A stretch of DNA of 64,000 nucleotides from Microbulbifer harenosus (lineage in GTDB: Bacteria > Pseudomonadota > Gammaproteobacteria > Pseudomonadales > Cellvibrionaceae): the NCBI RefSeq assembly GCF_005771435.1, contig NZ_VANI01000009.1, positions 62,001 through 126,000 on the forward strand. The letters are read 5' to 3'. The notes under the pieces were generated by a model that was not told where the DNA came from, made no database searches, and saw nothing but the letters and a program-made list of their open reading frames with translations. This document shows positions 1 to 64,000 of this stretch, piece after piece (position 1 is the stretch's first letter; each line of letters starts with the position of its first letter). Made by a program: the position numbers and the translations under genes.

Positions 1-1006
1 CTTCCTTGGTGATGTCGATCCCGTACTGGAGGCAGTTCTTGTACACCGTGGGAAAATGCTCACGGACGAATTTTTCGTCCTTGTGGGAAATGTCCAGATA
101 CACGCAGTCGGCACCAAGTCGCTTCATCTCGTGGTCGATGGCGCGGGCGACGATGTCGCGCGGTGCCAGCTCGCCGCGCTTGTCGAAGCGTTGCATGAAG
201 CGCTCACCGTTCGGCAGCTTGAGCTGTGCCCCTTCGCCTCGCAGCGCCTCGGTAATCAGCATGGATTTGGCTTTCGGGTGATACAGGCAGGTGGGGTGGA
301 ACTGGTTGAACTCCATGTTGGCCACCCGGCAACCGGCGCGCCAGGCCATGGCGATGCCGTCACCGCTGGCGCCGTCCGGGTTGCTGGTGTAGAGATAGGC
401 CTTGGCGGCACCGCCGGTGGCGAGAATCACTGCACGCCCCTGGAATACCTCTACCTCTTCGGTGTCCTTGTTGTAGACATAGCAGCCGGCGCAGCGGAAG
501 CGGCCGGTGGCCGCGTCGGGCTGGCGAATCAGGTCGAGGGCGATGTGGTGCTCAAAGCAGTCGATATTCGGGGTGTTGCGCGCGCGCTCAATGAGGGTGC
601 TGTGCACCGCGCGGCCGGTGGCATCGGCGCTGTGGATGATGCGGCGGTGGCTGTGACCGCCTTCTTTGGTGAGGTGGTAGTCGCCCGCCTGTTCGCGGGT
701 AAAGTCCACTCCCTGGTTGATCAGCCAGTGAATGGCATCGCTGCTGTTTTCCACGGTGAATCGCACGGCGTCCGGGTGGCAGAGTCCGGCCCCGGCATCT
801 AATGTATCGGCAATGTGTGCATCCACCGAGTCGGTCTCGTCCAGCACGCCGGCGATACCGCCCTGGGCAAACCAGGTGGAACCATCCTGCAGCCGCTGTT
901 TGGAAAGCAGCGCCACGCGGTGGCGGGCGGCAAGGTGCAGGGCCAGGGTGAGCCCCGCGGCGCCGCTGCCGATAACGAGAACGTCGTAGTTGTTCAAGGT
1001 TGACAT
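1..1006 (-). CDS. nadB: L-aspartate oxidase, 3' end cut by window edge
   Basis: FAD-dependent L-aspartate oxidase, the first step of de novo NAD synthesis (L-aspartate to iminoaspartate). Reading from the ATG at 1006 the protein begins [19 protein letters not shown], a Rossmann GxGxxG FAD-binding motif. Further on are [11 protein letters not shown], the GGHSHRRI segment and [22 protein letters not shown], all typical of NadB rather than the succinate dehydrogenase flavoprotein. About 335 codons are visible and no stop is reached before position 1, so roughly the last 200 residues lie outside. It is divergent from rpoE, as in Pseudomonas. Family assignment is firm; the C-terminus is not seen. 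Confidence 0.95.
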
Positions 1007-1025
1007 CGCCTCTTTGCTGGTAGAA

Positions 1026-1091
1026 GGCGCCTTTAAAATCTACTGCGCGTGCGCCTGACGGCGTCTGCTCGCTAGGATTGTTAGAGGCGCC
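1026..1091. repeat. Copy A of a short dispersed repeat
   Basis: A 66-base element bounded by GGCGCC at each end, between nadB and rpoE. It resembles 50119-50182 over its whole length: both share TGCGCGT, CGCCTG, GCGGCG or ACGGCG and a closing GGCGCC, with roughly three quarters of positions identical by eye. Its second half can fold, since GGCGTCT faces AGAGGCGCC. Only two copies were found in this window. Confidence 0.5.
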
Positions 1092-1157
1092 CTGGAGTTT
1101 TATTCGAGTCGGAGGGCGCGTAGTATACGCTATCTTCAAAAATTGCCGATTTGTCAG

Positions 1158-1185
1158 GAACTTATGACCAAAACGGGTTGTCTTC
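1158..1185 (+). promoter_or_regulatory. Candidate sigma-E (AlgU-type) promoter of rpoE
   Basis: GAACTT at 1158-1163 and TCTTC at 1181-1185 are separated by 17 bases. This fits the GAACTT-N16/17-TC pattern of RpoE/AlgU promoters. It lies 64 bases before the rpoE start, where positive autoregulation is expected in this family. The assignment is by motif match only. Confidence 0.55.
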
Positions 1186-1249
1186 GACACAACAGAATAA
1201 TCCTGTGGTCCGGGCCATTGTGCGTCGGGACCGTGGTTGGGAGTAGGGG

Positions 1250-1864
1250 ATGACAGGTCATCAGGCGTCGCCGAGTGATCAACAGCTGGTCGAGCGGGTT
1301 CAGAAAGGGGACAAGCGTGCCTTTGATCTGCTTGTACTCAAGTATCAGCACAAGATCGCGGCGGTGGTTAGCCGTTATATCAATGATCACGCCGAGGTCA
1401 ACGACGTGGTGCAGGAGGCCTTTATCAAGGCCTACCGGGCGCTGGCGAATTTCCGTGGGGAGAGCGCCTTCTATACCTGGATGTACCGCATTGCCATCAA
1501 TACCGCCAAGAATTACCTGGTTTCCCGCAGCCGCCGTCCGCCATCCTTCGATGTGGATCTCGAAGACGCCGAGTTTTACTCCGGCGCCGAGATGTTGCGG
1601 GATAACGATACCCCGGAAAACCAGCTGTTCCGCGATCAGCTGGAGGCTACTGTGCACCGCGCGATTCGCGAACTCCCGGAAGACCTGCGCTCCGCGGTTA
1701 CCCTGCGGGAGCTGGAGGGGTTGAGTTACGAGGAAATCGCAGAGGTCATGGGTTGCCCGGTGGGTACGGTACGCTCGCGGATTTTCCGCGCGCGCGAGTC
1801 CATTGACCGCGCGGTACAGGCGGCCATGGCCGGTGAGCCGGAACCGGTCGGTGGGCGCGGATGA
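1250..1864 (+). CDS. rpoE: RNA polymerase sigma factor RpoE/AlgU
   Basis: ECF sigma factor for envelope stress, 204 aa, the usual length. Region 2 is visible around residues 25-90 (LVLKYQHKIAAVVSRYI, DVVQEAFIKAYRAL, FYTWMYRIAINTAKNYL). Region 4 is near 140-190 (LPEDLRSAVTLRELEGLSYEEIAEVMG, GTVRSRIFRARE). It is followed by rseA, rseB and rseC, the anti-sigma module that identifies it as RpoE/AlgU rather than a generic ECF factor. The ATG at 1250 sits just after GAGTAGGGG. A likely autoregulatory promoter lies upstream at 1158-1185. The downstream gap to rseA (263 bases) is longer than usual. Confidence 0.96.
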   Translation: MTGHQASPSDQQLVERVQKGDKRAFDLLVLKYQHKIAAVVSRYINDHAEVNDVVQEAFIKAYRALANFRGESAFYTWMYRIAINTAKNYLVSRSRRPPSFDVDLEDAEFYSGAEMLRDNDTPENQLFRDQLEATVHRAIRELPEDLRSAVTLRELEGLSYEEIAEVMGCPVGTVRSRIFRARESIDRAVQAAMAGEPEPVGGRG

Positions 1865-2127
1865 GGCGGCCCCGGTCGCATGTCATTCTGCCGGGGTTTG
1901 CGTCTATTATTTGATCGGCACATAGTCAGAATTGTTTTATCCAGAGGGTGTTAGAGAGTTTCCCGGTCTAGCCAGTAGCGATGACCGGTACGACAGGCAG
2001 TTTTTTCGTGGAATTCACACAAAATTTGCCTGCGAGTAAAACTTTTCTGGTGGACACCGGTCTCAGATACCAACAGACAGGGCGGTTACAACGCCCATTG
2101 GATTGCACTGAAAGAGGGTTGCCCCGT

Positions 2128-2817
2128 ATGTCTCACGGGAATCATCAGCAGCGTTTGAATGAATCGCTTTCCGCGTTGATGGATGGCGAGGCCAGCGAGC
2201 TGGAAATTCAGCGCCTGCTCCGAGAAGCGGATGCCTATGGTGGCGAACAGGGCCAGCGCTGGTCCCGTTATCAGCTCGCCGCCAGTGTTCTGCGTGGCGA
2301 AAAGGTTGCGCCGGTAAATCTCGGCCTTGCGGCGAGTATTTCTGCGGCTATCGCCGACGAGCCGCCATTGGCGGCAATCGCGGAGCCGCAGGCGGCCAAC
2401 GATTCAGGAGCTGCCCAAAGCCGTTGGTGGCGCCCGCTGTCTCGCGGGGCGGTGGCGGCAACGGTGGCATTCGCCGCGGTACTCGGGGTGCAGCAGATGC
2501 AGGCCCCACAGACCGGTGGTGAGCTGGTGGCCGAGGTAGAGCGCCCGGCGCAGCAACCGGTGCAGTCGGTGCCGCAGCCCAGTGGTTTTCTGGTCCCTTC
2601 GCTGAATACCCGCTCGGTGAGCACCAATCCTCAGTTGGTTCCTGAGCAAAGAGTCGGTATGGGCGCGTCTGCCCAAATGCAGGCTGTCCCGTCCCCCGAA
2701 TTGATGCGCCACCTTAACCGGGTGATGATGGAGCATTCTGAACAGGCTGCCCGCGTGGGGAGCCAGGGCATGGTGCCCTTCGCTCGTGCCGCCTATGGTG
2801 AACGCCCGCCGGAGTAA
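2128..2817 (+). CDS. rseA: Sigma-E negative regulatory protein RseA/MucA
   Basis: Single-pass inner-membrane anti-sigma factor that holds RpoE until cleaved by stress proteases. The N-terminal anti-sigma domain is recognisable in LNESLSALMDGEASELEIQRLL and in the RWSRYQLAASVLRGE segment. A hydrophobic stretch near residues 105-122 (GAVAATVAFAAVLGV) is the likely membrane helix, followed by a Pro/Gln-rich periplasmic tail. The frame is open back to 1981, but the ATG at 2128 is preceded by GAGGG and gives 229 aa starting directly with the conserved domain, so I chose it. Confidence 0.9.
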   Translation: MSHGNHQQRLNESLSALMDGEASELEIQRLLREADAYGGEQGQRWSRYQLAASVLRGEKVAPVNLGLAASISAAIADEPPLAAIAEPQAANDSGAAQSRWWRPLSRGAVAATVAFAAVLGVQQMQAPQTGGELVAEVERPAQQPVQSVPQPSGFLVPSLNTRSVSTNPQLVPEQRVGMGASAQMQAVPSPELMRHLNRVMMEHSEQAARVGSQGMVPFARAAYGERPPE

Positions 2818-2912
2818 CGGTGAGGTGATAGCAGTGCGCGGGCGGCTGCCGCTTGCCGCGCCGCTATCCCGTTAGGTTGCCAGCGCACGTCTACTTTGAA
2901 TAAAGATTGATC

Positions 2913-3971
2913 ATGGCAAAAAAAATTCCTGTCACTGCCCTGAAAGCCAACAGTTCCCTGTTGGCTTTTTTACTGGTCACTGGTCCGGCGTTACCACTGG
3001 CAAATGCTCAGGGTCTGGATGTTTCACGCGCCGAGAAGTCCGCGCCTGCCGCCAGCGATACGGCCCTTGTGCAAGGCGCCGGGCAAGCAGTACCTCCTGA
3101 AGCCGTCACTGATCCGCAGGCTGGGGGCGCCGAGATCCAGGCGTTGCTGGGTAAGCTTTCCAACGCGGTAACCAATCTGGAATACCGCGGCCTCGTGACC
3201 TTTGAACACGTGGGGGTAATGGAAACCCTGGAGGTGGTACACGGTATTCGCAATGGCGAGCCGGTGGAGCGAATCCGCTTCCTGACGGGGGCACCCCGGG
3301 AAATGGTGAGTCGCGGGCACGATGCCCAGTGTCGCCGCGACGGCAGCCCGCTGTCCCGCGCCGGTCTCTGGAGCAATTTGGGACTGCAAAATGTGCAGGA
3401 CAACTATCAGTTTCTGCTGCGTGGAGAAGAGCGTATCGCCGACCGCGAAACCGTGGTGCTGGAAGCGCGTCCACGCGACATGCATCGTTTCGGAATGGTG
3501 GTGAGCGTGGACCGCGAAACCGGCCTGCCGCTGAAGTCCCTGCTGGTGGCACCGGCCGGTCGGGTGTTGGAGCGTTTTCAGTTTGTCGAACTTGAATTGG
3601 CGCCGGTGGCCGACAGTGAGTTGCAGCCACACTCTGACTCCGCGCGGGAAAGAGATAGCACCGGTCACTGCGGCACCCTGGTGAGCCGCTGGCAGCTGGG
3701 ATGGGTGCCAAATGGTTTCAAGGCGGTAGCGGCACGAGAATTGCCTGATGGCGAGATGCAGGTATTCAGTGACGGCCTGAATGCGTTTACGGTATTCGTG
3801 CAGCAGCTCGGGCCGGGCATGAATTATCGCGGGCGCGCAGTGCGCGGAGCCACTGTGGCCTACATGGATCATATCGAGGTCAACGACGAACACTATACGG
3901 TGACGGTGGTGGGGGAAATTCCCGACAATACCGCGCAGCTGGTTGCGAAATCGGTAAAAAATCAACCGTGA
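2913..3971 (+). CDS. rseB: Sigma-E regulatory protein RseB/MucB
   Basis: Periplasmic sensor that binds RseA and shields it from the protease DegS until lipoproteins or mislocalised LPS displace it. 352 aa with an N-terminal hydrophobic signal segment (LLAFLLVTGPALPLANA, with a likely cleavage after ANA). The two-domain MucB/RseB pattern follows: LSNAVTNLEYRGLVTFEHVG and RIRFLTGAPREMVSRG early, then the C-terminal domain with WVPNGFKAVAARELPDGEMQVFSDGLNAFTVFV. A TTG two codons upstream is in frame, but the ATG at 2913 is the natural start. Confidence 0.93.
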   Translation: MAKKIPVTALKANSSLLAFLLVTGPALPLANAQGLDVSRAEKSAPAASDTALVQGAGQAVPPEAVTDPQAGGAEIQALLGKLSNAVTNLEYRGLVTFEHVGVMETLEVVHGIRNGEPVERIRFLTGAPREMVSRGHDAQCRRDGSPLSRAGLWSNLGLQNVQDNYQFLLRGEERIADRETVVLEARPRDMHRFGMVVSVDRETGLPLKSLLVAPAGRVLERFQFVELELAPVADSELQPHSDSARERDSTGHCGTLVSRWQLGWVPNGFKAVAARELPDGEMQVFSDGLNAFTVFVQQLGPGMNYRGRAVRGATVAYMDHIEVNDEHYTVTVVGEIPDNTAQLVAKSVKNQP

Positions 3972-4004
3972 CACGGGATGTCGGGCAGGGGTGGTTTCAA
4001 GGCG

Positions 4005-4481
4005 ATGATTGAAGAGCGCGGCAGGGTCTTAGCCCTTGACGAAACCGGTATCTGGGTGGAAACCGTGCAGCGCAGCAGTTGCCACAGCTGTGCCGCCAAA
4101 TCCGGATGCGGCACCGGTTTACTGGGAGATTTCTGGCGTCGCGCATCCCAGGTGCGTGTCGAGGTCTTGCCACAGGCGCTCATGGACATCCGGTTGCATG
4201 ACACGGTGGTGATTGGAATTGCTGAGAACACCCTCGCCAGCAGCGCATTGATCGTCTACCTGCTACCACTGGTTGCTCTGGTGTTGGGAGCCGTGATCGG
4301 GCAGTCCCTCGGTGCCGAAATCTGGGCCATTCTGGGTGCTCTGGCGGGGCTGGCGCTGGGCGCGTTGGCTATTCGCCTCTACAGTCATATCAATCGCGCA
4401 AACCCAGCGCTAACACCTCAATTCTTGCGACTGGAGCGGGAATATTCCTGTTCCAGCATTCCTGTTGCCGAAGTCCGCTGA
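4005..4481 (+). CDS. rseC: RseC/MucC family positive regulator of sigma-E
   Basis: Inner-membrane protein of the RseC/MucC family, 158 aa. It begins MIEERGRVLALDETGIWVE and carries the family's cysteine cluster CHSCAAKSGCG near residues 26-36. Two membrane helices follow (ALIVYLLPLVALVLGAVIG and IWAILGALAGLALGALAI). The frame opens at 3978, but AAGG just before 4005 and family alignment favour the later ATG. It is the third gene after rpoE in the conserved rseABC order. The molecular role of RseC remains loosely defined in the family (linked to Rsx/SoxR reduction and sigma-E tuning). Confidence 0.9.
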   Translation: MIEERGRVLALDETGIWVETVQRSSCHSCAAKSGCGTGLLGDFWRRASQVRVEVLPQALMDIRLHDTVVIGIAENTLASSALIVYLLPLVALVLGAVIGQSLGAEIWAILGALAGLALGALAIRLYSHINRANPALTPQFLRLEREYSCSSIPVAEVR

Positions 4482-4591
4482 GTCTGCCGGTTCCTCTTTT
4501 TTTCTATTGCCCCCGAATATCTCTCTACACTGAGTGGTGGACTCGTGGCGGCTCACCTTGCGGTAAGCGAATTTTATCCGGGAGCGTTCAG

Positions 4592-5575
4592 ATGAGAGAG
4601 ACGCGTGCCAATTTCGACGTGCATAGCGATTTCGACGTACATTGTTATGCGGAAAGCTGGCCACTGAAAACGGCGTTCGTGATTTCCCGCGGTGCGCGGA
4701 CCGAAGCTCGCGTCGTGGTGGTTGAGGTCTCCGCCGATGGGGTTACCGGTGTTGGTGAGTGCACGCCGTATCCCCGCTACGGGGAGAGCGTGGAGTCGGT
4801 GCTCGCAGAAATTTCCTCCGTACTGCCGGCCTTGCGCCGGGGGCTTACCCGCGAGCAGCTGCAGCAGGCCCTCCCCGCCGGCGCCGCCCGCAATGCGCTT
4901 GATTGTGCGCTGGCGGACTGGGAGTGGCGAAAATCCGGTGCGGCTCACTCAGGCCCTGACTGGCTGCCGACGGTGCAGACGCTGGTGATTGCCGATCCCG
5001 ACTCCATGAGTGAGGCAGCGCGCGCTGCCGCCAGACGCGGGGTGACCGTGCTCAAGCTCAAGCTGGACCGCCAGCTGGTGTTGGAGCGAGTGGCTGCGGT
5101 GCGGGCGGCTGCGCCGGATTGCCAATTGGTGATCGATGCCAACGAAGCTTGGGACGGGGAGGGCCTGCCGGCGCTTTGCCAGGCCCTTGCCGAGCATGGA
5201 GTGGCGATGCTGGAGCAGCCGCTGCCCGCTGGTGAAGATGCGTTGCTGGCTGACTTCCCCCACCCTCTGCCGATTTGTGCCGATGAGAGTTGCCACACCC
5301 GCGCCGACCTGCCGCACCTGGCCGGCCGCTATGACATGCTGAATATCAAGCTGGACAAAACCGGTGGCCTCTGCGAGGCGCAGGCATTGGCGGAGGCTGC
5401 AGCAGCGCAGGGTTTTGAGGTGATGCTGGGGTGCATGTTGTGCACGTCCCGCGCAGTCAGGGCGGCCTGGCCGCTGGGGCAGTTTGCGCGGTTTGTGGAC
5501 CTGGACGGTCCGACCTGGCTGGCGCAAGACGTGGAGCCGCTGCGCTTTGAGGGTGGTCGGGTCTACTGGACCTGA
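4592..5575 (+). CDS. L-Ala-D/L-Glu epimerase-like enolase superfamily enzyme
   Basis: Enolase-superfamily epimerase, probably acting on L-Ala-D-Glu from murein peptides (YcjG/YkfB type). The barrel motifs are all present: LKLKLD (catalytic Lys), VIDANEAW (metal Asp), MLEQPLP (metal Glu), ICADES (metal Asp) and NIKLDKTGG (second catalytic Lys). The late motif MLGCMLCTS is shared with N-acetyl-glutamate racemase DgcA, so that activity is an alternative. Its convergent neighbour is the murein peptide amidase mpaA, which would supply L-Ala-D-Glu, and this context favours the dipeptide epimerase. GGGAG lies 9 bases before the ATG. 327 aa is normal. Confidence 0.85.
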   Translation: MRETRANFDVHSDFDVHCYAESWPLKTAFVISRGARTEARVVVVEVSADGVTGVGECTPYPRYGESVESVLAEISSVLPALRRGLTREQLQQALPAGAARNALDCALADWEWRKSGAAHSGPDWLPTVQTLVIADPDSMSEAARAAARRGVTVLKLKLDRQLVLERVAAVRAAAPDCQLVIDANEAWDGEGLPALCQALAEHGVAMLEQPLPAGEDALLADFPHPLPICADESCHTRADLPHLAGRYDMLNIKLDKTGGLCEAQALAEAAAAQGFEVMLGCMLCTSRAVRAAWPLGQFARFVDLDGPTWLAQDVEPLRFEGGRVYWT

Positions 5576-5611
5576 CACGAGAAACCCTTGGGTGCTCCGG
5601 GCATGTCAACG

Positions 5612-6376
5612 TCAGGGGGTGTAGCAGAGCAGTTCAATCATGGCGGCCAGATATTCCTCGCTCGCGGCATCAGCGGAGATCGGCGGATATTCCAGGGTGA
5701 TACATGGGTATTGCTGTTCTTCGCACCAGGTGCCGAACGAGCCCGGCGTTTTGTAGCCGAGATCCGTGACCAGCGGCAGCTCCATGCGCTCCGCCAGCCA
5801 GTGGCCCAGCGGGCTCTGCTGGGGGTCATCCACGCAGGCGAGTGGCTCGTGAATGGATACCAGCCATACCGGTTTGAGGTCGTGCACCAGGCGGCACAAG
5901 GCGTCGGTTTCCGGCTCGGAACCGGCCTGGGTGCCGGTGGACAGATAGACATCGCGCTCATCGGCTGCGCTGTTCCAGCGATAGATGGTGCCGTCTGACT
6001 TCCAGTTAGCGGTGACGAAGTTCCGGTTGAGATCAACGCCGTTGGCATTGGAGCGGGTACCCAGTTGGCATCCGTCAGGGTTGACCGCCAAGATCACATG
6101 GTGACGCAACTGCCCCGTGCCCAGGGAGCGCAGCGCGCAGGAAAGGGTGACCACCGCAGCCACTTCGTCGCCGTGCGTACCGGCCATCACCATACCGGTA
6201 TGCTGGTCTTGAACTTCCGCGGGAAAGTAGAGCAGCGGTGCGCCAAGGGCGGACAGGCCATACTGCAGCCGCCGATGCGCAAACAGCCCCCGCTCGGTAC
6301 GGGGGCGTAGCGCAGGACCGTGGTCACTGTTCGATTTGCCGTTCCCGGATCTGGCTGATTGCTGAAGTTGTGTCAT
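5612..6376 (-). CDS. mpaA: Murein tripeptide amidase MpaA (M14 family)
   Basis: M14 zinc carboxypeptidase that cleaves the gamma-D-Glu-mDAP bond of the murein tripeptide, releasing meso-diaminopimelate and L-Ala-D-Glu in the cytoplasm. Zinc ligands appear as HGDE and SIHEPL. NPDGCQLGTRSNANGVDLNRNF is the substrate-binding core and ITLEYP carries the catalytic Glu. 254 aa with no signal peptide, as expected. It converges on the epimerase gene with a 36-base gap, and together the two form a complete short route from murein tripeptide to mDAP and L-Ala-L-Glu. It sits on the opposite strand inside the rpoE-mucD block. Confidence 0.9.
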   Translation of the reverse strand: MTQLQQSARSGNGKSNSDHGPALRPRTERGLFAHRRLQYGLSALGAPLLYFPAEVQDQHTGMVMAGTHGDEVAAVVTLSCALRSLGTGQLRHHVILAVNPDGCQLGTRSNANGVDLNRNFVTANWKSDGTIYRWNSAADERDVYLSTGTQAGSEPETDALCRLVHDLKPVWLVSIHEPLACVDDPQQSPLGHWLAERMELPLVTDLGYKTPGSFGTWCEEQQYPCITLEYPPISADAASEEYLAAMIELLCYTP

Positions 6377-6610
6377 CTGCCGTGGCGCCTTTAAGTCCTT
6401 AACACTGTTTTACACTGGATTGTGAGAACTTTTCCGCGAATTTTTCGACTAACTGATTGTCTCTCGCTGGTGGGCGCATGCGGTTTTCCGTGCCAGCCCG
6501 GATTTTGGTGAGACGCGCGCGATGGTAACGCTGATTGATAGTTACACTGCGCGCAATTTGGAACACACTTTTTGGCATATTAATAGAATGGTTTATCACA
6601 GGTGGCAAAT

Positions 6611-8014
6611 ATGATTGCACGCTGCACGCAGTTTTTGCTTGTGCTTTGTCTTTTTGTTTCAACGGCGGTTTACGCACGCGGGTTTCCTGAGCTGACCGAT
6701 CTAGTCGAGCAGAACTCTCCCGCAGTGGTGAAAATCAACACGGTAGAGCGCAGTCGTGTTGCGCGAAACTCCGTTCCGCCCCAATACCAGCAGGAAATTC
6801 CGGATATCTTCCGCCACCTGTTGGAGCCCCGCGAGCGCCAGCAGCGGCCGGTGGCAAGCATGGGGTCTGGCTTCATTATTTCCTCTGATGGCTACGTGGT
6901 GACCAACAATCATGTGGTGGACGGTGCGGATGAAGTGCTGGTCACCCTTACCGACCGCCGCGAGTTTGAAGCCAAGGTGATCGGTACCGACCCCCGGTCC
7001 GACCTGGCACTGTTGAAAGTGGAAGCCTCGGATTTGCCCACTGTGCGCTGGGGCGACTCGGAGAAAATGAAAGTTGGTGAATGGGTAGTCGCCATCGGTT
7101 CACCGTTCGGCCTCGATTACTCCGCCAGCGCGGGAATCGTGAGCGCGATGGGGCGCAGTATTCCCAACGAAAGCCGCGAGAATTATGTGCCGTTCATCCA
7201 GACTGACGTGGCCATCAATCCGGGCAACTCGGGCGGCCCGCTGTTCAATTTGAATGGTGAAGTGGTGGGGATCAATTCCCAGATCTACACCCGGAGCGGC
7301 GGTTCCATCGGTCTGTCGTTTGCCATTCCGGCGAGCCTCGCCCAGGACGTGGTGGCGCAGTTGAGGGAAAAAGGGCGCGTGGACCGCGGCTGGCTCGGCG
7401 TGGGTATCCAGGATGTCGACCGCAAGCTGGCTATTGCCATGGGGCTGAGCAAGCCGGCGGGTGCGCTGGTGGGGCAGCTGGAAGCTGGGTCTCCCGCGGC
7501 GCAGGCCGGTATTGAGGTGGGTGATATCATCATGCGCTTTGACGGCCAGCAGATTCTGATGCCCGGCGACTTGCCGCACGTGGTCGGCCAGACCCGCCCG
7601 GGTGCCGAAGTGCCGGTGTTGCTGATGCGCGAGGGCAAGGAGCGCAAACTCAATGTGCGCGTAGGTGCTCTGCCCGGGGATGACGACGGTCAGCAACAGG
7701 CGAGCAGTGCCCCCGCGGCCAGCGATGTGGGCGGTCGACTGGGTCTGGTGGTCGATGATATCCCCGACAGTCTCAAACAGCGCCTGGGCGTTGAATCCGG
7801 TGTGCAGGTAAAACAGGTGGTGCCCAGTAAGGCGGGTGCCAATGCCGGTCTGCGCAGTGGCGATATCATCGCCCAGCTGGGATTCGATCAGGTGGAATCT
7901 CTCGATGACTACGAGAAAATCGTCAAGAAGCTTCCTAAGGGCGAGCTGCTGCCGATCCGCTTCTTCCGCGGCGGTCAGCCTACCTTCCGTACCATCCAGA
8001 TCGACGAGGACTGA
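6611..8014 (+). CDS. mucD: Periplasmic serine protease MucD/DegP (Do family)
   Basis: Periplasmic HtrA protease/chaperone that degrades misfolded envelope proteins and dampens the sigma-E response. 467 aa. Signal peptide at residues 1-22 (ends VYA-RG). Catalytic triad: His101 (NNHVVDG), Asp131 (TDPRSDLALLK) and Ser207 (NPGNSGGPL). Two PDZ domains follow (about 245-340 and 365-460; GWLGVGIQDVD and LGLVVDDIPD mark their starts). An in-frame GTG lies at 6602, but AGGTGG at 6600-6605 is better read as the ribosome site for the ATG at 6611. It closes the rpoE-rseABC-mucD block. Confidence 0.95.
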   Translation: MIARCTQFLLVLCLFVSTAVYARGFPELTDLVEQNSPAVVKINTVERSRVARNSVPPQYQQEIPDIFRHLLEPRERQQRPVASMGSGFIISSDGYVVTNNHVVDGADEVLVTLTDRREFEAKVIGTDPRSDLALLKVEASDLPTVRWGDSEKMKVGEWVVAIGSPFGLDYSASAGIVSAMGRSIPNESRENYVPFIQTDVAINPGNSGGPLFNLNGEVVGINSQIYTRSGGSIGLSFAIPASLAQDVVAQLREKGRVDRGWLGVGIQDVDRKLAIAMGLSKPAGALVGQLEAGSPAAQAGIEVGDIIMRFDGQQILMPGDLPHVVGQTRPGAEVPVLLMREGKERKLNVRVGALPGDDDGQQQASSAPAASDVGGRLGLVVDDIPDSLKQRLGVESGVQVKQVVPSKAGANAGLRSGDIIAQLGFDQVESLDDYEKIVKKLPKGELLPIRFFRGGQPTFRTIQIDED

Positions 8015-8214
8015 GAGTGAGTTGAACTGTGACCGACGGGCTCCAGCGGTTGCCACGCCGCATCCCGGGAGCCCGCCGGCGGTCCTTGGCCCCCAATACC
8101 CGGGGGTATAGCGCTGACTGGATGCACTTTTCCCGCAACCTGTTAGACTTGCGCCCACAGCGCGGCCCGGTCCGCCTATTAACTCACTGATTTTTAAAAG
8201 GTTTTGTCCTCGCA

Positions 8215-10020
8215 GTGGCCACTGATCTCTCCCATATCCGCAATTTCTCCATCATCGCGCACATCGACCACGGGAAATCCACCCTCGCAGACCGTTTTAT
8301 CCAGGTTTGCGGCGGTCTGAGTGACCGCGAGATGGCCGCCCAGGTACTCGACAGCATGGATATCGAGCGGGAGCGGGGTATTACCATCAAGGCCCAGAGC
8401 GTGACGCTGGACTACACCGCGCGCGACGGCAAAACCTATCAGCTGAACTTTATCGACACCCCCGGACACGTGGATTTTTCCTACGAGGTGTCCCGTTCAC
8501 TGGCAGCCTGTGAAGGTGCGCTGCTGGTGGTGGATGCCGCCCAGGGTGTAGAAGCCCAGTCCGTGGCCAACTGCTATACCGCGATTGAGCAGGGGCTGGA
8601 AGTCATTCCGGTGCTGAACAAAATGGATCTGCCGCAGGCGGAACCTGAGCGCGTTGCGCAGGAAATTGAAGACATTATCGGTATCGACGCTACCAACGCC
8701 ACCCGCTGCAGCGCCAAATCCGGCCTGGGCATTGAGGATGTGCTGGAGGATCTGGTGCGTCTGGTGCCGCCGCCAGAGGGCGATGTGGATGCGCCGCTGC
8801 AGGCGCTGATCATCGATTCCTGGTTCGACTCCTATCTAGGCGTAGTGTCGCTGGTACGGGTGAAGCAGGGTACCCTCAAGGCCAAAGAAAAAATCGTCAC
8901 CAAGTCTATCGGTCGCCCGCATGTGGTGGACAGCGTCGGTGTCTTCACTCCCAAGCGCAAGGAAACCGGTGTACTCCGCGCCGGCGAGGTGGGCTTTGTA
9001 GTGGCCGGTATCAAGGACATTCACGGTGCGCCGGTGGGCGATACTCTGACCCACGCCAAAGGTGCTGAAGATGTGGCGATGCTGCCCGGCTTCAAAAAGG
9101 TCAAACCGCAGGTGTATGCCGGTCTGTTCCCGGTCAGTTCCGATGACTACGAAGCTTTCCGCGATGCGCTGGACAAGCTGTCGCTGAACGACGCCTCCCT
9201 GTTTTACGAACCCGAGTCTTCCGATGCGCTTGGATTCGGTTTCCGCTGTGGCTTCCTCGGCATGCTGCATATGGAGATCATCCAGGAGCGTCTGGAGCGG
9301 GAATACGATCTCGACCTGATCACCACCGCGCCTACGGTGGTCTACGAAGTTCTGATGAACGACGGCTCTATCGTCTACGTGGACAACCCATCGCGCCTGC
9401 CGGAAATTGGCTCCATTGAAGAAATGCGCGAGCCCATCGCCGAGGCAAATATCCTGGTGCCCCAGGACTACCTGGGCAACGTGATTACGCTATGTATCGA
9501 AAAGCGCGGCATCCAGAAAGACATGCAGTACGTGGGTGGTCAGGTGTCCCTGCGCTACGAGCTGCCCATGAGTGAAGTGGTGATGGACTTCTTCGATCGC
9601 CTCAAGTCCGTGAGCCGCGGTTTTGCCTCGCTGGATTACAGCTTTGTGCGCTTTGACCCGGCAAAACTGGTGCGTCTTGATATCCTCATCAACGGCGATC
9701 GGGTCGACGCGCTGGCGGTGATCCTGCATCGCGACAACGCGCAGAGCCGCGGCCGTGCCATCGCGGAAAAAATGAAAGACCTGATTCCGCGGCAGATGTT
9801 TGATGTGGCGATCCAGGCCGCCATCGGTGGTTCGGTCATCGCCCGCACCACGGTGAAGGCACTGCGCAAAAACGTAACCGCCAAGTGCTACGGTGGCGAC
9901 GTCACCCGTAAGAAAAAGCTGCTTGAGAAGCAGAAGGCCGGTAAGCGCCGCATGAAGCAGCTCGGCCGGGTGGAGGTGCCCCAGGACGCCTTCCTCGCGG
10001 TGCTGAAGGTCGACGGCTGA
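8215..10020 (+). CDS. lepA: Elongation factor 4 (LepA)
   Basis: Translational GTPase that remodels stalled ribosomes (EF4). 601 aa from a GTG start; the protein begins [28 protein letters not shown]1 is AHIDHGKS, G3 is DTPGHVD, and G4 is NKMDLP. The LepA-specific C-terminal domain is present ([44 protein letters not shown]). It is followed 65 bases later by lepB, the classic lepA-lepB pairing, and begins a long same-strand run to recO. Confidence 0.98.
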
Positions 10021-10085
10021 TAGGCCAGGCGGCTCTTCCCTGCGCCGCTGAATAACAAGAACCAGTCAGAAAAAGAGACACTTGA

Positions 10086-10862
10086 ATGGATATCAATTTC
10101 CCCCTTATTTTGCTGTTGCTGGTTGTGGCAACAGGGGCAATCTGGCTGTTCGATGCACTGTTTCTGGCGCGTGGGCGCAAAGCGCTCGCGGGCAAGGGGC
10201 AGCCGCCAGCGGAGCCGGTATTGGTGGAGTATGCCAAATCGTTCTTCCCGGTGCTGGCCATCGTATTCGTGTTGCGCTCTTTCCTGGTGGAGCCTTTCCA
10301 GATTCCTTCCGCGTCCATGGACCCCACTCTGGAAGTGGGCGACTTCATTCTGGTGAACAAGTTTGCCTACGGCCTGCGTCTGCCGGTCTCCCGCACCAAG
10401 GTGCTGGATATCGGTGAGCCAAAACGCGGCGACGTCATGGTATTTTTCCCCCCGCACGCCAATGAAACCTACTACATCAAGCGGGTGATCGGCCTGCCCG
10501 GCGACAAGATCCGTGTGGTGAACAATCAGTTGTACATCAACGGCAAGCCCGCTCCGCAGGAGCTTATCCAGGCGCCGTCGCCCGGAAACCCGCAGAGAGA
10601 ATTTCTGTGGGAGGAGATTGACGGCGAGCGCCACCTGATGGCCAAGAATGTTGTCCCGGGTGAGTTCGGCAATATCCCGACCATTACCGTGCCCGAAGGC
10701 CACTATTTCATGATGGGTGACAATCGTGACAACAGTCTCGATAGCCGCAGATGGGGCTTTGTGCCGGAGAAAGACATTGTCGGCAAGGCCTTTGCAATCT
10801 GGATGCATTGGGACAAACTACTCAGCCTGCCCAGTTTTGACCGGGTAGGAGGCATCGAATAG
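10086..10862 (+). CDS. lepB: Signal peptidase I
   Basis: Inner-membrane serine protease that removes signal peptides from exported proteins. 258 aa with two N-terminal membrane helices (residues 5-25 and about 52-70). The catalytic dyad is Ser77 (IPSASMDPTL) and Lys132 (YYIKRVIGLPGD). The later boxes GHYFMMGDNRDNSLDSR and WGFVPEKDIVGKA are typical. It sits in the lepA-lepB-DUF4845-rnc-era-recO order conserved in pseudomonads. Confidence 0.97.
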   Translation: MDINFPLILLLLVVATGAIWLFDALFLARGRKALAGKGQPPAEPVLVEYAKSFFPVLAIVFVLRSFLVEPFQIPSASMDPTLEVGDFILVNKFAYGLRLPVSRTKVLDIGEPKRGDVMVFFPPHANETYYIKRVIGLPGDKIRVVNNQLYINGKPAPQELIQAPSPGNPQREFLWEEIDGERHLMAKNVVPGEFGNIPTITVPEGHYFMMGDNRDNSLDSRRWGFVPEKDIVGKAFAIWMHWDKLLSLPSFDRVGGIE

Positions 10863-10951
10863 TTGGCATCGAATAGGACTCGATGAACCCAGCCAAGCGC
10901 TGAAACCAGGGATGACCGTCGTTTATTAGAATGATAAAACGGTAGCAGAAG

Positions 10952-11404
10952 ATGGCGATACAACACCTTTCGGGGGGGCGTCTGTTGCGGGCGCAACGGG
11001 GTATGAGTTACTGGGGTTGGCTGTTGGTGATTGCGGTGTTTGGCTTTGGCCTGACCGTTGTATCCAAACTGGGGCCGGCCTATATCGACGCGCATTTCGT
11101 GGAGGAGGGGCTGCATTCTCTGTCGCAAAACTCCGGTATCCGCGAGATGAGCAATACCGAAATCAAGCGCGAGCTGGACCGGTATTTCACCATCAACAAC
11201 GTGCGCGGTGAGCCCACCCAGGCGGTGAAGATTATTCGCGGTGCCGACAGTACTCTCGTCAGCATCAACTACGAACTGCGCCAACCACTGTTCCACAATG
11301 TGGATGTGGTGATGAAGTTCGACAAGCAGCTCAATACTGCCAAGCCGGAATTGTGCTGTGAACCTTTAGTAGACATCGAGCAGTTCCGCCGTCGCGAAGA
11401 CTGA
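10952..11404 (+). CDS. DUF4845 single-pass membrane protein
   Basis: 150 aa protein of unknown function, matching the DUF4845 family found between lepB and rnc in many gammaproteobacteria. It has one N-terminal membrane helix (GMSYWGWLLVIAVFGFGLTVV) preceded by a basic segment, then an extracytoplasmic domain (LGPAYIDAHFVEEGLHSL, LVSINYELRQPLFHNVDVVMKF). The pilin-like N-terminus (QRGMSYWGW) has led to suggestions of a pseudopilin fold; I only note the resemblance. It ends one base before the open frame of rnc. Confidence 0.85.
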   Translation: MAIQHLSGGRLLRAQRGMSYWGWLLVIAVFGFGLTVVSKLGPAYIDAHFVEEGLHSLSQNSGIREMSNTEIKRELDRYFTINNVRGEPTQAVKIIRGADSTLVSINYELRQPLFHNVDVVMKFDKQLNTAKPELCCEPLVDIEQFRRRED

Positions 11405-11464
11405 GTGCCCCCCGGGCGCGCTCAACGCACGGTGGGCGCTCATAGTGAAAGACGACAGACATAC

Positions 11465-12145
11465 GTGACAGACCTCTTGCTTCAGCGACTCTGCAGCCGC
11501 CTGGGCTATCAATTTGCCCGGGCGGAATTGCTCTCCCTCGCTCTCACCCATCGCTCCCACGGCAGCCGTAACAACGAGCGGCTGGAATTCCTTGGCGACT
11601 CCATCCTCGGATTTACCATCAGCGCAGCGCTGTTTGAAAAATTCCCCGATGGCCGCGAGGGCCAGATGAGCCGCCTGCGCGCACAGCTGGTGAGTGGGGA
11701 GACGCTGGCTGAAGTCGCACGGGAGCTGGAACTCGGCGAGTGCCTGCGTCTCGGCGAGGGCGAAATGAAAAGCGGCGGCCACCGCCGGGCCTCGATACTG
11801 GCGGATGCCGTGGAAGCGATAATCGGCGCTATTTATCTGGACGCCGGCCTTGAGGCTGCGCGGGCACGTGTACTGGCATGGTTCACACCGCGGCTTGAGA
11901 ACCTGTCGCTGGAAACTGCCAAAGATCCGAAAACCCGCCTCCAGGAGTGGCTGCAGGCCCGCCAGAAACCACTGCCGGAATACACGGTGGTAGATGTCGG
12001 GGGTGAAGAACACTCCCAGGAATTTGTGGTGGAGTGCCGGGTGGCGGGCCTCAAAGTGCCGGTGCGTGGCACTGCCAGCAACCGGCGCGCGGCGGAGAAA
12101 GCTGCCGCCACCGAAGCCTATACTCGACTGACCGGGCAGGACTGA
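11465..12145 (+). CDS. rnc: Ribonuclease III
   Basis: Double-strand-specific endoribonuclease processing rRNA precursors and structured mRNAs. 226 aa, the normal size. Catalytic signature [13 protein letters not shown] is near residue 40, and the second acidic site is [15 protein letters not shown]. The C-terminal dsRNA-binding domain starts around residue 155 ([20 protein letters not shown]) and ends with [14 protein letters not shown]. The frame is open from 11405, but the GTG at 11465 gives the standard N-terminus. era follows, as in most bacteria. Confidence 0.95.
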
Positions 12146-12230
12146 CTCTATAATCTGCGTCAACAGCCAATGCCCAATTTATTTGCCTGGCCGACCCTCT
12201 ATACGGGTGTCGGCCGTCCGGAGACCTTTC

Positions 12231-13178
12231 TTGAGCGACACAACCATCCCGCCAACCCCTTCACCCGCCGCCCCGCTGAATTCCTCGCCGACCCGCTGTG
12301 GCTATGTGGCTATTATCGGCCGGCCTAACGTCGGCAAGTCGACCTTGCTGAACCATATTCTGGGGCAGAAGATCTGCATCACCTCGCGCAAACCGCAGAC
12401 CACTCGTCACAATATGCTCGGGATCAAGACCGAAGGCCCGAACCAGATTATCTTCGTGGATACTCCCGGGCTGCACGCGGGGGAAGAAAAGGCGATCAAT
12501 CGCTACATGAACCGGGCGGCCATCAGTTCCACCAGAGATGTGGATGTGGTGGTATTTGTGGTGGAGCGCGCGCGCTGGACCGAGGGGGACGAGTTGGTGG
12601 CGCAGAAGTTGCAGGGCCTCAAGTGCCCGTTGATCATCGCGATTAACAAGGTGGATCAGCTGGAAGACAAGAGCGATCTGCTGCCGCAGTTGCAGGCACT
12701 GTCTGAGCGTTTTCCCAAGGCGGAGATTGTACCGCTGTCCGCACTGCGCTCAACCAATCTGGAGTCTTTGGAAAAGGTCATTGCCGAGCGACTGCCGGAG
12801 GGCGAGCACTTCTTCGAGGAAGATCAGATCACCGACCGCAGTTCGCGCTTCCTCGCCGCGGAAATCGTACGCGAGAAGGTCATGCGGCAGTTGGGGGCGG
12901 AAATCCCCTATGCCGTTACCGTGGAAGTGGAAGAATTTGCGCAGCAGGGCAATGTCCTGCACATCAGTGCGGCCATTCTGGTAGAGCGCGACGGCCAGAA
13001 GCGTATCCTCATCGGCACCAAGGGTGAGCGCATCAAGCAGATCGGCCAGGCGGCGCGGCTGGATATGGAGAAGCTATTCGACAGCAAGGTGATGCTGAAT
13101 CTGTGGGTCAAGGTCAAGTCCGGCTGGTCCGATGACGAGCGCGCGTTGCGCAGTCTCGGTTATATCGATAAGCAGTAA
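12231..13178 (+). CDS. era: GTPase Era
   Basis: Ras-like GTPase that binds 16S rRNA and helps mature the 30S subunit. GTPase motifs: GRPNVGKST (G1), TTRHN (G2), DTPGLH (G3) and NKVDQ (G4). A C-terminal KH domain is seen in [29 protein letters not shown] chose the TTG at 12231, giving 315 aa, because GGAG lies about 7 bases before it and the family is about 300 aa. An earlier in-frame TTG at 12183 would add an atypical 16-residue extension. The N-terminus has an unusual Pro/Ser-rich lead of about 20 residues. Confidence 0.95.
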
Positions 13179-13193
13179 CCGTTCCCGCTCTCC

Positions 13194-13991
13194 GTGCAGC
13201 AGCTGCCCCCGCAACCGGCCTACATCCTGCATTCGCGGCCGTTCCGGGATACGAGCCTGATCCTGGAGTTGCTGACCCCGGACTATGGACGCATTGCCTG
13301 TATTGCCAAGGGCGCGCGCCGCGACAAACAGCGGCGCCAGCGCGCCCTGCAGCCATTCGCCCCCCTACTGGTGACCCTTTTGGGACGCCACGATCTGAAA
13401 ACCCTCGGTCCTGTTGAAAGCGCCGGCCAGCCGCTGTGGTTAAAGGGGCGCGCAGTTTACGCCGGCCTCTACGCGAACGAGCTGCTGGTGCGCTTACTGC
13501 CCGAGGGGGAGTCACATCCCTTGGTGTTTTCCGCCTACCAGCGACTGCTGACGCAATTGGCGCGCCTGACAGGAGAAGAGCGAGGGGAGCAGGGCGCTGT
13601 GCTGGAGTGGCCCCTGCGATGTTTTGAATTGCATCTGCTGCAGGCGCTGGGTAGCTGCCCCGAGCTGGATTTCAGCCCTCTGGACAACGGGCCGATACGC
13701 GCGGAGTCGATCTACCGTTTGACGATGGAAGAGGGGTTTGCTCCAGTCCATCTTCCTGCGGGCGCAGTGCCGCGCGGCAACGACTTTTCCGGTGCGCACT
13801 TGTTGATTCTCAGTGCGTGGCTGTTTGCCGGCGACGAAAATGGAGTAGAGGAGGGTGCTGGCACGCTGGAGCACCGGGCCGAAGTGCTGGTTGCAGCCAA
13901 GCGTCTGTGTCGGCTGATCCTGGACCCACTACTCGGGAGCCGACCGTTAAAGAGCCGTGAATTATTCCGACAGGTGTACGGCGCGTCATAG
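13194..13991 (+). CDS. recO: DNA repair protein RecO
   Basis: Recombination mediator of the RecFOR pathway that loads RecA on SSB-coated single-stranded DNA. 265 aa from a GTG start 15 bases after era. The N-terminal OB fold is clear (PAYILHSRPFRDTSLILELLTPDYGRIACIAKGARR), followed by the helical domain (YAGLYANELLVRLLPEG, FELHLLQALG). pdxJ, which follows recO in many relatives, is absent here; instead the gene converges on gacS with a 16-base gap and no visible terminator. Confidence 0.93.
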   Translation: MQQLPPQPAYILHSRPFRDTSLILELLTPDYGRIACIAKGARRDKQRRQRALQPFAPLLVTLLGRHDLKTLGPVESAGQPLWLKGRAVYAGLYANELLVRLLPEGESHPLVFSAYQRLLTQLARLTGEERGEQGAVLEWPLRCFELHLLQALGSCPELDFSPLDNGPIRAESIYRLTMEEGFAPVHLPAGAVPRGNDFSGAHLLILSAWLFAGDENGVEEGAGTLEHRAEVLVAAKRLCRLILDPLLGSRPLKSRELFRQVYGAS

Positions 13992-14007
13992 TCGGGCGAT
14001 CCGGCGT

Positions 14008-16902
14008 TCAGTGGGAGTTCTCTCCCTCACGAATCACTCGACCGTTACTGCCCTTCGCACCGACGCTTTCCAGTCCGAACAGCGCGTCCAAATCCTGTTC
14101 TGTGGCCCATTCGCGCAGGCTGCGAATTTCCCGTCGCACCTGCTCATAGGCGCCTTCGAATTCACCGGTGTCTACCAGAGCCTGATCCTGGACCGGGCGC
14201 AGCATTTCCTGCAGCTGTCCGGTGGCCGATCTCAAGCGCAACACGCCGCAGTAACAACACCCGCCGTGGAGGCGGTGTACCCGCTCAAAGAGGCCTTTGT
14301 GGTCTTTTTCGGCAAATAACCGGGTCAGTTCCGGTTCGTCTTCATGCAGCCCTTTCAGCAGCATGCGCAGCAGGTCGCGGGCGAGGCCTGGGTCTTGATT
14401 GGCCAGATTCAGGCTCTCGCCGATATCTACCAAGCGCGGTGCGACCAGAGGGGGGATGGCGATATCCTCGCCGGACCCGTTTACTTCCATCCAGCGCTTT
14501 ACGGTGTGGGTGAGCTGGACTTCACTCACCGGTTTGCTGAGGTAGTCGTCGAGCCCGGCGCTTAGCAACCGCGATTTTTCCTCGGTGCCGACATGGGCGG
14601 TGAGGGCAATCACGGGTGTGCGGCGGCCCGACTCCTCCTCGCGGATCTTACGTGTGGTGGCGATGCCGTCCATGCCGGGCATCTGAATATCCATGAAAAT
14701 CATGTCGAAGTGCTGCTCCCGCCACAGCGCCAGGGCTTCTGCCCCACTCGCCGCGACTACCGCTTCGATATTCTGTGCGCGCAACAACTCACTCATCAGC
14801 AGGCGATTGGCCTCGTGATCATCCACCGCCAGTACCCGCGGTGCCGATGGCCACGGGAGCGCCGGAAATGCGCCGGTTTGTGGTCGCGACTGGGCCTGGT
14901 GTGGCACTACCCGTTTGAGCGCTCTCAGCAGCCCCTCACGACTGACCGGTTTGCCGAGAAATGCCAATACCCGGGTGCGCAGCGCGTCATAGCAGCGACG
15001 CAGATCCACCGGCGAACCCTGGACCACCACCCGACACTGATAGGTGTCCACCAGCTGCTGAGCGGTGGCAATGAAATCGTCGAAATTGCCCGCGGCGATG
15101 GCCGTGTCGATAATCAGCGCATCCGGCAGGGCATCGTGTCGCCACATTTGCTCAATCGCTGGCACCAGGTTCTGGCCGTCGCAGTGTTCCTGCGCCTCGG
15201 CCTGCCAGTGGCTGAGTTGCTGGTATATCTGCTGGCGCGTCATGGGGTTGGGGTCGACCAACAGAACCCGGCAACCGGGGAACTGCTCGCGGGTGATTGC
15301 CGCGCGATTGCGGTCTATGGTCAGCGGCAGCTGTACCCAGTAACTGCTGCCACCCTGCTCGTTACTCTCCATTCCGAGTTCGCCGCCCATGGATTGCACC
15401 AGGCTGCGGGCGGTACTGAGCCCCATGCCGTTGTTCGTCACCTGCTGTTGTAGCGGACTGGAATTGAGTAGTTGTCGCAGCTCGCGACGCCCCTGTTCAT
15501 CGCAGCGGGCACCGTTGTCAACGATGCTGATTTGCACCATCAGTTCGGATTCCTTGCCACTCTGTACGGCTATCCGCACGGGTATGCTGCCGTTCTCCGA
15601 GCAGCGGATGGCGGTGCTGACCAGATTGGTGAGAATCTGTTTGATGCGCAGCGGGTCGCCGATCTGCGACGGTGGGAGCTGCGGGTCGACGAATGGCACC
15701 AGCTCCAGATTGTGCTCGTAACCGAAGGGCGCGAGGATCTGCAAGGTTTCTTCCAGCACCTGCCCGAGGTTCATAGGGCTGTGGTCCAGCACCAGATTGC
15801 CGGATTCGATGCGGGAGAAATCCAGAATGTCGTTGATAGTAGTGAGCAGGCTCTCGGAAGAGCGCAGGATGGTCTGCAGATAGTCCTGCTGCAACTGGTC
15901 CACCTCTGTCTTCAGCAGGAGGTTGGTAAAACCGATGATACCGTTCAGTGGGGTGCGGATTTCATGACTGGTATTGGCGAGAAAGGTGGATTTGATCCGG
16001 CTGCTTTCCAATGCTTTCTTGCGCGCGAGTTCCAGCTCAATGTTCTGTTCCTCCATGGCGTCCAGCGACTGGCGCAGGTCCTCCATGGACTGATGTAGCC
16101 CGTCCTGATAATCCCGCTGGTACTCCGCCAGATTTTCCGCCATCAGGTTGATCTCTTCTGACAGTTGCGAAAGTTCCAGGTTGCGGGAGCCGGCCGCGCG
16201 GGTGGCAAACTTGCCCTGGCCCACCGCGCGGAGGGTTTCCTTGATGCGCTCGAGACTTCTGGAGGCGCGCTCGGCGAGTGCCACTGCCCATACCAGCGCG
16301 ATCAGGGTGCAGATGATCAGCCCGATGAGGCCGACCAGCGCCACCTGATACGTGCCGACGAGAAAGTAGGGGCGGTGCAGCTCAATGGTCAGCCAGCAGT
16401 TGGTGTCTTCTCCGCGCAGCGGGTGCAACACCTGCAGGCTGTTCAGGTCTTCGTACACGTGCGCTTGCTTGCCGCGCAGCTGGTCGGCGCTGAAACTGGT
16501 GCGGGGGCGCGGCCCCACGCTGGAGAGCAGGGTGAATTTTTCCTCTCCCGCTTCGTTGCGGTCGGCGCGGTAGAGCTGTACGGAGCGAATCATGTCCCGC
16601 TCGAGCATCAACGCCATCAGGCCTTTGTCGAGCCACTGAATGCGCTCCTCGAACGGGTGGCCCTCGCTCAGGTGAATCAGCTCTACCAGCTGTTCGGCAC
16701 TGGCGCGACCGTGACTGAGCAGTAGGTCGCGGCGGTCCTGCATCTGCTGCAGGGTAAACAGCAGTGCCAGCAGCAGCGACAGGATCAGTGCCGGTGCCAT
16801 GGTGTAACGGAACAGAATGGCGCGCAGGGAAAAGCGCCGGCCATGAGTGCGTCGCGGGCTGGCACGCGTGTGTCTGCGACCGGGTTGCGGGTTTTGTTCC
16901 AT
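14008..16902 (-). CDS. gacS: GacS/BarA-type hybrid histidine kinase with degenerate ATP-binding domain
   Basis: Tripartite membrane sensor kinase of the GacS/BarA family, which normally phosphorylates GacA to induce CsrA-sequestering small RNAs. 964 aa. Order: two membrane helices flanking a periplasmic sensor, HAMP (IKETLRAVGQGKFATRA), H-box SHEIRTPLNGIIGFT with its His codon at 15964-15966, CA domain, a weak receiver-like domain, a full receiver (VDDHEANR, MDIQMPGMDG, LSKPVSEVQ) and a C-terminal HPt (RLHGGCCYCG). The CA domain is odd: the N-box Asn is Thr (NLVSTAIR), and G1 reads DNGAR instead of DxGxG. Its position divergent from cysM and near relA matches pseudomonads. A GTG at 16962 is an alternative start. 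Confidence 0.88.
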   Translation of the reverse strand: MEQNPQPGRRHTRASPRRTHGRRFSLRAILFRYTMAPALILSLLLALLFTLQQMQDRRDLLLSHGRASAEQLVELIHLSEGHPFEERIQWLDKGLMALMLERDMIRSVQLYRADRNEAGEEKFTLLSSVGPRPRTSFSADQLRGKQAHVYEDLNSLQVLHPLRGEDTNCWLTIELHRPYFLVGTYQVALVGLIGLIICTLIALVWAVALAERASRSLERIKETLRAVGQGKFATRAAGSRNLELSQLSEEINLMAENLAEYQRDYQDGLHQSMEDLRQSLDAMEEQNIELELARKKALESSRIKSTFLANTSHEIRTPLNGIIGFTNLLLKTEVDQLQQDYLQTILRSSESLLTTINDILDFSRIESGNLVLDHSPMNLGQVLEETLQILAPFGYEHNLELVPFVDPQLPPSQIGDPLRIKQILTNLVSTAIRCSENGSIPVRIAVQSGKESELMVQISIVDNGARCDEQGRRELRQLLNSSPLQQQVTNNGMGLSTARSLVQSMGGELGMESNEQGGSSYWVQLPLTIDRNRAAITREQFPGCRVLLVDPNPMTRQQIYQQLSHWQAEAQEHCDGQNLVPAIEQMWRHDALPDALIIDTAIAAGNFDDFIATAQQLVDTYQCRVVVQGSPVDLRRCYDALRTRVLAFLGKPVSREGLLRALKRVVPHQAQSRPQTGAFPALPWPSAPRVLAVDDHEANRLLMSELLRAQNIEAVVAASGAEALALWREQHFDMIFMDIQMPGMDGIATTRKIREEESGRRTPVIALTAHVGTEEKSRLLSAGLDDYLSKPVSEVQLTHTVKRWMEVNGSGEDIAIPPLVAPRLVDIGESLNLANQDPGLARDLLRMLLKGLHEDEPELTRLFAEKDHKGLFERVHRLHGGCCYCGVLRLRSATGQLQEMLRPVQDQALVDTGEFEGAYEQVRREIRSLREWATEQDLDALFGLESVGAKGSNGRVIREGENSH

Positions 16903-17139
16903 TATTGATCCGATATGGGCGACCGCCTCAGGCGTAGCTTGGGACTTTGAAGCGGGGGCCACGGCAGTGAAAATACTGTGTTATTTTTGTCCGATTCTAC
17001 CCCTGCTGCCCGCAGATGCCACCCCAATTTCGCGACATCGGGCGGCAATTGTGCTGGCAGCCGGCAAGGCGCATTCGCAGCAGCGGCGGTGCGGGGGTAG
17101 AATGTGCGCCCGCATATGCCGATGGATCAGAAGTTGACT

Positions 17140-18039
17140 ATGGAATACCCGACGATTGCCGACTGCATAGGCAACACGCCCCTGGTGCGTTTGCAGCGAC
17201 TGCAGGGGGATACCTCCAATACCATCCTGCTCAAACTCGAGGGCAACAACCCCGCGGGCTCGGTGAAGGACCGTCCGGCCCTGTCGATGATCAGCCGCGC
17301 GGAAGCCCGCGGCCAGATCCGCCCCGGCGACACCCTGATCGAGGCCACCAGCGGCAATACCGGCATCGCTTTGGCCATGGCCGCGGCCATCAAGGGCTAT
17401 CGTCTGATCCTGATCATGCCGGCCAGCGCCACTGAAGAGCGCAAGGCCTCCATGACCGCCTACGGCGCCGAGCTGATACTGGTCACCGCCGAGCAGGGCA
17501 TGGAGGGCGCGCGGGATCTGGCACTGCAAATGCAAGCAGAGGGCAAAGGATTGGTACTGGATCAGTTCTCCAATAGCGACAACCCAACGGCGCATATCGA
17601 AACAACCGGCCCCGAAATCTGGCGTCAAACCGGGGGCGAAATTACCCATTTTGTCTCTTCAATGGGTACCACTGGCACCATCATGGGATGCGGCCGCTAC
17701 CTGAAACAGCAGAATCCGGGCATCCAGATTATCGGCCTGCAGCCCACCGAGGGCTCGGCCATTCCCGGCATCCGTCGCTGGCCTCTGGCATATCTGCCGA
17801 AAATTTTTGTCCCAGAGGAGGTCGACCGGGTGATGGACATCAGTCAACGGGAAGCCGAGGCGATGACCCGGAGGCTGGCGCGGGAAGAGGGGATTTTCTG
17901 CGGCGTCTCCTCCGGAGGTGCTGTCGCGGGTGCGCTGAGAATCTCCGCCGAAGTGGAGAATGCCACCATCGTCGCGATCATCTGTGACCGTGGAGACCGC
18001 TACCTGTCGTCCGGGCTGTTCAACGCAGAGCAGCCCTGA
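17140..18039 (+). CDS. cysM: Cysteine synthase B (O-acetylserine sulfhydrylase B)
   Basis: PLP enzyme making cysteine from O-acetylserine and sulfide or thiosulfate. 299 aa. PLP-binding Lys43 is in NNPAGSVKDRPA; the phosphate-binding loop and substrate loops are TSGNTGIA and SSMGTTGTIMG. The phrase PTIADCIGNTPLVRLQRL matches CysM proteins, and RRWPLAYLP is diagnostic for CysM over CysK. In-frame ATGs exist at 17104, 17119 and 17122; 17140 was chosen by family alignment. Divergent from gacS, followed by relA; the rlmD gene usually in between in Pseudomonas is missing. Confidence 0.93.
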   Translation: MEYPTIADCIGNTPLVRLQRLQGDTSNTILLKLEGNNPAGSVKDRPALSMISRAEARGQIRPGDTLIEATSGNTGIALAMAAAIKGYRLILIMPASATEERKASMTAYGAELILVTAEQGMEGARDLALQMQAEGKGLVLDQFSNSDNPTAHIETTGPEIWRQTGGEITHFVSSMGTTGTIMGCGRYLKQQNPGIQIIGLQPTEGSAIPGIRRWPLAYLPKIFVPEEVDRVMDISQREAEAMTRRLAREEGIFCGVSSGGAVAGALRISAEVENATIVAIICDRGDRYLSSGLFNAEQP

Positions 18040-18095
18040 TACAGGGCATAGTGGCGATCGTACCCATCCTATTGTTCTGACCGCGAGTTAATACA

Positions 18096-20348
18096 TTGGT
18101 ACAAGTCAGAAAAAAATATCCGCGACTGGCCGACGGCACCCTGGATCGGGAGACTTGGCTGCGTCACATTCAGGCGCTTGCGAAACTGGACGGTGGCAGC
18201 TTGGTCACACTTCGCAATGCTATTGAAATGAGCGAGCAGGCGGAGCAGAAAGCCATCGATGCGGAAAACATCTGGGCCGAGGGTGCCAGCAGTTTTCTCA
18301 CCGGCCTGGAAATGGTCGAAATCCTCGCAGACCTGCAGATTGACGGCGAAGCCCTGTGTGCCGCCATGCTCTATCGCGCGGTGCGGGAAAAGCGCCTGCC
18401 TCTCAAGGTCGTAGAAGAGGAGATGGGGGAGACCATCGCCAAACTGATCCGCGGTGTGCTGCAGATGGCGGTTATTCGCAGCCGCAGTGCCGATACCGGG
18501 GTCGAAAACCAGAGTGGTGCGGTAGAGGAGCATTCGGAAAATATCCGCCGCATGTTGGTGGCACTGGTGGACGATGTGCGCGTGGCACTGATCAAGCTGG
18601 CGGAGCGCACCTGTGCCATTCGCGCTGCCAAGAACGCGCCCGAAGCCAAGCGTCGCCGCGTGGCGAGAGAAGTGGCGGACGTCTACGCACCGCTGGCACA
18701 TCGCCTGGGTATTGGTCACATCAAGTGGGAGCTGGAGGATCTGTCCTTCCGCTACCTCGAACCCGACGACTATATGCAGATCGCCCGCTTGCTGGATGAA
18801 AAGCGTCTGGCGCGGCAGGACTATATCGACAATGTGCTGCAACTGTTGCGCAGCGAACTGGCGAAAGCGGATATCGAAGGGGAGGTGTTTGGCCGGGCCA
18901 AGCACATCTACAGTATCTGGCGGAAGATGCGGCGCAAGAATATCGGCTTTTCGCAGGTCTATGACATCCGTGCGGTGCGCATCCTGGTGCCCACGGTGCG
19001 GGACTGCTATGCCGTGCTGGGTATCGTGCACAACCTGTGGCGCAACATCCCCAATGAATTCGACGATTACATCGCCTCGCCCAAAGACAACGGCTATCGC
19101 TCGCTGCACACCGCAGTGATCGGTCCCGACCGCAAGGTGCTCGAAGTACAGATCCGCACCTTCGCCATGCACGAAGAGGCGGAGTATGGGGTATGCGCGC
19201 ACTGGCGCTACAAGGGCACCGATAAGAAATCCGGCCAGCTCGACGGGCAGGACGGCTATGAACAGAAAATCGCGTGGCTGCGCCAGGTGCTCGACTGGCA
19301 CGAAGAGGTGGGCGGCAACCCCCTGCAGGAGGATCTGCAGGCGAGCGATGTGGACACCCGTATCTATGTGTTCACGCCCGATGGCCACGTGGTGGATCTG
19401 CCCAAAGGGGCGACGCCCCTGGACTTCGCCTACAAGATCCACACTGAAATCGGCCACCGTTGTCGTGGCGCAAAGGTGGATGGCCGTATTGTACCGTTGA
19501 ACCATGAACTGCAGACGGCCAATCAGGTGGAAATCCTCACCGGCAAACGGGAGGCGCCGAGCCGCGACTGGATTTCCCGCAGCATGGGGTACATCAATAC
19601 CTCGCGCGCGCGGGCAAAAGTCATCCACTGGTTCAAGATGCAGGCGCGGGACCAGAATGTGGCCGAGGGCCGCACCATTCTCGACAGCGAGTTCAAACAG
19701 CTGGCGCTTGCGGATTTCGACTTCGAAAAGCTTGCGAAAAAACTCAACATGCACTCCCTGGACGACCTGTATGCCGCGGTCGGTGCCGGCGATATCGGCG
19801 TGGGTCAGGTTCTGAATACCGCCCAGCGCATGGTGAAAGTTGATCAGGGCGAACCGGTGCTCTCGCTTACCGCGCCAGTGGCCCGGGAAGGGCAGACCGA
19901 TGTCTATATCGACGGCGTCGGCAATCTGCTGACGCATATCGCCCGCTGCTGTAATCCGGTACCGGGGGACGACATTATGGGTTACATCACTCTCGGGCGC
20001 GGGGTGTCCATTCATCGCAAGGACTGCGCGAACATGTTGCGCATGCAGTCCGATGAACCCGAGCGTATCCTGCAGGTCAGTTGGGCCGAAAAACCCACCG
20101 AGGTCTATTCTGTGGAAATCATGGTGGAGGCTTACGATCGACACGGCCTGCTGCGGGATATCACTACCATGCTCGACAGTCAGCGGGTCAATATCACCGC
20201 CATGCAGACCCGCTCGAACAAGCACAAGCACACGGTGGATATGGTGATTACCGCGGAAATTCACAATTTCGAAGAACTGAGCCACGTGTTGCACCGCATC
20301 AACCAACTTCCCAACGTGGCATCCGCCAAGCGGCGGATTTTGCATTGA
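18096..20348 (+). CDS. relA: GTP pyrophosphokinase RelA
   Basis: Ribosome-associated (p)ppGpp synthetase of the stringent response. 750 aa from a TTG start, beginning MVQVRKKYP like other RelA proteins. The N-terminal pseudo-hydrolase domain lacks the HD metal motif (AAMLYRAVREKR where SpoT has HDxxED), so it is the synthetase-only RelA. The synthetase domain shows RAKHIYSIWRKM, YDIRAVRILV and FDDYIASPKDNGYRSLHTAV. A TGS domain (TRIYVFTPDGHVVDLPKGATPLDFAY), a zinc-finger-like CCNPVPGD segment and a C-terminal ACT domain follow. mazG, a partner that affects ppGpp levels, is 46 bases downstream. Confidence 0.97.
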   Translation: MVQVRKKYPRLADGTLDRETWLRHIQALAKLDGGSLVTLRNAIEMSEQAEQKAIDAENIWAEGASSFLTGLEMVEILADLQIDGEALCAAMLYRAVREKRLPLKVVEEEMGETIAKLIRGVLQMAVIRSRSADTGVENQSGAVEEHSENIRRMLVALVDDVRVALIKLAERTCAIRAAKNAPEAKRRRVAREVADVYAPLAHRLGIGHIKWELEDLSFRYLEPDDYMQIARLLDEKRLARQDYIDNVLQLLRSELAKADIEGEVFGRAKHIYSIWRKMRRKNIGFSQVYDIRAVRILVPTVRDCYAVLGIVHNLWRNIPNEFDDYIASPKDNGYRSLHTAVIGPDRKVLEVQIRTFAMHEEAEYGVCAHWRYKGTDKKSGQLDGQDGYEQKIAWLRQVLDWHEEVGGNPLQEDLQASDVDTRIYVFTPDGHVVDLPKGATPLDFAYKIHTEIGHRCRGAKVDGRIVPLNHELQTANQVEILTGKREAPSRDWISRSMGYINTSRARAKVIHWFKMQARDQNVAEGRTILDSEFKQLALADFDFEKLAKKLNMHSLDDLYAAVGAGDIGVGQVLNTAQRMVKVDQGEPVLSLTAPVAREGQTDVYIDGVGNLLTHIARCCNPVPGDDIMGYITLGRGVSIHRKDCANMLRMQSDEPERILQVSWAEKPTEVYSVEIMVEAYDRHGLLRDITTMLDSQRVNITAMQTRSNKHKHTVDMVITAEIHNFEELSHVLHRINQLPNVASAKRRILH

Positions 20349-20394
20349 ATCCGGTGAACGCGGCATGCCAGGGGACAGCGAACGGGTGAAACCG

Positions 20395-21210
20395 ATGAAA
20401 CAGCGCTATAGCGTAGAAGACCTGCAATACTTGATGTCGCGGCTGCGCGACCCGGAAAGCGGTTGTCCGTGGGACCTGAAGCAGACCTTTGCCTCCATTG
20501 TGCCTTCCACAATTGAGGAGGCTTATGAGGTGGCGGAAGCCATTGAACGGGAAGATTTTGCGCATTTGCGGGAAGAGCTTGGTGATCTGCTGTTTCAGGT
20601 GATCTTTTATGCTCAACTGGGATGCGAGCGGCAGCACTTTGATTTTCCCGGAATCGTCGACACACTGGTGCGGAAACTGGTACGCCGGCATCCCCATGTG
20701 TTTCCCTCGGGAGACCTCTACGGCGACAATCAAAACGTGGCAATCGACGAGCAGCAGGTCAAGGCCAACTGGGAAACGATAAAAGCGGCGGAGCGCGAAT
20801 CCAAGGGTGAATCCGGTACACTCGGCGGGGTGGCTGCTGGCCTGCCGGCGCTGACCCGCGCGCTGAAATTGCAAAAGCGTGCGGCTCAGGTGGGATTCGA
20901 TTGGCCCGCAATCGACGGTGTATTGGAAAAAGTAGAGGAAGAGTTGCGGGAGCTGCGCGAAGCCATCGCCTCCGGAGACACTGCACACGCCCGCGAAGAA
21001 CTGGGCGATCTTCTGTTTTCCTGTGTCAATGTCGCGCGGCACCTGAGTGTCGATCCGGAAACCGCATTGCGCCAGTGCAATCGCAAATTCGAACAGCGCT
21101 TCGGCGCCGTGGAAACGGTGCTCGCGGAGCGCAATCAGCGGCCTTCGGATGTCTCCCTCGAGGAGTTGGACCAGCTCTGGGAAAGGGCGAAAAATGCAAT
21201 GACCCCCTGA
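20395..21210 (+). CDS. mazG: Nucleoside triphosphate pyrophosphohydrolase MazG
   Basis: All-alpha NTP pyrophosphohydrolase that hydrolyses NTPs to NMPs and PPi and can lower ppGpp. 271 aa with two MazG repeats. The first has CPWDLKQTFASIVPSTIEEAYEVAEAI and EELGDLLFQVIFYAQ; the second has EKVEEELRELREAI and EELGDLLFSCVNVARHL, each carrying the ExxE...ExxD metal pattern. The frame is open from an ATG at 20365, but GGGTGA before 20395 and the family N-terminus support the later start. It follows relA, as in E. coli and Pseudomonas. Confidence 0.95.
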   Translation: MKQRYSVEDLQYLMSRLRDPESGCPWDLKQTFASIVPSTIEEAYEVAEAIEREDFAHLREELGDLLFQVIFYAQLGCERQHFDFPGIVDTLVRKLVRRHPHVFPSGDLYGDNQNVAIDEQQVKANWETIKAAERESKGESGTLGGVAAGLPALTRALKLQKRAAQVGFDWPAIDGVLEKVEEELRELREAIASGDTAHAREELGDLLFSCVNVARHLSVDPETALRQCNRKFEQRFGAVETVLAERNQRPSDVSLEELDQLWERAKNAMTP

Positions 21211-21394
21211 ATCCGGCGGTGGTACGCATGCACCGAACAGGGTGTAATCCGCAAGGATTGACCCCAAAAAAACTGGATTTCTGTAAAAAAATTACCGAAT
21301 TCGGCCTGACCACTTACGGACTTGTTCTGCCTTGGGGCAAAGTGTAAGGTAGCGCTCTTTTTATCACTGGGGGTAAAAATGCCCCCCGGTATGA

Positions 21395-22066
<672 letters not shown>

Positions 22067-22108
22067 AGCCGTCGCCGCTAACGGCCGGCAGTGATAGAAA
22101 TAGAAAAG

Positions 22109-22129
22109 GGCTCCTGTTGGAGCCTTTTT
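22109..22129 (+). terminator. Rho-independent terminator of adk
   Basis: GGCTCC, loop TGTT, GGAGCC, then TTTTT. Perfect 6-bp GC-rich stem with U-tract, 42 bases after the adk stop. Confidence 0.85.
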
Positions 22130-22315
22130 CATTTATTGATGCGACCTGTCATTGCCCCTGTCTATATGACCGTTTGCAGCACGGCTAAATACTTTTGCGC
22201 CGGACTCTGGAATACTGCGGCCCGTATTAGGCGCGGAATCCCGCTGCAGAGACGACCTATCCTCTCTAGAGCAGAACCGGGACCGCCTGCTGACCCCATT
22301 GGAGTGTTTACGATC

Positions 22316-23362
22316 ATGGCTCACGCGATCATTCTGATGAACCTTGGTACCCCCGCCGAACCCACACCCCGTGCGGTACGGCAGTTTCTGCGGGACTTCC
22401 TTTCTGATCCCCGGGTAGTGGAAATCCCCCGGCCAGTCTGGCAGTTGATCCTTAATCTGTTTGTGCTGCCACTGAGACCCGCGCGGATTGCTCCCGCCTA
22501 CAGGGAAATCTGGAATCGCGGTCTCGATGGCGAAGCAGTGACGGGGTCTCCCATTACCTTTTATACCCAGCGTCAGGTCGAGCTTCTGCAGCAGCGTCTT
22601 GATGCCACGGCAGAGCCCCGGTTCCCGGGAGAGGGTGCGCAGGAAAGTGGTGGGCAGAACAGTTTGGTGGCTTACGCTATGACGTACGGTGCCCCGAGCC
22701 TTGCCGATACGGTTGCCAGGTTGCAAAAGCAGGGTGCCAGCAGGTTCGTCGTTTTACCCTTGTATCCGCAATATTCCGCCACAACCACTGGCGCTATTTA
22801 CGATCAAGTGGCGAAAATCATCCGCGCCTCACGCAATGTCCCGGATATCTCCGTCGTACATGATTACTGGAGCCATCCCCTCTATATTGAGGCGCTGGCT
22901 AACTCGGTACGTGAACATAGGGAGAAATACGGTGCGGCAGAAAAACTGTTGATGTCGTTTCACGGTATTCCCAAAGCCAATATCCGCAAGGGGGATCCCT
23001 ACTATCAGCAATGCTGCGGCACCGCTGAGCGGCTGGCTGCGGCACTGGCGCTGCCCCGGGATCAATGGGAGATTACGTTTCAGTCCCGATTTGGCAAGGC
23101 GGAATGGTTGCAGCCGTACACCGATCGAACCCTTGTAGAGTGGGGGCAGGCGGGTGTGGCGAGTGTGGATGTGATCTGTCCGGCGTTTTCTGCAGACTGC
23201 CTGGAAACCCTGGAAGAAATCGCGGTAGAGAATCGCGCTAACTTTATTGATGCCGGTGGTAGTGAATACCGATATATTCCGGCGTTGAATGCGCGAGAGG
23301 ATCACCTGGCAGCCATTGAAGCGATCGTGCGGGAGAGAATGCCTGCAGGATTTTCCCAGTAA
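22316..23362 (+). CDS. hemH: Ferrochelatase
   Basis: Inserts Fe2+ into protoporphyrin IX, the last step of heme synthesis. 348 aa. Catalytic His216 (MSFHGIPKANIRKGDPY) and Glu297 (FSADCLETLEE) are present, as are YPQYSATTTGA and the RFGKAEWLQPYT segment. The frame extends far upstream to 22091 across the adk terminator, which cannot be coding. GGAG at 22301-22304 and the family start MAHAIILMNLGTP set the ATG at 22316. Confidence 0.95.
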   Translation: MAHAIILMNLGTPAEPTPRAVRQFLRDFLSDPRVVEIPRPVWQLILNLFVLPLRPARIAPAYREIWNRGLDGEAVTGSPITFYTQRQVELLQQRLDATAEPRFPGEGAQESGGQNSLVAYAMTYGAPSLADTVARLQKQGASRFVVLPLYPQYSATTTGAIYDQVAKIIRASRNVPDISVVHDYWSHPLYIEALANSVREHREKYGAAEKLLMSFHGIPKANIRKGDPYYQQCCGTAERLAAALALPRDQWEITFQSRFGKAEWLQPYTDRTLVEWGQAGVASVDVICPAFSADCLETLEEIAVENRANFIDAGGSEYRYIPALNAREDHLAAIEAIVRERMPAGFSQ

Positions 23363-23586
23363 TATTTATTGGGTTTCCAACTTCCCAACGGTGAAATTTA
23401 CCCTCTGAACACCGTTGAACCATAAAAAATGGAAATTTTTTAATAATTTTGGTTGTTTTTTTGCTTAATTTCTTGCAAACGCCTTTTTTTTTATTAACTT
23501 TGATACAGCCGTGTCATTTTCTATGGCTGGCCGGCACATATCTGTGTTCAGAGTGACTTCTTTTACAGAGAAAGAGGAGACAAGGG
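23363..23586. other. AT-rich leader before the histone-like gene
   Basis: 224 bases strikingly richer in A/T than the surroundings, with several T and A runs (around 23435-23500). It probably contains the promoter of the histone-like gene and could be a curved-DNA or protein-binding region. No clear -35/-10 pair stands out. GAGGAG lies just before the ATG at 23587. Confidence 0.4.
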
Positions 23587-24405
23587 ATGGCACGAGTCGC
23601 AAAGAAAGCTGCCAAAGCAAAACGCGTTGCGAAAGCAAAGCCGGCTGCCAGGGCCAAAGCAACCACATCACCGGTAAATGCTTCACCGGTCGTAACCAAA
23701 GCTCAGAAAGCGGTGGATGCCGCAGCCAAGGCGCTGGATGCGCAACTGGACAGGGTGGGTAAAGCCCGTGCGCGCGCGCAAAAAAGCAATTCCGCTGCCG
23801 CAAAGCAGTCGCTGACATCAGCCAATGCCAAGCTGAGGGAGCAGCGCGTCAAGCTTGCTGAGGCCAAGCTTGGCCTGGCCAAGGCCAGTGCCATGGATGC
23901 CGTGCGTCACGCTGAGGAATCCGCGAAGAAAGCCGTCTCGGATATGGCCGAAAAGCTTTCGGCCAAGGCAGACAAAGAACTCGATAAGGCGGTAAAAGCG
24001 TTCACCAGCCGCTGGAAGAAGGCCCGCGCCAAGGCCGATGCCAAAAAAGTAAAAGCGGCGGAAAAGAAAGCCACCGCCAAAGTGAAGTCTGCGGCGAAGA
24101 AAGCGGCGGCGAAAGCCAAAGCGCTGGAGAAAAAGGCTACTGCCAAGGTCAAGGCCGAAGCCAGGAAGGCAAAAAAGGTTGCGAGTAAGAAAAAGGCCGT
24201 TCGGAAAGCGGCGGCCAAGAAAACTCCGGCCAAAAAATCCCCGGCTAAGAAAACGGCCGTGAAAAAGACTCCCGCCAGGAAGAAGGCCGCTGCCAAGAAG
24301 GCAGCCACCAAAGCGGTTAAAACCACTCCGAAAAAGTCCGCGGCTCGCGGGCGCCCAGCCAAAAAGGCACCCGGCCGTCGCGGCCGCCCGCCAAAGTCTG
24401 CCTGA
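23587..24405 (+). CDS. Histone H1-like Lys/Ala-rich DNA-binding protein (AlgP-like)
   Basis: 272 aa, extremely rich in Lys and Ala. Layout: basic N-terminus (1-30), a coiled-coil-like middle (about 40-140, heptad-like ALDAQLDRVGKARARAQ and LREQRVKLAEAKLGLAKA), then a long run of AAKK, KTPAKK and KSPAKK repeats (about 145-250). It ends with two AT-hook-like RGRP motifs (RGRPAKK, RGRPPK). This resembles AlgP/AlgR3 of Pseudomonas and eukaryotic H1 tails, so nucleoid binding is likely. Pathway role is unknown. It has its own terminator and an unusually AT-rich leader. Confidence 0.8.
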   Translation: MARVAKKAAKAKRVAKAKPAARAKATTSPVNASPVVTKAQKAVDAAAKALDAQLDRVGKARARAQKSNSAAAKQSLTSANAKLREQRVKLAEAKLGLAKASAMDAVRHAEESAKKAVSDMAEKLSAKADKELDKAVKAFTSRWKKARAKADAKKVKAAEKKATAKVKSAAKKAAAKAKALEKKATAKVKAEARKAKKVASKKKAVRKAAAKKTPAKKSPAKKTAVKKTPARKKAAAKKAATKAVKTTPKKSAARGRPAKKAPGRRGRPPKSA

Positions 24406-24424
24406 GCTTTTTCCGATCCGAGAA

Positions 24425-24447
24425 CCCCGGCCAAGTGCCGGGGTTTT
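24425..24447 (+). terminator. Rho-independent terminator after histone-like gene
   Basis: CCCCGGC, 5-base loop, GCCGGGG, then TTTT, 20 bases after the stop codon. Confidence 0.8.
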
Positions 24448-24613
24448 GCTATATTCGCCAGCAGTTCTCCGCTCTGCCTGTAAATTAGGCCTTCAGGCGC
24501 AACGTTACGCGGTTTGCGTTTGCCGCTGGTCGTGCCACAATTCGCCCCCATCTTCTGGCCCCCTTTCCCGGGGGCCGGGTTCGTCTGTGTGATACCAGTG
24601 CGGGGCGCTTTCC

Positions 24614-25339
24614 TTGAAAATCCTGGCCATTGATACCACTTCCGGTGCCTGTTCCGCCGCTCTGTACGCCGATGGGCGTATTTGTGAGCAGTTTTTCCGG
24701 GCGGAGCGGGATCATACCCGCCGTCTGCTGCCCATGGTGGAGGCGGTATTGGCAGAGGGGCAGAGTAGCCTGACGCAGGTGGATGCGCTGGCGGTGAGTC
24801 AGGGGCCCGGCTCCTTCACCGGCCTTCGGATTGCCATCAGCTGTGTACAGGGGCTCGCTTTTGCCGCAGACAAGCCGGTGGTGCCGGTATCCAGCCTGGC
24901 AGCACTTTCGCGGGGGGCGCGGCGGTCACACCCGGATTGGGGTGACGCTCCGGTGCTGGCGGCGCTGGATGCGCGAATGCAAGAAGTGTACTGGGGGCTG
25001 TACCCGCCGGGAGAGGGTGCAAATGCGCTGCTCGCCGACGCTGTTTCCACCCCCGAACAGGTGGTCTCGTCATTGAAGTCGGCTGGATTCCTAACGGCCG
25101 ACACCGCTTCCACGAATTGCTCGTTGTATGCCGTGGGGCCAGGTTGGGAATATCCGGCGCTGGCAGCACTGAAGCCGCTGGCTGTGTCCACTGAATCGGC
25201 CATCCATGCACAGGATATCGCGGTGCTGGCGGCAGAACTCTGGCAGCGGGGAATTCAGGTCAGTGCGGAAGAGCTTGAGCCCGCATACCTGCGCAATGAG
25301 GTGACGTGGAAAAAGCGCGCGCGCATCCGTCAGCGCTGA
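24614..25339 (+). CDS. tsaB: tRNA threonylcarbamoyladenosine protein TsaB
   Basis: Partner of TsaD and TsaE in making t6A37 on ANN-decoding tRNAs. 241 aa from a TTG start. ASKHA-fold motifs: LAIDTTSGACSAAL at the N-terminus, then QGPGSFTGLRIAISCVQGLAFA, the diagnostic TsaB segment, and LAALDARMQEVYWG. The C-terminal helical part (AYLRNEVTWKK) is the usual PxYLR element. uppP starts 85 bases downstream on the same strand. Confidence 0.94.
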   Translation: MKILAIDTTSGACSAALYADGRICEQFFRAERDHTRRLLPMVEAVLAEGQSSLTQVDALAVSQGPGSFTGLRIAISCVQGLAFAADKPVVPVSSLAALSRGARRSHPDWGDAPVLAALDARMQEVYWGLYPPGEGANALLADAVSTPEQVVSSLKSAGFLTADTASTNCSLYAVGPGWEYPALAALKPLAVSTESAIHAQDIAVLAAELWQRGIQVSAEELEPAYLRNEVTWKKRARIRQR

Positions 25340-25424
25340 CGTTGTCTATTAAACAGCTTCAGCAAATCACGAATCGTTCACAGCGCGTCTCGGAACAGGC
25401 GACCGACAAGTAGTAGCGGAATTT

Positions 25425-26225
25425 ATGGATATTTTTCACATTGTCATTCTGGCGTTAATCCAGGGCATTACCGAGTTCCTGCCAATCTCGAGTTCAGCGC
25501 ACCTGATACTTCCCAATCAGGTTCTCGGGTGGCCGGACCAGGGGCTGGCATTCGATGTGGCAGTGCATTTCGGCTCACTGATGGCCGTGTTACTGTATTT
25601 TCGCAAGGAAGTCTGGCAACTGATCTGCGATGGGCTGGGTGGCTTTAGAACGGGGCAGTTTACGGATGAGGGGCGATTGGCATGGCTGATTGTGCTGGCA
25701 ACCATTCCCGCCGGGGTTGCCGGCCTTGCCTTTAAAGATTTCATCGAAACCCATTTGCGTTCCTCCGCCGTCATTGCGGCCACCACCATCCTGTTCGGCC
25801 TGCTGTTGTGGTGGTCGGATGTGCACGGCAAGCGCAGGGACGATCTTCGTAAACTGAACTGGAAAAAGGCGCTGATGATTGGCGCTGCGCAGGCATTGGC
25901 ATTGATTCCCGGCACGTCGCGTTCTGGAATTACCATGACGGCCGGACTGATGCTGGGGATGAATCGCGAGGCGGCCTCGCGTTTTTCTTTTTTGATGTCG
26001 ATTCCCGTTATTGCACTCAGCGCACTGTTGCTTACCCTGGAGTTGCTGGAAAGTGAGTCGGTGCCTTGGGACAGTATTGTTCTTGGCGTGATTCTTTCCG
26101 GTATCAGTGCCTACCTCTGTATTCACTTTTTCCTGCAATTCATCAATCGTATCGGTATGGCGCCTTTTGCCATTTATCGCCTGCTGCTGGGTGGCGCCCT
26201 GATCTGGCTGATACTGGCGCAATAG
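25425..26225 (+). CDS. uppP: Undecaprenyl-diphosphatase
   Basis: Inner-membrane phosphatase (BacA/UppP) that recycles undecaprenyl pyrophosphate to the monophosphate carrier for peptidoglycan and polysaccharide synthesis. 266 aa with multiple membrane helices. Signatures [16 protein letters not shown] (Glu motif) and [15 protein letters not shown] (phosphatase loop) are both present. Standard length; the ATG at 25425 follows a short AGCGGA stretch. Confidence 0.95.
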
Positions 26226-26294
26226 CTGGTTCCATAACAATCGGACGCAGGCGCGTGCCGGTGCAAGCGGGCCTGCCTGACATGAGGTGTATTT

Positions 26295-27179
26295 ATGACA
26301 ACCACAGTGGCATTTATTGGGCTTGGCGTAATGGGATATCCCATGGCGGGTTATCTTTCCAATGCCGGGTATCGGGTGCGGGTCTATAACCGCACCACAA
26401 GCCGCGCCGACAAATGGCTGGAAGCCTATCGCGGTGAAGCTTTCGCGACGCCGGCGGAAGCGGCGCGTGGCGCCGAGTTTGTGTTTGCCTGCGTAGGTAA
26501 CGACGACGACTTGCGCCAGGTCACCACCGGACCGGATGGGGCTTTTCTCGGAATGGACCAGGACAGTGTGTTCGTGGATCACACCACGGCGTCGGCCAAT
26601 GTCGCACGTGAACTCGCCGCTGCGGCGGCAGCGCAGGGTATTGGATTTCTGGATGCACCGGTTTCCGGTGGGCAGGCAGGTGCGGAAAACGGCGCGCTCA
26701 CTATCATGGTCGGCGGCGACGAGAGCGTCTATCAGCGGGTCAAACCGTTGCTCAAGTGCTATGCTCGCGCCGTCAACTTGCTGGGTCCGGTGGGTAGTGG
26801 GCAACTGTGCAAGATGGTTAATCAGATCTGTATCGCCGGGGTGGTGCAGGGGCTCTCCGAAGGGCTGCATTTTGCCCGCGCCGCGGGGCTTGACGCCGCG
26901 CAAGTGGTGGAAGTGATCTCCAAGGGGGCGGCCCAGAGCTGGCAGATGGAAAACCGCTATAAGACCATGCTCGCTGGAGAGTACGAACACGGCTTTGCGG
27001 TGGACTGGATGCGCAAAGACCTCGGTATTGTGCTCGATGAGGCCAAGCGCAACGGCGCTTTGCTGCCGGTGACTGCGTTGGTGGATCAATTTTACAGTGA
27101 AGTGCAAGCGCTCGGCGGCAGCCGCTGGGATACTTCGAGCCTGTTTGCGCGCCTGACGAATATCCGCGATTTCAGCTGA
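26295..27179 (+). CDS. NAD(P)-dependent beta-hydroxyacid dehydrogenase (HIBADH family)
   Basis: 294 aa enzyme of the 3-hydroxyisobutyrate / tartronate-semialdehyde reductase family. N-terminal Rossmann motif FIGLGVMGYPMAGYL, substrate loop DAPVSGGQAGA, and catalytic Lys in GSGQLCKMVNQ. The C-terminal helical domain carries VDWMRKDLGIVLDEAKRNG. The exact substrate cannot be told from sequence; candidates include 3-hydroxyisobutyrate, tartronate semialdehyde and succinic semialdehyde. GAGG lies 8 bases before the ATG. The DUF3524 glycosyltransferase gene starts 29 bases downstream. Confidence 0.88.
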   Translation: MTTTVAFIGLGVMGYPMAGYLSNAGYRVRVYNRTTSRADKWLEAYRGEAFATPAEAARGAEFVFACVGNDDDLRQVTTGPDGAFLGMDQDSVFVDHTTASANVARELAAAAAAQGIGFLDAPVSGGQAGAENGALTIMVGGDESVYQRVKPLLKCYARAVNLLGPVGSGQLCKMVNQICIAGVVQGLSEGLHFARAAGLDAAQVVEVISKGAAQSWQMENRYKTMLAGEYEHGFAVDWMRKDLGIVLDEAKRNGALLPVTALVDQFYSEVQALGGSRWDTSSLFARLTNIRDFS

Positions 27180-27208
27180 CCTGCGATACGCGCCTCAGGC
27201 CGGCAACC

Positions 27209-28324
27209 GTGAAAGTGCTCCTGCTTTCCGCCTACGATGCCGACAGTCACAAGCGCTGGCGGCGCGGCCTCGTGGCCGCGATTCCCGAATGGCAATGGAC
27301 GGTGCTCACCCTGCCACCGCGTTATTTCAGCTGGCGGGTGCGCGGCAACAGCCTCAGTTGGGGGCGGGGTGAAGCCCGCGCATTGCTGCAGCAGCCCTGG
27401 GATCTGATCGTCACTACCTCAATGACCGATCTCGCCTCCCTGCGAGGGCTGGTGCCATCCCTTGCCAGTGTGCCCACGGCGGTCTATTTTCACGAAAACC
27501 AGTTTGACTATCCGCGCAGCAAAGATGCGGTGGCGAGTGTCGAGCCGCAGCTTCTGAATATATACACGGCCCTTTGCGGCGACCTGTTGCTGTTCAATTC
27601 CGAATACAACCGCAGGACCCTGCTTGACGGCGCCGAAACGCTGCTGTTGAGGTTGCCGGACCAGGTGCCGAAAGGTATCTGTGAGGAAATCGCCGGGAAA
27701 TCCCGCGTATTGCCGGTGCCGCTGGAGGTCGCGGCGTATCAGATACCACAGACGAAGCCGTCTCGACCAACTTTTGTGTGGAATCATCGCTGGGAGTACG
27801 ACAAGGGGCCGGACATATTGCTGGCTGCGGTGCAGCTTTTCGGAGGCTTGCAGATTCCCTTTACCTTGCATGTGGTGGGGCAACAGTTTCGGCGGCAGCC
27901 AGTGGAATTCACCCATCTACACCAGCTGCTGAAAGACCTTGGTGCGCAGGGGGTATGGGGTTATCGGGAGAGCCTCTCTGACTACCGCAATATTCTGAGG
28001 CAAAGCCATGCGGTTATTTCCACTGCCCGACATGACTTTCAGGGGCTTGCTGTGCTGGAGGCCGTGGCGGCAGGGTGTGTACCGCTGGTGCCGGATAATC
28101 TCGCCTATCCCGAGTGGTTTGGATCGGGCGGCTGGCGCTATAGCGGAGATGTCGCATTGAGCGCGGCAAATCTCGCCAATGTGATGGAGCGATGTGCTCT
28201 GGCTGTTCAACGCGGTGTTGCTCTACGTGTGCCGGATGTTTCCGGATTGAGCTGGAATGCCCTGCAAGGGGAATATCGCCAGCTGCTGGAGCAGTGTGCC
28301 GGGGCTGGCGCGCGCGTGGACTGA
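27209..28324 (+). CDS. DUF3524 glycosyltransferase, tRNA-queuosine mannosyltransferase-like
   Basis: 371 aa glycosyltransferase. The N-terminal half is DUF3524 (MKVLLLSAYDADSHKRWRRGL, PPRYFSWRVRGN, DLIVTTSMTDLASLRG, VYFHENQFDYP). The C-terminal half is GT4-like (FVWNHRWEYDKGPDILLAA, GYRESLSDYRNILRQSHAVISTARHDFQGLAVLEAVAAGC, then PDNLAYPEWF). This layout matches vertebrate GTDC1/QTMAN, which mannosylates queuosine in tRNA-Asp. GTG start. It follows the hydroxyacid dehydrogenase closely and precedes trpS. A queuosine role in this bacterium is an inference from homology; no queuosine synthesis gene is nearby. Confidence 0.78.
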   Translation: MKVLLLSAYDADSHKRWRRGLVAAIPEWQWTVLTLPPRYFSWRVRGNSLSWGRGEARALLQQPWDLIVTTSMTDLASLRGLVPSLASVPTAVYFHENQFDYPRSKDAVASVEPQLLNIYTALCGDLLLFNSEYNRRTLLDGAETLLLRLPDQVPKGICEEIAGKSRVLPVPLEVAAYQIPQTKPSRPTFVWNHRWEYDKGPDILLAAVQLFGGLQIPFTLHVVGQQFRRQPVEFTHLHQLLKDLGAQGVWGYRESLSDYRNILRQSHAVISTARHDFQGLAVLEAVAAGCVPLVPDNLAYPEWFGSGGWRYSGDVALSAANLANVMERCALAVQRGVALRVPDVSGLSWNALQGEYRQLLEQCAGAGARVD

Positions 28325-28408
28325 GCGTACCCCCTCGTGCGGGAAACAGGTATCATTCCGCCGTGCATTCTCCGACAGCAACTCAGAAGAACGGAACAGC
28401 AAGGATTT

Positions 28409-29416
28409 ATGAGCAAGCAGCGCGTACTCACCGGCATTACCACCACCGGAACCCCTCACCTGGGCAACTATGTGGGCGCCATTCGCCCGGCCATTGCCGC
28501 CAGTCAGGAGGAGAGCAATCAGTCTTTCTATTTCCTGGCGGATTACCACGCGCTGATCAAATGTCAGGACCCGGAACAGGTGCATCAGTCCACCCTTGAG
28601 ATCGCCGCCACCTGGCTGGCGTTGGGGCTGAATACCGATAACGTAGTCTTCTACCGCCAGTCGGATATTACCGAGATCCCCGAACTGACCTGGCTGCTCA
28701 CTTGCCAGACCGCCAAAGGGTTGATGAATCGCGCCCATGCCTACAAAGCGGCAGTAGACAGCAACCGCGACGATGGCCAGGACTCCGATTTTGGCATCAC
28801 TATGGGCCTGTACAGCTACCCGATCCTGATGGCCGCCGACATCCTGATGTTCAATGCCAACAAGGTGCCGGTAGGCAAGGACCAGATCCAGCATATTGAA
28901 ATGGCACGGGATATCGGAGCCCGTTTCAACCATCACTACGGCGAGCATTTTGTGCTGCCGGAAGCGGTGGTGGATGAGAATGTCTCGGTATTACAGGGTC
29001 TTGATGGCCGTAAGATGAGCAAAAGTTACGGCAACACCATCCCGTTGTTCCTGCCGGAAAAACAGCTGAAAAAGCACATTAACAAGATCAAAACCAACCT
29101 GCTGGAGCCCGGGGAGCCGAAAGACCCGGATACCTCTACCGTGTTCCAGATCTGGCAGGCCTTTGCCGCGTCGGAGCAGACCGCGGAAATGCGCAAGGCC
29201 TTCGAAGAGGGCATCGCCTGGGGTGAGGCCAAGAAGCAGTTGTTCGAGTTGATCAATGGCCAGATCGGTGAGGCCCGCGAGCGCTACAACGAACTGTTGG
29301 CCAATCCGGCGCAGATCGAGGTGGAACTGGAAAAGGGTGCGCACAAGGCCCGCGAATATTCCCGTCCGTTCCTGGCGAAGCTCCGCGAAGCTGTGGGTAT
29401 CCGCAAGATCGGCTGA
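28409..29416 (+). CDS. trpS: Tryptophan-tRNA ligase
   Basis: Class I aminoacyl-tRNA synthetase charging tRNA-Trp. 335 aa. The HIGH-type motif is [11 protein letters not shown] (residues 15-25) and the KMSKS loop is [11 protein letters not shown]. Other family segments: [40 protein letters not shown]. The frame opens at 28337, but AAGGA at 28401-28405 before the ATG at 28409 fixes the start. A 22-base palindrome follows and may terminate it. Confidence 0.96.
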
Positions 29417-29442
29417 GCGACGGCTCGGGTGTGACTGTTACA

Positions 29443-29464
29443 GAACCCACCGGCCGGTGGGTTC
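29443..29464. terminator. Candidate bidirectional terminator between trpS and mscS
   Basis: Perfect 22-base palindrome: GAACCCACCGG followed directly by CCGGTGGGTTC. It overlaps the last codon and stop of the minus-strand channel gene and lies 27 bases after trpS. The T-tract is weak (CATTCATTT), so strength is uncertain. Confidence 0.5.
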
Positions 29465-30533
29465 ATTCATTTCCATCTGCGGATTTCCCGGATCCCCGAT
29501 TCCTGCTCTGCCCAGACGTACCCTGCCCAGCGGCCCTCTGTTCCTCACTGGCTTTCCAGCGTGGACGCGGCGGTTTTTCCGCCCGGTTCGCAGGCCAGCC
29601 CTCCCGCTGGACTCCGCGCTCGCCATCGGATTCATCGGTCTGATCGTGGAAGAGGTGGACCTGTGTCTCGAATGGCATGTCGATACCTGCTTCATCCAAG
29701 GCTTCTTTCACCGCCTGAATCACCTGGGCACGGACGTGGGTCACGTCTGATTTTGCGCTGTTTGTCCACCAGCGCATACTGATGGACACCCAACTGGCTG
29801 ACAAATCCCAGGGCAGGGCTTCCGGCGCCGGTTCATGCAGGACGCCTTCGACGTCTGCCAGGGTATTGCGGATCACTTCGCAGGCCTGACCGATGTCATC
29901 GCTGTAGCCGATGCCGATTTCATACTCACTGCGACGTCTGGTATGGGCCGTTTTCACGACGATTGCATTGGTATAAATGTCGCTATTCGGTACGACCACT
30001 CGCTCGCCGTCATAAGTGTCGATCAGCGTCGCGCGGGTTTCGATACGGTGCACGGTGCCCTCGAATTCGGCGACTTTGATCTGGTCACCTATGGCAAACG
30101 GCTGGCGCACGAGAATCAAAAGGCCCGCCAGCCAGTTTTGCAGGATGTCTTTGAAGGCAAAACCGATGGCGACGGAACCGACACCCAGCCCGGCAATGAG
30201 GTCTCCAGGCTTGAGACTTGGCATGACAATGGTCGCGGCGAGCAGGAATCCCACCAGTACTAAGCACCATTTGACCAGGCTGCCGAGTACGTCGCCAAGG
30301 TTGTCCCGGGACCGGCGTTTGAGTTGCCGGCGGATCAGAAAACTTAGAACACTTCCGACTAAAAGGGCGAATAGCAATACCACCAATGCGACGGTGAAGT
30401 TGGGCAGCAACCGGATGGCGCCGTCCACCCAACTGTCGACCTGGTCAATTGCCGCGCTGTAGTCCGCGGAAACGGTTTGCTCCTTATCCGTTTCAGTACT
30501 CCGCGGTTCATTTTCCTGCATCTTGATCAGCAT
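29463..30533 (-). CDS. Small-conductance mechanosensitive channel (MscS family)
   Basis: Inner-membrane tension-gated channel protecting against hypo-osmotic shock. 356 aa. Helices lie near 43-67 (VALVVLLFALLVGSVLSFLI) and 86-106, then the pore helix VGSVAIGFAFKDILQNWLAGLLIL. The beta domain follows (RQPFAIGDQIKVAEFEGTVHRIETRATLIDTYDGERVVVPNSDIYTNAI). An unusual 50-residue, charged, low-complexity C-terminal tail (Pro, Arg, Gly, Ser rich) extends beyond the normal fold. It converges on trpS. A second ATG at 30521 would shorten it by four residues. Confidence 0.93.
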   Translation of the reverse strand: MLIKMQENEPRSTETDKEQTVSADYSAAIDQVDSWVDGAIRLLPNFTVALVVLLFALLVGSVLSFLIRRQLKRRSRDNLGDVLGSLVKWCLVLVGFLLAATIVMPSLKPGDLIAGLGVGSVAIGFAFKDILQNWLAGLLILVRQPFAIGDQIKVAEFEGTVHRIETRATLIDTYDGERVVVPNSDIYTNAIVVKTAHTRRRSEYEIGIGYSDDIGQACEVIRNTLADVEGVLHEPAPEALPWDLSASWVSISMRWWTNSAKSDVTHVRAQVIQAVKEALDEAGIDMPFETQVHLFHDQTDESDGERGVQREGWPANRAEKPPRPRWKASEEQRAAGQGTSGQSRNRGSGKSADGNE

Positions 30534-30546
30534 AATGGGATTGGAG

Positions 30547-31008
30547 TTAACCTGGGTTGCGCAGCCGGATATTCAGCGCGAAGTCCGCGCTCTCTCCATC
30601 CTGAGCGGCGTTGTGCATCAGGTAAATCAATACCCGGTAGGTACCGTCGCGGGGAAGAGTGGCGATAAAGTGCGAGTGGTGGCCGCGTCCCTTGTGCAAT
30701 GCGCGCGGCGCTGCCGGTGCAGTGACATGATAGCTGGCCTGGCTGTTAGAACTCTGTATATCCAGCTCCAGCGATTGGCCGGTTCTGGCATCGATCAGGT
30801 ATTCAATGGACTGATGGCCATTGATTCTGGCGGTGATATGTGCGGTCTGACTGCGTGATGAGGTTGCCTCACCGGGCTTGAGAGGGGTGTTGCGGAGCTC
30901 AACTTTTTCCTGCTGGACCGCGCCGGGTGAGCCTGCTCCGGCGGCGAATGACCCATTTGGCTGGAACAGCAGCCATAGAAAAAGTAGAAGCCATCGTGAT
31001 ATCTGCAC
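30547..31008 (-). CDS. Exported protein resembling a PliG-type lysozyme inhibitor
   Basis: 153 aa from GTG 31008, preceded by CAGGG; an in-frame TTG at 31041 would add 11 residues before the signal peptide. N-terminal signal segment (WLLLFLWLLFQPNGSFA). The mature domain contains GQSLELDIQSSNSQASYHV, FIATLPRDGTYRVLIYLMHNAAQDGESADFALNIRL. The pattern of a YxI.VYLMRNAARRGE..NYTLxI ending is what I know from the g-type lysozyme inhibitor (PliG) fold and similar secreted PPC-like domains. The function is therefore a suggestion only. It ends 13 bases before the mscS start and may be co-transcribed. Confidence 0.6.
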   Translation of the reverse strand: MQISRWLLLFLWLLFQPNGSFAAGAGSPGAVQQEKVELRNTPLKPGEATSSRSQTAHITARINGHQSIEYLIDARTGQSLELDIQSSNSQASYHVTAPAAPRALHKGRGHHSHFIATLPRDGTYRVLIYLMHNAAQDGESADFALNIRLRNPG

Positions 31009-31066
31009 TGGATGCCCTGAAAAACTGTTGGAACCGGGCAACCAGTGTAGTTTCGGGGGGCGAGAA

Positions 31067-31427
31067 TCAGTCGTCTGTGGTGTGCCCGGTTTCGCGCTGA
31101 AATTGTCCGGGCCGGAGATAGTGGATGACTTGGTCGATGACGGTCTGGTTTTTCATCATGAAAACGTGTGTCACCGGCATCTCCAGTTGATCGTTCATGC
31201 CCGCGAGGCGCGTGCGCGAAACCGAGACCTTACCGTCATCTTTACTCGGCAGCAGGGTGGATAGAATCGGATTAATACTTCTGGTACCTGCAATAATTCC
31301 GACATCAAAATTCGCGGCCCCAAGCTGGTTAGGCTCGCTCATGTTGCGGGTGCCGAGCAGCAGCCCCGCACAGCCAAACATGAAGTGGAAGCCGGGAAAT
31401 TTCCCGAGAATGAGGGATGTGCAGTGG
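31067..31427 (-). pseudogene. C-terminal remnant of an alpha/beta-hydrolase
   Basis: The readable peptide (104 aa from ATG 31381, open to about 31429) resembles only the last third of a bacterial alpha/beta hydrolase: LGKFPGFHF, AGLLLGT, FDVGIIAGTRSINPILSTLLPSKDDGKVSV, then MPVTHVFMMKNQTVIDQVIHYLRPGQF. The nucleophile region (GHSMGG-type) and the first two thirds are missing. Upstream, the frame hits a stop at 31457-31459, and the DNA there belongs to another small frame. This looks like the product of a deletion. I infer it is non-functional. Confidence 0.6.
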
Positions 31428-31671
31428 TCAACTGATCTGAGTCTCCGCGAGCGGCTTCAATGTTTCCACAAACCACTCGGGCTTCTCCAGAGTGACTACA
31501 ATGGTCCGAGCTGGCAGCTGGATGATCACCGCGCGGTTCCTGGGGGCGGAAAACTCACTGGCCGGTACAACTTGTATGGTCACGGGCAGTCGCCTTGGGC
31601 CGAAAGTGGATGGACACGGGTTGTTCCGGGAGCGTAATGGCACCGTGGCGCAAGGGGAAATCCCCGGTCAT
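31428..31671 (-). pseudogene. Small unknown gene, apparently frameshifted
   Basis: An ATG at 31671 opens MTGDFPLRHGAITLPEQP and VSIHFRPKAT, then the frame closes. A second frame carries on with RLPVTIQVVPASEFSAPRNRAV and QLPARTIVVTLEKPEWFVETLKPL to a stop at 31428. Read together they make one plausible protein of about 80 aa with a shift around 31570-31600. I do not recognise the family. It directly abuts the hydrolase remnant, so the whole 31067-31671 stretch looks like a decayed locus. Confidence 0.35.
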
Positions 31672-31765
31672 ATTTGCCGTGACTGTCTAGTTTCAGCTCC
31701 CGGTCGGCGCTGTCGATTGCTATACTCCGCGCGCTTCAAGCTGTACCCAAATTCTGGAGAAATTC

Positions 31766-33286
31766 ATGTCGGATTCACGCTGCGATATCGGTTTTATTGG
31801 CGCGGGCGTCATGGGGAAAAACCTCATTCTCAATCTCGTCGACAACGGATACCGTGTGTGTGCGTTTGACCTGGATCACAGTCGCCTGGAAGCCCTGAAA
31901 GCGCAGGACGCCCTGGAGCGCGGCGACCAGCCGCCGCGGGTGGAGGTCTGCAACTCCTACACAGAGCTGCTCGCACGGGTGAAAGCCCCGCATCTGGTGG
32001 TCCTTTCCGTGCCCGCAGGGGCACCGGTAGACGACGTGTGCAATAAGCTGCTGGACGCGGGGCTGCAAGCCGACGATATCGTGATCGATACCGGCAATAG
32101 CCTGTGGACGGACTCGGTCAAGCGCGCCAAACGCTATGAGGGCAAACTGATTTTCTTCACTACTGCGGTTTCCGGTGGTGAGGTGGGTGCCCGCTTTGGG
32201 CCATCGCTGATGCCAAGTGGCGATCGCTACGCCTGGGCGCGAATCGAGCCAGTGTGGCATGCCATTGCCGCCAAGGTGGACCCTGCCAGCGGCCAGCCCA
32301 TTGAACGCTTCGAACCGGGCAATCCGGTCACCGAAGGCGAGCCCTGCGCGGCCTACATCGGCCCTATCGGTTCCGGTCATTTCGTAAAAATGGTACACAA
32401 CGGTATCGAGTACGCCGATATGCAGATGATCTGCGAGGTGTACGACGTGATGCGCAGTGCTCTGGAAATGACCCCGGGGGAGATCGCTGCCGTCTTCCGG
32501 GAGTGGAACAAGGGAGTGCTCAACAGCTACCTGATCGATATCAGTGCAGAAGTGCTGGATACCCCCGATTCCGTCACCGGCAAACCTCTGGTAGATATGA
32601 TTCTCGACCGCGCTGGCCAGAAAGGCACCGGTCTGTGGACCGCGGTGGACGCCCTGAAGCTGGGTTGCCCGGCGCCGAGTATTGCCGAAGCGGTTTTCGC
32701 CCGCGCGCTCTCCACTCGCAAGGTGCTGCGCACCCGTGCGGCGAAAAAGCTGGTGGGACCGGACGTGGCGCCAGTGGCGAAAGGCGAGCGCGACGAAATC
32801 ATCGCGCAGCTGCACGATGCGCTCTATTGCGCAAAAATCTGTGTGTATGCCCAGGGCTTCGATTTGATGAAACTCGCGGCCCGCGAACAGGGCTGGGAGC
32901 TGAATTTCGCTGAAATCGCACGGATCTGGCGCGCCGGCTGTATTATCCGCGCTGTATTCCTGCAATCCATCAGTGATGCCTATGAGCGGGATGTGAAACT
33001 CTCCAACCTGCTGCTGGATGAATTTTTTATCGAGCAGATTGCCAATCACCAGGGCAACTGGCGCCGTGCGGTGGCCGATGCCTCTCTCGGCGGTATTCCG
33101 GTGCCGGCGCTGTCTTCGGCGCTGAGCTACTACGACGCTTTCCGCCGCGAATCCCTGCCCGCCAACCTGCTGCAGGCGCAGCGGGATTTCTTTGGCGCAC
33201 ACACCTTTTCGCGGGTGGATCGGCCGGAGCAGGAAAAGTACCACGTACTGTGGGGTGAGCCCGGTCGGCCGGTGAAGAAAGTCTGA
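31766..33286 (+). CDS. gnd: 6-phosphogluconate dehydrogenase, decarboxylating
   Basis: Converts 6-phosphogluconate to ribulose 5-phosphate, CO2 and NADPH in the pentose phosphate pathway. 506 aa. N-terminal GFIGAGVMGKNLILNL (Rossmann), then IIDTGNSLWTD-like VIDTGNSLW, VSGGEVGARFGPSLMPSG, catalytic GSGHFVKMVHNGIEYADMQ, and GQKGTGLWT. The C-terminal helical domain runs to the end. It is slightly longer than E. coli Gnd (468 aa). A clear terminator follows. Confidence 0.96.
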   Translation: MSDSRCDIGFIGAGVMGKNLILNLVDNGYRVCAFDLDHSRLEALKAQDALERGDQPPRVEVCNSYTELLARVKAPHLVVLSVPAGAPVDDVCNKLLDAGLQADDIVIDTGNSLWTDSVKRAKRYEGKLIFFTTAVSGGEVGARFGPSLMPSGDRYAWARIEPVWHAIAAKVDPASGQPIERFEPGNPVTEGEPCAAYIGPIGSGHFVKMVHNGIEYADMQMICEVYDVMRSALEMTPGEIAAVFREWNKGVLNSYLIDISAEVLDTPDSVTGKPLVDMILDRAGQKGTGLWTAVDALKLGCPAPSIAEAVFARALSTRKVLRTRAAKKLVGPDVAPVAKGERDEIIAQLHDALYCAKICVYAQGFDLMKLAAREQGWELNFAEIARIWRAGCIIRAVFLQSISDAYERDVKLSNLLLDEFFIEQIANHQGNWRRAVADASLGGIPVPALSSALSYYDAFRRESLPANLLQAQRDFFGAHTFSRVDRPEQEKYHVLWGEPGRPVKKV

Positions 33287-33306
33287 AGGGAAAAACGCTT
33301 AGTAGA

Positions 33307-33331
33307 AATGGCCGCAAACGCGGCCATTTTT
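33307..33331. terminator. Terminator after gnd (probably bidirectional)
   Basis: AATGGCCGC, loop AAAC, GCGGCCATT, then TTTC. Eight to nine base-pair stem between gnd and the convergent DUF4136 lipoprotein gene. Confidence 0.8.
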
Positions 33332-33348
33332 CATTGGCAACACAACAC

Positions 33349-33870
33349 TCAACGCGTGTGGGGAGGAAAACTGCGGAATGCCTCCACTACCGCCCGGTCC
33401 ATGGACCGTTGCGGGTTGTCCAGCACCTGCCTGGTAATGGGGTGTGAAGTATGCCCGCGCCACACCAGGTGATTCTGGCGCACATCCTTCAGGTCGATGG
33501 TGAGGTGCCCGTCAGTGGTGTGGTTGATGTTGGCGTGGGCCCGGCCGAGATATGTGGTTCCCGGCATGCGGACCGCAGGATTTGCGCGCACCTGCACATT
33601 CACCAACAGGTCGGGGTTACTGCTTGGCATCAGGCCGCGAGCCATCAGCTGCCGGGAAACCTCATCCTGTGCCAGGGATATGGCGCGGCCGTTACTGCCG
33701 GTGATGGGGCCAAAACCAAATGTCTGATAAGGGCCTAAGGCTGCGGATGCGGTGTGCTGTGTATCCGGGCTGGCGCAGCCAGTGCCGGTAAAAATACCAC
33801 CGAGCGTGGCGAGGGCAACCAGCGTTGACGCGGTCATCGTGCGGACAGTGTTATGGCGATTCTGTTTCAT
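33349..33870 (-). CDS. DUF4136 family lipoprotein
   Basis: 173 aa. Signal peptide with a lipobox-like GTGCAS near residues 29-34, so it is probably lipid-anchored. The mature part fits DUF4136: YQTFGFGPITG, ISLAQDEVSRQLMARGLMPSSNPDLLVNV, YLGRAHANINHTTDGHLTIDLKDVRQNHLVWRG, and a C-terminal amphipathic helix. Function is unknown; the family fold is a periplasmic beta/alpha domain. Converges on gnd. Confidence 0.8.
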   Translation of the reverse strand: MKQNRHNTVRTMTASTLVALATLGGIFTGTGCASPDTQHTASAALGPYQTFGFGPITGSNGRAISLAQDEVSRQLMARGLMPSSNPDLLVNVQVRANPAVRMPGTTYLGRAHANINHTTDGHLTIDLKDVRQNHLVWRGHTSHPITRQVLDNPQRSMDRAVVEAFRSFPPHTR

Positions 33871-33965
33871 GGGCCAATCCCGAAACTACTCTGCTACTGA
33901 CCCGCACCAGCTTAGTTTGGGATTGGTCTGAAACCACGTCCGTTGATAGCGGGGAAACTTCTCGG

Positions 33966-34955
33966 TCAGACTTCCTCGACTTCCTCTGCCAGTTGCCGGT
34001 CGCGCTCACTCTGGGTTGCGCGGGCGACAATCTCGTCGACGCTGGCGGTGTCGGTATTCACACCACCGAAGGCCTGTAACAGGTCTTTCAGCAGCGCAGA
34101 AATTTCCAGGGTCATCACCGAAAATTCAATATCAAACCGTTGCGCGGCGCTGTCGGCATCCACGTTGTCGGCTTTCTCGGTGACCGCATCACTGAATTTG
34201 AGGCGCTTGATCGCGAGCTGGTCGTCCACCATCAGCTCTACACCATCGCGCCAGACAAGTCCGAGTTTGTGCACCTGCATGCCGGCCACCAGGTGGTTGT
34301 GGATTTCCTCTGCGCACAGGTCCTGGTTCTTGCAGCGGATTACGCTGCCGGATTCCTGAGGGTCGCGCAGCTCACACTCGTTGCCGAATTCAAAATTGGT
34401 TGGGGCTTCCGGTGCGGAGAGCCAGTGGGTCATGGATTGTTGGGGAATATTTTTTGCGGCAAGAGGTACCACGGACAGGCTGCTGATGGCTTCGCGCAGG
34501 TTTTCCAGCAGCTCTTCTGCGGCCTTGGCGGAAGAGGCGTTTACAACTATCCAGCCATCTTTGGGGTCGATATAGGCAAATTGCAGGCGCGAGCGGGCGA
34601 AGGCCTTGGGGCGCATTTCCAACAGCACTTCGTCTTTCAGATTCTGCCGCTCCTTGCGCCCCACACTGCGGGCCTCTTTGTCGGCGATGGCCTGTGCCAG
34701 TTCCTCGACTTTTTCATTCACCACGGCAGCGGGGATTACTTTCTCCTGCTTCTTCGCACATACCATCAGATAGCCGTTGGCGGCGTGTACCAGTTCGCTG
34801 CCGTGGCGCCCAAGCGGTGCCACCCAGCCATAGCGGGCCATATCCTGGCTTCCACACGGCGTGAAGGTAGTGGGTTCGAGCAGCTCGTTCAGCTGTTCGG
34901 CGGAGAGGTTGAATTCGCGGGTGAGGCGGTAGACGCGCAGGTTTTTAAACCACAT
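33966..34955 (-). CDS. rdgC: Recombination-associated protein RdgC
   Basis: Ring-shaped double-stranded DNA-binding protein that modulates RecA. 329 aa, somewhat longer than the usual 300 because of a C-terminal extension. N-terminus MWFKNLRVYRLTREFNLSAEQLNELL, then GSQDMARYGWVAPLG, VNEKVEELAQ and KERQNLKDEVLLEMRPKAFARS are strongly conserved in RdgC. The central and C-terminal parts (FGNECELRDP, VHKLGLVWRDGVELMVDDQLAIKRLKF) also fit. Confidence 0.95.
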   Translation of the reverse strand: MWFKNLRVYRLTREFNLSAEQLNELLEPTTFTPCGSQDMARYGWVAPLGRHGSELVHAANGYLMVCAKKQEKVIPAAVVNEKVEELAQAIADKEARSVGRKERQNLKDEVLLEMRPKAFARSRLQFAYIDPKDGWIVVNASSAKAAEELLENLREAISSLSVVPLAAKNIPQQSMTHWLSAPEAPTNFEFGNECELRDPQESGSVIRCKNQDLCAEEIHNHLVAGMQVHKLGLVWRDGVELMVDDQLAIKRLKFSDAVTEKADNVDADSAAQRFDIEFSVMTLEISALLKDLLQAFGGVNTDTASVDEIVARATQSERDRQLAEEVEEV

Positions 34956-35093
34956 ACAGCAGGCCGTTTGTTGTCAGATTTATCGGGATCGTCAAAGCGG
35001 CCGCGCATTATCCAATGTATGCGGAAGTGGAGCCAGTCAAAATCGAGACTGGCAATTCGATCTCGCCCGGGGCGGCCGCGTGTTCTCTGTTTG

Positions 35094-35414
35094 CTAGATG
35101 TCCAGATTGCCTTGCTGGCTTTGTGTGTAAATGGTGTAGGGCAGAGCAACGGTATCGGTGGCCGCGGAGAAGACACTGTCGATCAGATACACCCCAACCA
35201 GTGGAGTGAAGTAAATGGAACTGCCGTTCGAGTTCAGTTTGCACATATTGTAAGCAACGCCGCTGTATACCCGCGGCATACTGATGCATGAGGATTTCTG
35301 CTTGTTGAGATTCGTCGCGATCTCCTGATCTGTACTTGTAAGCGTGGTGACAGTGCCACAACCAGAGAGAAGCAAGGAGCCAAGAGCGCAGGACAGAAAG
35401 GAAGCATATTTCAT
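35094..35414 (-). CDS. YceK/YidQ family lipoprotein
   Basis: 106 aa small lipoprotein. Signal peptide with lipobox LLLSGCGTV (Cys at residue 19). The mature part follows the YceK/YidQ (DUF1375) pattern: MPRVYSGVAYNMCKL, then FTPLVGVYLIDSVFSAATDTVALPYTIYTQ. It is outer- or inner-membrane anchored with unknown function. A possible promoter lies in the AT-rich 60 bases upstream. Confidence 0.82.
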   Translation of the reverse strand: MKYASFLSCALGSLLLSGCGTVTTLTSTDQEIATNLNKQKSSCISMPRVYSGVAYNMCKLNSNGSSIYFTPLVGVYLIDSVFSAATDTVALPYTIYTQSQQGNLDI

Positions 35415-35477
35415 AGTTATACCTTCATATACAGATTTTTATTTTCTGATGTACAACACGATTGTGTGATTCACTTC

Positions 35478-36119
35478 TTAAGTGAAAGTTTCATCAATCT
35501 GGCCCGGCCGCTCGAATAGGTACGTGGGCTTGTGCTCCTGCAGTTCTAAGCGCGAGCCATACCCCCATAGTACTCCGGCGGCGTGGAGCTTGTTTTTATG
35601 TGCCGCACTCAAATCAAAGTGGCGGTCTCCGATCATAAGCGTGCGGGAGGTAATACGTCGCTCCGCTAAAAGCTTTTCCAGTTGCTGCCATTTGGCAATT
35701 CCCACATCGCCACCGCTAACAAACTCGAAATAGTGGTGAAGGTTGAACTGTTTAAGAATCCGCGTGGCAAAATCCGCGCGCTTGGAGGTGCAGACCGCGA
35801 GGCGAATACTGTCGTTGCGGCTCAGTTTTTCCAGCATCTCGGTGATGCCGGGGTAGAGTGTGTTCTCTGCATATCCGCTCTCACCATAGCGCTCGCGGTA
35901 CTTGTCCACCATAGCGCGGATAAGCTTCTCGTCGCTGCTACCTATCAGGTGGGCCATGGTCTGCTCCAGCGGCGGGCCAATGTGGAGCGTAAGCTCGCTG
36001 GCGGGGCGTGGGGTAAAATCGTGGAATTCGAGCGCGTGGTTCATGGAGTTGATGAAGCCCTCGGCCGGGTCACTCAGTGTGCCGTCCAGGTCAAAAAGCA
36101 GCCATTCGTAGTGGGCCAT
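35478..36119 (-). CDS. HAD-family phosphatase (phosphoglycolate phosphatase-like)
   Basis: 213 aa haloacid-dehalogenase hydrolase with a small cap domain. Motif I LLFDLDGTLSDP, motif II AVCTSKR, motif III around GIAKWQQLEKLL, motif IV MIGDRHFDLSAAHKNK. The DLDGT nucleophile and the cap (GFINSMNHALEF) resemble Gph/PpaX-type enzymes. The substrate cannot be inferred. A strong AAGGAG precedes the ATG at 36119. Confidence 0.88.
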   Translation of the reverse strand: MAHYEWLLFDLDGTLSDPAEGFINSMNHALEFHDFTPRPASELTLHIGPPLEQTMAHLIGSSDEKLIRAMVDKYRERYGESGYAENTLYPGITEMLEKLSRNDSIRLAVCTSKRADFATRILKQFNLHHYFEFVSGGDVGIAKWQQLEKLLAERRITSRTLMIGDRHFDLSAAHKNKLHAAGVLWGYGSRLELQEHKPTYLFERPGQIDETFT

Positions 36120-36153
36120 GGATCACTCCTTGCAAATTTATGTATCGTCGAAT

Positions 36154-36621
36154 TCAGACTGCCAACGGCGCAAACTGGCCTCGGGTGAGACGTAGCAGAT
36201 CCTGTGGTGCCAACTCAATTTCCAGCCCCCGTCGACCGGCGCTGACGAAAATGGTGGGCGCAGTTTCCGCCGAGTTGTGCAGAAAGGTCGGTAGAAGTTT
36301 TTTCTGTCCCAGCGGGCTTACGCCCCCGAGCACATAGCCGGATGAACGCACTACCTCGTTTTTATCCGCCATGGCGGCTTTCTTTGCGCCGGCGGCCCGG
36401 GCTATCAGCTTCATATTGAGCTGGCATTCCACTGGCAATATCGCCACGGCGAGGGACTTTCCATCCAGCGCGACCACCAGTGTTTTGAAAACCCTCTCCG
36501 GAGGCAGTCCGAGCTTCTCCGCGGCTTCCAGCCCGTAGGATTCGGCTGCAGGATCGTGGGTATATTCGTGGAGCTGGAAGGTGATTTTTGCTTTGATGGC
36601 GCTATTGACGGCAGGGGTCAT
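36154..36621 (-). CDS. ybaK: Cys-tRNA(Pro) deacylase YbaK
   Basis: Trans-editing enzyme that hydrolyses cysteine mis-charged on tRNA-Pro. 155 aa. It begins MTPAVNSAIKAKITFQLHEY, then YGLEAAEKLGLPPERVFKTLVV and the catalytic Lys region CQLNMKLIARAAGAKKAAMADK. GYVLGGVSPLGQKKLLPTFL is a YbaK signature. The frame is open to 36888 across the pepD terminator, so that extension is not coding. The HAD gene follows on the same strand. Confidence 0.93.
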   Translation of the reverse strand: MTPAVNSAIKAKITFQLHEYTHDPAAESYGLEAAEKLGLPPERVFKTLVVALDGKSLAVAILPVECQLNMKLIARAAGAKKAAMADKNEVVRSSGYVLGGVSPLGQKKLLPTFLHNSAETAPTIFVSAGRRGLEIELAPQDLLRLTRGQFAPLAV

Positions 36622-36676
36622 TTCCAACGTTCCTGTCAGGTTTCGCGCATTTTCACCCGATTGCCCGCCAATTACA

Positions 36677-36706
36677 AAAAGGCCCGGTGAGTCTGCCGGG
36701 CCTTTT
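36677..36706 (-). terminator. Rho-independent terminator of pepD
   Basis: Minus strand: GGCCCGG stem facing CCGGGCC with an 8-base loop, followed by TTTTT; A/T runs on both sides make it potentially bidirectional. It lies between pepD and ybaK. Confidence 0.8.
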
Positions 36707-36728
36707 GGGGAAAAACAGCAAAGGTGAA

Positions 36729-38198
36729 TCAGCGGCGGGGAATGGCCGCAACGACCTTGATAAAATAGGCCCAGAAATTCGCCACGCTCTGGATATGCAC
36801 CCGTTCTTCCGGTGAGTGCGCACGACGGATGGTGGGGCCGAAGGAGACCATATCCCAATGGGGGTAGGGTTTGGCCAGCAGGCCGCATTCGAGTCCGGCG
36901 TGGATCACTTTAACGTCCGGCTCCCGGCCTTCCATCCCGCGGTAGACCTCTTTCATCAGAGCCAGTAGCGGGGACTGCATATTTGGTGTCCAACCCGGGT
37001 AGGCGTTGTCGAGGCTGGCCTCGGCGCCGGCGAGCTGGAAGGCGGCGGCCACGTTGAGACCGTGTTCATCGCGTGCACTGTCGGAGAGGCTGCGTACCAG
37101 ACACTGGATGCGCACGCGGCTGTTGCCATTTTCCGTTTCGGTAACGATCCGGGCGAGGTTGTTGGAGGTGTCGGCGATGCCCTCAAGTGCGGTGCTCATG
37201 CGCTCCACACCATTGGGACAGCAGCGGATGGCGCGGATCAGCTTTTGTTGGGATTGCGTGTCCATGACCGTTGCCGGGACATCACACTGTTCCAGAGTAA
37301 TATCCAGTTTGGCTTCGTTGTCCAGCTCCGCCTTGATGACCGCCGCCACCGCCTGTACGACGTCCTGCAGTTGGGCGACTTTTTCTGCCGGGACGGCAAT
37401 AACACTGAACGATTCCCTCGGAATGGCATTGCGCAGGCTACCGCCATCGAGGCTGGCGATACGCAACTCGGCAATTTGCGTCAGGCCGCTGTCGATCATA
37501 CGGTTGGCGATCTTGTTGGCATTGCCCCGTCCCTTATCGATATCCAGTCCGGAGTGGCCGCCGCGCAGGCCGCGCACGCTCAGTTTGAATGCCTGGTATC
37601 CAGCGGGTGTTGGTTCCGCGGAGTAGGGCAGGGACACATTTACATCCACACCGCCGGCGCAGCCCACGTAGAGCTCTCCCTCATCTTCAGTGTCAAGGTT
37701 CAGCAGCAGTTCCGCTTCGAAGTGGCCCGGCTGCAGATGCTTGGCACCGGTCATGCCCGCTTCCTCGTCGATGGTCAGAAGAGCTTCCAGCGCGGGGTGC
37801 GGAATGTCGGTGGATTCCAGCAGGGCAAGGATCGCGGCTACACCAATGCCATTGTCTGCGCCGAGGGTGGTGCCCTCTGCGGTCACCCATTCGCCATCGA
37901 TATAAGGCTTAATGGAATCGGTGAGGAAGTCGTGCTCGGTGTCGGCGTTCTTCTGCGGCACCATATCCACATGGCTCTGCATGGCCAGCGTTTTGCGCTC
38001 TTCCATTCCCGGGGTAGCCGGTTTCTTGATGATGACGTTGCCAATCTGATCCAGCTTCACATCGAGGCCGCGGCTTTGGGCGAATTCGACGATATACGCC
38101 ACCACCTTGTCTTCGTGTTTGGATGGGCGTGGGATTTCGCACAGTTTGGCGAAATGCTTCCACAGAGGGGTGGGGTTGAGCGCGGCGATGCTTACCAT
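36729..38198 (-). CDS. pepD: Aminoacyl-histidine dipeptidase (peptidase D)
   Basis: M20-family zinc dipeptidase that cleaves Xaa-His and other dipeptides in the cytosol. 489 aa. Start LNPTPLWKHFAKLCEIPRPSKHE is diagnostic. Zinc ligands lie in AMQSHVDMVPQ, GADNGIGVAA, TIDEEAGMTGA, LLNLDTEDEGE and the C-terminal IHAGLECGLL. Family length is about 485 aa. AAGGAA precedes the ATG. A terminator follows. Confidence 0.95.
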   Translation of the reverse strand: MVSIAALNPTPLWKHFAKLCEIPRPSKHEDKVVAYIVEFAQSRGLDVKLDQIGNVIIKKPATPGMEERKTLAMQSHVDMVPQKNADTEHDFLTDSIKPYIDGEWVTAEGTTLGADNGIGVAAILALLESTDIPHPALEALLTIDEEAGMTGAKHLQPGHFEAELLLNLDTEDEGELYVGCAGGVDVNVSLPYSAEPTPAGYQAFKLSVRGLRGGHSGLDIDKGRGNANKIANRMIDSGLTQIAELRIASLDGGSLRNAIPRESFSVIAVPAEKVAQLQDVVQAVAAVIKAELDNEAKLDITLEQCDVPATVMDTQSQQKLIRAIRCCPNGVERMSTALEGIADTSNNLARIVTETENGNSRVRIQCLVRSLSDSARDEHGLNVAAAFQLAGAEASLDNAYPGWTPNMQSPLLALMKEVYRGMEGREPDVKVIHAGLECGLLAKPYPHWDMVSFGPTIRRAHSPEERVHIQSVANFWAYFIKVVAAIPRR

Positions 38199-38251
38199 GG
38201 AATTTCCTTGTATTTGGGCCCGGGGGTATAGACCGCAATCCGGGTGGGCCG

Positions 38252-38282
38252 AAAAAGGCCGCGGCGCTTGTGGCGCCGCGGC
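38252..38282 (-). terminator. Rho-independent terminator of rnb
   Basis: Ten-base stem GCCGCGGCGC/GCGCCGCGGC with a 5-base loop, followed on the minus strand by CTTTTT. Confidence 0.85.
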
Positions 38283-38313
38283 TGGAATTGAGTATTGGAG
38301 ACGGTACCGGGGA

Positions 38314-40302
38314 TCAGCTGGCTGTGTCTTTGCTCTGCGCCGGGAGGGAATCCGCCTGTTCCTCCGGGGTATTTACCACCAGCTCCAGGGCAACCCGGCG
38401 CTTGTCGGTATCCACCGCGCTCACTTTGACTGGTACTTCCTGGTCCAGCTGGAAGCGTTCTTCGCCGCGGGAAATCCGCAGGCGCTTGCCATCAAACTCG
38501 AACGGATTCTTTTTGCCATTGAAACGAACAAATCCGTTGATGCCATTCTCTTCCAGGCGTACACCGATACCGGCCCCGTTTACCAGGGTGATCTTACCGG
38601 TAAATTCTTCGCCCACCTTGCTTTCCAGGTACTGGCAGTAGAGCCATTGTTGCAGTGCGCGATCCGCCTGTCGGCCAGTGGCCACAGTCTGTTGAAGAGC
38701 TTCGCCCTGTTCGTCGTTGAGTGACGGAAGCTCGCCGCCGGCCTGGGCGGCACGCAGAGCGCGGTGGTTGTGCAGGTCGTTGAACTTGCGGATAGGGGAG
38801 GTGACGGTAGCGTAATGCGCGAGGCCGAGCCCCAGGTGCGGCGCTGCCTTGTTGGACAGCTCACCGGGACGCAGCATGCGCTTCAGCACGGCGAGCACAT
38901 TTTTCATTTCCGCGTCTTCGCTGCTTTCGAGCTCCTTAACCAGTTGCAGGTACACCTCCAGTTGGTGCAGATCCTGCTCCGCATATGCCGGCAGCACGTC
39001 TTTTAACAGCGCACGTATTTCGGCCATCCGTTCGTCGCGGAAGCCCAAGTGAATGGAGAAACAGCCGGTACCGATTTCCGCAAGCTTCTCACCGGCGCAG
39101 ATGTTGGCCGCAAGCATGGCTTCTTCCACCATCCGTTGCGCGGCGGTGCGCTCCTGCTTTTCGATGCGCTCAATCTTGCGCTGCTCGTTCAATACCAGCT
39201 CGTAGTCGGGACGGTCTTCCATCATCAGGGAGTGGCCAGCGCGGTAGCTGGCGCGGGCCTTGCTCAGGCTGTCGAGCAGGCGCAGGCTCTGGTATTGGTC
39301 GGCGGGTACCGCGTTGTCGTCGCCCTCAATGAAGCGCGCCACCTGGTTGTAGCTCAGTTTGTGCCGGGAGCGGATGGCGGCAAATTCATACTCAAAGCCA
39401 TTCAGAGCACCATCCGCACCGACCGCGATATGCAGTACCAGTGCCGGACGCAGCTCGCCCGCCAGCAGTGAGAAGCTGTTTTCGCACAGGCTCGCTGGCA
39501 GCATCGGCAGGGTTTCACCGGTCAGGTAAACGCTGTTGGCGCGCTGGCGCGCTTCCTTGTCGAGAGGCGAGCCGGGCTCAATCAGGCTCGAAGGGTCAGC
39601 CACAGCGATGTGTAGGTTCCAGCCGTTCTCGGCGGCAGTGACCGCGAGGGCGTCGTCCATATCCCGCGTGGTTTCGGCGTCGATGGTAACAAAGCCCAGT
39701 TCCGAAAGGTCCTGGCGCTCTGCGCACAGCGTTTCCAGTATTGCCGGAATGGACGCGGCCTGTGCGAGGGCGGCTTCACTGAACTGGTTCGGCAGGCGGT
39801 GCTGGGCGACGATGAATGCATGCTCGATACCGGCCATATCCGGCTTGCCGATCACACTCTCCACCTTTGCCTGGGACTTGCCGTCCTTGAAAGGGTGGCG
39901 GGCGATAGAGCAGGCGATGAACTCACCCGGCTGTGCCTTGCCGCGGGCCTTGGGTGGCAGAAAGATCCAGCGTGACAGGCCTTGTTCGCTGGGCTGGATG
40001 AAATGGCCCTGCCCGCGCTGGATGTACTGGCCCACCAAATACGAGAGGTTCGATTCGATCAGTTGGTCCAGTTCGGCCGTGAGTTTTCCCTGCTCCTCTT
40101 CTGTCAGGCTTACGCGCACCCGGTCGCCGGGGAAAACCCGGTCCATCTCTGCCGGCGGCAGGAATGCCTCGCGGCCATCGTCAAGAACAATGAACCCAAA
40201 TTTGCCGCTGCTGCCTCGCACTCGCCCCTCGGCAAATTCCTTGGAGGAGCGGATTTCGGTTTTCAGCTGTGTCAGCTGCTTGAGGGCGTCGGCGTTCAGC
40301 AT
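38314..40302 (-). CDS. rnb: Exoribonuclease II (RNB family)
   Basis: Processive 3'-5' exoribonuclease. 662 aa, close to E. coli RNase II (644). Order: two cold-shock domains (SGKFGFIVLDDGREAFLPPAEMDRVFPGDRVRV), the RNB catalytic domain with its acidic cluster TIDAETTRDMDDALAV, then SSLIEPGSPLDKEARQRANSVYL and SPIRKFNDLHNHRAL, and a C-terminal S1 domain (FTGKITLVNGAGIGVRLEENGINGFV). The frame reaches back to 40410, but the ATG at 40302 suits the family. RNase R is less likely because the protein is short and lacks the basic tail. Confidence 0.9.
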   Translation of the reverse strand: MLNADALKQLTQLKTEIRSSKEFAEGRVRGSSGKFGFIVLDDGREAFLPPAEMDRVFPGDRVRVSLTEEEQGKLTAELDQLIESNLSYLVGQYIQRGQGHFIQPSEQGLSRWIFLPPKARGKAQPGEFIACSIARHPFKDGKSQAKVESVIGKPDMAGIEHAFIVAQHRLPNQFSEAALAQAASIPAILETLCAERQDLSELGFVTIDAETTRDMDDALAVTAAENGWNLHIAVADPSSLIEPGSPLDKEARQRANSVYLTGETLPMLPASLCENSFSLLAGELRPALVLHIAVGADGALNGFEYEFAAIRSRHKLSYNQVARFIEGDDNAVPADQYQSLRLLDSLSKARASYRAGHSLMMEDRPDYELVLNEQRKIERIEKQERTAAQRMVEEAMLAANICAGEKLAEIGTGCFSIHLGFRDERMAEIRALLKDVLPAYAEQDLHQLEVYLQLVKELESSEDAEMKNVLAVLKRMLRPGELSNKAAPHLGLGLAHYATVTSPIRKFNDLHNHRALRAAQAGGELPSLNDEQGEALQQTVATGRQADRALQQWLYCQYLESKVGEEFTGKITLVNGAGIGVRLEENGINGFVRFNGKKNPFEFDGKRLRISRGEERFQLDQEVPVKVSAVDTDKRRVALELVVNTPEEQADSLPAQSKDTAS

Positions 40303-40651
40303 GGAGACTTCTCTGGTGGTTTCTCGGGGGTTCTCTGCGCAGAGCAAGGTTTTGTTGGGCGCGGATTCTACCAGACGGACGATTACAGGCCAGCTGAGTA
40401 GGCGACACAATGCCTGCAGGCCAGGTGACTGCGGGACGCCTGCTATTTCGCAAGGTTGGTTTATCCTAAAAAATGTCGATGTGGGGGATGAGGTTGATAC
40501 CTAATGGTCTAAATGCGCAAAGATCGCAATGCCCATACGGTGCCTGAGGCTATATTCTTAGGGACCCAGAATAATGCGCGGTTGCGGACAGAGCCGACAA
40601 AATCGGTCGAGTCTGGCGCCGTTGTAAAACCGGCCTCCGGAGAGGAATGAA
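40303..40651. other. Divergent intergenic region, rnb / leucine dehydrogenase
   Basis: 349 bases separating two divergent genes, so it should hold two promoters. I could not identify a convincing -35/-10 pair on either strand; TATATT at 40551-40556 is a possible -10 for the plus-strand gene. GAGAGGA precedes the ATG at 40652. No ORF, repeat or RNA gene was recognised. Confidence 0.4.
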
Positions 40652-41740
40652 ATGAGCATATTTTCCCACCCCGCATACGATAATCACGAAGAAGTGGCGT
40701 TTTACCACGATGCCAAAAGCGGGTTGAAAGCGATTATCGCGGTCCACAACACCAATCTGGGCCCGGCCCTCGGCGGCTGCCGCATGTGGCCCTATGCCGA
40801 TGATTCCGAAGCATTGAATGACGTGCTGCGCCTTTCGCGCGGTATGACCTACAAGTCCGCTATGGCCGGACTGAAGCTGGGCGGCGGCAAGTCCGTGATT
40901 ATCGGTGATCCGCGCAAGCAGAAGACGCCGGAACTGCTGCGCGCCATGGGCGATTTCCTCAATACGCTTGGCGGCCGTTATATAACGGCGGAAGATTCCG
41001 GCACCAGCGTGGCGGATATGCAGATCATTGCTGAGCGCAGCAAGTTCGTCTCCGGAGTTATTGCCGGTCAGGAACACGGCGGCGATCCCTCACCGTCCAC
41101 CGCTTATGGCGTTTTTGTGGGCCTCAAGGCCGCGGCTGCGCATCGTTGGGGGCGCACGGATCTGGCCGGCCTCAAGGTCGCCATTCAGGGCGTGGGCAAT
41201 GTAGGTTTCCGCCTGGCCAAACTACTGAAAGAAGCTGGCGCTGAGATCTACGTCACCGATATTTTCCAGGACAACATTGACCGTGCGGTGGATGAGCTGG
41301 GTGCGACCGCTGTGGGCGCCGACGAAATCTTCGATCTGGACGTAGACCTGTTCGCTCCCTGTGCAATGGGTGCCATTCTCAACGACAACACCATCAGCCG
41401 TTTGAGGGTAGGTGCCATCGCTGGCGCCGCCAACAACCAGCTGGCAGAAGAGCGCCACGCGCAGGTGCTGAAAGAGAAGGGCATTCTGTATGCGCCGGAC
41501 TATGTGATCAACGCCGGTGGCATCATTGACGTCTACTACCAGCAGCTTGGTCAGGAGCAGGGCGAATACAACGCCGAGCAGGTAAAAGCCCATATCGAGA
41601 CCATTGGCGCGACCATGCGAGAAGTTTTCCAGCGCGCCGACGAATCCGGTGAAACCACCGCGCATGTGGCCGATCGTATCGCCGAGGAGCGTTTTGGCCA
41701 TAAAGACGCGCTCAACAAAGCCGATTCCGCAGCCGCGTAG
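40652..41740 (+). CDS. Leucine dehydrogenase (Glu/Leu/Phe/Val dehydrogenase family)
   Basis: NAD-dependent oxidative deamination of branched-chain amino acids. 362 aa. Catalytic lysines lie in [23 protein letters not shown], the NAD fold is [17 protein letters not shown], and C-terminal helices follow. Short length and GGCRMWPYA point to leucine (or valine/phenylalanine) dehydrogenase rather than glutamate dehydrogenase. It would feed leucine, valine and isoleucine into their 2-oxoacids. A terminator follows at 41820. Confidence 0.9.
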
Positions 41741-41819
41741 TGTGGCGTTAGCGCGCATTCTGACTGCTATTTACACCCGTCTCCCTGACGACGTCATCGT
41801 CCCTCTGTGAAGTAACTTC

Positions 41820-41842
41820 GGGCGCTACGGCGCCCGCTTTTT
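41820..41842 (+). terminator. Rho-independent terminator after leucine dehydrogenase
   Basis: GGGCGC, loop TACG, GCGCCC, then GCTTTTT, 80 bases after the stop codon. Confidence 0.75.
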
Positions 41843-41986
41843 CGCCTACACTTTTATCCGCTTGCACTATTCACCGGTATTCGCGCCCGGGGAACCTCCT
41901 CGGTAATTGTTCAGTCAGAGAAGATATTTCCGTCTCTGCGCGACGTCGATCACATTTTCCAGGACTTACCGAGGCATTCAGGATAA

Positions 41987-44839
41987 ATGACAATGAACAT
42001 GCGACACGCATCATGGCCCGCTCACCTGCTTACGATAGTACTTCTGACCGCTGTGGTCGGTTGCGACCGGCACCAGGACACAGCGGGTGCGAAGGAAAGC
42101 GTGCACAAGGCGCTGAGCGTCGACAAGGAGGCGGCGGCGAGCAGCAAGGCTGCGGCCAGTGGCAATGCGGCGTTTGTGGCGCCGCCGAAAATCGAACTGC
42201 CATTCCACAAGGAAACGCTCGACAACGGGCTCACCGTTATCGTGCACGAGGACCACAAGGCGCCGGTAGTGGCGATCAATATCTGGTACAAGGTAGGTTC
42301 CAAGGACGAGACCCGCGGCAAAACCGGGTTTGCCCATCTGTTTGAGCACCTGATGTTCAACGGTTCGGAAAATTTCCCTGGCGAATACTTCGAGCCTTTC
42401 CAGCGCTCCGGTGCCACCGATATGAACGGCACCACCAATAACGACCGTACCAATTATTTTGAAACCGTCCCCAAGGGCGCGCTGGATATGGCGCTGTGGA
42501 TGGAGTCCGACCGCATGGGGCATTTCAAGGGCGCCATCAGTCAGGAAAAACTCGATGAGCAGCGGGGTGTGGTCAAGAACGAAAAGCGCCAGGGGGAAAA
42601 CACCCCCTATGGGCAGGCGTTCGATCTGATTGCCGCCAATACCTTTCCGTCTGATCACCCTTATTCATGGACTACCATCGGCTCCATGGACGATCTGGAT
42701 AATGCCAGCCTCGAAGACGTCAAACAGTGGTTCTCGGATTACTACCAGCCTGCCAATGCGATCCTGGTTATCACTGGCGATATCACGGTCGAGGAGGCGA
42801 TGAAAAAAGCCCGCCAGTACTTTGGCAGTATCCCCAGCACCTCCGTGCCACCGGAGTTGAAAAACTGGGAGCTGCCAAGTCAAGTCAACAAGCGCCTTGA
42901 AATTACTGACCAGGTGCCGCAGACCCGCATTTACAAAGTGTGGAATGTTCCGGCGGTTGGCAGCGATGAAGAAAACGCGCTGGATCTGCTGACTTCGCTG
43001 TTGGCGAATCGCAAGAACTCTCTGCTGTATCGCCGTCTTGTGCGCGAGGAAAAAGTGGCCACCAGCGTCAGCGCGTTCTATTACGGCCGCCAGCTGGCGG
43101 GCCAGCTTATTGTCATGGTTGATGTGAAGCCCGGGCAGTCGGTGGAGAAGGTGGAGAAGCTTCTCGACAAGGAACTGCGAGAATTCGCCCGCAGCGGTGT
43201 TAATGACGATGAGCTGCGACGAATCAAACAAAGTGAGTTCGCAGGCCTGGTCAAGGGGCTGGAAAAGATCGGCGGCTTCGGTGGCAAGTCGGATATTCTC
43301 GCCAGTTCGGAGTTTTATTATGGAGACCCGGGTGCATTTGTGAATGGACTCGATGATTACGCAGGTGTATCCGCGCTCGATGTGCAAAATGTGGCGCAAC
43401 AGTGGCTTAAACCCCAGCACTTCACATTGATCATCAACCCCAAAGAAAAATATGCTGCGGTCGAGACCGATGTGGATCGCAGTAAGCTGCCGGCGGTGGA
43501 CAAGACGGTTGAGCTCGAACTGCCGGAACAGCAGACCTTCACTCTGGATAACGGACTGAACGTGGTGCTGGCCGAGCGCCACGACACACCCGTTGTACTC
43601 ATGAGCCTCCAGTTCCGCAGTGGCGCGGCCACAGACGGCGATAGACCGGGACTTGCCTCTGTGGCTGCCCGTATGCTGAGCGAAGGCGCCGGCAACTACG
43701 ACAGTCTCGCGTTCAGCGCCCGCCAGGAAGAGCTGGGCGCGAGTATCGGCGCCGGCAGTGGTCTCGACTACAACACGCTGAGTCTCAGCGCGTTGAAATC
43801 CCAGCTGCAGCCGTCGCTGGAACTGTTCCGCGATGTCATTTCCAGCCCGCTGTTCCCTGAAGAAGATCTGGCTCGGGTTAAATCCAACTGGTTGGATGCC
43901 ATTCGTCAGGAAGAGGCCCAGCCCCAGGGGCTGGCGATGCGCAAATTGCCGCCGCTACTGTTCGGCCAGGAGCATCCCTACGGTGTGCCGTTGACCGGTT
44001 CCGGAACACCGGAGGCGATAAAATCCATCGCCCGCGAAGATTTAGTGAATTTCCATAACACCTGGCTGCGCCCGGACAATGCCCAGCTTACCGTGGTGGG
44101 CGATGTCACCAAAGACGAGCTCAAGAAGCTTCTGAACGAAACACTCGGTAGTTGGCGCGCACCCAGGGAGCCGCTGCCGGAGTTGGCTATTCCCCAAGTC
44201 GCCAGGCCGGACAAGCCGCGCATTTACCTGCTTGACCGCCCGGGCGCCCAGCAGAGTTACATCATGGCTGGACTGGTAATGCCCGAGTGGAATCCTGAAG
44301 ACGCCGAAGCTTTCGATGCAATGGCCTCTGCCATTGCTGGAAAATTCACCTCGCGTATCAATATGAACCTGCGGGAGGACAAGCACTGGTCCTATGGCGC
44401 GCGCGCCGTGTCACTGGATACCGAGGGGCAGCGTCCGTATATCGTGTTTGCGCCTGTTCAGACCGACAAGACCGCACAGGCCATACAGGAGTTGCTGAAG
44501 GAATTCAGGGCATACCTGAGTACGCGTCCTATTGAAGAAAAGGAACTTAAGGATTACCAGGACGACGAAGTGCTCAAGCAGAGTGCCCAGTTCCAGACCA
44601 AAGGGCAGCTGCTGTCCACTATTGCCTGGCAGGTAGAAAAAGGATTGCCGCCGGAGTATATCGCTGACTATCCGCAGCGCGTCAGCGCCCTGACCGTCGA
44701 ACAGGTGGCGGCAGCGGCGAAGGAATACCTTGCGCCGGATCAGTTTACCTGGATGGTGGTGGGTGACCTGAGCAAGATCCAGAAGGATGTTGAGGCACTG
44801 GGTATCGGGCAAGTGGAAGTGATTCCATCCAGCGAATAG
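41987..44839 (+). CDS. Two-domain M16 zinc peptidase, lipoprotein
   Basis: 950 aa pitrilysin-type metallopeptidase, probably envelope-anchored: signal peptide with lipobox-like TAVVGC (Cys26). The N-terminal M16 unit has the inverted zinc motif HLFEH (His117, Glu120, His121) inside FAHLFEHLMFNGSENFPG, with the distal Glu in the RGVVKNEK segment. A second M16 unit (about 520-940; LDNGLNVVLAERHDTPVVLMSLQFRSGAATD) lacks an HxxEH motif, as is normal for the inactive half. LRPDNAQLTVVGDVT and DKHWSYGARAV are conserved. Substrate unknown; peptides are likely. It has its own terminator. Confidence 0.9.
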   Translation: MTMNMRHASWPAHLLTIVLLTAVVGCDRHQDTAGAKESVHKALSVDKEAAASSKAAASGNAAFVAPPKIELPFHKETLDNGLTVIVHEDHKAPVVAINIWYKVGSKDETRGKTGFAHLFEHLMFNGSENFPGEYFEPFQRSGATDMNGTTNNDRTNYFETVPKGALDMALWMESDRMGHFKGAISQEKLDEQRGVVKNEKRQGENTPYGQAFDLIAANTFPSDHPYSWTTIGSMDDLDNASLEDVKQWFSDYYQPANAILVITGDITVEEAMKKARQYFGSIPSTSVPPELKNWELPSQVNKRLEITDQVPQTRIYKVWNVPAVGSDEENALDLLTSLLANRKNSLLYRRLVREEKVATSVSAFYYGRQLAGQLIVMVDVKPGQSVEKVEKLLDKELREFARSGVNDDELRRIKQSEFAGLVKGLEKIGGFGGKSDILASSEFYYGDPGAFVNGLDDYAGVSALDVQNVAQQWLKPQHFTLIINPKEKYAAVETDVDRSKLPAVDKTVELELPEQQTFTLDNGLNVVLAERHDTPVVLMSLQFRSGAATDGDRPGLASVAARMLSEGAGNYDSLAFSARQEELGASIGAGSGLDYNTLSLSALKSQLQPSLELFRDVISSPLFPEEDLARVKSNWLDAIRQEEAQPQGLAMRKLPPLLFGQEHPYGVPLTGSGTPEAIKSIAREDLVNFHNTWLRPDNAQLTVVGDVTKDELKKLLNETLGSWRAPREPLPELAIPQVARPDKPRIYLLDRPGAQQSYIMAGLVMPEWNPEDAEAFDAMASAIAGKFTSRINMNLREDKHWSYGARAVSLDTEGQRPYIVFAPVQTDKTAQAIQELLKEFRAYLSTRPIEEKELKDYQDDEVLKQSAQFQTKGQLLSTIAWQVEKGLPPEYIADYPQRVSALTVEQVAAAAKEYLAPDQFTWMVVGDLSKIQKDVEALGIGQVEVIPSSE

Positions 44840-44872
44840 CGGTATTTGCGTTTACACATCAGGTCCCATGGA

Positions 44873-44903
44873 AGCCCGGCGGCAAGTACGCCGGGCTTTT
44901 TTT
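44873..44903 (+). terminator. Rho-independent terminator after the M16 peptidase
   Basis: AGCCCGGCG, 7-base loop, CGCCGGGCT, then a run of seven T. Confidence 0.9.
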
Positions 44904-45014
44904 ATAACGCGAAAGTGCGCTACATTGACCCGCCGTGGTAGTGGCTAAACGGCAAGTCACGAGTAACACACCAAAAATCACTATAAAAATGGGTCGAAGT
45001 GACCCGGGGGCGCA

Positions 45015-46337
45015 ATGTTTACTCCTTTCGCAAAACCGCACTCCGCAACCCGCGGTTTCAGCAATCTGCTGGCAATCACTCTATTGGCCTGGTCTTCCCT
45101 GTCCTGTGCGGAAAACATTGCCGTGCAGGCCGGCTGGTTGTTCGATAGCGAACGCGGCCGACTGCAACACCAACGCACGGTACATATTGTGGACGGCAGA
45201 GTGGAATCCGTGGAACGCGGATTTACCCGGCGCAGTGGCGAGCGCGTTATCGACCTTCGCGCATTTACCGTGTTGCCCGGATTGATGGATATGCACACCC
45301 ACCTCGCGTTTGAGTATGGTCCGCGGACCTACACTGAGACTTTCACCTGGAACCCCGCGGATTATACGTTGCGCGCAGTCAATACCGCCGAACGCACGTT
45401 GATGGCAGGTTTTACCACCGTGCGGGACCTGGGAGACAGGGCCAACGTCACCATCAGTTTGCGCAACGCCATCAATCGCGGCGAGATTGTTGGCCCGCGG
45501 GTGTACACCGCCGGGAAGTCCATCGCTACCACCGGGGGTCACGCCGATCCCACCAACGGCTACCGCCAGGATCTGATGGGCAGCCCAGGCCCGGCTGAGG
45601 GTGTGATCAATGGGACGGCCAGCGCTCGTGAAGCGGTGCGGCAGCGCTACAAGGATGGTGCGGACCTGATCAAGATCACGGCCACCGGTGGCGTGCTGAG
45701 TGTGGCCAAGAGTGGCCAGAATCCACAGTTCATGCAGGATGAACTGGAGGCTATTGTTGCAACGGCGAAAGACTACGGTTTTACCGTGGCGGTTCACGCC
45801 CATGGCAAGGAGGGGATGGAGCGGGCGATCCGCGCAGGTGTGGATTCTGTGGAGCACGGCACTTACATGGACGCGGAAACCATGGCGCTGATGCTGGAGC
45901 ACGGCACCTGGTATGTGCCGACGCTGATGGCGGGCGATTGGGTTACCCAGAAGGCGACGGTGGAGGGATTCTTCCCGGATATGGTGCGCACCAAGGCGGC
46001 AACCATTGGTCCGCTGATCCAGGATACCTTCCAGCGCGCGCACAAAAAGGGAGTGAAAATCGCCTTCGGTACCGATACCGGTGTCAGTCGCCACGGGGAC
46101 AATGCGAAGGAATTTTCCCTAATGGTGCGTGGTGGCATGAGCCCCGCTGATGCCATTCGCGCAGCCACCCTGAACGCGGCACAGTTGCTGAAAATGGAAG
46201 ACGAACTCGGAAGCATCGCCCCGGGTAAGTGGGCGGATATGATCGGGGTGGTTGGCAATCCGCTGGAAGATATTACCGCGTTGGAGCGGGTGCGGTTTGT
46301 GATGAAGGGTGGGGAAGTGTTTAAACAGCCGGAGTAA
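45015..46337 (+). CDS. Exported amidohydrolase (imidazolonepropionase/Xaa-Pro dipeptidase type)
   Basis: 440 aa secreted metal-dependent amidohydrolase. Signal peptide near residues 15-32 ([15 protein letters not shown]). Metal sites: [12 protein letters not shown] (HxH), Lys in [19 protein letters not shown] (His), VDSVEHGTY (His) and [13 protein letters not shown] (Asp). This subfamily of periplasmic amidohydrolases often acts on peptides with C-terminal proline or Arg/Lys, or on cyclic amides; the true substrate is not predictable. The 3' neighbour is convergent (SIMPL lipoprotein). Confidence 0.85.
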
Positions 46338-46411
46338 ATTTAATCTGCAGTAAGCAGAGCCCAAAATAGAGTATTAAAAATGCTTGATCACACAGTTGGA
46401 CGTCTCGCGAA

Positions 46412-46437
46412 GGTACCGCTGCACCGGCAGCGGTACC
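46412..46437. repeat. Perfect 11-bp inverted repeat
   Basis: GGTACCGCTGC, loop ACCG, GCAGCGGTACC, in the gap between the amidohydrolase and the convergent SIMPL gene. No T-tract follows on either strand, so it could be a weak terminator or a repeat-type hairpin. Confidence 0.5.
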
Positions 46438-46480
46438 GCCACAGAACCTGCTTAGTGTGAGCAGGTGCCGTGGCACTATC

Positions 46481-47203
46481 TTATTTCGTCAGCTCAAACA
46501 CCAGTTCCAGATTCACCGAAACCGAAGTCTCACCCACCGCAACCGGTGTGCCGGCGCTGTCTTTGGCGGAAGCCATTTCCGCGCGCATCATCGGACGCGG
46601 CATGCCACCGTGGCTGCCCTCAGAAATGCTCACGATTCTGCGTACCTTGGTGCCGAGTGCATCCGCATAGGATTCTGCGCGCGCCTGGGCCTGTTTCAGG
46701 GCTTTCTCGCGGGCTTCCGCCAGCAGGGGCTCCGGCTCACCGATGGAGAAGCTGGGGCCGTGAATCTGGTTGGCACCTTCCGCCGCGAGAAGGTCGATTA
46801 CCTTGCTCAGCTCATCCAGTTTGCGCACCGTAATATTTACATTGTTGTGCGCTTGATAACCCAGCAACTGACGCTCGCGATTGGGCTGATAGTCGTAGCG
46901 GGGCATGAGGTTGATGCCGCTGGTTTGTATGTCCTTGTCGTCGATACCGGCCTTTTTGATGGCTTTCATCAGTTTGTCCATCTGCGCGGCGTTAGCCTGC
47001 ATCGCCGCGTCGCTTTCGCTCGCTTCGGTAATTACGCCTGCAGAAATATTCGCGATGTCCGGTGCACGGCTGGCTTCCGCCTGGGATGAGATGGAAATCA
47101 GCGTGCCGGAAGGGCGCTTGTCGGCATCGCTGCCACAACCGGTGGCGAGTATAGCGAGACCTGCAAGCAGGCCAGCGGAAAACAGTTTCATAGTCTTTTG
47201 CAT
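46481..47203 (-). CDS. SIMPL domain lipoprotein (DUF541)
   Basis: 240 aa. Signal peptide with lipobox ILATGCGS (Cys23). The mature part is a SIMPL/BP26-type domain: ISISSQAEASRAPDIANISAGVITEA, IKKAGIDDKDIQTSGINLMPRYDY, GYQAHNNVNITVRKLDELSKVIDLLAAEGAN, KALKQAQARAESYADALG. Homologues form periplasmic oligomers with no settled function. AAGGA lies a few bases before the ATG at 47203. Confidence 0.88.
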   Translation of the reverse strand: MQKTMKLFSAGLLAGLAILATGCGSDADKRPSGTLISISSQAEASRAPDIANISAGVITEASESDAAMQANAAQMDKLMKAIKKAGIDDKDIQTSGINLMPRYDYQPNRERQLLGYQAHNNVNITVRKLDELSKVIDLLAAEGANQIHGPSFSIGEPEPLLAEAREKALKQAQARAESYADALGTKVRRIVSISEGSHGGMPRPMMRAEMASAKDSAGTPVAVGETSVSVNLELVFELTK

Positions 47204-47270
47204 GGCGAATCCTTAATATTGCCAGTAACACTTGTTGACGACGCGTATTGTTGCGCCGGAAAGATGAATA

Positions 47271-48449
47271 TCAGGTGAATAGACGTTCGAAAGTTTCTTC
47301 TTCAGGGTGGTAGAGCGCAAATCCAAGTCGCAGTAATTGCTGGCGGCGATCGCAGAGTACATTTTTCTGCCGCAGTTCCGCCTGCAGTGTTTCCGCGTTT
47401 TCCGCACTGCCGCAGCGGAAGGTGAAAAAATGCCCGTGGCCGTTTTCCAGGTCGTGGGCGATGAGGTTGCCGCGATTCAATAGTGGATGATCGGCGGCGT
47501 CCATGGCGGCGAGAAAGCGCCGCTGATTGCCCAGTACGTATTTGTGGATGCTCGCCACGGTGATGCCTTCGCGCTCGTACAGGTCCAGCACCGCCAGCGC
47601 CTTGTACAGCGGCGAGTAGTCCATGGTGGCGCCGGCGAAGCGCAGCCAGTTGTTGCCAAAGCCCACACCCTCCGCGCGGTTTTCCAGTTCCGCCATTTCC
47701 GCAAACCAGCCGGTGTTGAGCGGGCGCAGCTGGCAGTCGCGGGGGATGGTCATAAAACACATACCTTCGCCCGCGCCGAAGTATTTATAGGAGCCTGCGG
47801 TGTAGAACACCTTGTCGGCAATGGCGGAGAGATCCGTAGGGCGGGCAAAGAACGCGTGGTAGCCGTCGATCACCATCTGGGTGGCGTCCGGTTTGCGTGC
47901 GGCTAGTTCCAGCAAATTGGGGAAAGCGACCCCGGAATCGAAAAACACCTGGCTGGCGTAGGCCAATTGGTAGTTGCCACTCTGCAGCTCCTGCTCGAAG
48001 CGCTGGGGCAGGGTGGCGAATGGCCGGGTGGCAATGCGCACCACATCCACATTGGGGAGCTCTTCCAGGCGCAACAGCTGGCGGGAGAAGCTGTAAAATT
48101 CTCCATCGGTGGTGAGAATGCGCAGGGGCTTATTCAGATCGAGCGCGCTGATCAACCGGTACACCAGCTCGTGGGTGTTGGGTGCCAGTGCAATCTGCTG
48201 CGGCGCCGGAAGGTTCAGGGCCGCGGCGATACCGCGCTGGAAGGCGGGGATCTTTTCACCGAAAATCTTCTCCCACTTGCTATCGGCCATCTGCGCCGCG
48301 TCCTGCCAGTAGGCGTTGATGGCCTCCAGGGTGACGTCGGGCCAATAGTGGTGAGAGTGGCACGCCATATGCAGAACCGGCAGGTCGCATGTGGCCGGGG
48401 CCGCCTTTTGGGCAGCCTGTAAAAAATGACGATAGTATTTTTGGTACAT
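47271..48449 (-). CDS. Kynureninase-like PLP enzyme (class V)
   Basis: 392 aa PLP-dependent enzyme of the aminotransferase class V fold. It opens LHMACHSHHYWPDVTLEA, has a PLP-aspartate segment MVIDGYHAFFA and the likely Schiff-base Lys in AGSYKYFGAGEG, which recalls the CSYKYLNGGPG motif of kynureninases. Some kynureninase N-terminal residues are different, so true activity on kynurenine is not certain; an unrelated C-C or C-S lyase is possible. The frame runs back to 48554, but the ATG at 48449 fits best. Divergent from gloA. Confidence 0.7.
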   Translation of the reverse strand: MYQKYYRHFLQAAQKAAPATCDLPVLHMACHSHHYWPDVTLEAINAYWQDAAQMADSKWEKIFGEKIPAFQRGIAAALNLPAPQQIALAPNTHELVYRLISALDLNKPLRILTTDGEFYSFSRQLLRLEELPNVDVVRIATRPFATLPQRFEQELQSGNYQLAYASQVFFDSGVAFPNLLELAARKPDATQMVIDGYHAFFARPTDLSAIADKVFYTAGSYKYFGAGEGMCFMTIPRDCQLRPLNTGWFAEMAELENRAEGVGFGNNWLRFAGATMDYSPLYKALAVLDLYEREGITVASIHKYVLGNQRRFLAAMDAADHPLLNRGNLIAHDLENGHGHFFTFRCGSAENAETLQAELRQKNVLCDRRQQLLRLGFALYHPEEETFERLFT

Positions 48450-48535
48450 TTCGCGCTGGTAACTTTTTGTCGGGTGGCTAAAGTAGCCATCTTGTTGATG
48501 TACGGGGATTGTAATCCCACAAAGGAGACGTTGCA

Positions 48536-48976
48536 GTGGAATATTTACACACAATGGTGCGAGTCACCGATCTCGAAGAATCTCTGGAGTTTTATTGTGA
48601 CAAGCTCGGTCTGTACGAGGTCAGCCGCACGGACCACGAAAAAGGGCGCTTTTCACTGATCTATCTTGCCGCCCCGGGGGATGCCGATTCCGCCAATGAT
48701 GAAAAACGCCCCTGCCTGGAACTGACCTACAACTGGGATCCGGAGACCTACACAGGCGGCCGCAACTTCGGTCACCTGGCCTATGGCGTAGACAATATCT
48801 ACGAAACCTGTCAGCGGCTGATGGATATGGGGGTGACCATCAATCGCCCGCCGCGGGACGGTTATATGGCGTTTGTGCGCTCGCCGGACAATATTTCCAT
48901 CGAGTTGTTGCAGAAAGGGGACCCCCTGGAGCCGCAGGAACCCTGGGCTTCCATGGAAAACACCGGAAGCTGGTAA
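48536..48976 (+). CDS. gloA: Lactoylglutathione lyase (glyoxalase I)
   Basis: Detoxifies methylglyoxal by isomerising its glutathione hemithioacetal. 146 aa from a GTG start: MEYLHTMVRVTDLEESLEFYCDKLGL. Metal ligands are His5 (LHTMVRV), Glu in LELTYNWD, His in FGHLAYGV and Glu in SIELLQKG. The length and single-domain form match the short Ni-type enzymes. The divergent region with the kynureninase-like gene is only 86 bases. Confidence 0.95.
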   Translation: MEYLHTMVRVTDLEESLEFYCDKLGLYEVSRTDHEKGRFSLIYLAAPGDADSANDEKRPCLELTYNWDPETYTGGRNFGHLAYGVDNIYETCQRLMDMGVTINRPPRDGYMAFVRSPDNISIELLQKGDPLEPQEPWASMENTGSW

Positions 48977-48996
48977 GCAGATTTCACAAGTAAGCA

Positions 48997-50118
48997 ATGA
49001 CTGAAGTGGCGATAGTGAAGAAGCAGAGAAGCTGTGTGATCCTGGCGGGTGCCAATGCGGCGCGCCGGGTAAGAGATGAGGGGTTGCGCCCGGATGGTAT
49101 TTCCACCCTGGTAGGCGCGTCCGGGGGGCCCAAGTGGCTGTGTATCAGCCAGCTCGACCGGGTGTTGATCGGTGAGTTTTTTCGTGAACGAACTGCGCCG
49201 ATCGCGACCCTCGGCTCCTCCATCGGCAGTTTCCGCAACATGTGTTACGCCACCTCCAGCCCCATGGCGGCGCTGGAAACACTGGAATACGGCTACGTAA
49301 ACCAGACCTACGACAGCGCTCGGCCGACGCCGGCGGAGATCACTGCCGCCGGCGAGCGGATACTGCGGGATGTCCTCGGCAGCCGCGGGGCTGAAGAGGT
49401 GGCGGGCAACCCGGTGTGGCGCAGCCATTTCGTCACCGTGCGCGGTCGCGGACCGCTGGCCAGTGAAAAGAAAGCGTTGCTGGCGCCGGCGTTGCTGGCG
49501 TCCGCCCTGGCCAATGCCGTCAGTCGTCGCAGCCTGCGCGCCTTCTGGGATCGGGTGGTGTTCCACTCCGGCGCCAGCCCCAGTGTGGATTTTCGCAACC
49601 TCTATACCGTAAATACCGCGCTCAATGCGGAAAACGTATGTGCGGCGGTGCTGGCATCCGGCTCCATTCCTCTGGTTATGGCCGGAGTGCCGACCCCCGC
49701 TGGAGCACCGGTTGGCAACTATCGGGACGGGGGTATCACCGACTATCACTTTGACCTCGGCTTCGAGCACCCGGACGGGCTGGTGCTGTACCCGCACTTT
49801 TTCCCCTATCTGGTGCCCGGCTGGTTCGACAAGAGTTTTCGCTGGCGCTGGGTGCGCGGCGGCGCCATGCAGAATGTGATCCTGGTGGCGCCGTCGCCGG
49901 GCTGGGTCGCGAAGTTGCCATACGGCAAGATCCCGGACAGGGACGACTTCGTGAAGCTCTCTACCGAGGAGCGTCTGCGCTACTGGAACGCAGTAACCGA
50001 GGCGGGCAAACAGGTTGCAGAGGATTTTTACGAATTGTGGCAAACTGGCGCCATTGCCGATGAACTGATCGAAGTCGGTGGTGATCAGGCGCTGCATAAG
50101 TTGGCGCTATCTGCCTGA
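48997..50118 (+). CDS. Patatin-like phospholipase
   Basis: 373 aa protein of the patatin/esterase family. Nucleophile elbow GSSIGSFRNM (GxSxG), Asp of the catalytic dyad in YRDGGITDYHF (DGG), and an oxyanion-type glycine stretch GASGGPKW. No signal peptide is visible, so it is likely cytoplasmic or peripheral. It starts 20 bases after gloA and may be co-transcribed. Lipid substrate unknown. Confidence 0.82.
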   Translation: MTEVAIVKKQRSCVILAGANAARRVRDEGLRPDGISTLVGASGGPKWLCISQLDRVLIGEFFRERTAPIATLGSSIGSFRNMCYATSSPMAALETLEYGYVNQTYDSARPTPAEITAAGERILRDVLGSRGAEEVAGNPVWRSHFVTVRGRGPLASEKKALLAPALLASALANAVSRRSLRAFWDRVVFHSGASPSVDFRNLYTVNTALNAENVCAAVLASGSIPLVMAGVPTPAGAPVGNYRDGGITDYHFDLGFEHPDGLVLYPHFFPYLVPGWFDKSFRWRWVRGGAMQNVILVAPSPGWVAKLPYGKIPDRDDFVKLSTEERLRYWNAVTEAGKQVAEDFYELWQTGAIADELIEVGGDQALHKLALSA

Positions 50119-50182
50119 GTGCCTCCCAAAGTCTAATGCGCGTACGCCTGGCGGCGCGCTCACTACGATTTTGAGCGGCGCC
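50119..50182. repeat. Copy B of a short dispersed repeat
   Basis: Counterpart of 1026-1091, begins at the end of the patatin gene and ends at GGCGCC. The second half folds as GGCGCGCTC against GAGCGGCGCC with one bulged base. It lies 31 bases before the GntR start. Confidence 0.5.
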
Positions 50183-50213
50183 ACTAACTCAATTGTGAAA
50201 GACGGGCCCGCCA

Positions 50214-50888
50214 GTGATAGACGCCGAATTTACCCAGCCGCAGGAAGAGTTCCGCACCACCCAGGAGCGTGTTTACTACCAGGTGCGCGATGCCATCCTG
50301 CGGGGCCAGTTCCTGCCGGGCAGGGCGATTACCATTCGCGGTCTGGCGGAGCAGCTGAACTGCAGCCCGATGCCGGTGCGCGAGGCGCTGCGTCGCCTGA
50401 CGTCTGAGCGCGCGCTGGAACTGTCGGACACCCGCCGGGTAACCGTGCCCACCCTGACCCGGGAAAAACTGGATGAAATCTGTGCAGCCCGCGTTGCGCT
50501 GGAGTGCCAGGCAGCGGCGCAGGCACTGCCATTCGTAGGGGAAAGCGAGATCGCGACGTTGCGCGCGCTGGATGACCGGATCACCGCAGCGCTGGCCAAA
50601 CACGACATTCAGGAATACGTCACTGGCAATCTGGAATTTCACTTCACCCTGTACCGGCTCGGTCGCCCCTACATCATCCTCTCACTGATCGAAAGCCTAT
50701 GGTTGCAGACGGCACCGCTGCAGCATCTGGTGTTCCAGCGTTTCGGTGTGCAGGAATTGCCGGATCGCCATCAGGATCTGATCCGGGCTATCGCTCAGAA
50801 AGATGAGCTGCGTGTACGCACCGCCATTCGCCAGGACATTGAAGAAGGCCTGGGTTCCATTTCCGCCGAAGAGTTGTTGCCGACCTGA
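50214..50888 (+). CDS. GntR-family transcriptional regulator (FCD/FadR type)
   Basis: 224 aa from a GTG start. N-terminal winged helix: YYQVRDAILRGQFLPGRAITIRGLAEQLNCSPMPVREALRRLTSERALE. C-terminal FCD ligand domain: LDEICAARVALECQAAAQAL, EFHFTLYRLG, and LPDRHQDLIRAIAQKD, which carries the metal-binding histidine. Such regulators usually repress catabolic genes in response to organic acids. Its targets may include the polyamine-type operon at 60216, whose promoter has a GntR-like palindrome, but that link is a guess. It overlaps the next gene by one base. Confidence 0.88.
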   Translation: MIDAEFTQPQEEFRTTQERVYYQVRDAILRGQFLPGRAITIRGLAEQLNCSPMPVREALRRLTSERALELSDTRRVTVPTLTREKLDEICAARVALECQAAAQALPFVGESEIATLRALDDRITAALAKHDIQEYVTGNLEFHFTLYRLGRPYIILSLIESLWLQTAPLQHLVFQRFGVQELPDRHQDLIRAIAQKDELRVRTAIRQDIEEGLGSISAEELLPT

Positions 50889-51196
50889 TGTTCAGTTATC
50901 TCCATATCGTTTTACATCTGCTTGTACCACTGGCCATTGCCTGGTTTTTCTTTCGCGATGAATGGAAAAAAGCCGCACTGTTTATGTTGGCCGCAAACCT
51001 GGTGGACCTGGATCATCTGCTGGCCTCCCCGATGTATGACCCCAATCGCTGCAGTATCAATTTCCATCCATTACACACCATGTTTCCGATCTCTTTTTAC
51101 GGGGCCATGATATTCCTGCCGTGGAAGCCTGTGCGCTGGCTGGGTATCGGCCTGATTACCCATATGTTGCTGGATGCCATCGACTGCGGCCTCTGA
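50888..51196 (+). CDS. DUF6122 small membrane protein
   Basis: 102 aa integral membrane protein; the ATG overlaps the TGA of the GntR gene (TGATG), implying translational coupling. Three hydrophobic stretches are seen (IVLHLLVPLAIAWFFF, ISFYGAMIFLPW, IGLITHMLLDAI). Conserved His/Asp residues in HIVLHL, LVDLDHLL and THMLLDAIDC suggest a metal-dependent membrane hydrolase of the YdjM/YbcI type. Matches DUF6122 by pattern; function unknown. Confidence 0.75.
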   Translation: MFSYLHIVLHLLVPLAIAWFFFRDEWKKAALFMLAANLVDLDHLLASPMYDPNRCSINFHPLHTMFPISFYGAMIFLPWKPVRWLGIGLITHMLLDAIDCGL

Positions 51197-51339
51197 TTCC
51201 TGCGCATTTTTTTGCGTAAGTGTTCTGTTTTCGCCAAAACTTGACGGTTTTCTCCCGATTGCGGAACGGGACATTTTTTCCTGCGCTGATGAATATAGTC
51301 TGGATCTGCAAAATAAAAATCAGCTAACAGGAGCATTTT

Positions 51340-52205
51340 ATGCAGAAGACTTCGTCGCGGCCGTTGACGGCCGCAATTCCGCACTGGGTACTCACATTGT
51401 TGTTGCTTGGGGCTGGGCAGGGCGCATTTGCCTGCATTTCCTCCGAATCGGAATCTAACGACGCCGAGTCCGATGCCGACGGCCCGGTCTGCTCGGAGCA
51501 GACCGTCAATGGCAATATCGCCAATCGCCGGGATCAGGACTGGTACTACTTCAACATCAACCAGGCGGCCAGCCTGAATATTTCCCTCGACCATGCCAGT
51601 GGCGATGATTTTGACTGGCATCTGTATGACCCCTCACAAAAACTCTACAGTGCTGAGACGGGCAATCGCCCGGAAGCGGCCAGTGTCAACGTCGGTGGAG
51701 CCGGTCTCTACACCCTGAAAATCACCCGCTACTCTGGAACCGGGTATTACGCTCTCGACGTGGACGGTATTCCTTCCGGTGGTACCAGCAGCAGTAGTAG
51801 CAGTGGTGGCAGCAGTAGCGGCGGCAGCGGTGGTGGCTGCAGTGTCGGTTCGCGGCCGTCAAAGCCGGGTGGGCTGACCAGCTATCTGAGCGGCAGTCAG
51901 GCGGATGTCTGCGTGAGCCAGAATGATCCAGGCGTCCTGGTGATGGGGGGCGGCAGCGATGTGGATGATGCCTTCACCCGCCGGGTGAAGCCGCGAATTG
52001 GCGGTGGCGACGTGGTGGTGCTGCGCACCTCCGGCAGTGATGGCTACAACGATTACCTGATGGGTTTGCTGGATGCAGATTCCGTGGAAACCCTGATGGT
52101 AGACTGGACCCAGTTCGCCAATAGCGAAAAAGCAACGTGAATTTCATTGCTGCCATTGAGCGCTCCTCTTCCGACTACCACCTCAGTGAGTGGTTCGACG
52201 AGTAG
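51340..52205 (+). pseudogene. Broken extracellular PPC-cyanophycinase gene
   Basis: An open frame of 266 codons ends at 52140. Signal peptide (LLLLGAGQGAFA), PPC domain (about 50-145: DQDWYYFNINQAASLNISLDH, GLYTLKITRYSGTGYY), a Ser/Gly linker (149-168), then the start of an S51 peptidase (VLVMGGGSDVDDAFTRRV, DVVVLRTSGSDGYNDYL, FANSEKA). After the stop, a -1 frame continues plausibly (NFIAAIERSS and LSEWFDE) to another stop at 52205. The segment with the expected GGDQ, and the catalytic Ser domain, are missing. So it has a frameshift and an internal plus 3' deletion. An intact family member lies at 58587. Confidence 0.7.
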
Positions 52206-52526
52206 CTTTCCCGCCTCGGCATAGCCGGGCGCTCGACGCTGTTTAGCGTGCCGTCGAGCACAGGGAAGCTATACGTCGGAATTCCTTCCGTATCGTTTGC
52301 TCTCCACAATCTACCAGGATTTACGTGTGGCCTGAATTGCTCAGGTGCTGGCTCGGGCCCGTCGTGCGGCTTCCGGCTGGTCATAACGCGTGTACCTGCA
52401 GTCCCGTCCGGCTTTGCGTCATTGGCGCACCCAGTGCCCATGATTGTCTGAACAGCACAATCACTGCCATGAATAACAAGCATTGCCAATGCAACACAGG
52501 GCGAGACGCCCGGAAGGGGAATCAAC
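52206..52526. other. Leader region before the TonB receptor gene
   Basis: 321 bases without a supported gene. It holds a strong hairpin at 52231-52259 (GCTCGACG ... CGTCGAGC, with a nested CGCT/AGCG). It may also hold eroded remains of the preceding cyanophycinase. GGAAGGGGA at 52511-52519 is the ribosome site of the next gene. No clear promoter was seen. Confidence 0.5.
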
Positions 52527-55386
52527 GTGGATAATAAGAAGCAACATCACAGAACAGGTCTCTACAACGCGATCCATCTGGCGCTCGGCTGTTCGCTGGT
52601 CAGTGTCGGCGCCGTTGCCCAGGAAAAGCCGGTGGAAAGCACCGTCGAAGAAGTTTTGGTTACCGGTACCCATATCAAGGGACTCGATACCGAGGGCGCG
52701 GTGCAGGTCGTGCAGATCAATCGCGACGATATCGCAGCGTCCGGTGCAACGTCACCCATCGAAATCCTGCAGCAGCTGACCCAGACCGGCGGCGGCAGCG
52801 GAACCTTTTCCACGGCTACCGGCGGTCCGCTGTCCAGCAATACCCCGGTGGGGGCCGCGGGTGTTTCCCTGCGCGGCCTGGGCGCGAGTTCCACACTGGT
52901 GCTGGTGAACGGTCGCCGCGTTTCCGTGAGTTCCTTCGCCAAGGGACAGGAGTCGTTTGTGGATGTGAACTCCATTCCGCTGTCCGCGATTGAACGCGTG
53001 GAAGTGTTGCCCAGCGGCGCCGCCGCCACCTACGGTGCCGATGCCGTGGCCGGTGTGGTGAACTTCGTTCTGCGCGATGACTTTGAAGGCAGTGAAGTTA
53101 CCCGTGACCCACGGCAACTCCACCGCGGGCAGCGATGAAGGCAAATACAACCTGAACTGGGTGTGGGGCAACAAAGGCGAGCGCAGCCACACTATGGTGG
53201 TGGTGGATCTGTTCTCCCGCAATGCCATGTACGATCGCGACCGCAAACTCACGGCCAATTCCGTGCGCCCGAGCCAGCAGGGGATTTACCCGAGTTTCAA
53301 TGACATATATTCGATGTATTACGACCAGACTGAGGGGCCTGAAACCGGCGGTTGTCCGGAGGATCAGTTTGGATCGGGAAGACTGGGCGAATATTGCGAG
53401 TTCAATACCAACTCGTTAGTGGCCACACAAGACGAATACGAAAGTGCCAGTGTCGTGGCAACATTCAACTACGACATCTCAGACAAGCTGGAGTGGTTCA
53501 ACAACTTGATGCTGCAGACCAACACTTCTCGCGGTACCTCGTCACCGGCGAACTTCAGCTATGTGCCGGTGGATCCAGAGAGCCCGCTTTGGCCGGATGC
53601 GCTCAAGGCGGATATTGTCGAGGAAGGCTCATTCAGCCCGGATGCTCCTACCAGTGATTTCAGTGATTTTTACGGTTATCCGATTTATGCCTGGGGCAAA
53701 TTCCCCGATCCCCGTGCCGTTGAAGTGGAAAGCACATCCGTACGCTTCCTCAGCGGTCTGCGCGGTGAACTGGGTGGCTGGAGCTGGGAAACCGCACTGA
53801 ATATCGGCCGCGCGGAGTCAGATCAGCGCGGCCTGTCCGGTCTGTATAAATCCGAAGGGTTCATCAATGCCCTGGTCGGTAACCTCTGTTCCGATGGGTC
53901 GCTGGTGAATCGTTGGGATGTGAATTTGCAGACGCCGCGTAGAACGAGTTATGGCGCCGGCGAAACCTGTGAAGACCTGGGCAAAACTACTGCCTGGTAC
54001 AACCCTTTCAATGGCCAGGCCAAGCAGGTGGATGCCATCGACCAGTTCGTGCGCACCGATGCCCGTCGCAGTGGCGAATCCAGCCTTTACGCCATCGACG
54101 GCAATATTTCAGGTTCGTGGATCGAGTTGCCTGCGGGCGCCATCCAGGTGGCATTCGGTGGTGAATTCCGCCGCGAATCCGTGGCGGACACACCGTCCGG
54201 TGATGCCATTTCCACCACCCTGAATCCCGAGCCGATTCTTGGTTTCAGCTCCACCTCCGCCGATGCCGCGCGCAACCAGTGGGCGCTTTATATGGAACAG
54301 ATGATCCCGCTCGCGGCTAACACGGAACTGCAACTGGCGCTGCGCTACGACCATTACGACAGCTTCGGCGGCGATGCCAATCCGAAACTCGCCCTGCGCC
54401 ATGCCTTCAACGACGCGATCATTTTCCGCAGCAACTGGTCCACGTCCTTCCGCGCACCGTCGTTGGCACAGGTCGGCGCGGGCACGCTGCTCTCCAGCTA
54501 CACCGTGGACTGCAGTGTGACGCCGGAGGCCTGTGACGGATTCGACGACGAAGACGGTGAGGCACTGTTTTCGGAAGAAGTGAGCAACAACGACCTCAAG
54601 CCGGAAACTGCCACCACCTGGGGCATGGGTTTTCTGCTGAAGCCCGGCAAGGACACCGAAATCAGTATTGACTATTGGAATATCGAGCACGAAAACCTGA
54701 TTGGCGTTGAGGAAGATGACTTCATTCTGCGCGCTCTTGCTGGCGATTTTCCAGTCGTGGGCGAGGGCGACTTAGCCACCGGTCAGCCGGGCCTAGAGGT
54801 CGCCAACGGCTTTGTGGTGGATGCCCACTTCCAGCTGGCGAACCTGGGCTGGCAGAAAACCAGCGGTGTGGATATGGCGTTCACCCAGTATTTCGATACC
54901 GAAAACTGGGGCAGCTTCCGCTTCACCCTGGATGGCACCTACATGGCCGAGTTCGACAAGCTGCCGTCTGAGGCGCTGGGCATCGTGAGTGAAGCGGGCA
55001 ACTACACCTACCCACGCTGGCTGGCCAACAGCTCGCTGCGCTGGCGTATGGAGGATTGGTCCACCACGCTGTTTGCGCGCTACACCCACAGCTATGCCGA
55101 TGACCCCAGCCCACGTGTGCTGGAGGCAATCCAGGAGCCGGGAGCCGAGTATTTCCTGTCCCGCGTTAACTTTGACAAGAACGGCGATGTGGAAGTGGAC
55201 AAGTGGCTGGTGTTTGACCTGAGTGTCAATCGCGAATTCAGCAACGGCAGCTGGCTGAGCCTGCGGGTCAATAACCTGTTGGATGAAGAGCCGCCGCTGG
55301 TGCTGGGTACCAGTGCCAACGTGGATAACTTTAACCACAACTCCATGGGGCGTTTCTACACCCTGAGTTATACCCACGCCTTCTGA
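52527..55386 (+). pseudogene. TonB-dependent outer-membrane receptor, split by a one-base frameshift
   Basis: Frame 1 (52527-53138, GTG start) gives signal peptide, TonB-box region (EEVLVTGTHIKG) and plug domain (VSLRGLGASSTLVLVNGRRV, IPLSAIERVEVLPSGAAATYGADAVAGVVNFVLRDDFEGSEVT). Frame 2 carries on from VTHGNSTAGSDEGKYNLNW to the barrel end (GRFYTLSYTHAF) with the C-terminal Phe. One extra C in the CCC at 53101-53103 explains the shift: without it the text reads VTVTHGNS. Total would be about 950 aa. Either a real mutation or a sequencing error. The subfamily resembles receptors for peptides or oligosaccharides; the neighbours suggest a beta-aspartyl peptide. Confidence 0.85.
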
Positions 55387-55467
55387 TCGGCGTCCCACAG
55401 GAACTGATCACGGCAGGTGCGCGGTTTGCACCTGCCGACAATTTTCAACTTACTGCGGTGCTATTTC

Positions 55468-56979
55468 ATGCAGACCAGTGAAACAGAGTCCCCGGACGTG
55501 GTGGAGCGGTCCGTAAACAAAACCTGGGCAATGCCGGACACGTATCTGATATTGCTCGCGGTAGCTCTGATTGCGTTCGCGCTCAATTTCCTCATTCCCG
55601 CCGGTACCTACGAGACCGTGACCAGCGTGGTCAATGGCAGCGAGCGCAGCGTTATCGACCCGGCCAGTTACCAGCAGGTGTCGGATGAACCGGCTGGTTT
55701 ATCCCTCTTCGCCGAGGGTGGAGAAATCGGCCTGCTGAATTTTGCTTTCGAAGGTATGGTGTCCGGCAGCAAATGGGGCGCGTCCATCGGTGTATTCGCT
55801 TTCATATTACTCACAGGCGGTGCTTTCGGGCTGATTTTTGCCAGTGGCTCGGTGGAGCGCGGCCTGTTTCAGGTGATTGCGCGCAAACGGGAAGCGGGAC
55901 ATTTTTACCTGGCACTGCTGTGTTTTCTGTTCTCCATTGGCGGGGCTGTGTTTGGAATGGGGGAGGAGGTGATTCCCTTTGCCTTGATTCTGGTGCCGCT
56001 GCTGGTGTCCATGGGATACGACAGTATCACCGCAATAATGGTGACCTATGTGGCCACCCAGGTGGGCTTCGCCACGTCGTGGATGAATCCGTTCGGGGTC
56101 AGTATTGCCCAGGGTATTGCCGGGGTTCCGGTGATGTCAGGCAGTGTTCCGCGCATGCTGTTGTGGCTGTTCGCCACCTGTGGGCTCGCGCTCTACACCG
56201 TGATCTATGCGCGCCGCATTCAGCGCCGTCCGACGCTGTCCTTGGCGTACTGCTCTGATCAGGTTTTTCGCAATCAGACACAGTCTGTCTCAGCACTGAA
56301 ATCCATGGTGCGCGGCGATGGTTGGGTGCTGCTGCTGTTTTGTGCGGGCATCGCCTGGATGATCTGGGGGGTGGTGGAGCGCAATTATTTTCTGCCGGAG
56401 ATCGCCACCCAGTTTTTTACCATGGGCATTGTAATTGCCGCAGTCGCCATCCTGTTCGGATTGAATGGGCTCACTGCCAACAAGGCAGCCGCGGCTTTTC
56501 GTGAAGGGGCGCAACAGCTGTTGCCCGCGGCCATGGTAGTGGCGTTTGCCAAGGGCATTGTGCTGCTGCTCGGCGGCGATGACCCACAGGGCGCCAGCGT
56601 CCTCAACACCGTATTGCATGCTGCGGGCAATGGTCTCGCGGATGTGTCCGGCGCGGTTTCCGCCTGGTTCATGCTGCTGTTCCAGACCGTGTTCAATTTC
56701 TTCATTACTTCGGGGTCCGGCCAGGCCGCCTTGACAATGCCGATCATGGCGCCGTTGGCGGATGTCGTCGGTGTAACCCGCCAGACAGCGGTGTTCGCCT
56801 TCCAGTTGGGCGACGGCTTCAGCAATATCGTGGTGCCGACATCTGCATCACTGATGGGGTGCCTGGGGGCCGCGCGTCTGGATTGGGGCGTGTGGCTGCG
56901 CTTCGTGCTTCCTTTGATGGGCATATTGTTTCTATTTGCCTCCGTCGCCGTGGTTATCGCCGCGATATCTGGATTCTGA
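55468..56979 (+). CDS. YfcC-family amino acid/peptide transporter
   Basis: 503 aa inner-membrane protein with about 12 hydrophobic segments, of the YfcC (C4-dicarboxylate/ arginine-ornithine antiporter-like) family. Typical phrases: TYLILLAVALIAFALNFLIPAGTY, GAFGLIFASGSVERGLF, IGGAVFGMGEEVIPFALILVPLL, FNFFITSGSGQAALTMPIMAPLADVVGVTRQ, FQLGDGFSNIVVPTSASLMG. An ATG at 55417 codons upstream is possible, but 55468 gives the usual N-terminus. It sits between the TonB receptor and iadA (20 bases before the latter), so it probably carries the dipeptide or its amino acids across the inner membrane. Confidence 0.85.
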   Translation: MQTSETESPDVVERSVNKTWAMPDTYLILLAVALIAFALNFLIPAGTYETVTSVVNGSERSVIDPASYQQVSDEPAGLSLFAEGGEIGLLNFAFEGMVSGSKWGASIGVFAFILLTGGAFGLIFASGSVERGLFQVIARKREAGHFYLALLCFLFSIGGAVFGMGEEVIPFALILVPLLVSMGYDSITAIMVTYVATQVGFATSWMNPFGVSIAQGIAGVPVMSGSVPRMLLWLFATCGLALYTVIYARRIQRRPTLSLAYCSDQVFRNQTQSVSALKSMVRGDGWVLLLFCAGIAWMIWGVVERNYFLPEIATQFFTMGIVIAAVAILFGLNGLTANKAAAAFREGAQQLLPAAMVVAFAKGIVLLLGGDDPQGASVLNTVLHAAGNGLADVSGAVSAWFMLLFQTVFNFFITSGSGQAALTMPIMAPLADVVGVTRQTAVFAFQLGDGFSNIVVPTSASLMGCLGAARLDWGVWLRFVLPLMGILFLFASVAVVIAAISGF

Positions 56980-56998
56980 ATAATTAAGTTGTAGGGAT

Positions 56999-58171
56999 AT
57001 GTCTCAAATTACTCTGATAAAGAACGCGAACGTATTCGCCCCGCGCAGTCTGGGTCGCTGTGACGTGCTGGTGGCCGGTGAGCGTGTGGCCAAAATCGAT
57101 CAGAACATCGATCTTCCGGATTATCTTGGACAGACAGTGGATGCCGACGGTGCCTGGCTGATGCCCGGGCTGGTGGACTCTCTGGTGCATATCAGTGGCG
57201 GTGGTGGTGAGGGCGGCTTTGCGTCGCGCACGCCGGAGCTGGATGTGCGGGATGCTGTGAGTTCGGGCGTGACCACCGTGGTGGGCGCCCTTGGAACCGA
57301 TGCAATCACCCGCACACTCAATGAACTCTTCGGCAAAGCCAAGGCGCTGGAAGCGCAGGGGATTACCTGTTTCATCCAGACCGGCTCCTACCAGGTACCG
57401 GTCAACACCCTGACCGGCAGTGTGCGCAGTGATGTCATGCTGGTGGACAATATTATCGGCGTCGGTGAGCTGGCGATTTCTGATCATCGTTCTTCACACC
57501 CCTCTCGCGATGAGTTGATCCGGATCGCCGCTGACGCGCGCGTTGCGGGATTGCTCAGTGGCAAAGGTGGCGTGGTCTCTATACATGTGGGGGATGGCCC
57601 CGGGCGGTTATCACCATTATTCGACGCCGTTGAAAACTCTGAAATCCCGATTACGCAGTTTTACCCGACGCACATGAACCGCAACGACGCCCTGCTGGCG
57701 CATGGGGTTCGCTTCGTGCGCGCTGGCGGCTTCATTGATTTTACCACTTCAACCACTCCGGAAATCCTCGCCACAGGCGAGTTACGCGCGAGCCGGGCTT
57801 TGAGGATGGCGCAGGAGCAGGGGGCGTCAATAGACCAAATTACGTTTTCTTCTGATGCACAGGGGTCGCTGACCAACTTCTGCGAACAGGGTGAACTGCG
57901 GGATATTGAGGTGGGTTCAATTGCCAGTTTGTTCGATGAGTTCCGGCGCGCGGTGCAAGACGAAGGGATAGAACTCTCGCAGGCGCTGCAGGTCGTTACG
58001 CTCAATCCCGCGCGCGCGCTCGGGCTCAAGCGCAAAGGCCAGATTGTTACCGGACGGGATGCCGACCTGATCCTGGTTGATCCCGATCGTTTCCAGATCA
58101 CGCATGTCATGGCGCGAGGGCGATGGCAGATGGTGGACCACCAACTCCGCGCTGCGCGGGTGTCTGTTTGA
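56999..58171 (+). CDS. iadA: Isoaspartyl dipeptidase homologue with altered metal ligands
   Basis: 390 aa, amidohydrolase superfamily, closest to IadA (cleaves beta-Asp-Xaa dipeptides). Conserved: GGGGEGG (Glu71), Tyr131 in TGSYQVP, SDHRSSHP, His196 (SIHVGDG), His225 (YPTHMNRN) and Asp286 (SSDAQGS). Deviations: the HxH motif reads SLVH, so the first metal His is Leu62, and the residue that is a carbamylated Lys in E. coli IadA is Glu157 (GVGELAISDHR). This is expected to change or lose the first metal site. The gene is in an operon with the YfcC transporter and a cyanophycinase, favouring beta-Asp-Arg as substrate. Confidence 0.85.
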   Translation: MSQITLIKNANVFAPRSLGRCDVLVAGERVAKIDQNIDLPDYLGQTVDADGAWLMPGLVDSLVHISGGGGEGGFASRTPELDVRDAVSSGVTTVVGALGTDAITRTLNELFGKAKALEAQGITCFIQTGSYQVPVNTLTGSVRSDVMLVDNIIGVGELAISDHRSSHPSRDELIRIAADARVAGLLSGKGGVVSIHVGDGPGRLSPLFDAVENSEIPITQFYPTHMNRNDALLAHGVRFVRAGGFIDFTTSTTPEILATGELRASRALRMAQEQGASIDQITFSSDAQGSLTNFCEQGELRDIEVGSIASLFDEFRRAVQDEGIELSQALQVVTLNPARALGLKRKGQIVTGRDADLILVDPDRFQITHVMARGRWQMVDHQLRAARVSV

Positions 58172-58185
58172 ATGGTGAGGGTGGA

Positions 58186-58590
58186 ATGATGCGGCAAGAT
58201 CGACATCTGTTTGAGGAATCGCTGGCACTGATGCACAACAATCTCTCCGAGCCATTGCAGACTGGCGAGTTGGCCGCTTATCTCGGTATTACTCCCAAGA
58301 AGTTGGAGCGGATATTTCGCCGATATACCGGAGAGTTACCCGCACGCTTTTATCGCTCACTGAGGCTGGAGCTGGCACGAGGCCTGCTGCACGGCAGCGG
58401 GCTGGGCATTGATGAAATCGGGCGGCGCTGCGGCTTCAGTTCCGCCTCGCATTTCAGCCGTTGCTTCCGGGACTTTGTTGGGCACAGTCCGCGAGAGGAG
58501 CGCAAACGGCGGGAAATGCCTGCGCGTCTGCAACACGCTTTCGCGAGTTCACTGAAATCTGAATTCTTTGGCGTGGAGCACAGTTCATGA
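58186..58590 (+). CDS. AraC-type helix-turn-helix regulator without ligand domain
   Basis: 134 aa carrying only the double HTH: LQTGELAAYLGITPKKLERIFRRYTGELPARFYRSLRLELARGLL and IDEIGRRCGFSSASHFSRCFRDFVGHSPREER. The usual N-terminal ligand or GlxA-like domain is absent; only about 20 residues precede the first helix. The ATG at 58186 has GAGGGTGGA before it; an earlier in-frame start (58123) overlaps iadA. It overlaps the next gene by four bases (ATGA). It most likely regulates this operon. Confidence 0.85.
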   Translation: MMRQDRHLFEESLALMHNNLSEPLQTGELAAYLGITPKKLERIFRRYTGELPARFYRSLRLELARGLLHGSGLGIDEIGRRCGFSSASHFSRCFRDFVGHSPREERKRREMPARLQHAFASSLKSEFFGVEHSS

Positions 58591-59876
58591 AAGCGGAAAT
58601 TAAAACGCGCGCGATTCTCGGCTTGCTCGTGGCTCTGCTGAGCGCATGTGGTGGTGCCGAAGTATCCCGGGATGCACCGGAAGGATCTGGCAGTCTGTTG
58701 ATCGTCGGTGGCGCACTGCGCAGTGATAACACGGCGGTATATCGCGCATTTATCGACGCCATACCCGCACAGTTTCCCGAGATTGCTATTGTGCCTGTCG
58801 CGTCGGGGCGACCGGCATATTATGCACAGCAGTTCACAGCAGACCTCCGTCGCCATGGGTTTAACGGTGACATCCGCATACTGCCCATTGCGATGGTGGA
58901 TGACCCGTCTACCGACGCCGAGGATGAAAGCCTGTGGCGTTCCGGCGGCGGCGACCTCGCATTGGCAGCAAGCTTGAGTGAGGTCGGTGGCATCTGGTTT
59001 GTCGGTGGTGATCAGACCCGTATTACTACTGCGCTGTACGCAGAGAACAATATGGAAACGCCGGTGCTGCAAGCGATTCGTCGGCAATTGTCGCCCGGTG
59101 CGGTCATTGGAGGGACCAGTGCGGGAGCGGCCATCATGAGTCGCACCATGATTGCCGCCGGAGACGCCTTGAGCGCTCTGACAATGCCACCGACGGATCA
59201 GTATGTGGGAATGGAGAGCCAGGAGTCCGGCCAGCTGATGCTGTCGCAGGGGTTGGGATTTCTGCCCGTTGGCGTGGTGGATCAGCACTTCGACCGCAAG
59301 GCGCGGCTCGGGCGACTTGTGCGTACCCTGGCACTGGTGGGGGATACGGCGGGCCGCCTGGGCTTTGGTGTCGACGAGGACACCGCGGTACTGGTAGACC
59401 TTGCCAGCGCGGAAATGACCGTGCTGGGGGCTGGCAATCTTGTATTCGCGGATGGGCGCGGGGCGGTGTTCAGTGACGGGGAGCAGGCATTTGCGGCGAG
59501 GGGCCTGCAGCTCTCTGTATTGAGCGCGGGCGACACTTACAATTGGCGCACAAACCGCTACGGCCTTTCCGGCGGCGAAACGCAACAGCGGGAAGCGTTT
59601 GGTTACAAGGTAATCCACGGCGCGGGTATGGCTCTCGGCAATCCACGGCTGGATCAGCTGCTGGGATTCTCTCTGCTGGACAATACTGAAGCCCGCGAGC
59701 TGCGCCGTATTACTTTCGACGAAGAATCGGGAAAGGGTGTCCTTTTTCGTTTTCGTCAAACCGATGAAAGCCGCGGTTACTGGCGTTATAGCTCCGGTAC
59801 CAAGGACCAGTATTCTGTTGTGGGTGTTGAGCTGGAGATAGCGCCTGTTTCCGTCTCTGTTTCCTCCCGTCCCTGA
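58587..59876 (+). CDS. Cyanophycinase-type S51 peptidase, lipoprotein
   Basis: 429 aa. Signal peptide with lipobox LLSACGG (Cys21), so it is exported and lipid-anchored. S51 features: SGSLLIVGGALRSDN, GIWFVGGDQTRI, nucleophile Ser178 in IGGTSAGAAIMS, and VVDQHFDRKARLGRL (His234), then FGVDEDTAVLV. Known cyanophycinases hydrolyse cyanophycin (multi-Arg-poly-Asp) to beta-Asp-Arg, and extracellular forms exist in bacteria that feed on it. A longer C-terminal beta-rich part (about 290-429) is not typical of cytoplasmic CphB. Located in the putative operon with iadA; other S51 specificities cannot be excluded. Confidence 0.8.
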   Translation: MKAEIKTRAILGLLVALLSACGGAEVSRDAPEGSGSLLIVGGALRSDNTAVYRAFIDAIPAQFPEIAIVPVASGRPAYYAQQFTADLRRHGFNGDIRILPIAMVDDPSTDAEDESLWRSGGGDLALAASLSEVGGIWFVGGDQTRITTALYAENNMETPVLQAIRRQLSPGAVIGGTSAGAAIMSRTMIAAGDALSALTMPPTDQYVGMESQESGQLMLSQGLGFLPVGVVDQHFDRKARLGRLVRTLALVGDTAGRLGFGVDEDTAVLVDLASAEMTVLGAGNLVFADGRGAVFSDGEQAFAARGLQLSVLSAGDTYNWRTNRYGLSGGETQQREAFGYKVIHGAGMALGNPRLDQLLGFSLLDNTEARELRRITFDEESGKGVLFRFRQTDESRGYWRYSSGTKDQYSVVGVELEIAPVSVSVSSRP

Positions 59877-60109
59877 GTGCTGACTTAATGGTCAAGTGGC
59901 GTGCTCGTGTCGAGGCGCCACGCCGTCCCGTCGATCTCCCGGTCTCCCTCCACCTCCGGTTTTTGCCTTCTGTTCACCCGTCGCCGTTGTCTGACAACAG
60001 GCTATTCTGCTTGAAATATGCTCAGTAAGCGTCCAGTGGCCACCACACGGTGGCCGTTGGCACTACGCTTGTGCTGGGACCGGGGCTTCCAGCTTTTGTT
60101 GAATATCGC
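59877..60109. other. Intergenic region after cyanophycinase with hairpins
   Basis: Part of a 339-base gene-free stretch. It holds a hairpin GTGGCG...CGCCAC at 59897-59922 and a stem GGCCACC/GGTGGCC with loop ACAC at 60038-60055. Neither has a T-tract, so Rho-independent termination is doubtful. No ORF is supported. Confidence 0.4.
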
Positions 60110-60150
60110 TTGCACCCTCCATTTCCCAGTAGCTAGAATGTGATCACATT
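60110..60150 (+). promoter_or_regulatory. Promoter with operator-like palindrome before the transaminase gene
   Basis: TTGCAC at 60110-60115 and TAGAAT at 60134-60139, 18 bases apart, make a good sigma-70 promoter. A perfect 14-base palindrome, AATGTGATCACATT at 60137-60150, overlaps the -10 and start region, where a repressor would block transcription. The TGTGATCACA core recalls GntR-family sites; it lacks the N6 spacer of a CRP site. Gene starts 66 bases downstream. Confidence 0.6.
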
Positions 60151-60215
60151 TTGGTGTCACTTGCCGCCGTCGGGGCAATCAGTAAGGCAGGCACTACACA
60201 AACAGGAGTGAGTTC

Positions 60216-61565
60216 ATGAACAAGAGCCAGTTACAACAACATGACCGCGAGCACCTGCTGCACCCCTTCACCGATTTTCATGACCTGGGAGCGCAGGGCA
60301 CCCGTGTAATTACCAGCGCGGAAGGGGTCTATATCAACGATATTGACGGCCACCGAATGCTCGACGGTATGTCCGGCCTGTGGTGCTGCAATCTGGGTTA
60401 CAGCCGCCGGGAAATTTCCGAGGCTATTTACGAGCAGCTCAATCGGCTGCCGTTCTATAACAGTTTTTTCCAGTGCACCACGGTTCCGTCCATTGAGCTT
60501 GCGGACCTGCTGGCGGAAGTCACCCCAGCACACATGAACAATGTATTTTTCACCGGCTCCGGCAGTGAGGCCAACGACACAAATCTGCGCATTATTCGCC
60601 GTTACTGGGATCTGAAAGATCAGCCGGAGAAGCGCATCGTTATCTCGCGCAAAAATGGTTATCACGGTTCGACGATCGCCGGCGCCAGCCTGGGTGGCAT
60701 GAGTGGCATGCACAAGCAATTCCAGGCGCTGGACTATATCGAACATATCCAGCAGCCATACTGGTTTGGTGAGGGTGGCGACATGTCGCCCGATGAATTC
60801 GGTATTTACGCCGCGCGCTGTCTGGATGAAAAGATTCAGGAGTTGGGGCCGGAAAAGGTCGCCGCCTTTATTGCCGAGCCTATTCAGGGGGCTGGCGGTG
60901 TGATCATTCCGCCGCAAACCTACTGGCCGGAAGTGAAAAAAGTTCTGGATCAATACGACATACTGCTGGTGATGGATGAAGTCATCTTCGGCTTCGGCCG
61001 CACCGGCGAGTGGTTCGGATCTGACTATTACGGAATGAAACCGGACCTGATGACCTTTGCGAAGGCCGTCACCAACGGCTATTTCCCATTGGGTGGGACA
61101 ATGGTCGGTGACCGTGTGGCCGAAGTGATCAAATCCAGGGGGGGAGAGTTCACCCACGGTTACACCTATTCCGCGCACCCCGCAGCCTGTATGGCGGGAC
61201 TCGCCACCATCAATATCCTGCGGGATGAAGGCATTATCCAAAACGTGCGCGACAACACGGCACCATACCTGGCCAAGCGTTGGGCGGAGCTGGCGGATCA
61301 TCCTATTGTGGGTGAGGCGCGGTCGCTCGGGCTTGTCGGTGCGCTGGAACTGGTCAAAGACAAGTCCAGCCGGGAGCGCTTTGACGACAAGGCTAGCGCA
61401 GGCGGCGTCTGCAGAAATATGAGCATCAAGAATGGGCTGGTGATGCGCGCCACCGGTGACACGATGATTATCGCACCACCGTTGATTCTCACCACCGAAC
61501 AAATTGACGAACTGGTGGAAAAAGCCCGCCGCGCGCTGGATGATACTGCCAAAGCCATGGCGTAA
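60216..61565 (+). CDS. Class III aminotransferase, putrescine/polyamine-pyruvate type (SpuC-like)
   Basis: 449 aa PLP transaminase. Landmarks: GHRMLDGMSGLWCCNLGYSRREI, FFTGSGSEANDTNLRIIRRY, AFIAEPIQGAGGVIIPP, MDEVIFGFGRTGEWFG and PLP-Lys in MTFAKAVTNGYFPLGGTMV. Sequence style matches SpuC/YgjG-relatives (polyamine:pyruvate or omega-amino acid:pyruvate). Start HLLHPFTDFHDLGAQGTRVI is typical. GGAGTGAG precedes the ATG. It is followed by a glutamyl-polyamine synthetase-like gene, so a role in putrescine, cadaverine or spermidine catabolism is likely. The donor amine is not determinable. Confidence 0.88.
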   Translation: MNKSQLQQHDREHLLHPFTDFHDLGAQGTRVITSAEGVYINDIDGHRMLDGMSGLWCCNLGYSRREISEAIYEQLNRLPFYNSFFQCTTVPSIELADLLAEVTPAHMNNVFFTGSGSEANDTNLRIIRRYWDLKDQPEKRIVISRKNGYHGSTIAGASLGGMSGMHKQFQALDYIEHIQQPYWFGEGGDMSPDEFGIYAARCLDEKIQELGPEKVAAFIAEPIQGAGGVIIPPQTYWPEVKKVLDQYDILLVMDEVIFGFGRTGEWFGSDYYGMKPDLMTFAKAVTNGYFPLGGTMVGDRVAEVIKSRGGEFTHGYTYSAHPAACMAGLATINILRDEGIIQNVRDNTAPYLAKRWAELADHPIVGEARSLGLVGALELVKDKSSRERFDDKASAGGVCRNMSIKNGLVMRATGDTMIIAPPLILTTEQIDELVEKARRALDDTAKAMA

Positions 61566-61644
61566 ACTGCATGATACAGTACCCGTTCGCGCGGATTTCC
61601 CGCGCGGGCGTGGGAATTGAAATACCTCCAGAAGTGAATTGGTT

Positions 61645-63033
61645 ATGGCAGCACAAGAACAATATGAGCCGTCCAGGGAATTGCTTGCAGCGTCTGAAGC
61701 CTTTCTTGACGCGCATCCGAAACTCAAATGGATTGAAGGGTTTGCATTCGATATCAACGGCGTTCCCAGAGGAAAATGGTTACCGGCCGATTCTGCGCAC
61801 AAGCTGCTTGGCGGCGGCCTGCAGATGCCGCGCAGTGCCGTCAGCCTGGATATCTGGGGGCGGGATATAGAGAACAGTCCTCTGGTCTTCGCCAGTGGCG
61901 ACAGTGATGGCATCTGTATGCCGGTATCTCCCATCTGCATGGCGCCGTGGCACCGCGAGCAGACGGCACAACTGCACATGCAGCTGTTCGAGGCCGATGG
62001 CTCGGTGTTGTTCGCCGATCCGCGCTCCCAGCTGCAAAAAGTCGTGGCGCGGATTGAGCGCCTCGGTTACAAGGCGGTGTGTGCCACCGAGCTTGAATTT
62101 TATCTCCTGCGGGAAGGAGCTGATGAGCTGGGCCATCCTCGCCCTGTCAGCGACAACGACTCAGATCTGGTGCCGTCCACCGACGTTTACGACCTTTCGG
62201 AACTCGATTCCCAGCGACACTTCTTCGCCGATGTGCGCGCAGCCTGTGAGGCTCAGGACATCCCTGCGGATTCGATTATCTCTGAATATTCTCCCGGTCA
62301 GTTTGAGATCAACCTGCTGCACTGTAACGATCCGGTAAAGGTGGCCGATCAGACGCTGCTGTTCAAGCGGCTGTTGAAAGGAGTGGCCCGCAGCCACGGT
62401 TTGCGTGTCAGCACCATGGCCAAATTGTTTGGCGATCTCGCCGGCAACGGGATGCACGTCCATCTGAGTCTCGAAGATAAAGACGGCAACAATGTATTTG
62501 ACGATGGCAGCGAAGAGGGCACCGACCTGTTGCGCCATGCCGTGGCCGGCATGATGGCGACGGCGAACGATGCCATGGCGATTTTTGCACCCCACAGCAA
62601 CTCTTACCGGCGCTTCCAGGAAAGCAGCCACGCGCCGCTGAATCTGTGCTGGGGGTATGACAACCGCACCGTCACCTTCCGCATCCCCGCCGGTGACTCC
62701 AATGCCAGACGTATCGAACATCGCATTGCCGGTGCCGATGTGAATGCCTATCTGGTACTGGCGGCCATTCTCGCTGGCGTGTGCCACGGCCTGGAAAATC
62801 GCCTGCAGCCACCAGAGCCGGTGGAAGGGGATGCCTACCAGATGGAGTGTGAAGAGCAACTGATCAACACCTGGAGTGGCGCGCTCGACAAGTTCGAAGA
62901 GAGCACATTGTGGAAAGACTACTTCGATCCGGAGTTCGTTGATCTGTTTGTGATGTTGAAGCGTCAGGAACAGGCGGAAATTGCTTCCCGGGTGACGGAT
63001 GTAGAGTACGAGAGTTATCTGCAACGGGTTTGA
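61645..63033 (+). CDS. Gamma-glutamylpolyamine synthetase, glutamine synthetase family (PuuA/SpuB-like)
   Basis: 462 aa glutamine synthetase-fold ligase. ATP/metal motifs: ATELEFYLLR, ISEYSPGQFEINL, NGMHVHLSLED and NLCWGYDNRTVTFRIP, with the late RRIEHRIAGADVNAYLVLAA. Missing the features of GlnA type I (adenylylation loop), and with WLPADSAHKLLGGG in the N-terminal domain it fits PuuA/SpuB, which ligates glutamate to putrescine or another polyamine. 79 bases after the transaminase, same strand. It suggests glutamylated polyamine catabolism in the same operon. TTG at 61639 also possible. Confidence 0.85.
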   Translation: MAAQEQYEPSRELLAASEAFLDAHPKLKWIEGFAFDINGVPRGKWLPADSAHKLLGGGLQMPRSAVSLDIWGRDIENSPLVFASGDSDGICMPVSPICMAPWHREQTAQLHMQLFEADGSVLFADPRSQLQKVVARIERLGYKAVCATELEFYLLREGADELGHPRPVSDNDSDLVPSTDVYDLSELDSQRHFFADVRAACEAQDIPADSIISEYSPGQFEINLLHCNDPVKVADQTLLFKRLLKGVARSHGLRVSTMAKLFGDLAGNGMHVHLSLEDKDGNNVFDDGSEEGTDLLRHAVAGMMATANDAMAIFAPHSNSYRRFQESSHAPLNLCWGYDNRTVTFRIPAGDSNARRIEHRIAGADVNAYLVLAAILAGVCHGLENRLQPPEPVEGDAYQMECEEQLINTWSGALDKFEESTLWKDYFDPEFVDLFVMLKRQEQAEIASRVTDVEYESYLQRV

Positions 63034-63202
63034 TGCGCTGCCGGTGAATGTAGAGGCGTGGATTGCGACCCGTAATCAACGGCTTTTGTGTCAGTGTGGC
63101 AGGCAGCGGAAAATGCTCTGCTATACCTTAATCAGACAGCTGTGCACTTGAGTGTGCAGCGCGTCGCAAACTCTCCTCCTGAAAGTGTGTTCGAGAAAAC
63201 TG

Positions 63203-63228
63203 GCCCGCCTTATGGCGGGCATTTTTTT
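63203..63228 (+). terminator. Rho-independent terminator after the polyamine genes
   Basis: GCCCGCC, loop TTAT, GGCGGGC, then ATTTTTTT. Lies 170 bases after the synthetase gene. Confidence 0.85.
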
Positions 63229-63397
63229 GGAGGACGCAAACTAGCAGAAATTTCTTCCCATTTGTCAGCGAATGCTTAGGCAGTACTTGCTGTTTCATCC
63301 GAAACTCCACCTATACTGATTCTGACCGTACGCGCGGGTCACAGTTATCCTGTGGCTCGGCCGTCATGGAGCATTTCAGAGCTAAAAGGAGTTACTC
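63229..63397. promoter_or_regulatory. Leader and likely promoter region of the OmpW-type gene
   Basis: Together with 63034-63202 this is a 364-base gap. TATACT at 63312-63317 could be a -10, with TTGCTG at 63287-63292 as a weak -35 (19-base spacer). AAAAGGAG lies before the ATG. No other structure was recognised in 63034-63202. Confidence 0.35.
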
Positions 63398-64000
63398 ATG
63401 CGAACCAAGTCCCTGCTTTTTCCACTGGCAGTTGCCGCCGCAAGCGCAACTTCGCCGGCATTCGCCGACTTCAATGCTGGCGATTTCATTCTGCGTGTCG
63501 GTGCTGGCTATATGGAGGCCGACGATTCCGTATTTTCGCGACCCGAGCGTGTAGTAATCCCCGATCCCAACAACCCCAACGATCCGGATGCCACCATCAC
63601 TGTGGATATCCGAGAATCGGTGGATCTTGATAACGATACGACCTGGTTTATCAACGGCACTTATTTCATTATGGATCACGTGGCGGTTGAGCTCTACCAC
63701 CTGAACAGTGCGGACCTTGATGCCAATTTCAACACCGATATTCGTGGTGCAGGAATTAACGCCCGGAGCGCCAATGGACTGGGGGATTTCGAAACATCGG
63801 TAACCAGCTTTTTTGTCGACTGGTACCCTGTGTGCGTGGAGTCCTGGATTCAGCCGTATATGGGCATTGGGGTCAATTACACGGACATCGAGCAGGATTT
63901 CCTGCGTCCAGCGTTTACCTATGACAATGTCAATTACGGCCTGATCAATCTCGGCAGTTCCTGGGGATGGACCGCGCAGATTGGTGTGGATATTGAGTTT
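63398..64000 (+). CDS. OmpW-family outer membrane protein, cut by window edge
   Basis: 201 codons visible, no stop before the window end. Signal peptide MRTKSLLFPLAVAAASATSP ending AFA. Mature start DFNAGDFILRVGAGYMEADDS, then DLDNDTTWFINGTYFIMDHVAVELYHL, SFFVDWYP, IQPYMGIGVNYTDIEQDF and SWGWTAQIGVDIEF match the eight-strand OmpW barrel. OmpW channels pass small hydrophobic compounds and respond to stress. Strong AAAAGGAG before the ATG. C-terminal barrel strands are outside. Confidence 0.88.
   Translation, partial: MRTKSLLFPLAVAAASATSPAFADFNAGDFILRVGAGYMEADDSVFSRPERVVIPDPNNPNDPDATITVDIRESVDLDNDTTWFINGTYFIMDHVAVELYHLNSADLDANFNTDIRGAGINARSANGLGDFETSVTSFFVDWYPVCVESWIQPYMGIGVNYTDIEQDFLRPAFTYDNVNYGLINLGSSWGWTAQIGVDIEF

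Follow-up and report, generated by a model that had tools for sequence, protein, structure and literature searches.

How do microbes find and eat cyanophycin, a polymer in which cyanobacteria and other bacteria store nitrogen? To our knowledge, how other microbes do this is poorly known. A block of same-strand genes in a 64,000-nucleotide stretch of Microbulbifer harenosus DNA (hereafter, the window) raises the question directly: an initial annotation read it as a candidate locus for importing and degrading cyanophycin or beta-aspartyl peptides from the outside in. We favour, with moderate confidence, a modified reading. The block would be the Microbulbifer copy of a gammaproteobacterial cyanophycin-scavenging module that uses a leucine-bearing isoaspartyl dipeptidase (IadA) and an operon gated by a leader peptide, and whose import functions are damaged in this genome.

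Gene set and insertion site

The module is a discrete insertion comprising S51a, a leader peptide open reading frame (ORF), a TonB-dependent receptor, yfcC, iadA, araC and S51b, and it is present in 20 of 48 Microbulbifer genomes. The initial annotation had proposed looking for the same gene set in conserved order among related genomes, and this search succeeded: the order is identical in all 19 module-bearing relatives, and the 20 of 48 Microbulbifer genomes that carry S51b are precisely those that carry IadA. The gene set is therefore not a chance grouping.

Profile scores bore out the initial genes and coordinates for the S51 gene at 58587, YfcC, IadA, the AraC-type regulator and two downstream genes, a transaminase and a glutamine synthetase (GS)-like ligase. 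S51b (58587–59876, forward strand, as are all features below) is identified as an exported cyanophycinase by TIGR02069 (178.1 bits; cut-off 126.6), by alignment to solved cyanophycinases and by its motifs. The YfcC-type inner-membrane carrier of the DcuC family (55417–56979) scores 649.6 bits against NF008611 (cut-off 500) and 387.1 bits against PF03606. The AraC-type regulator (58123–58590; PF12833, 84.9 bits) consists of the helix–turn–helix domain alone, 155 amino acids as called, and its start overlaps the end of iadA (58123 versus 58171); by length comparison the regulator is longer in other relatives, with locus L045 carrying the long form.

The two downstream genes, which the initial annotation had counted as part of the set, proved to be core neighbours. 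The class-III transaminase (60216–61565) is found in 48 of 48 genomes of the genus. In all 20 module-free genomes sampled (out of 28), the insertion site is empty and adjoins the transaminase, which is followed by the GS-like gene. We therefore rule out both as members of the system. The GS-like gene (61639–63033; gamma-glutamylpolyamine synthetase type) matched no GS equivalog above cut-off in the profile search.

The main idea of cyanophycin or beta-aspartyl scavenging is sound, although four corrections are needed. It is supported by the co-occurrence of the genes, by the motifs of the S51 enzymes and by related loci that recur in other Gammaproteobacteria. In addition, a cyanophycinase (S51b), iadA and an intact YfcC transporter stand together in a genus where the profile search found CphA1 above cut-off in 0 of 48 genomes.

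Damage to the secreted enzyme and the receptor

One correction concerns the route from outside, which is probably not intact in the window genome as assembled, because the secreted S51 enzyme and the receptor are both damaged. What remains of S51a (51340–52140) encodes a signal peptide, a PPC domain (29.8 bits) and the start of an S51 domain. This 266-amino-acid product is the N-terminal PPC half of a second exported S51 enzyme, and the profile search found no S51 domain match in it. The full-length protein has 454–476 amino acids in 18 of 19 relatives and 344 in the nineteenth (called from the first start codon), and S51a of relatives has GGDQ, GGTSAG and D[TS]HF motifs. DNA alignment against the relatives places a loss of ~1 kb in the window copy that takes away the catalytic half, and with it the catalytic Ser and the substrate-binding motif of cyanophycinases. 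The TonB-dependent receptor (52527–55386) is present, as initially annotated, but not as one open frame: its plug (52527–53138) and barrel (53077–55386) are separated by a one-base shift near 53095–53106, which appears as an extra C in a short C run. In the 20 relatives that have this receptor it is a single open frame of 933–1040 amino acids.

Could these lesions be assembly errors, leaving an intact module in the window? The source is one draft assembly of 67 contigs, a single additional C in a short C run is all that breaks the receptor frame, and the dN/dS of the receptor over matched codons is near that among relatives. However, the ~1 kb S51a deletion sits inside a 338 kb contig. Over matched codons, the dN/dS of the S51a remnant is also elevated, at 0.10–0.18; the 28 pairwise comparisons among eight relatives give 0.03–0.12 with a median of 0.065, and dS is saturated. 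Furthermore, the window leader has Ser in place of the Cys kept by other Microbulbifer leaders, and a second strain, Microbulbifer NKW57, is damaged too, with a deleted receptor–YfcC junction. We consider assembly error unlikely; in the window genome, uptake from the environment has probably been lost or is being lost.

A leucine-bearing dipeptidase and its likely substrate

The initial identification of an IadA homologue (56999–58171) holds at the level of the family (TIGR01975, 481 bits; cut-off 331.25), but the protein is not a normal member. Alignment places Leu62 (codon 57182–57184) where solved IadAs have their first zinc-ligand His. Of the six ligands that bind the two zincs (H, H, E, H, H, D; PMC7774594 and PMC10206079), the protein thus keeps five. 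The replaced residue is the first zinc-2 ligand, corresponding to H61 of FiBAP, H64 of LmIadA and H68 of EcIadA. The Leu group otherwise shares with type-I isoaspartyl dipeptidases (FiBAP, CpsIadA and LmIadA) the Glu that replaces the carboxylated Lys, and all checked substrate positions.

Leu62 follows gene context. Among 182 surveyed loci, some of them duplicates, Leu62 was found in 104 of 104 receptor-bearing loci, and a receptor in none of the 69 His loci. Distinct sequences number 109 Leu and 75 His, including loci whose flanks are too short to judge their neighbours. These shares are not frequencies, because 80 of the matches listed in one search were retrieved, mostly high-scoring ones with part of the low-scoring end; moreover, of two patterns used in another search, one included the Leu motif itself. 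The Leu group is also marked by V59 (105/109), L107 (103/109) and S194 (99/109). Its origin maps to one change in one tree and to two in a mixture-model tree built without the trait columns, in which locus L052 sits on a long branch. A class-level survey found IadA in 8 of 369 genomes at E≤1e-60. Relatives also carry Leu, which rules out decay of the window strain alone, and four genomes carry Leu-type and His-type IadA in different loci, which rules out a mere taxonomic marker.

These enzymes form a distinct subfamily in which Leu has permanently taken the place of the first zinc-2 ligand His, so that they probably work with one tightly bound zinc (Glu157, His196 and His225) or a weakened second site. 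A zinc site lacking one of its four ligands (as defined in PMC7774594 and PMC10206079) might instead mean that the protein is no longer a peptidase and serves in binding or sensing, or is a dead paralogue. An IaaA-family enzyme occurs in all 20 module-bearing Microbulbifer genomes, so activity of the Leu form is not forced. Nevertheless, the other 11 metal and substrate positions examined show no variation in any of the 80 loci compared in one scan. The 109 distinct Leu sequences have been retained, and dN/dS between the window and three relatives is 0.05–0.07, with dS saturated. Loss of peptidase activity is thus distinctly unlikely, and we continue to treat the Leu form as a probable dipeptidase.

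The S51 enzymes bear on what this dipeptidase would receive. S51b has a lipobox-like signal, LSAC (read by eye), and aligned to solved cyanophycinases it contains GGTSAG, GGDQ and DQHFDRKARLGR. It shares GGDQ, the GGTSAG nucleophile and DQHF with cyanophycinases (CphB 3en0 and the secreted CphE type) and differs from them in having Lys for the first Arg after DQHF. S51a-type enzymes differ by their PPC domain and a mostly DTHF motif, the window copy being truncated besides. In the best S51 proteins of the Leu loci (100 distinct sequences), GGDQ, D[TQS]HF and a G[TS]SAG nucleophile motif are each kept by 99; the last reads GGTSAG or GATSAG in 65, and GTSAG in 24 and GSSAG in 10 with different flanking residues.

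These motifs speak for cyanophycin over isoaspartyl peptides of damaged protein or some other beta-aspartyl polymer. Studied IadAs are promiscuous, including one from a cyanophycin cluster (PMC10206079), and three Alteromonadales-type S51 proteins of Leu loci (L116, L118 and L140) score 66 to 101 bits, below the 126.6-bit cut-off. By contrast, both Microbulbifer S51b copies scored lie above it (178.1 bits in the window and 188 in locus L033). Four Leu-locus genomes also have a second, His-type IadA adjoining a cyanophycinase; in the one such His locus scored, the cyanophycinase is followed by CphA1 above cut-off. We regard uptake of something other than cyanophycin as improbable. Since two intact Microbulbifer S51a proteins (95 and 97 bits), like the Alteromonadales-type enzymes, fall below the cut-off, the polymer could be a cyanophycin relative.

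A conserved leader peptide and a candidate regulon

Between S51a and the receptor lies a leader peptide ORF with a conserved C-terminus, GTG-NFIAAIERSSSDYHLSEWFDE-TAG (52137–52205), whose GTG overlaps the stop codon of the S51a remnant. Such ORFs end in LSEWF[DN]E-stop and precede a receptor or yfcC. Searching with AGY serine codons and TAA/TAG stops only, we found a single site per genome in the 20 Microbulbifer genomes that carry the module and no site in the other 28, which rules out a general Microbulbifer feature. A repeat with all serine and stop codons in the retrieved Microbulbifer loci again gave one site each. The exact leader occurs in 97 of 113 Leu loci versus 0 of 69 His loci; the remaining 16 Leu loci include 11 of Rheinheimera type and three (L280, L282 and L286) with the one-residue variant LSEWW[DN]E. 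In the Bowmanella-centred family, the leader was present in 88 genomes among the matches listed, of which 86 have IadA and two do not; two of five genomes in which only His-type IadA is known carry a leader elsewhere. The class-level survey returned the leader in 2 of 369 genomes, both with Leu IadA, and a reversed control pattern gave one match. Further leaders stand 59–211 nt before S51a-type genes, 107–192 nt before receptors and, in eight loci without a receptor in front, 126–213 nt before yfcC.

Conservation within the pattern is partly by construction, and a motif-unfiltered search reaching as far as 1000 nt upstream of the receptor served as an independent test. There, 83 of 98 loci had the exact ending, 5 were one residue off and 10 were at chance level, compared with 3–6 residues off in shuffled sequences. 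Leu and Ser each use all six codons. As judged from these comparisons, the leader is conserved as a protein; the bimodal protein-level match and the synonymous variation make an untranslated DNA or RNA motif unlikely. Nor is it a known RNA family: window positions 50800–63500 gave no Rfam hit at E values up to 1, and seven relatives gave a tRNA and nothing else. Stop codon usage is also skewed: 110 distinct leaders use TAG 82 times, TAA 28 times and TGA never, versus 73 TAG and 77 TGA among 401 other genes at the same loci.

Downstream of the leader stop, the first 16 nt are 40% C and 14% G, and a hairpin (52212–52231) appears when the 48 nt behind the stop are folded and again in the consensus of 20 Microbulbifer sequences, with compensatory change in two of six pairs. 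Mean hairpin z is −1.8 after the leader (n=79) versus −0.4 further down, and 0.0, −0.9 and −2.6 after the stops of yfcC, iadA and the receptor, respectively. The hairpin is therefore not specific to the leader, since the receptor's own stop has a stronger one, and its value as a special mark is weakened. The hairpin has no sequence conserved from one family to another. A run of at least four T lies within 80 nt in 37 of 79 cases, and a scan for intrinsic terminators was positive after 23 of 83 leaders versus 8 of 83 shuffles, ruling out a terminator behind every leader.

We surmise that, in working copies, secreted S51a would cut the polymer outside the cell and the TonB receptor would move fragments into the periplasm. 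There the lipoprotein-type cyanophycinase S51b (the Microbulbifer type) would complete breakdown to beta-Asp-Arg, which YfcC would take into the cytoplasm for the dedicated IadA to split. The leader (~22–27 codons, ending LSEWF[DN]E-UAG/UAA) would gate transcription into the receptor–yfcC–iadA operon. Most likely, the nascent peptide would stall the ribosome at its own stop codon in response to a pathway product, with arginine, aspartate or beta-Asp-Arg as candidate signals. The stalled ribosome would then cover the C-rich stretch and hairpin that may otherwise stop transcription.

Alternatively, the leader may be an ordinary codon-starvation attenuator reading Tyr, Trp and Phe codons, or a working microprotein, and in the Bowmanella-centred family the leaders in front of receptors do contain multiple Tyr codons along with Trp and Phe. 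However, S51a-type leaders share the C-terminus although the stretch shown contains at most two Tyr and sometimes none; what the leaders have in common is their final seven residues plus the stop. Because conservation is confined to these residues and a stop that is TGA in 0 of 110, an event at termination fits, and we consider the alternative possible but rather doubtful. TnaC and SpeFL are ligand-sensing leader peptides with an upstream short ORF, a conserved C-terminus and a C-rich region after the stop. The module leader resembles them in these traits and in a possible stop-codon event, and we know of no sequence similarity to either; it differs in what it precedes (TonB receptors, yfcC–iadA and S51 genes) and has no Rfam match.

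How much of this is new? Cyanophycin utilisation loci as such are already known, so the initial remark that the combination is not a textbook system is half right. The locus of Ben Hania et al., as cited in PMC10206079, likewise clusters a cyanophycinase, iadA and a transporter and was read as scavenging. What sets the module apart from it is a TonB receptor combined with a YfcC carrier, a variant IadA, the leader, and either one or two exported S51 enzymes; the terms TonB and YfcC have no occurrences in the text of PMC10206079 that was available. In Citromicrobium, a TonB-dependent receptor near a cyanophycinase was reported in 2012 with cyanophycin as proposed substrate, and the available part of that paper describes no IadA, carrier or leader with it (PMC3400609). 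A link between YfcC and cyanophycin was not found in the open-licence literature, and judged against that literature both the leader regulon and the Leu-IadA seem to be novel.

Tentatively, and at somewhat less than even confidence, we suggest that LSEWF[DN]E-stop defines an undescribed family of ligand-sensing arrest peptides. This family would gate a dispersed regulon for cyanophycin scavenging, made up of TonB receptors, yfcC–iadA and secreted S51 enzymes, that extends over Microbulbifer, relatives of Bowmanella and further Gammaproteobacteria. The IadA of this regulon would be a third, one-zinc type specialised for imported beta-Asp-Arg. The scavenging pathway thereby gains a recognisable genetic signature (leader, TonB receptor, YfcC and Leu-IadA), one that distinguishes scavenging from storage inside single genomes. 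It also raises two questions: which signal is sensed by the strongly conserved last seven residues of the leader, and how an amidohydrolase can function once the loss of a zinc ligand is fixed.

Borders and condition of the proposed scavenging module

Every gene of the beta-aspartyl peptide scavenging block proposed in the initial annotation was found where that annotation had placed it. The expectation of a conserved order was also borne out: 19 module-bearing relatives share the series patatin-like, gntR, membrane protein, S51a, receptor, YfcC, IadA, AraC, S51b, transaminase and GS-like. Across 48 genomes of Microbulbifer, a genus of the order Cellvibrionales, the exported cyanophycinase-type enzyme S51b occurs in 20, and IadA exceeds its cut-off in exactly the same 20. 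The transaminase is present in 48 of 48, and in all 20 genomes examined of the 28 that are module-free the genes on either side are neighbours, with none of the module's genes between them. The module therefore ends at S51b, and the transaminase and GS-like genes, previously counted as part of the system, fall outside it. At these empty sites, a small membrane gene starts 0.5–2.3 kb before the transaminase in 15 genomes and was undetected in five. CphA1 was over cut-off in none of the 48 genomes. IaaA-family enzymes (PF01112) are encoded in 42 of the 48, including all 20 module-bearing ones and the window genome itself (G000:C64:9526-10458).

Aligned to solved cyanophycinases, S51b keeps the nucleophile, GGDQ and the DQHF motif, and differs in that Lys replaces the first Arg after DQHF. 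Full-length S51a proteins from two relatives matched both S51 and PPC (PPC just below cut-off in one) and scored 95–97 bits, under the cyanophycinase cut-off. Among the loci compared (L032–L050), the AraC-type regulator (58123-58590) measures 312–329 aa in eight relatives, but in 11 others and in the window it is an HTH-only protein of 133–155 aa; the sole long form scanned (L045) has a DJ-1/PfpI match just below cut-off.

As assembled, the module of the window strain is broken at its outer steps. The S51a remnant (51340-52140) encodes a signal peptide and a PPC domain but ends after the beginning of the S51 domain, and alignment to relatives indicates that ~1 kb is absent. Elsewhere S51a is longer (454–476 aa with catalytic motifs in 18 of 19 relatives; 344 aa as called in the 19th). 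A one-base shift near 53095-53106 splits the TonB receptor, whose frame is unbroken (933–1040 aa) in the 20 relatives having it. Over matched codons, with dS saturated, the remnant's dN/dS is 0.10–0.18 against eight relatives (seven defined values) and the same codons give 0.03–0.12 (median 0.065, dS likewise saturated) among those relatives, so the window S51a has been under weaker selection. The receptor halves yield 0.05–0.07 and 0.07–0.11, close to the 0.02–0.08 and 0.03–0.09 among the same relatives (dS saturated throughout), so the frameshift is either recent or an assembly error. A second damaged copy is that of Microbulbifer sp. NKW57 (L087, 7550-9991): it occupies a different genomic position, its receptor ends after 385 aa, the N-terminus of YfcC is missing, and neither S51a nor AraC was matched in the locus.

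Leu62 in the dipeptidase IadA

The window IadA scores far above its family cut-off. Alignment places Leu62 where five solved IadA sequences have His, a ligand of the second zinc in the ligand sets published in PMC7774594 and PMC10206079; Glu157 is a known type-I IadA feature, according to PMC5517026. Scanning public genomes, we recovered 80 loci with Leu (21) or His (59) at position 62 and the other eleven site positions invariant. All 21 Leu loci belong to Gammaproteobacteria, judged by record title, and include a YfcC match.

One of the scanned genomes is from Bowmanella (G461; NCBI Alteromonadaceae). IadA is carried by 127 of the 295 genomes in its family, which as used here also includes Rheinheimera, placed by NCBI in Chromatiaceae. 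IadA neighbours were surveyed at 182 loci in all. Among the 113 with Leu, 98 have S51, receptor and YfcC, seven S51 and YfcC, five receptor and YfcC, two YfcC only and one S51 and receptor. The receptor was absent from the neighbours of IadA in all 69 His loci, 12 of which contain both S51 and YfcC. Both types coexist in four genomes (G472, G478, G546, G744), where the Leu IadA belongs to a receptor locus and the His IadA lies elsewhere; in G472 a cyanophycinase and a CphA1 over cut-off come after the His-type gene, an arrangement seen as open frames only in the other three. A single branch separates Leu from His IadAs on one tree, and two changes are needed on another. At position 290, nine His-type IadAs (L297, L300–L307) carry Cys rather than Ser; an S51 match lies ~1.2 kb downstream in all but one of these loci.

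A leader peptide ahead of the receptor

The TonB receptor is preceded by a very short ORF whose product ends in LSEWF[DN]E. This pattern has one site in each of the 20 module-bearing Microbulbifer genomes and none in the 28 module-free ones, and the reversed-pattern control gave zero. In the window, its GTG start overlaps the stop of the S51a remnant, and Ser replaces the Cys common to other Microbulbifer leaders. Within the Bowmanella-centred family, the leader occurs in 88 of 295 genomes, 86 of them also with IadA (p about 1e-39, too strong owing to relatedness), and in 68 of 73 genomes with a known Leu IadA. Counted per locus, 97 of the 113 with Leu have the leader and none of the 69 with His does. 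It precedes the receptor in 89 and, in the eight without a receptor in front, sits 126–213 nt upstream of the first yfcC ATG. Of the 16 Leu loci without an exact leader, 11 are of Rheinheimera type; another three (L280, L282 and L286, from relatives with small genomes) have the variant LSEWW[DN]E.

Additional leaders stand 59–211 nt before S51a-type genes or 107–192 nt before receptors; scans of ten proteins behind them returned five S51 enzymes and five receptors. In G064, a leader lies 78 nt before an 836-residue S51 ORF. LSEWF leaders also precede TonB receptors outside the fetched IadA loci (L328/L360, L352, L353, L361, L364). Rheinheimera-like genomes repeatedly show another arrangement, receptor-S51-YfcC-IadA, in which the receptor is of a different kind. 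The LSEWF leader is absent from such loci (L101, L118, L135, L147, L236, L275–L278, L281, L284), which may use another control; in L135, a contig of 10 kb, the receptor itself was not detected.

Searching as much as 1000 nt upstream of the receptor at 98 loci for the best match, with no motif filter, we obtained 83 exact matches, five that were one residue off and ten that were five residues off, like shuffled sequence. The leader is thus either kept or absent, and the search strengthens its standing as a protein-level feature. All six codons are in use for its Leu, and likewise for its Ser. No conservation was found after the stop. Stops of 110 distinct leaders are TAG (82) or TAA (28), never TGA; those of 401 other genes in the same loci include 73 TAG and 77 TGA. 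The following 16 nt are C-rich and G-poor (C 40%, G 14%), and in 76 of 79 folds a hairpin has its first pair within 13 nt. Its mean z is −1.8, compared with −0.4 further down, 0.0 after yfcC and −0.9 after iadA. The hairpin is suggestive only, because the receptor's own stop has a stronger one (−2.6), and this comparison weakens the evidence from the hairpin. In Microbulbifer, two of its six pairs show compensatory change. Together, the features would be compatible with ribosome stalling at the stop codon and a block that depends on Rho or on a hairpin, possibly resembling TnaC and SpeFL.

The system probably functions in the manner of cyanophycin utilisation loci, which are already known (PMC10206079), and a TBDT near a cyanophycinase is already in print (PMC3400609). 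As far as the open-licence literature tells, two elements are new: the leader-peptide regulon, and the subfamily of Leu-type IadA that is associated with the putative scavenging locus.
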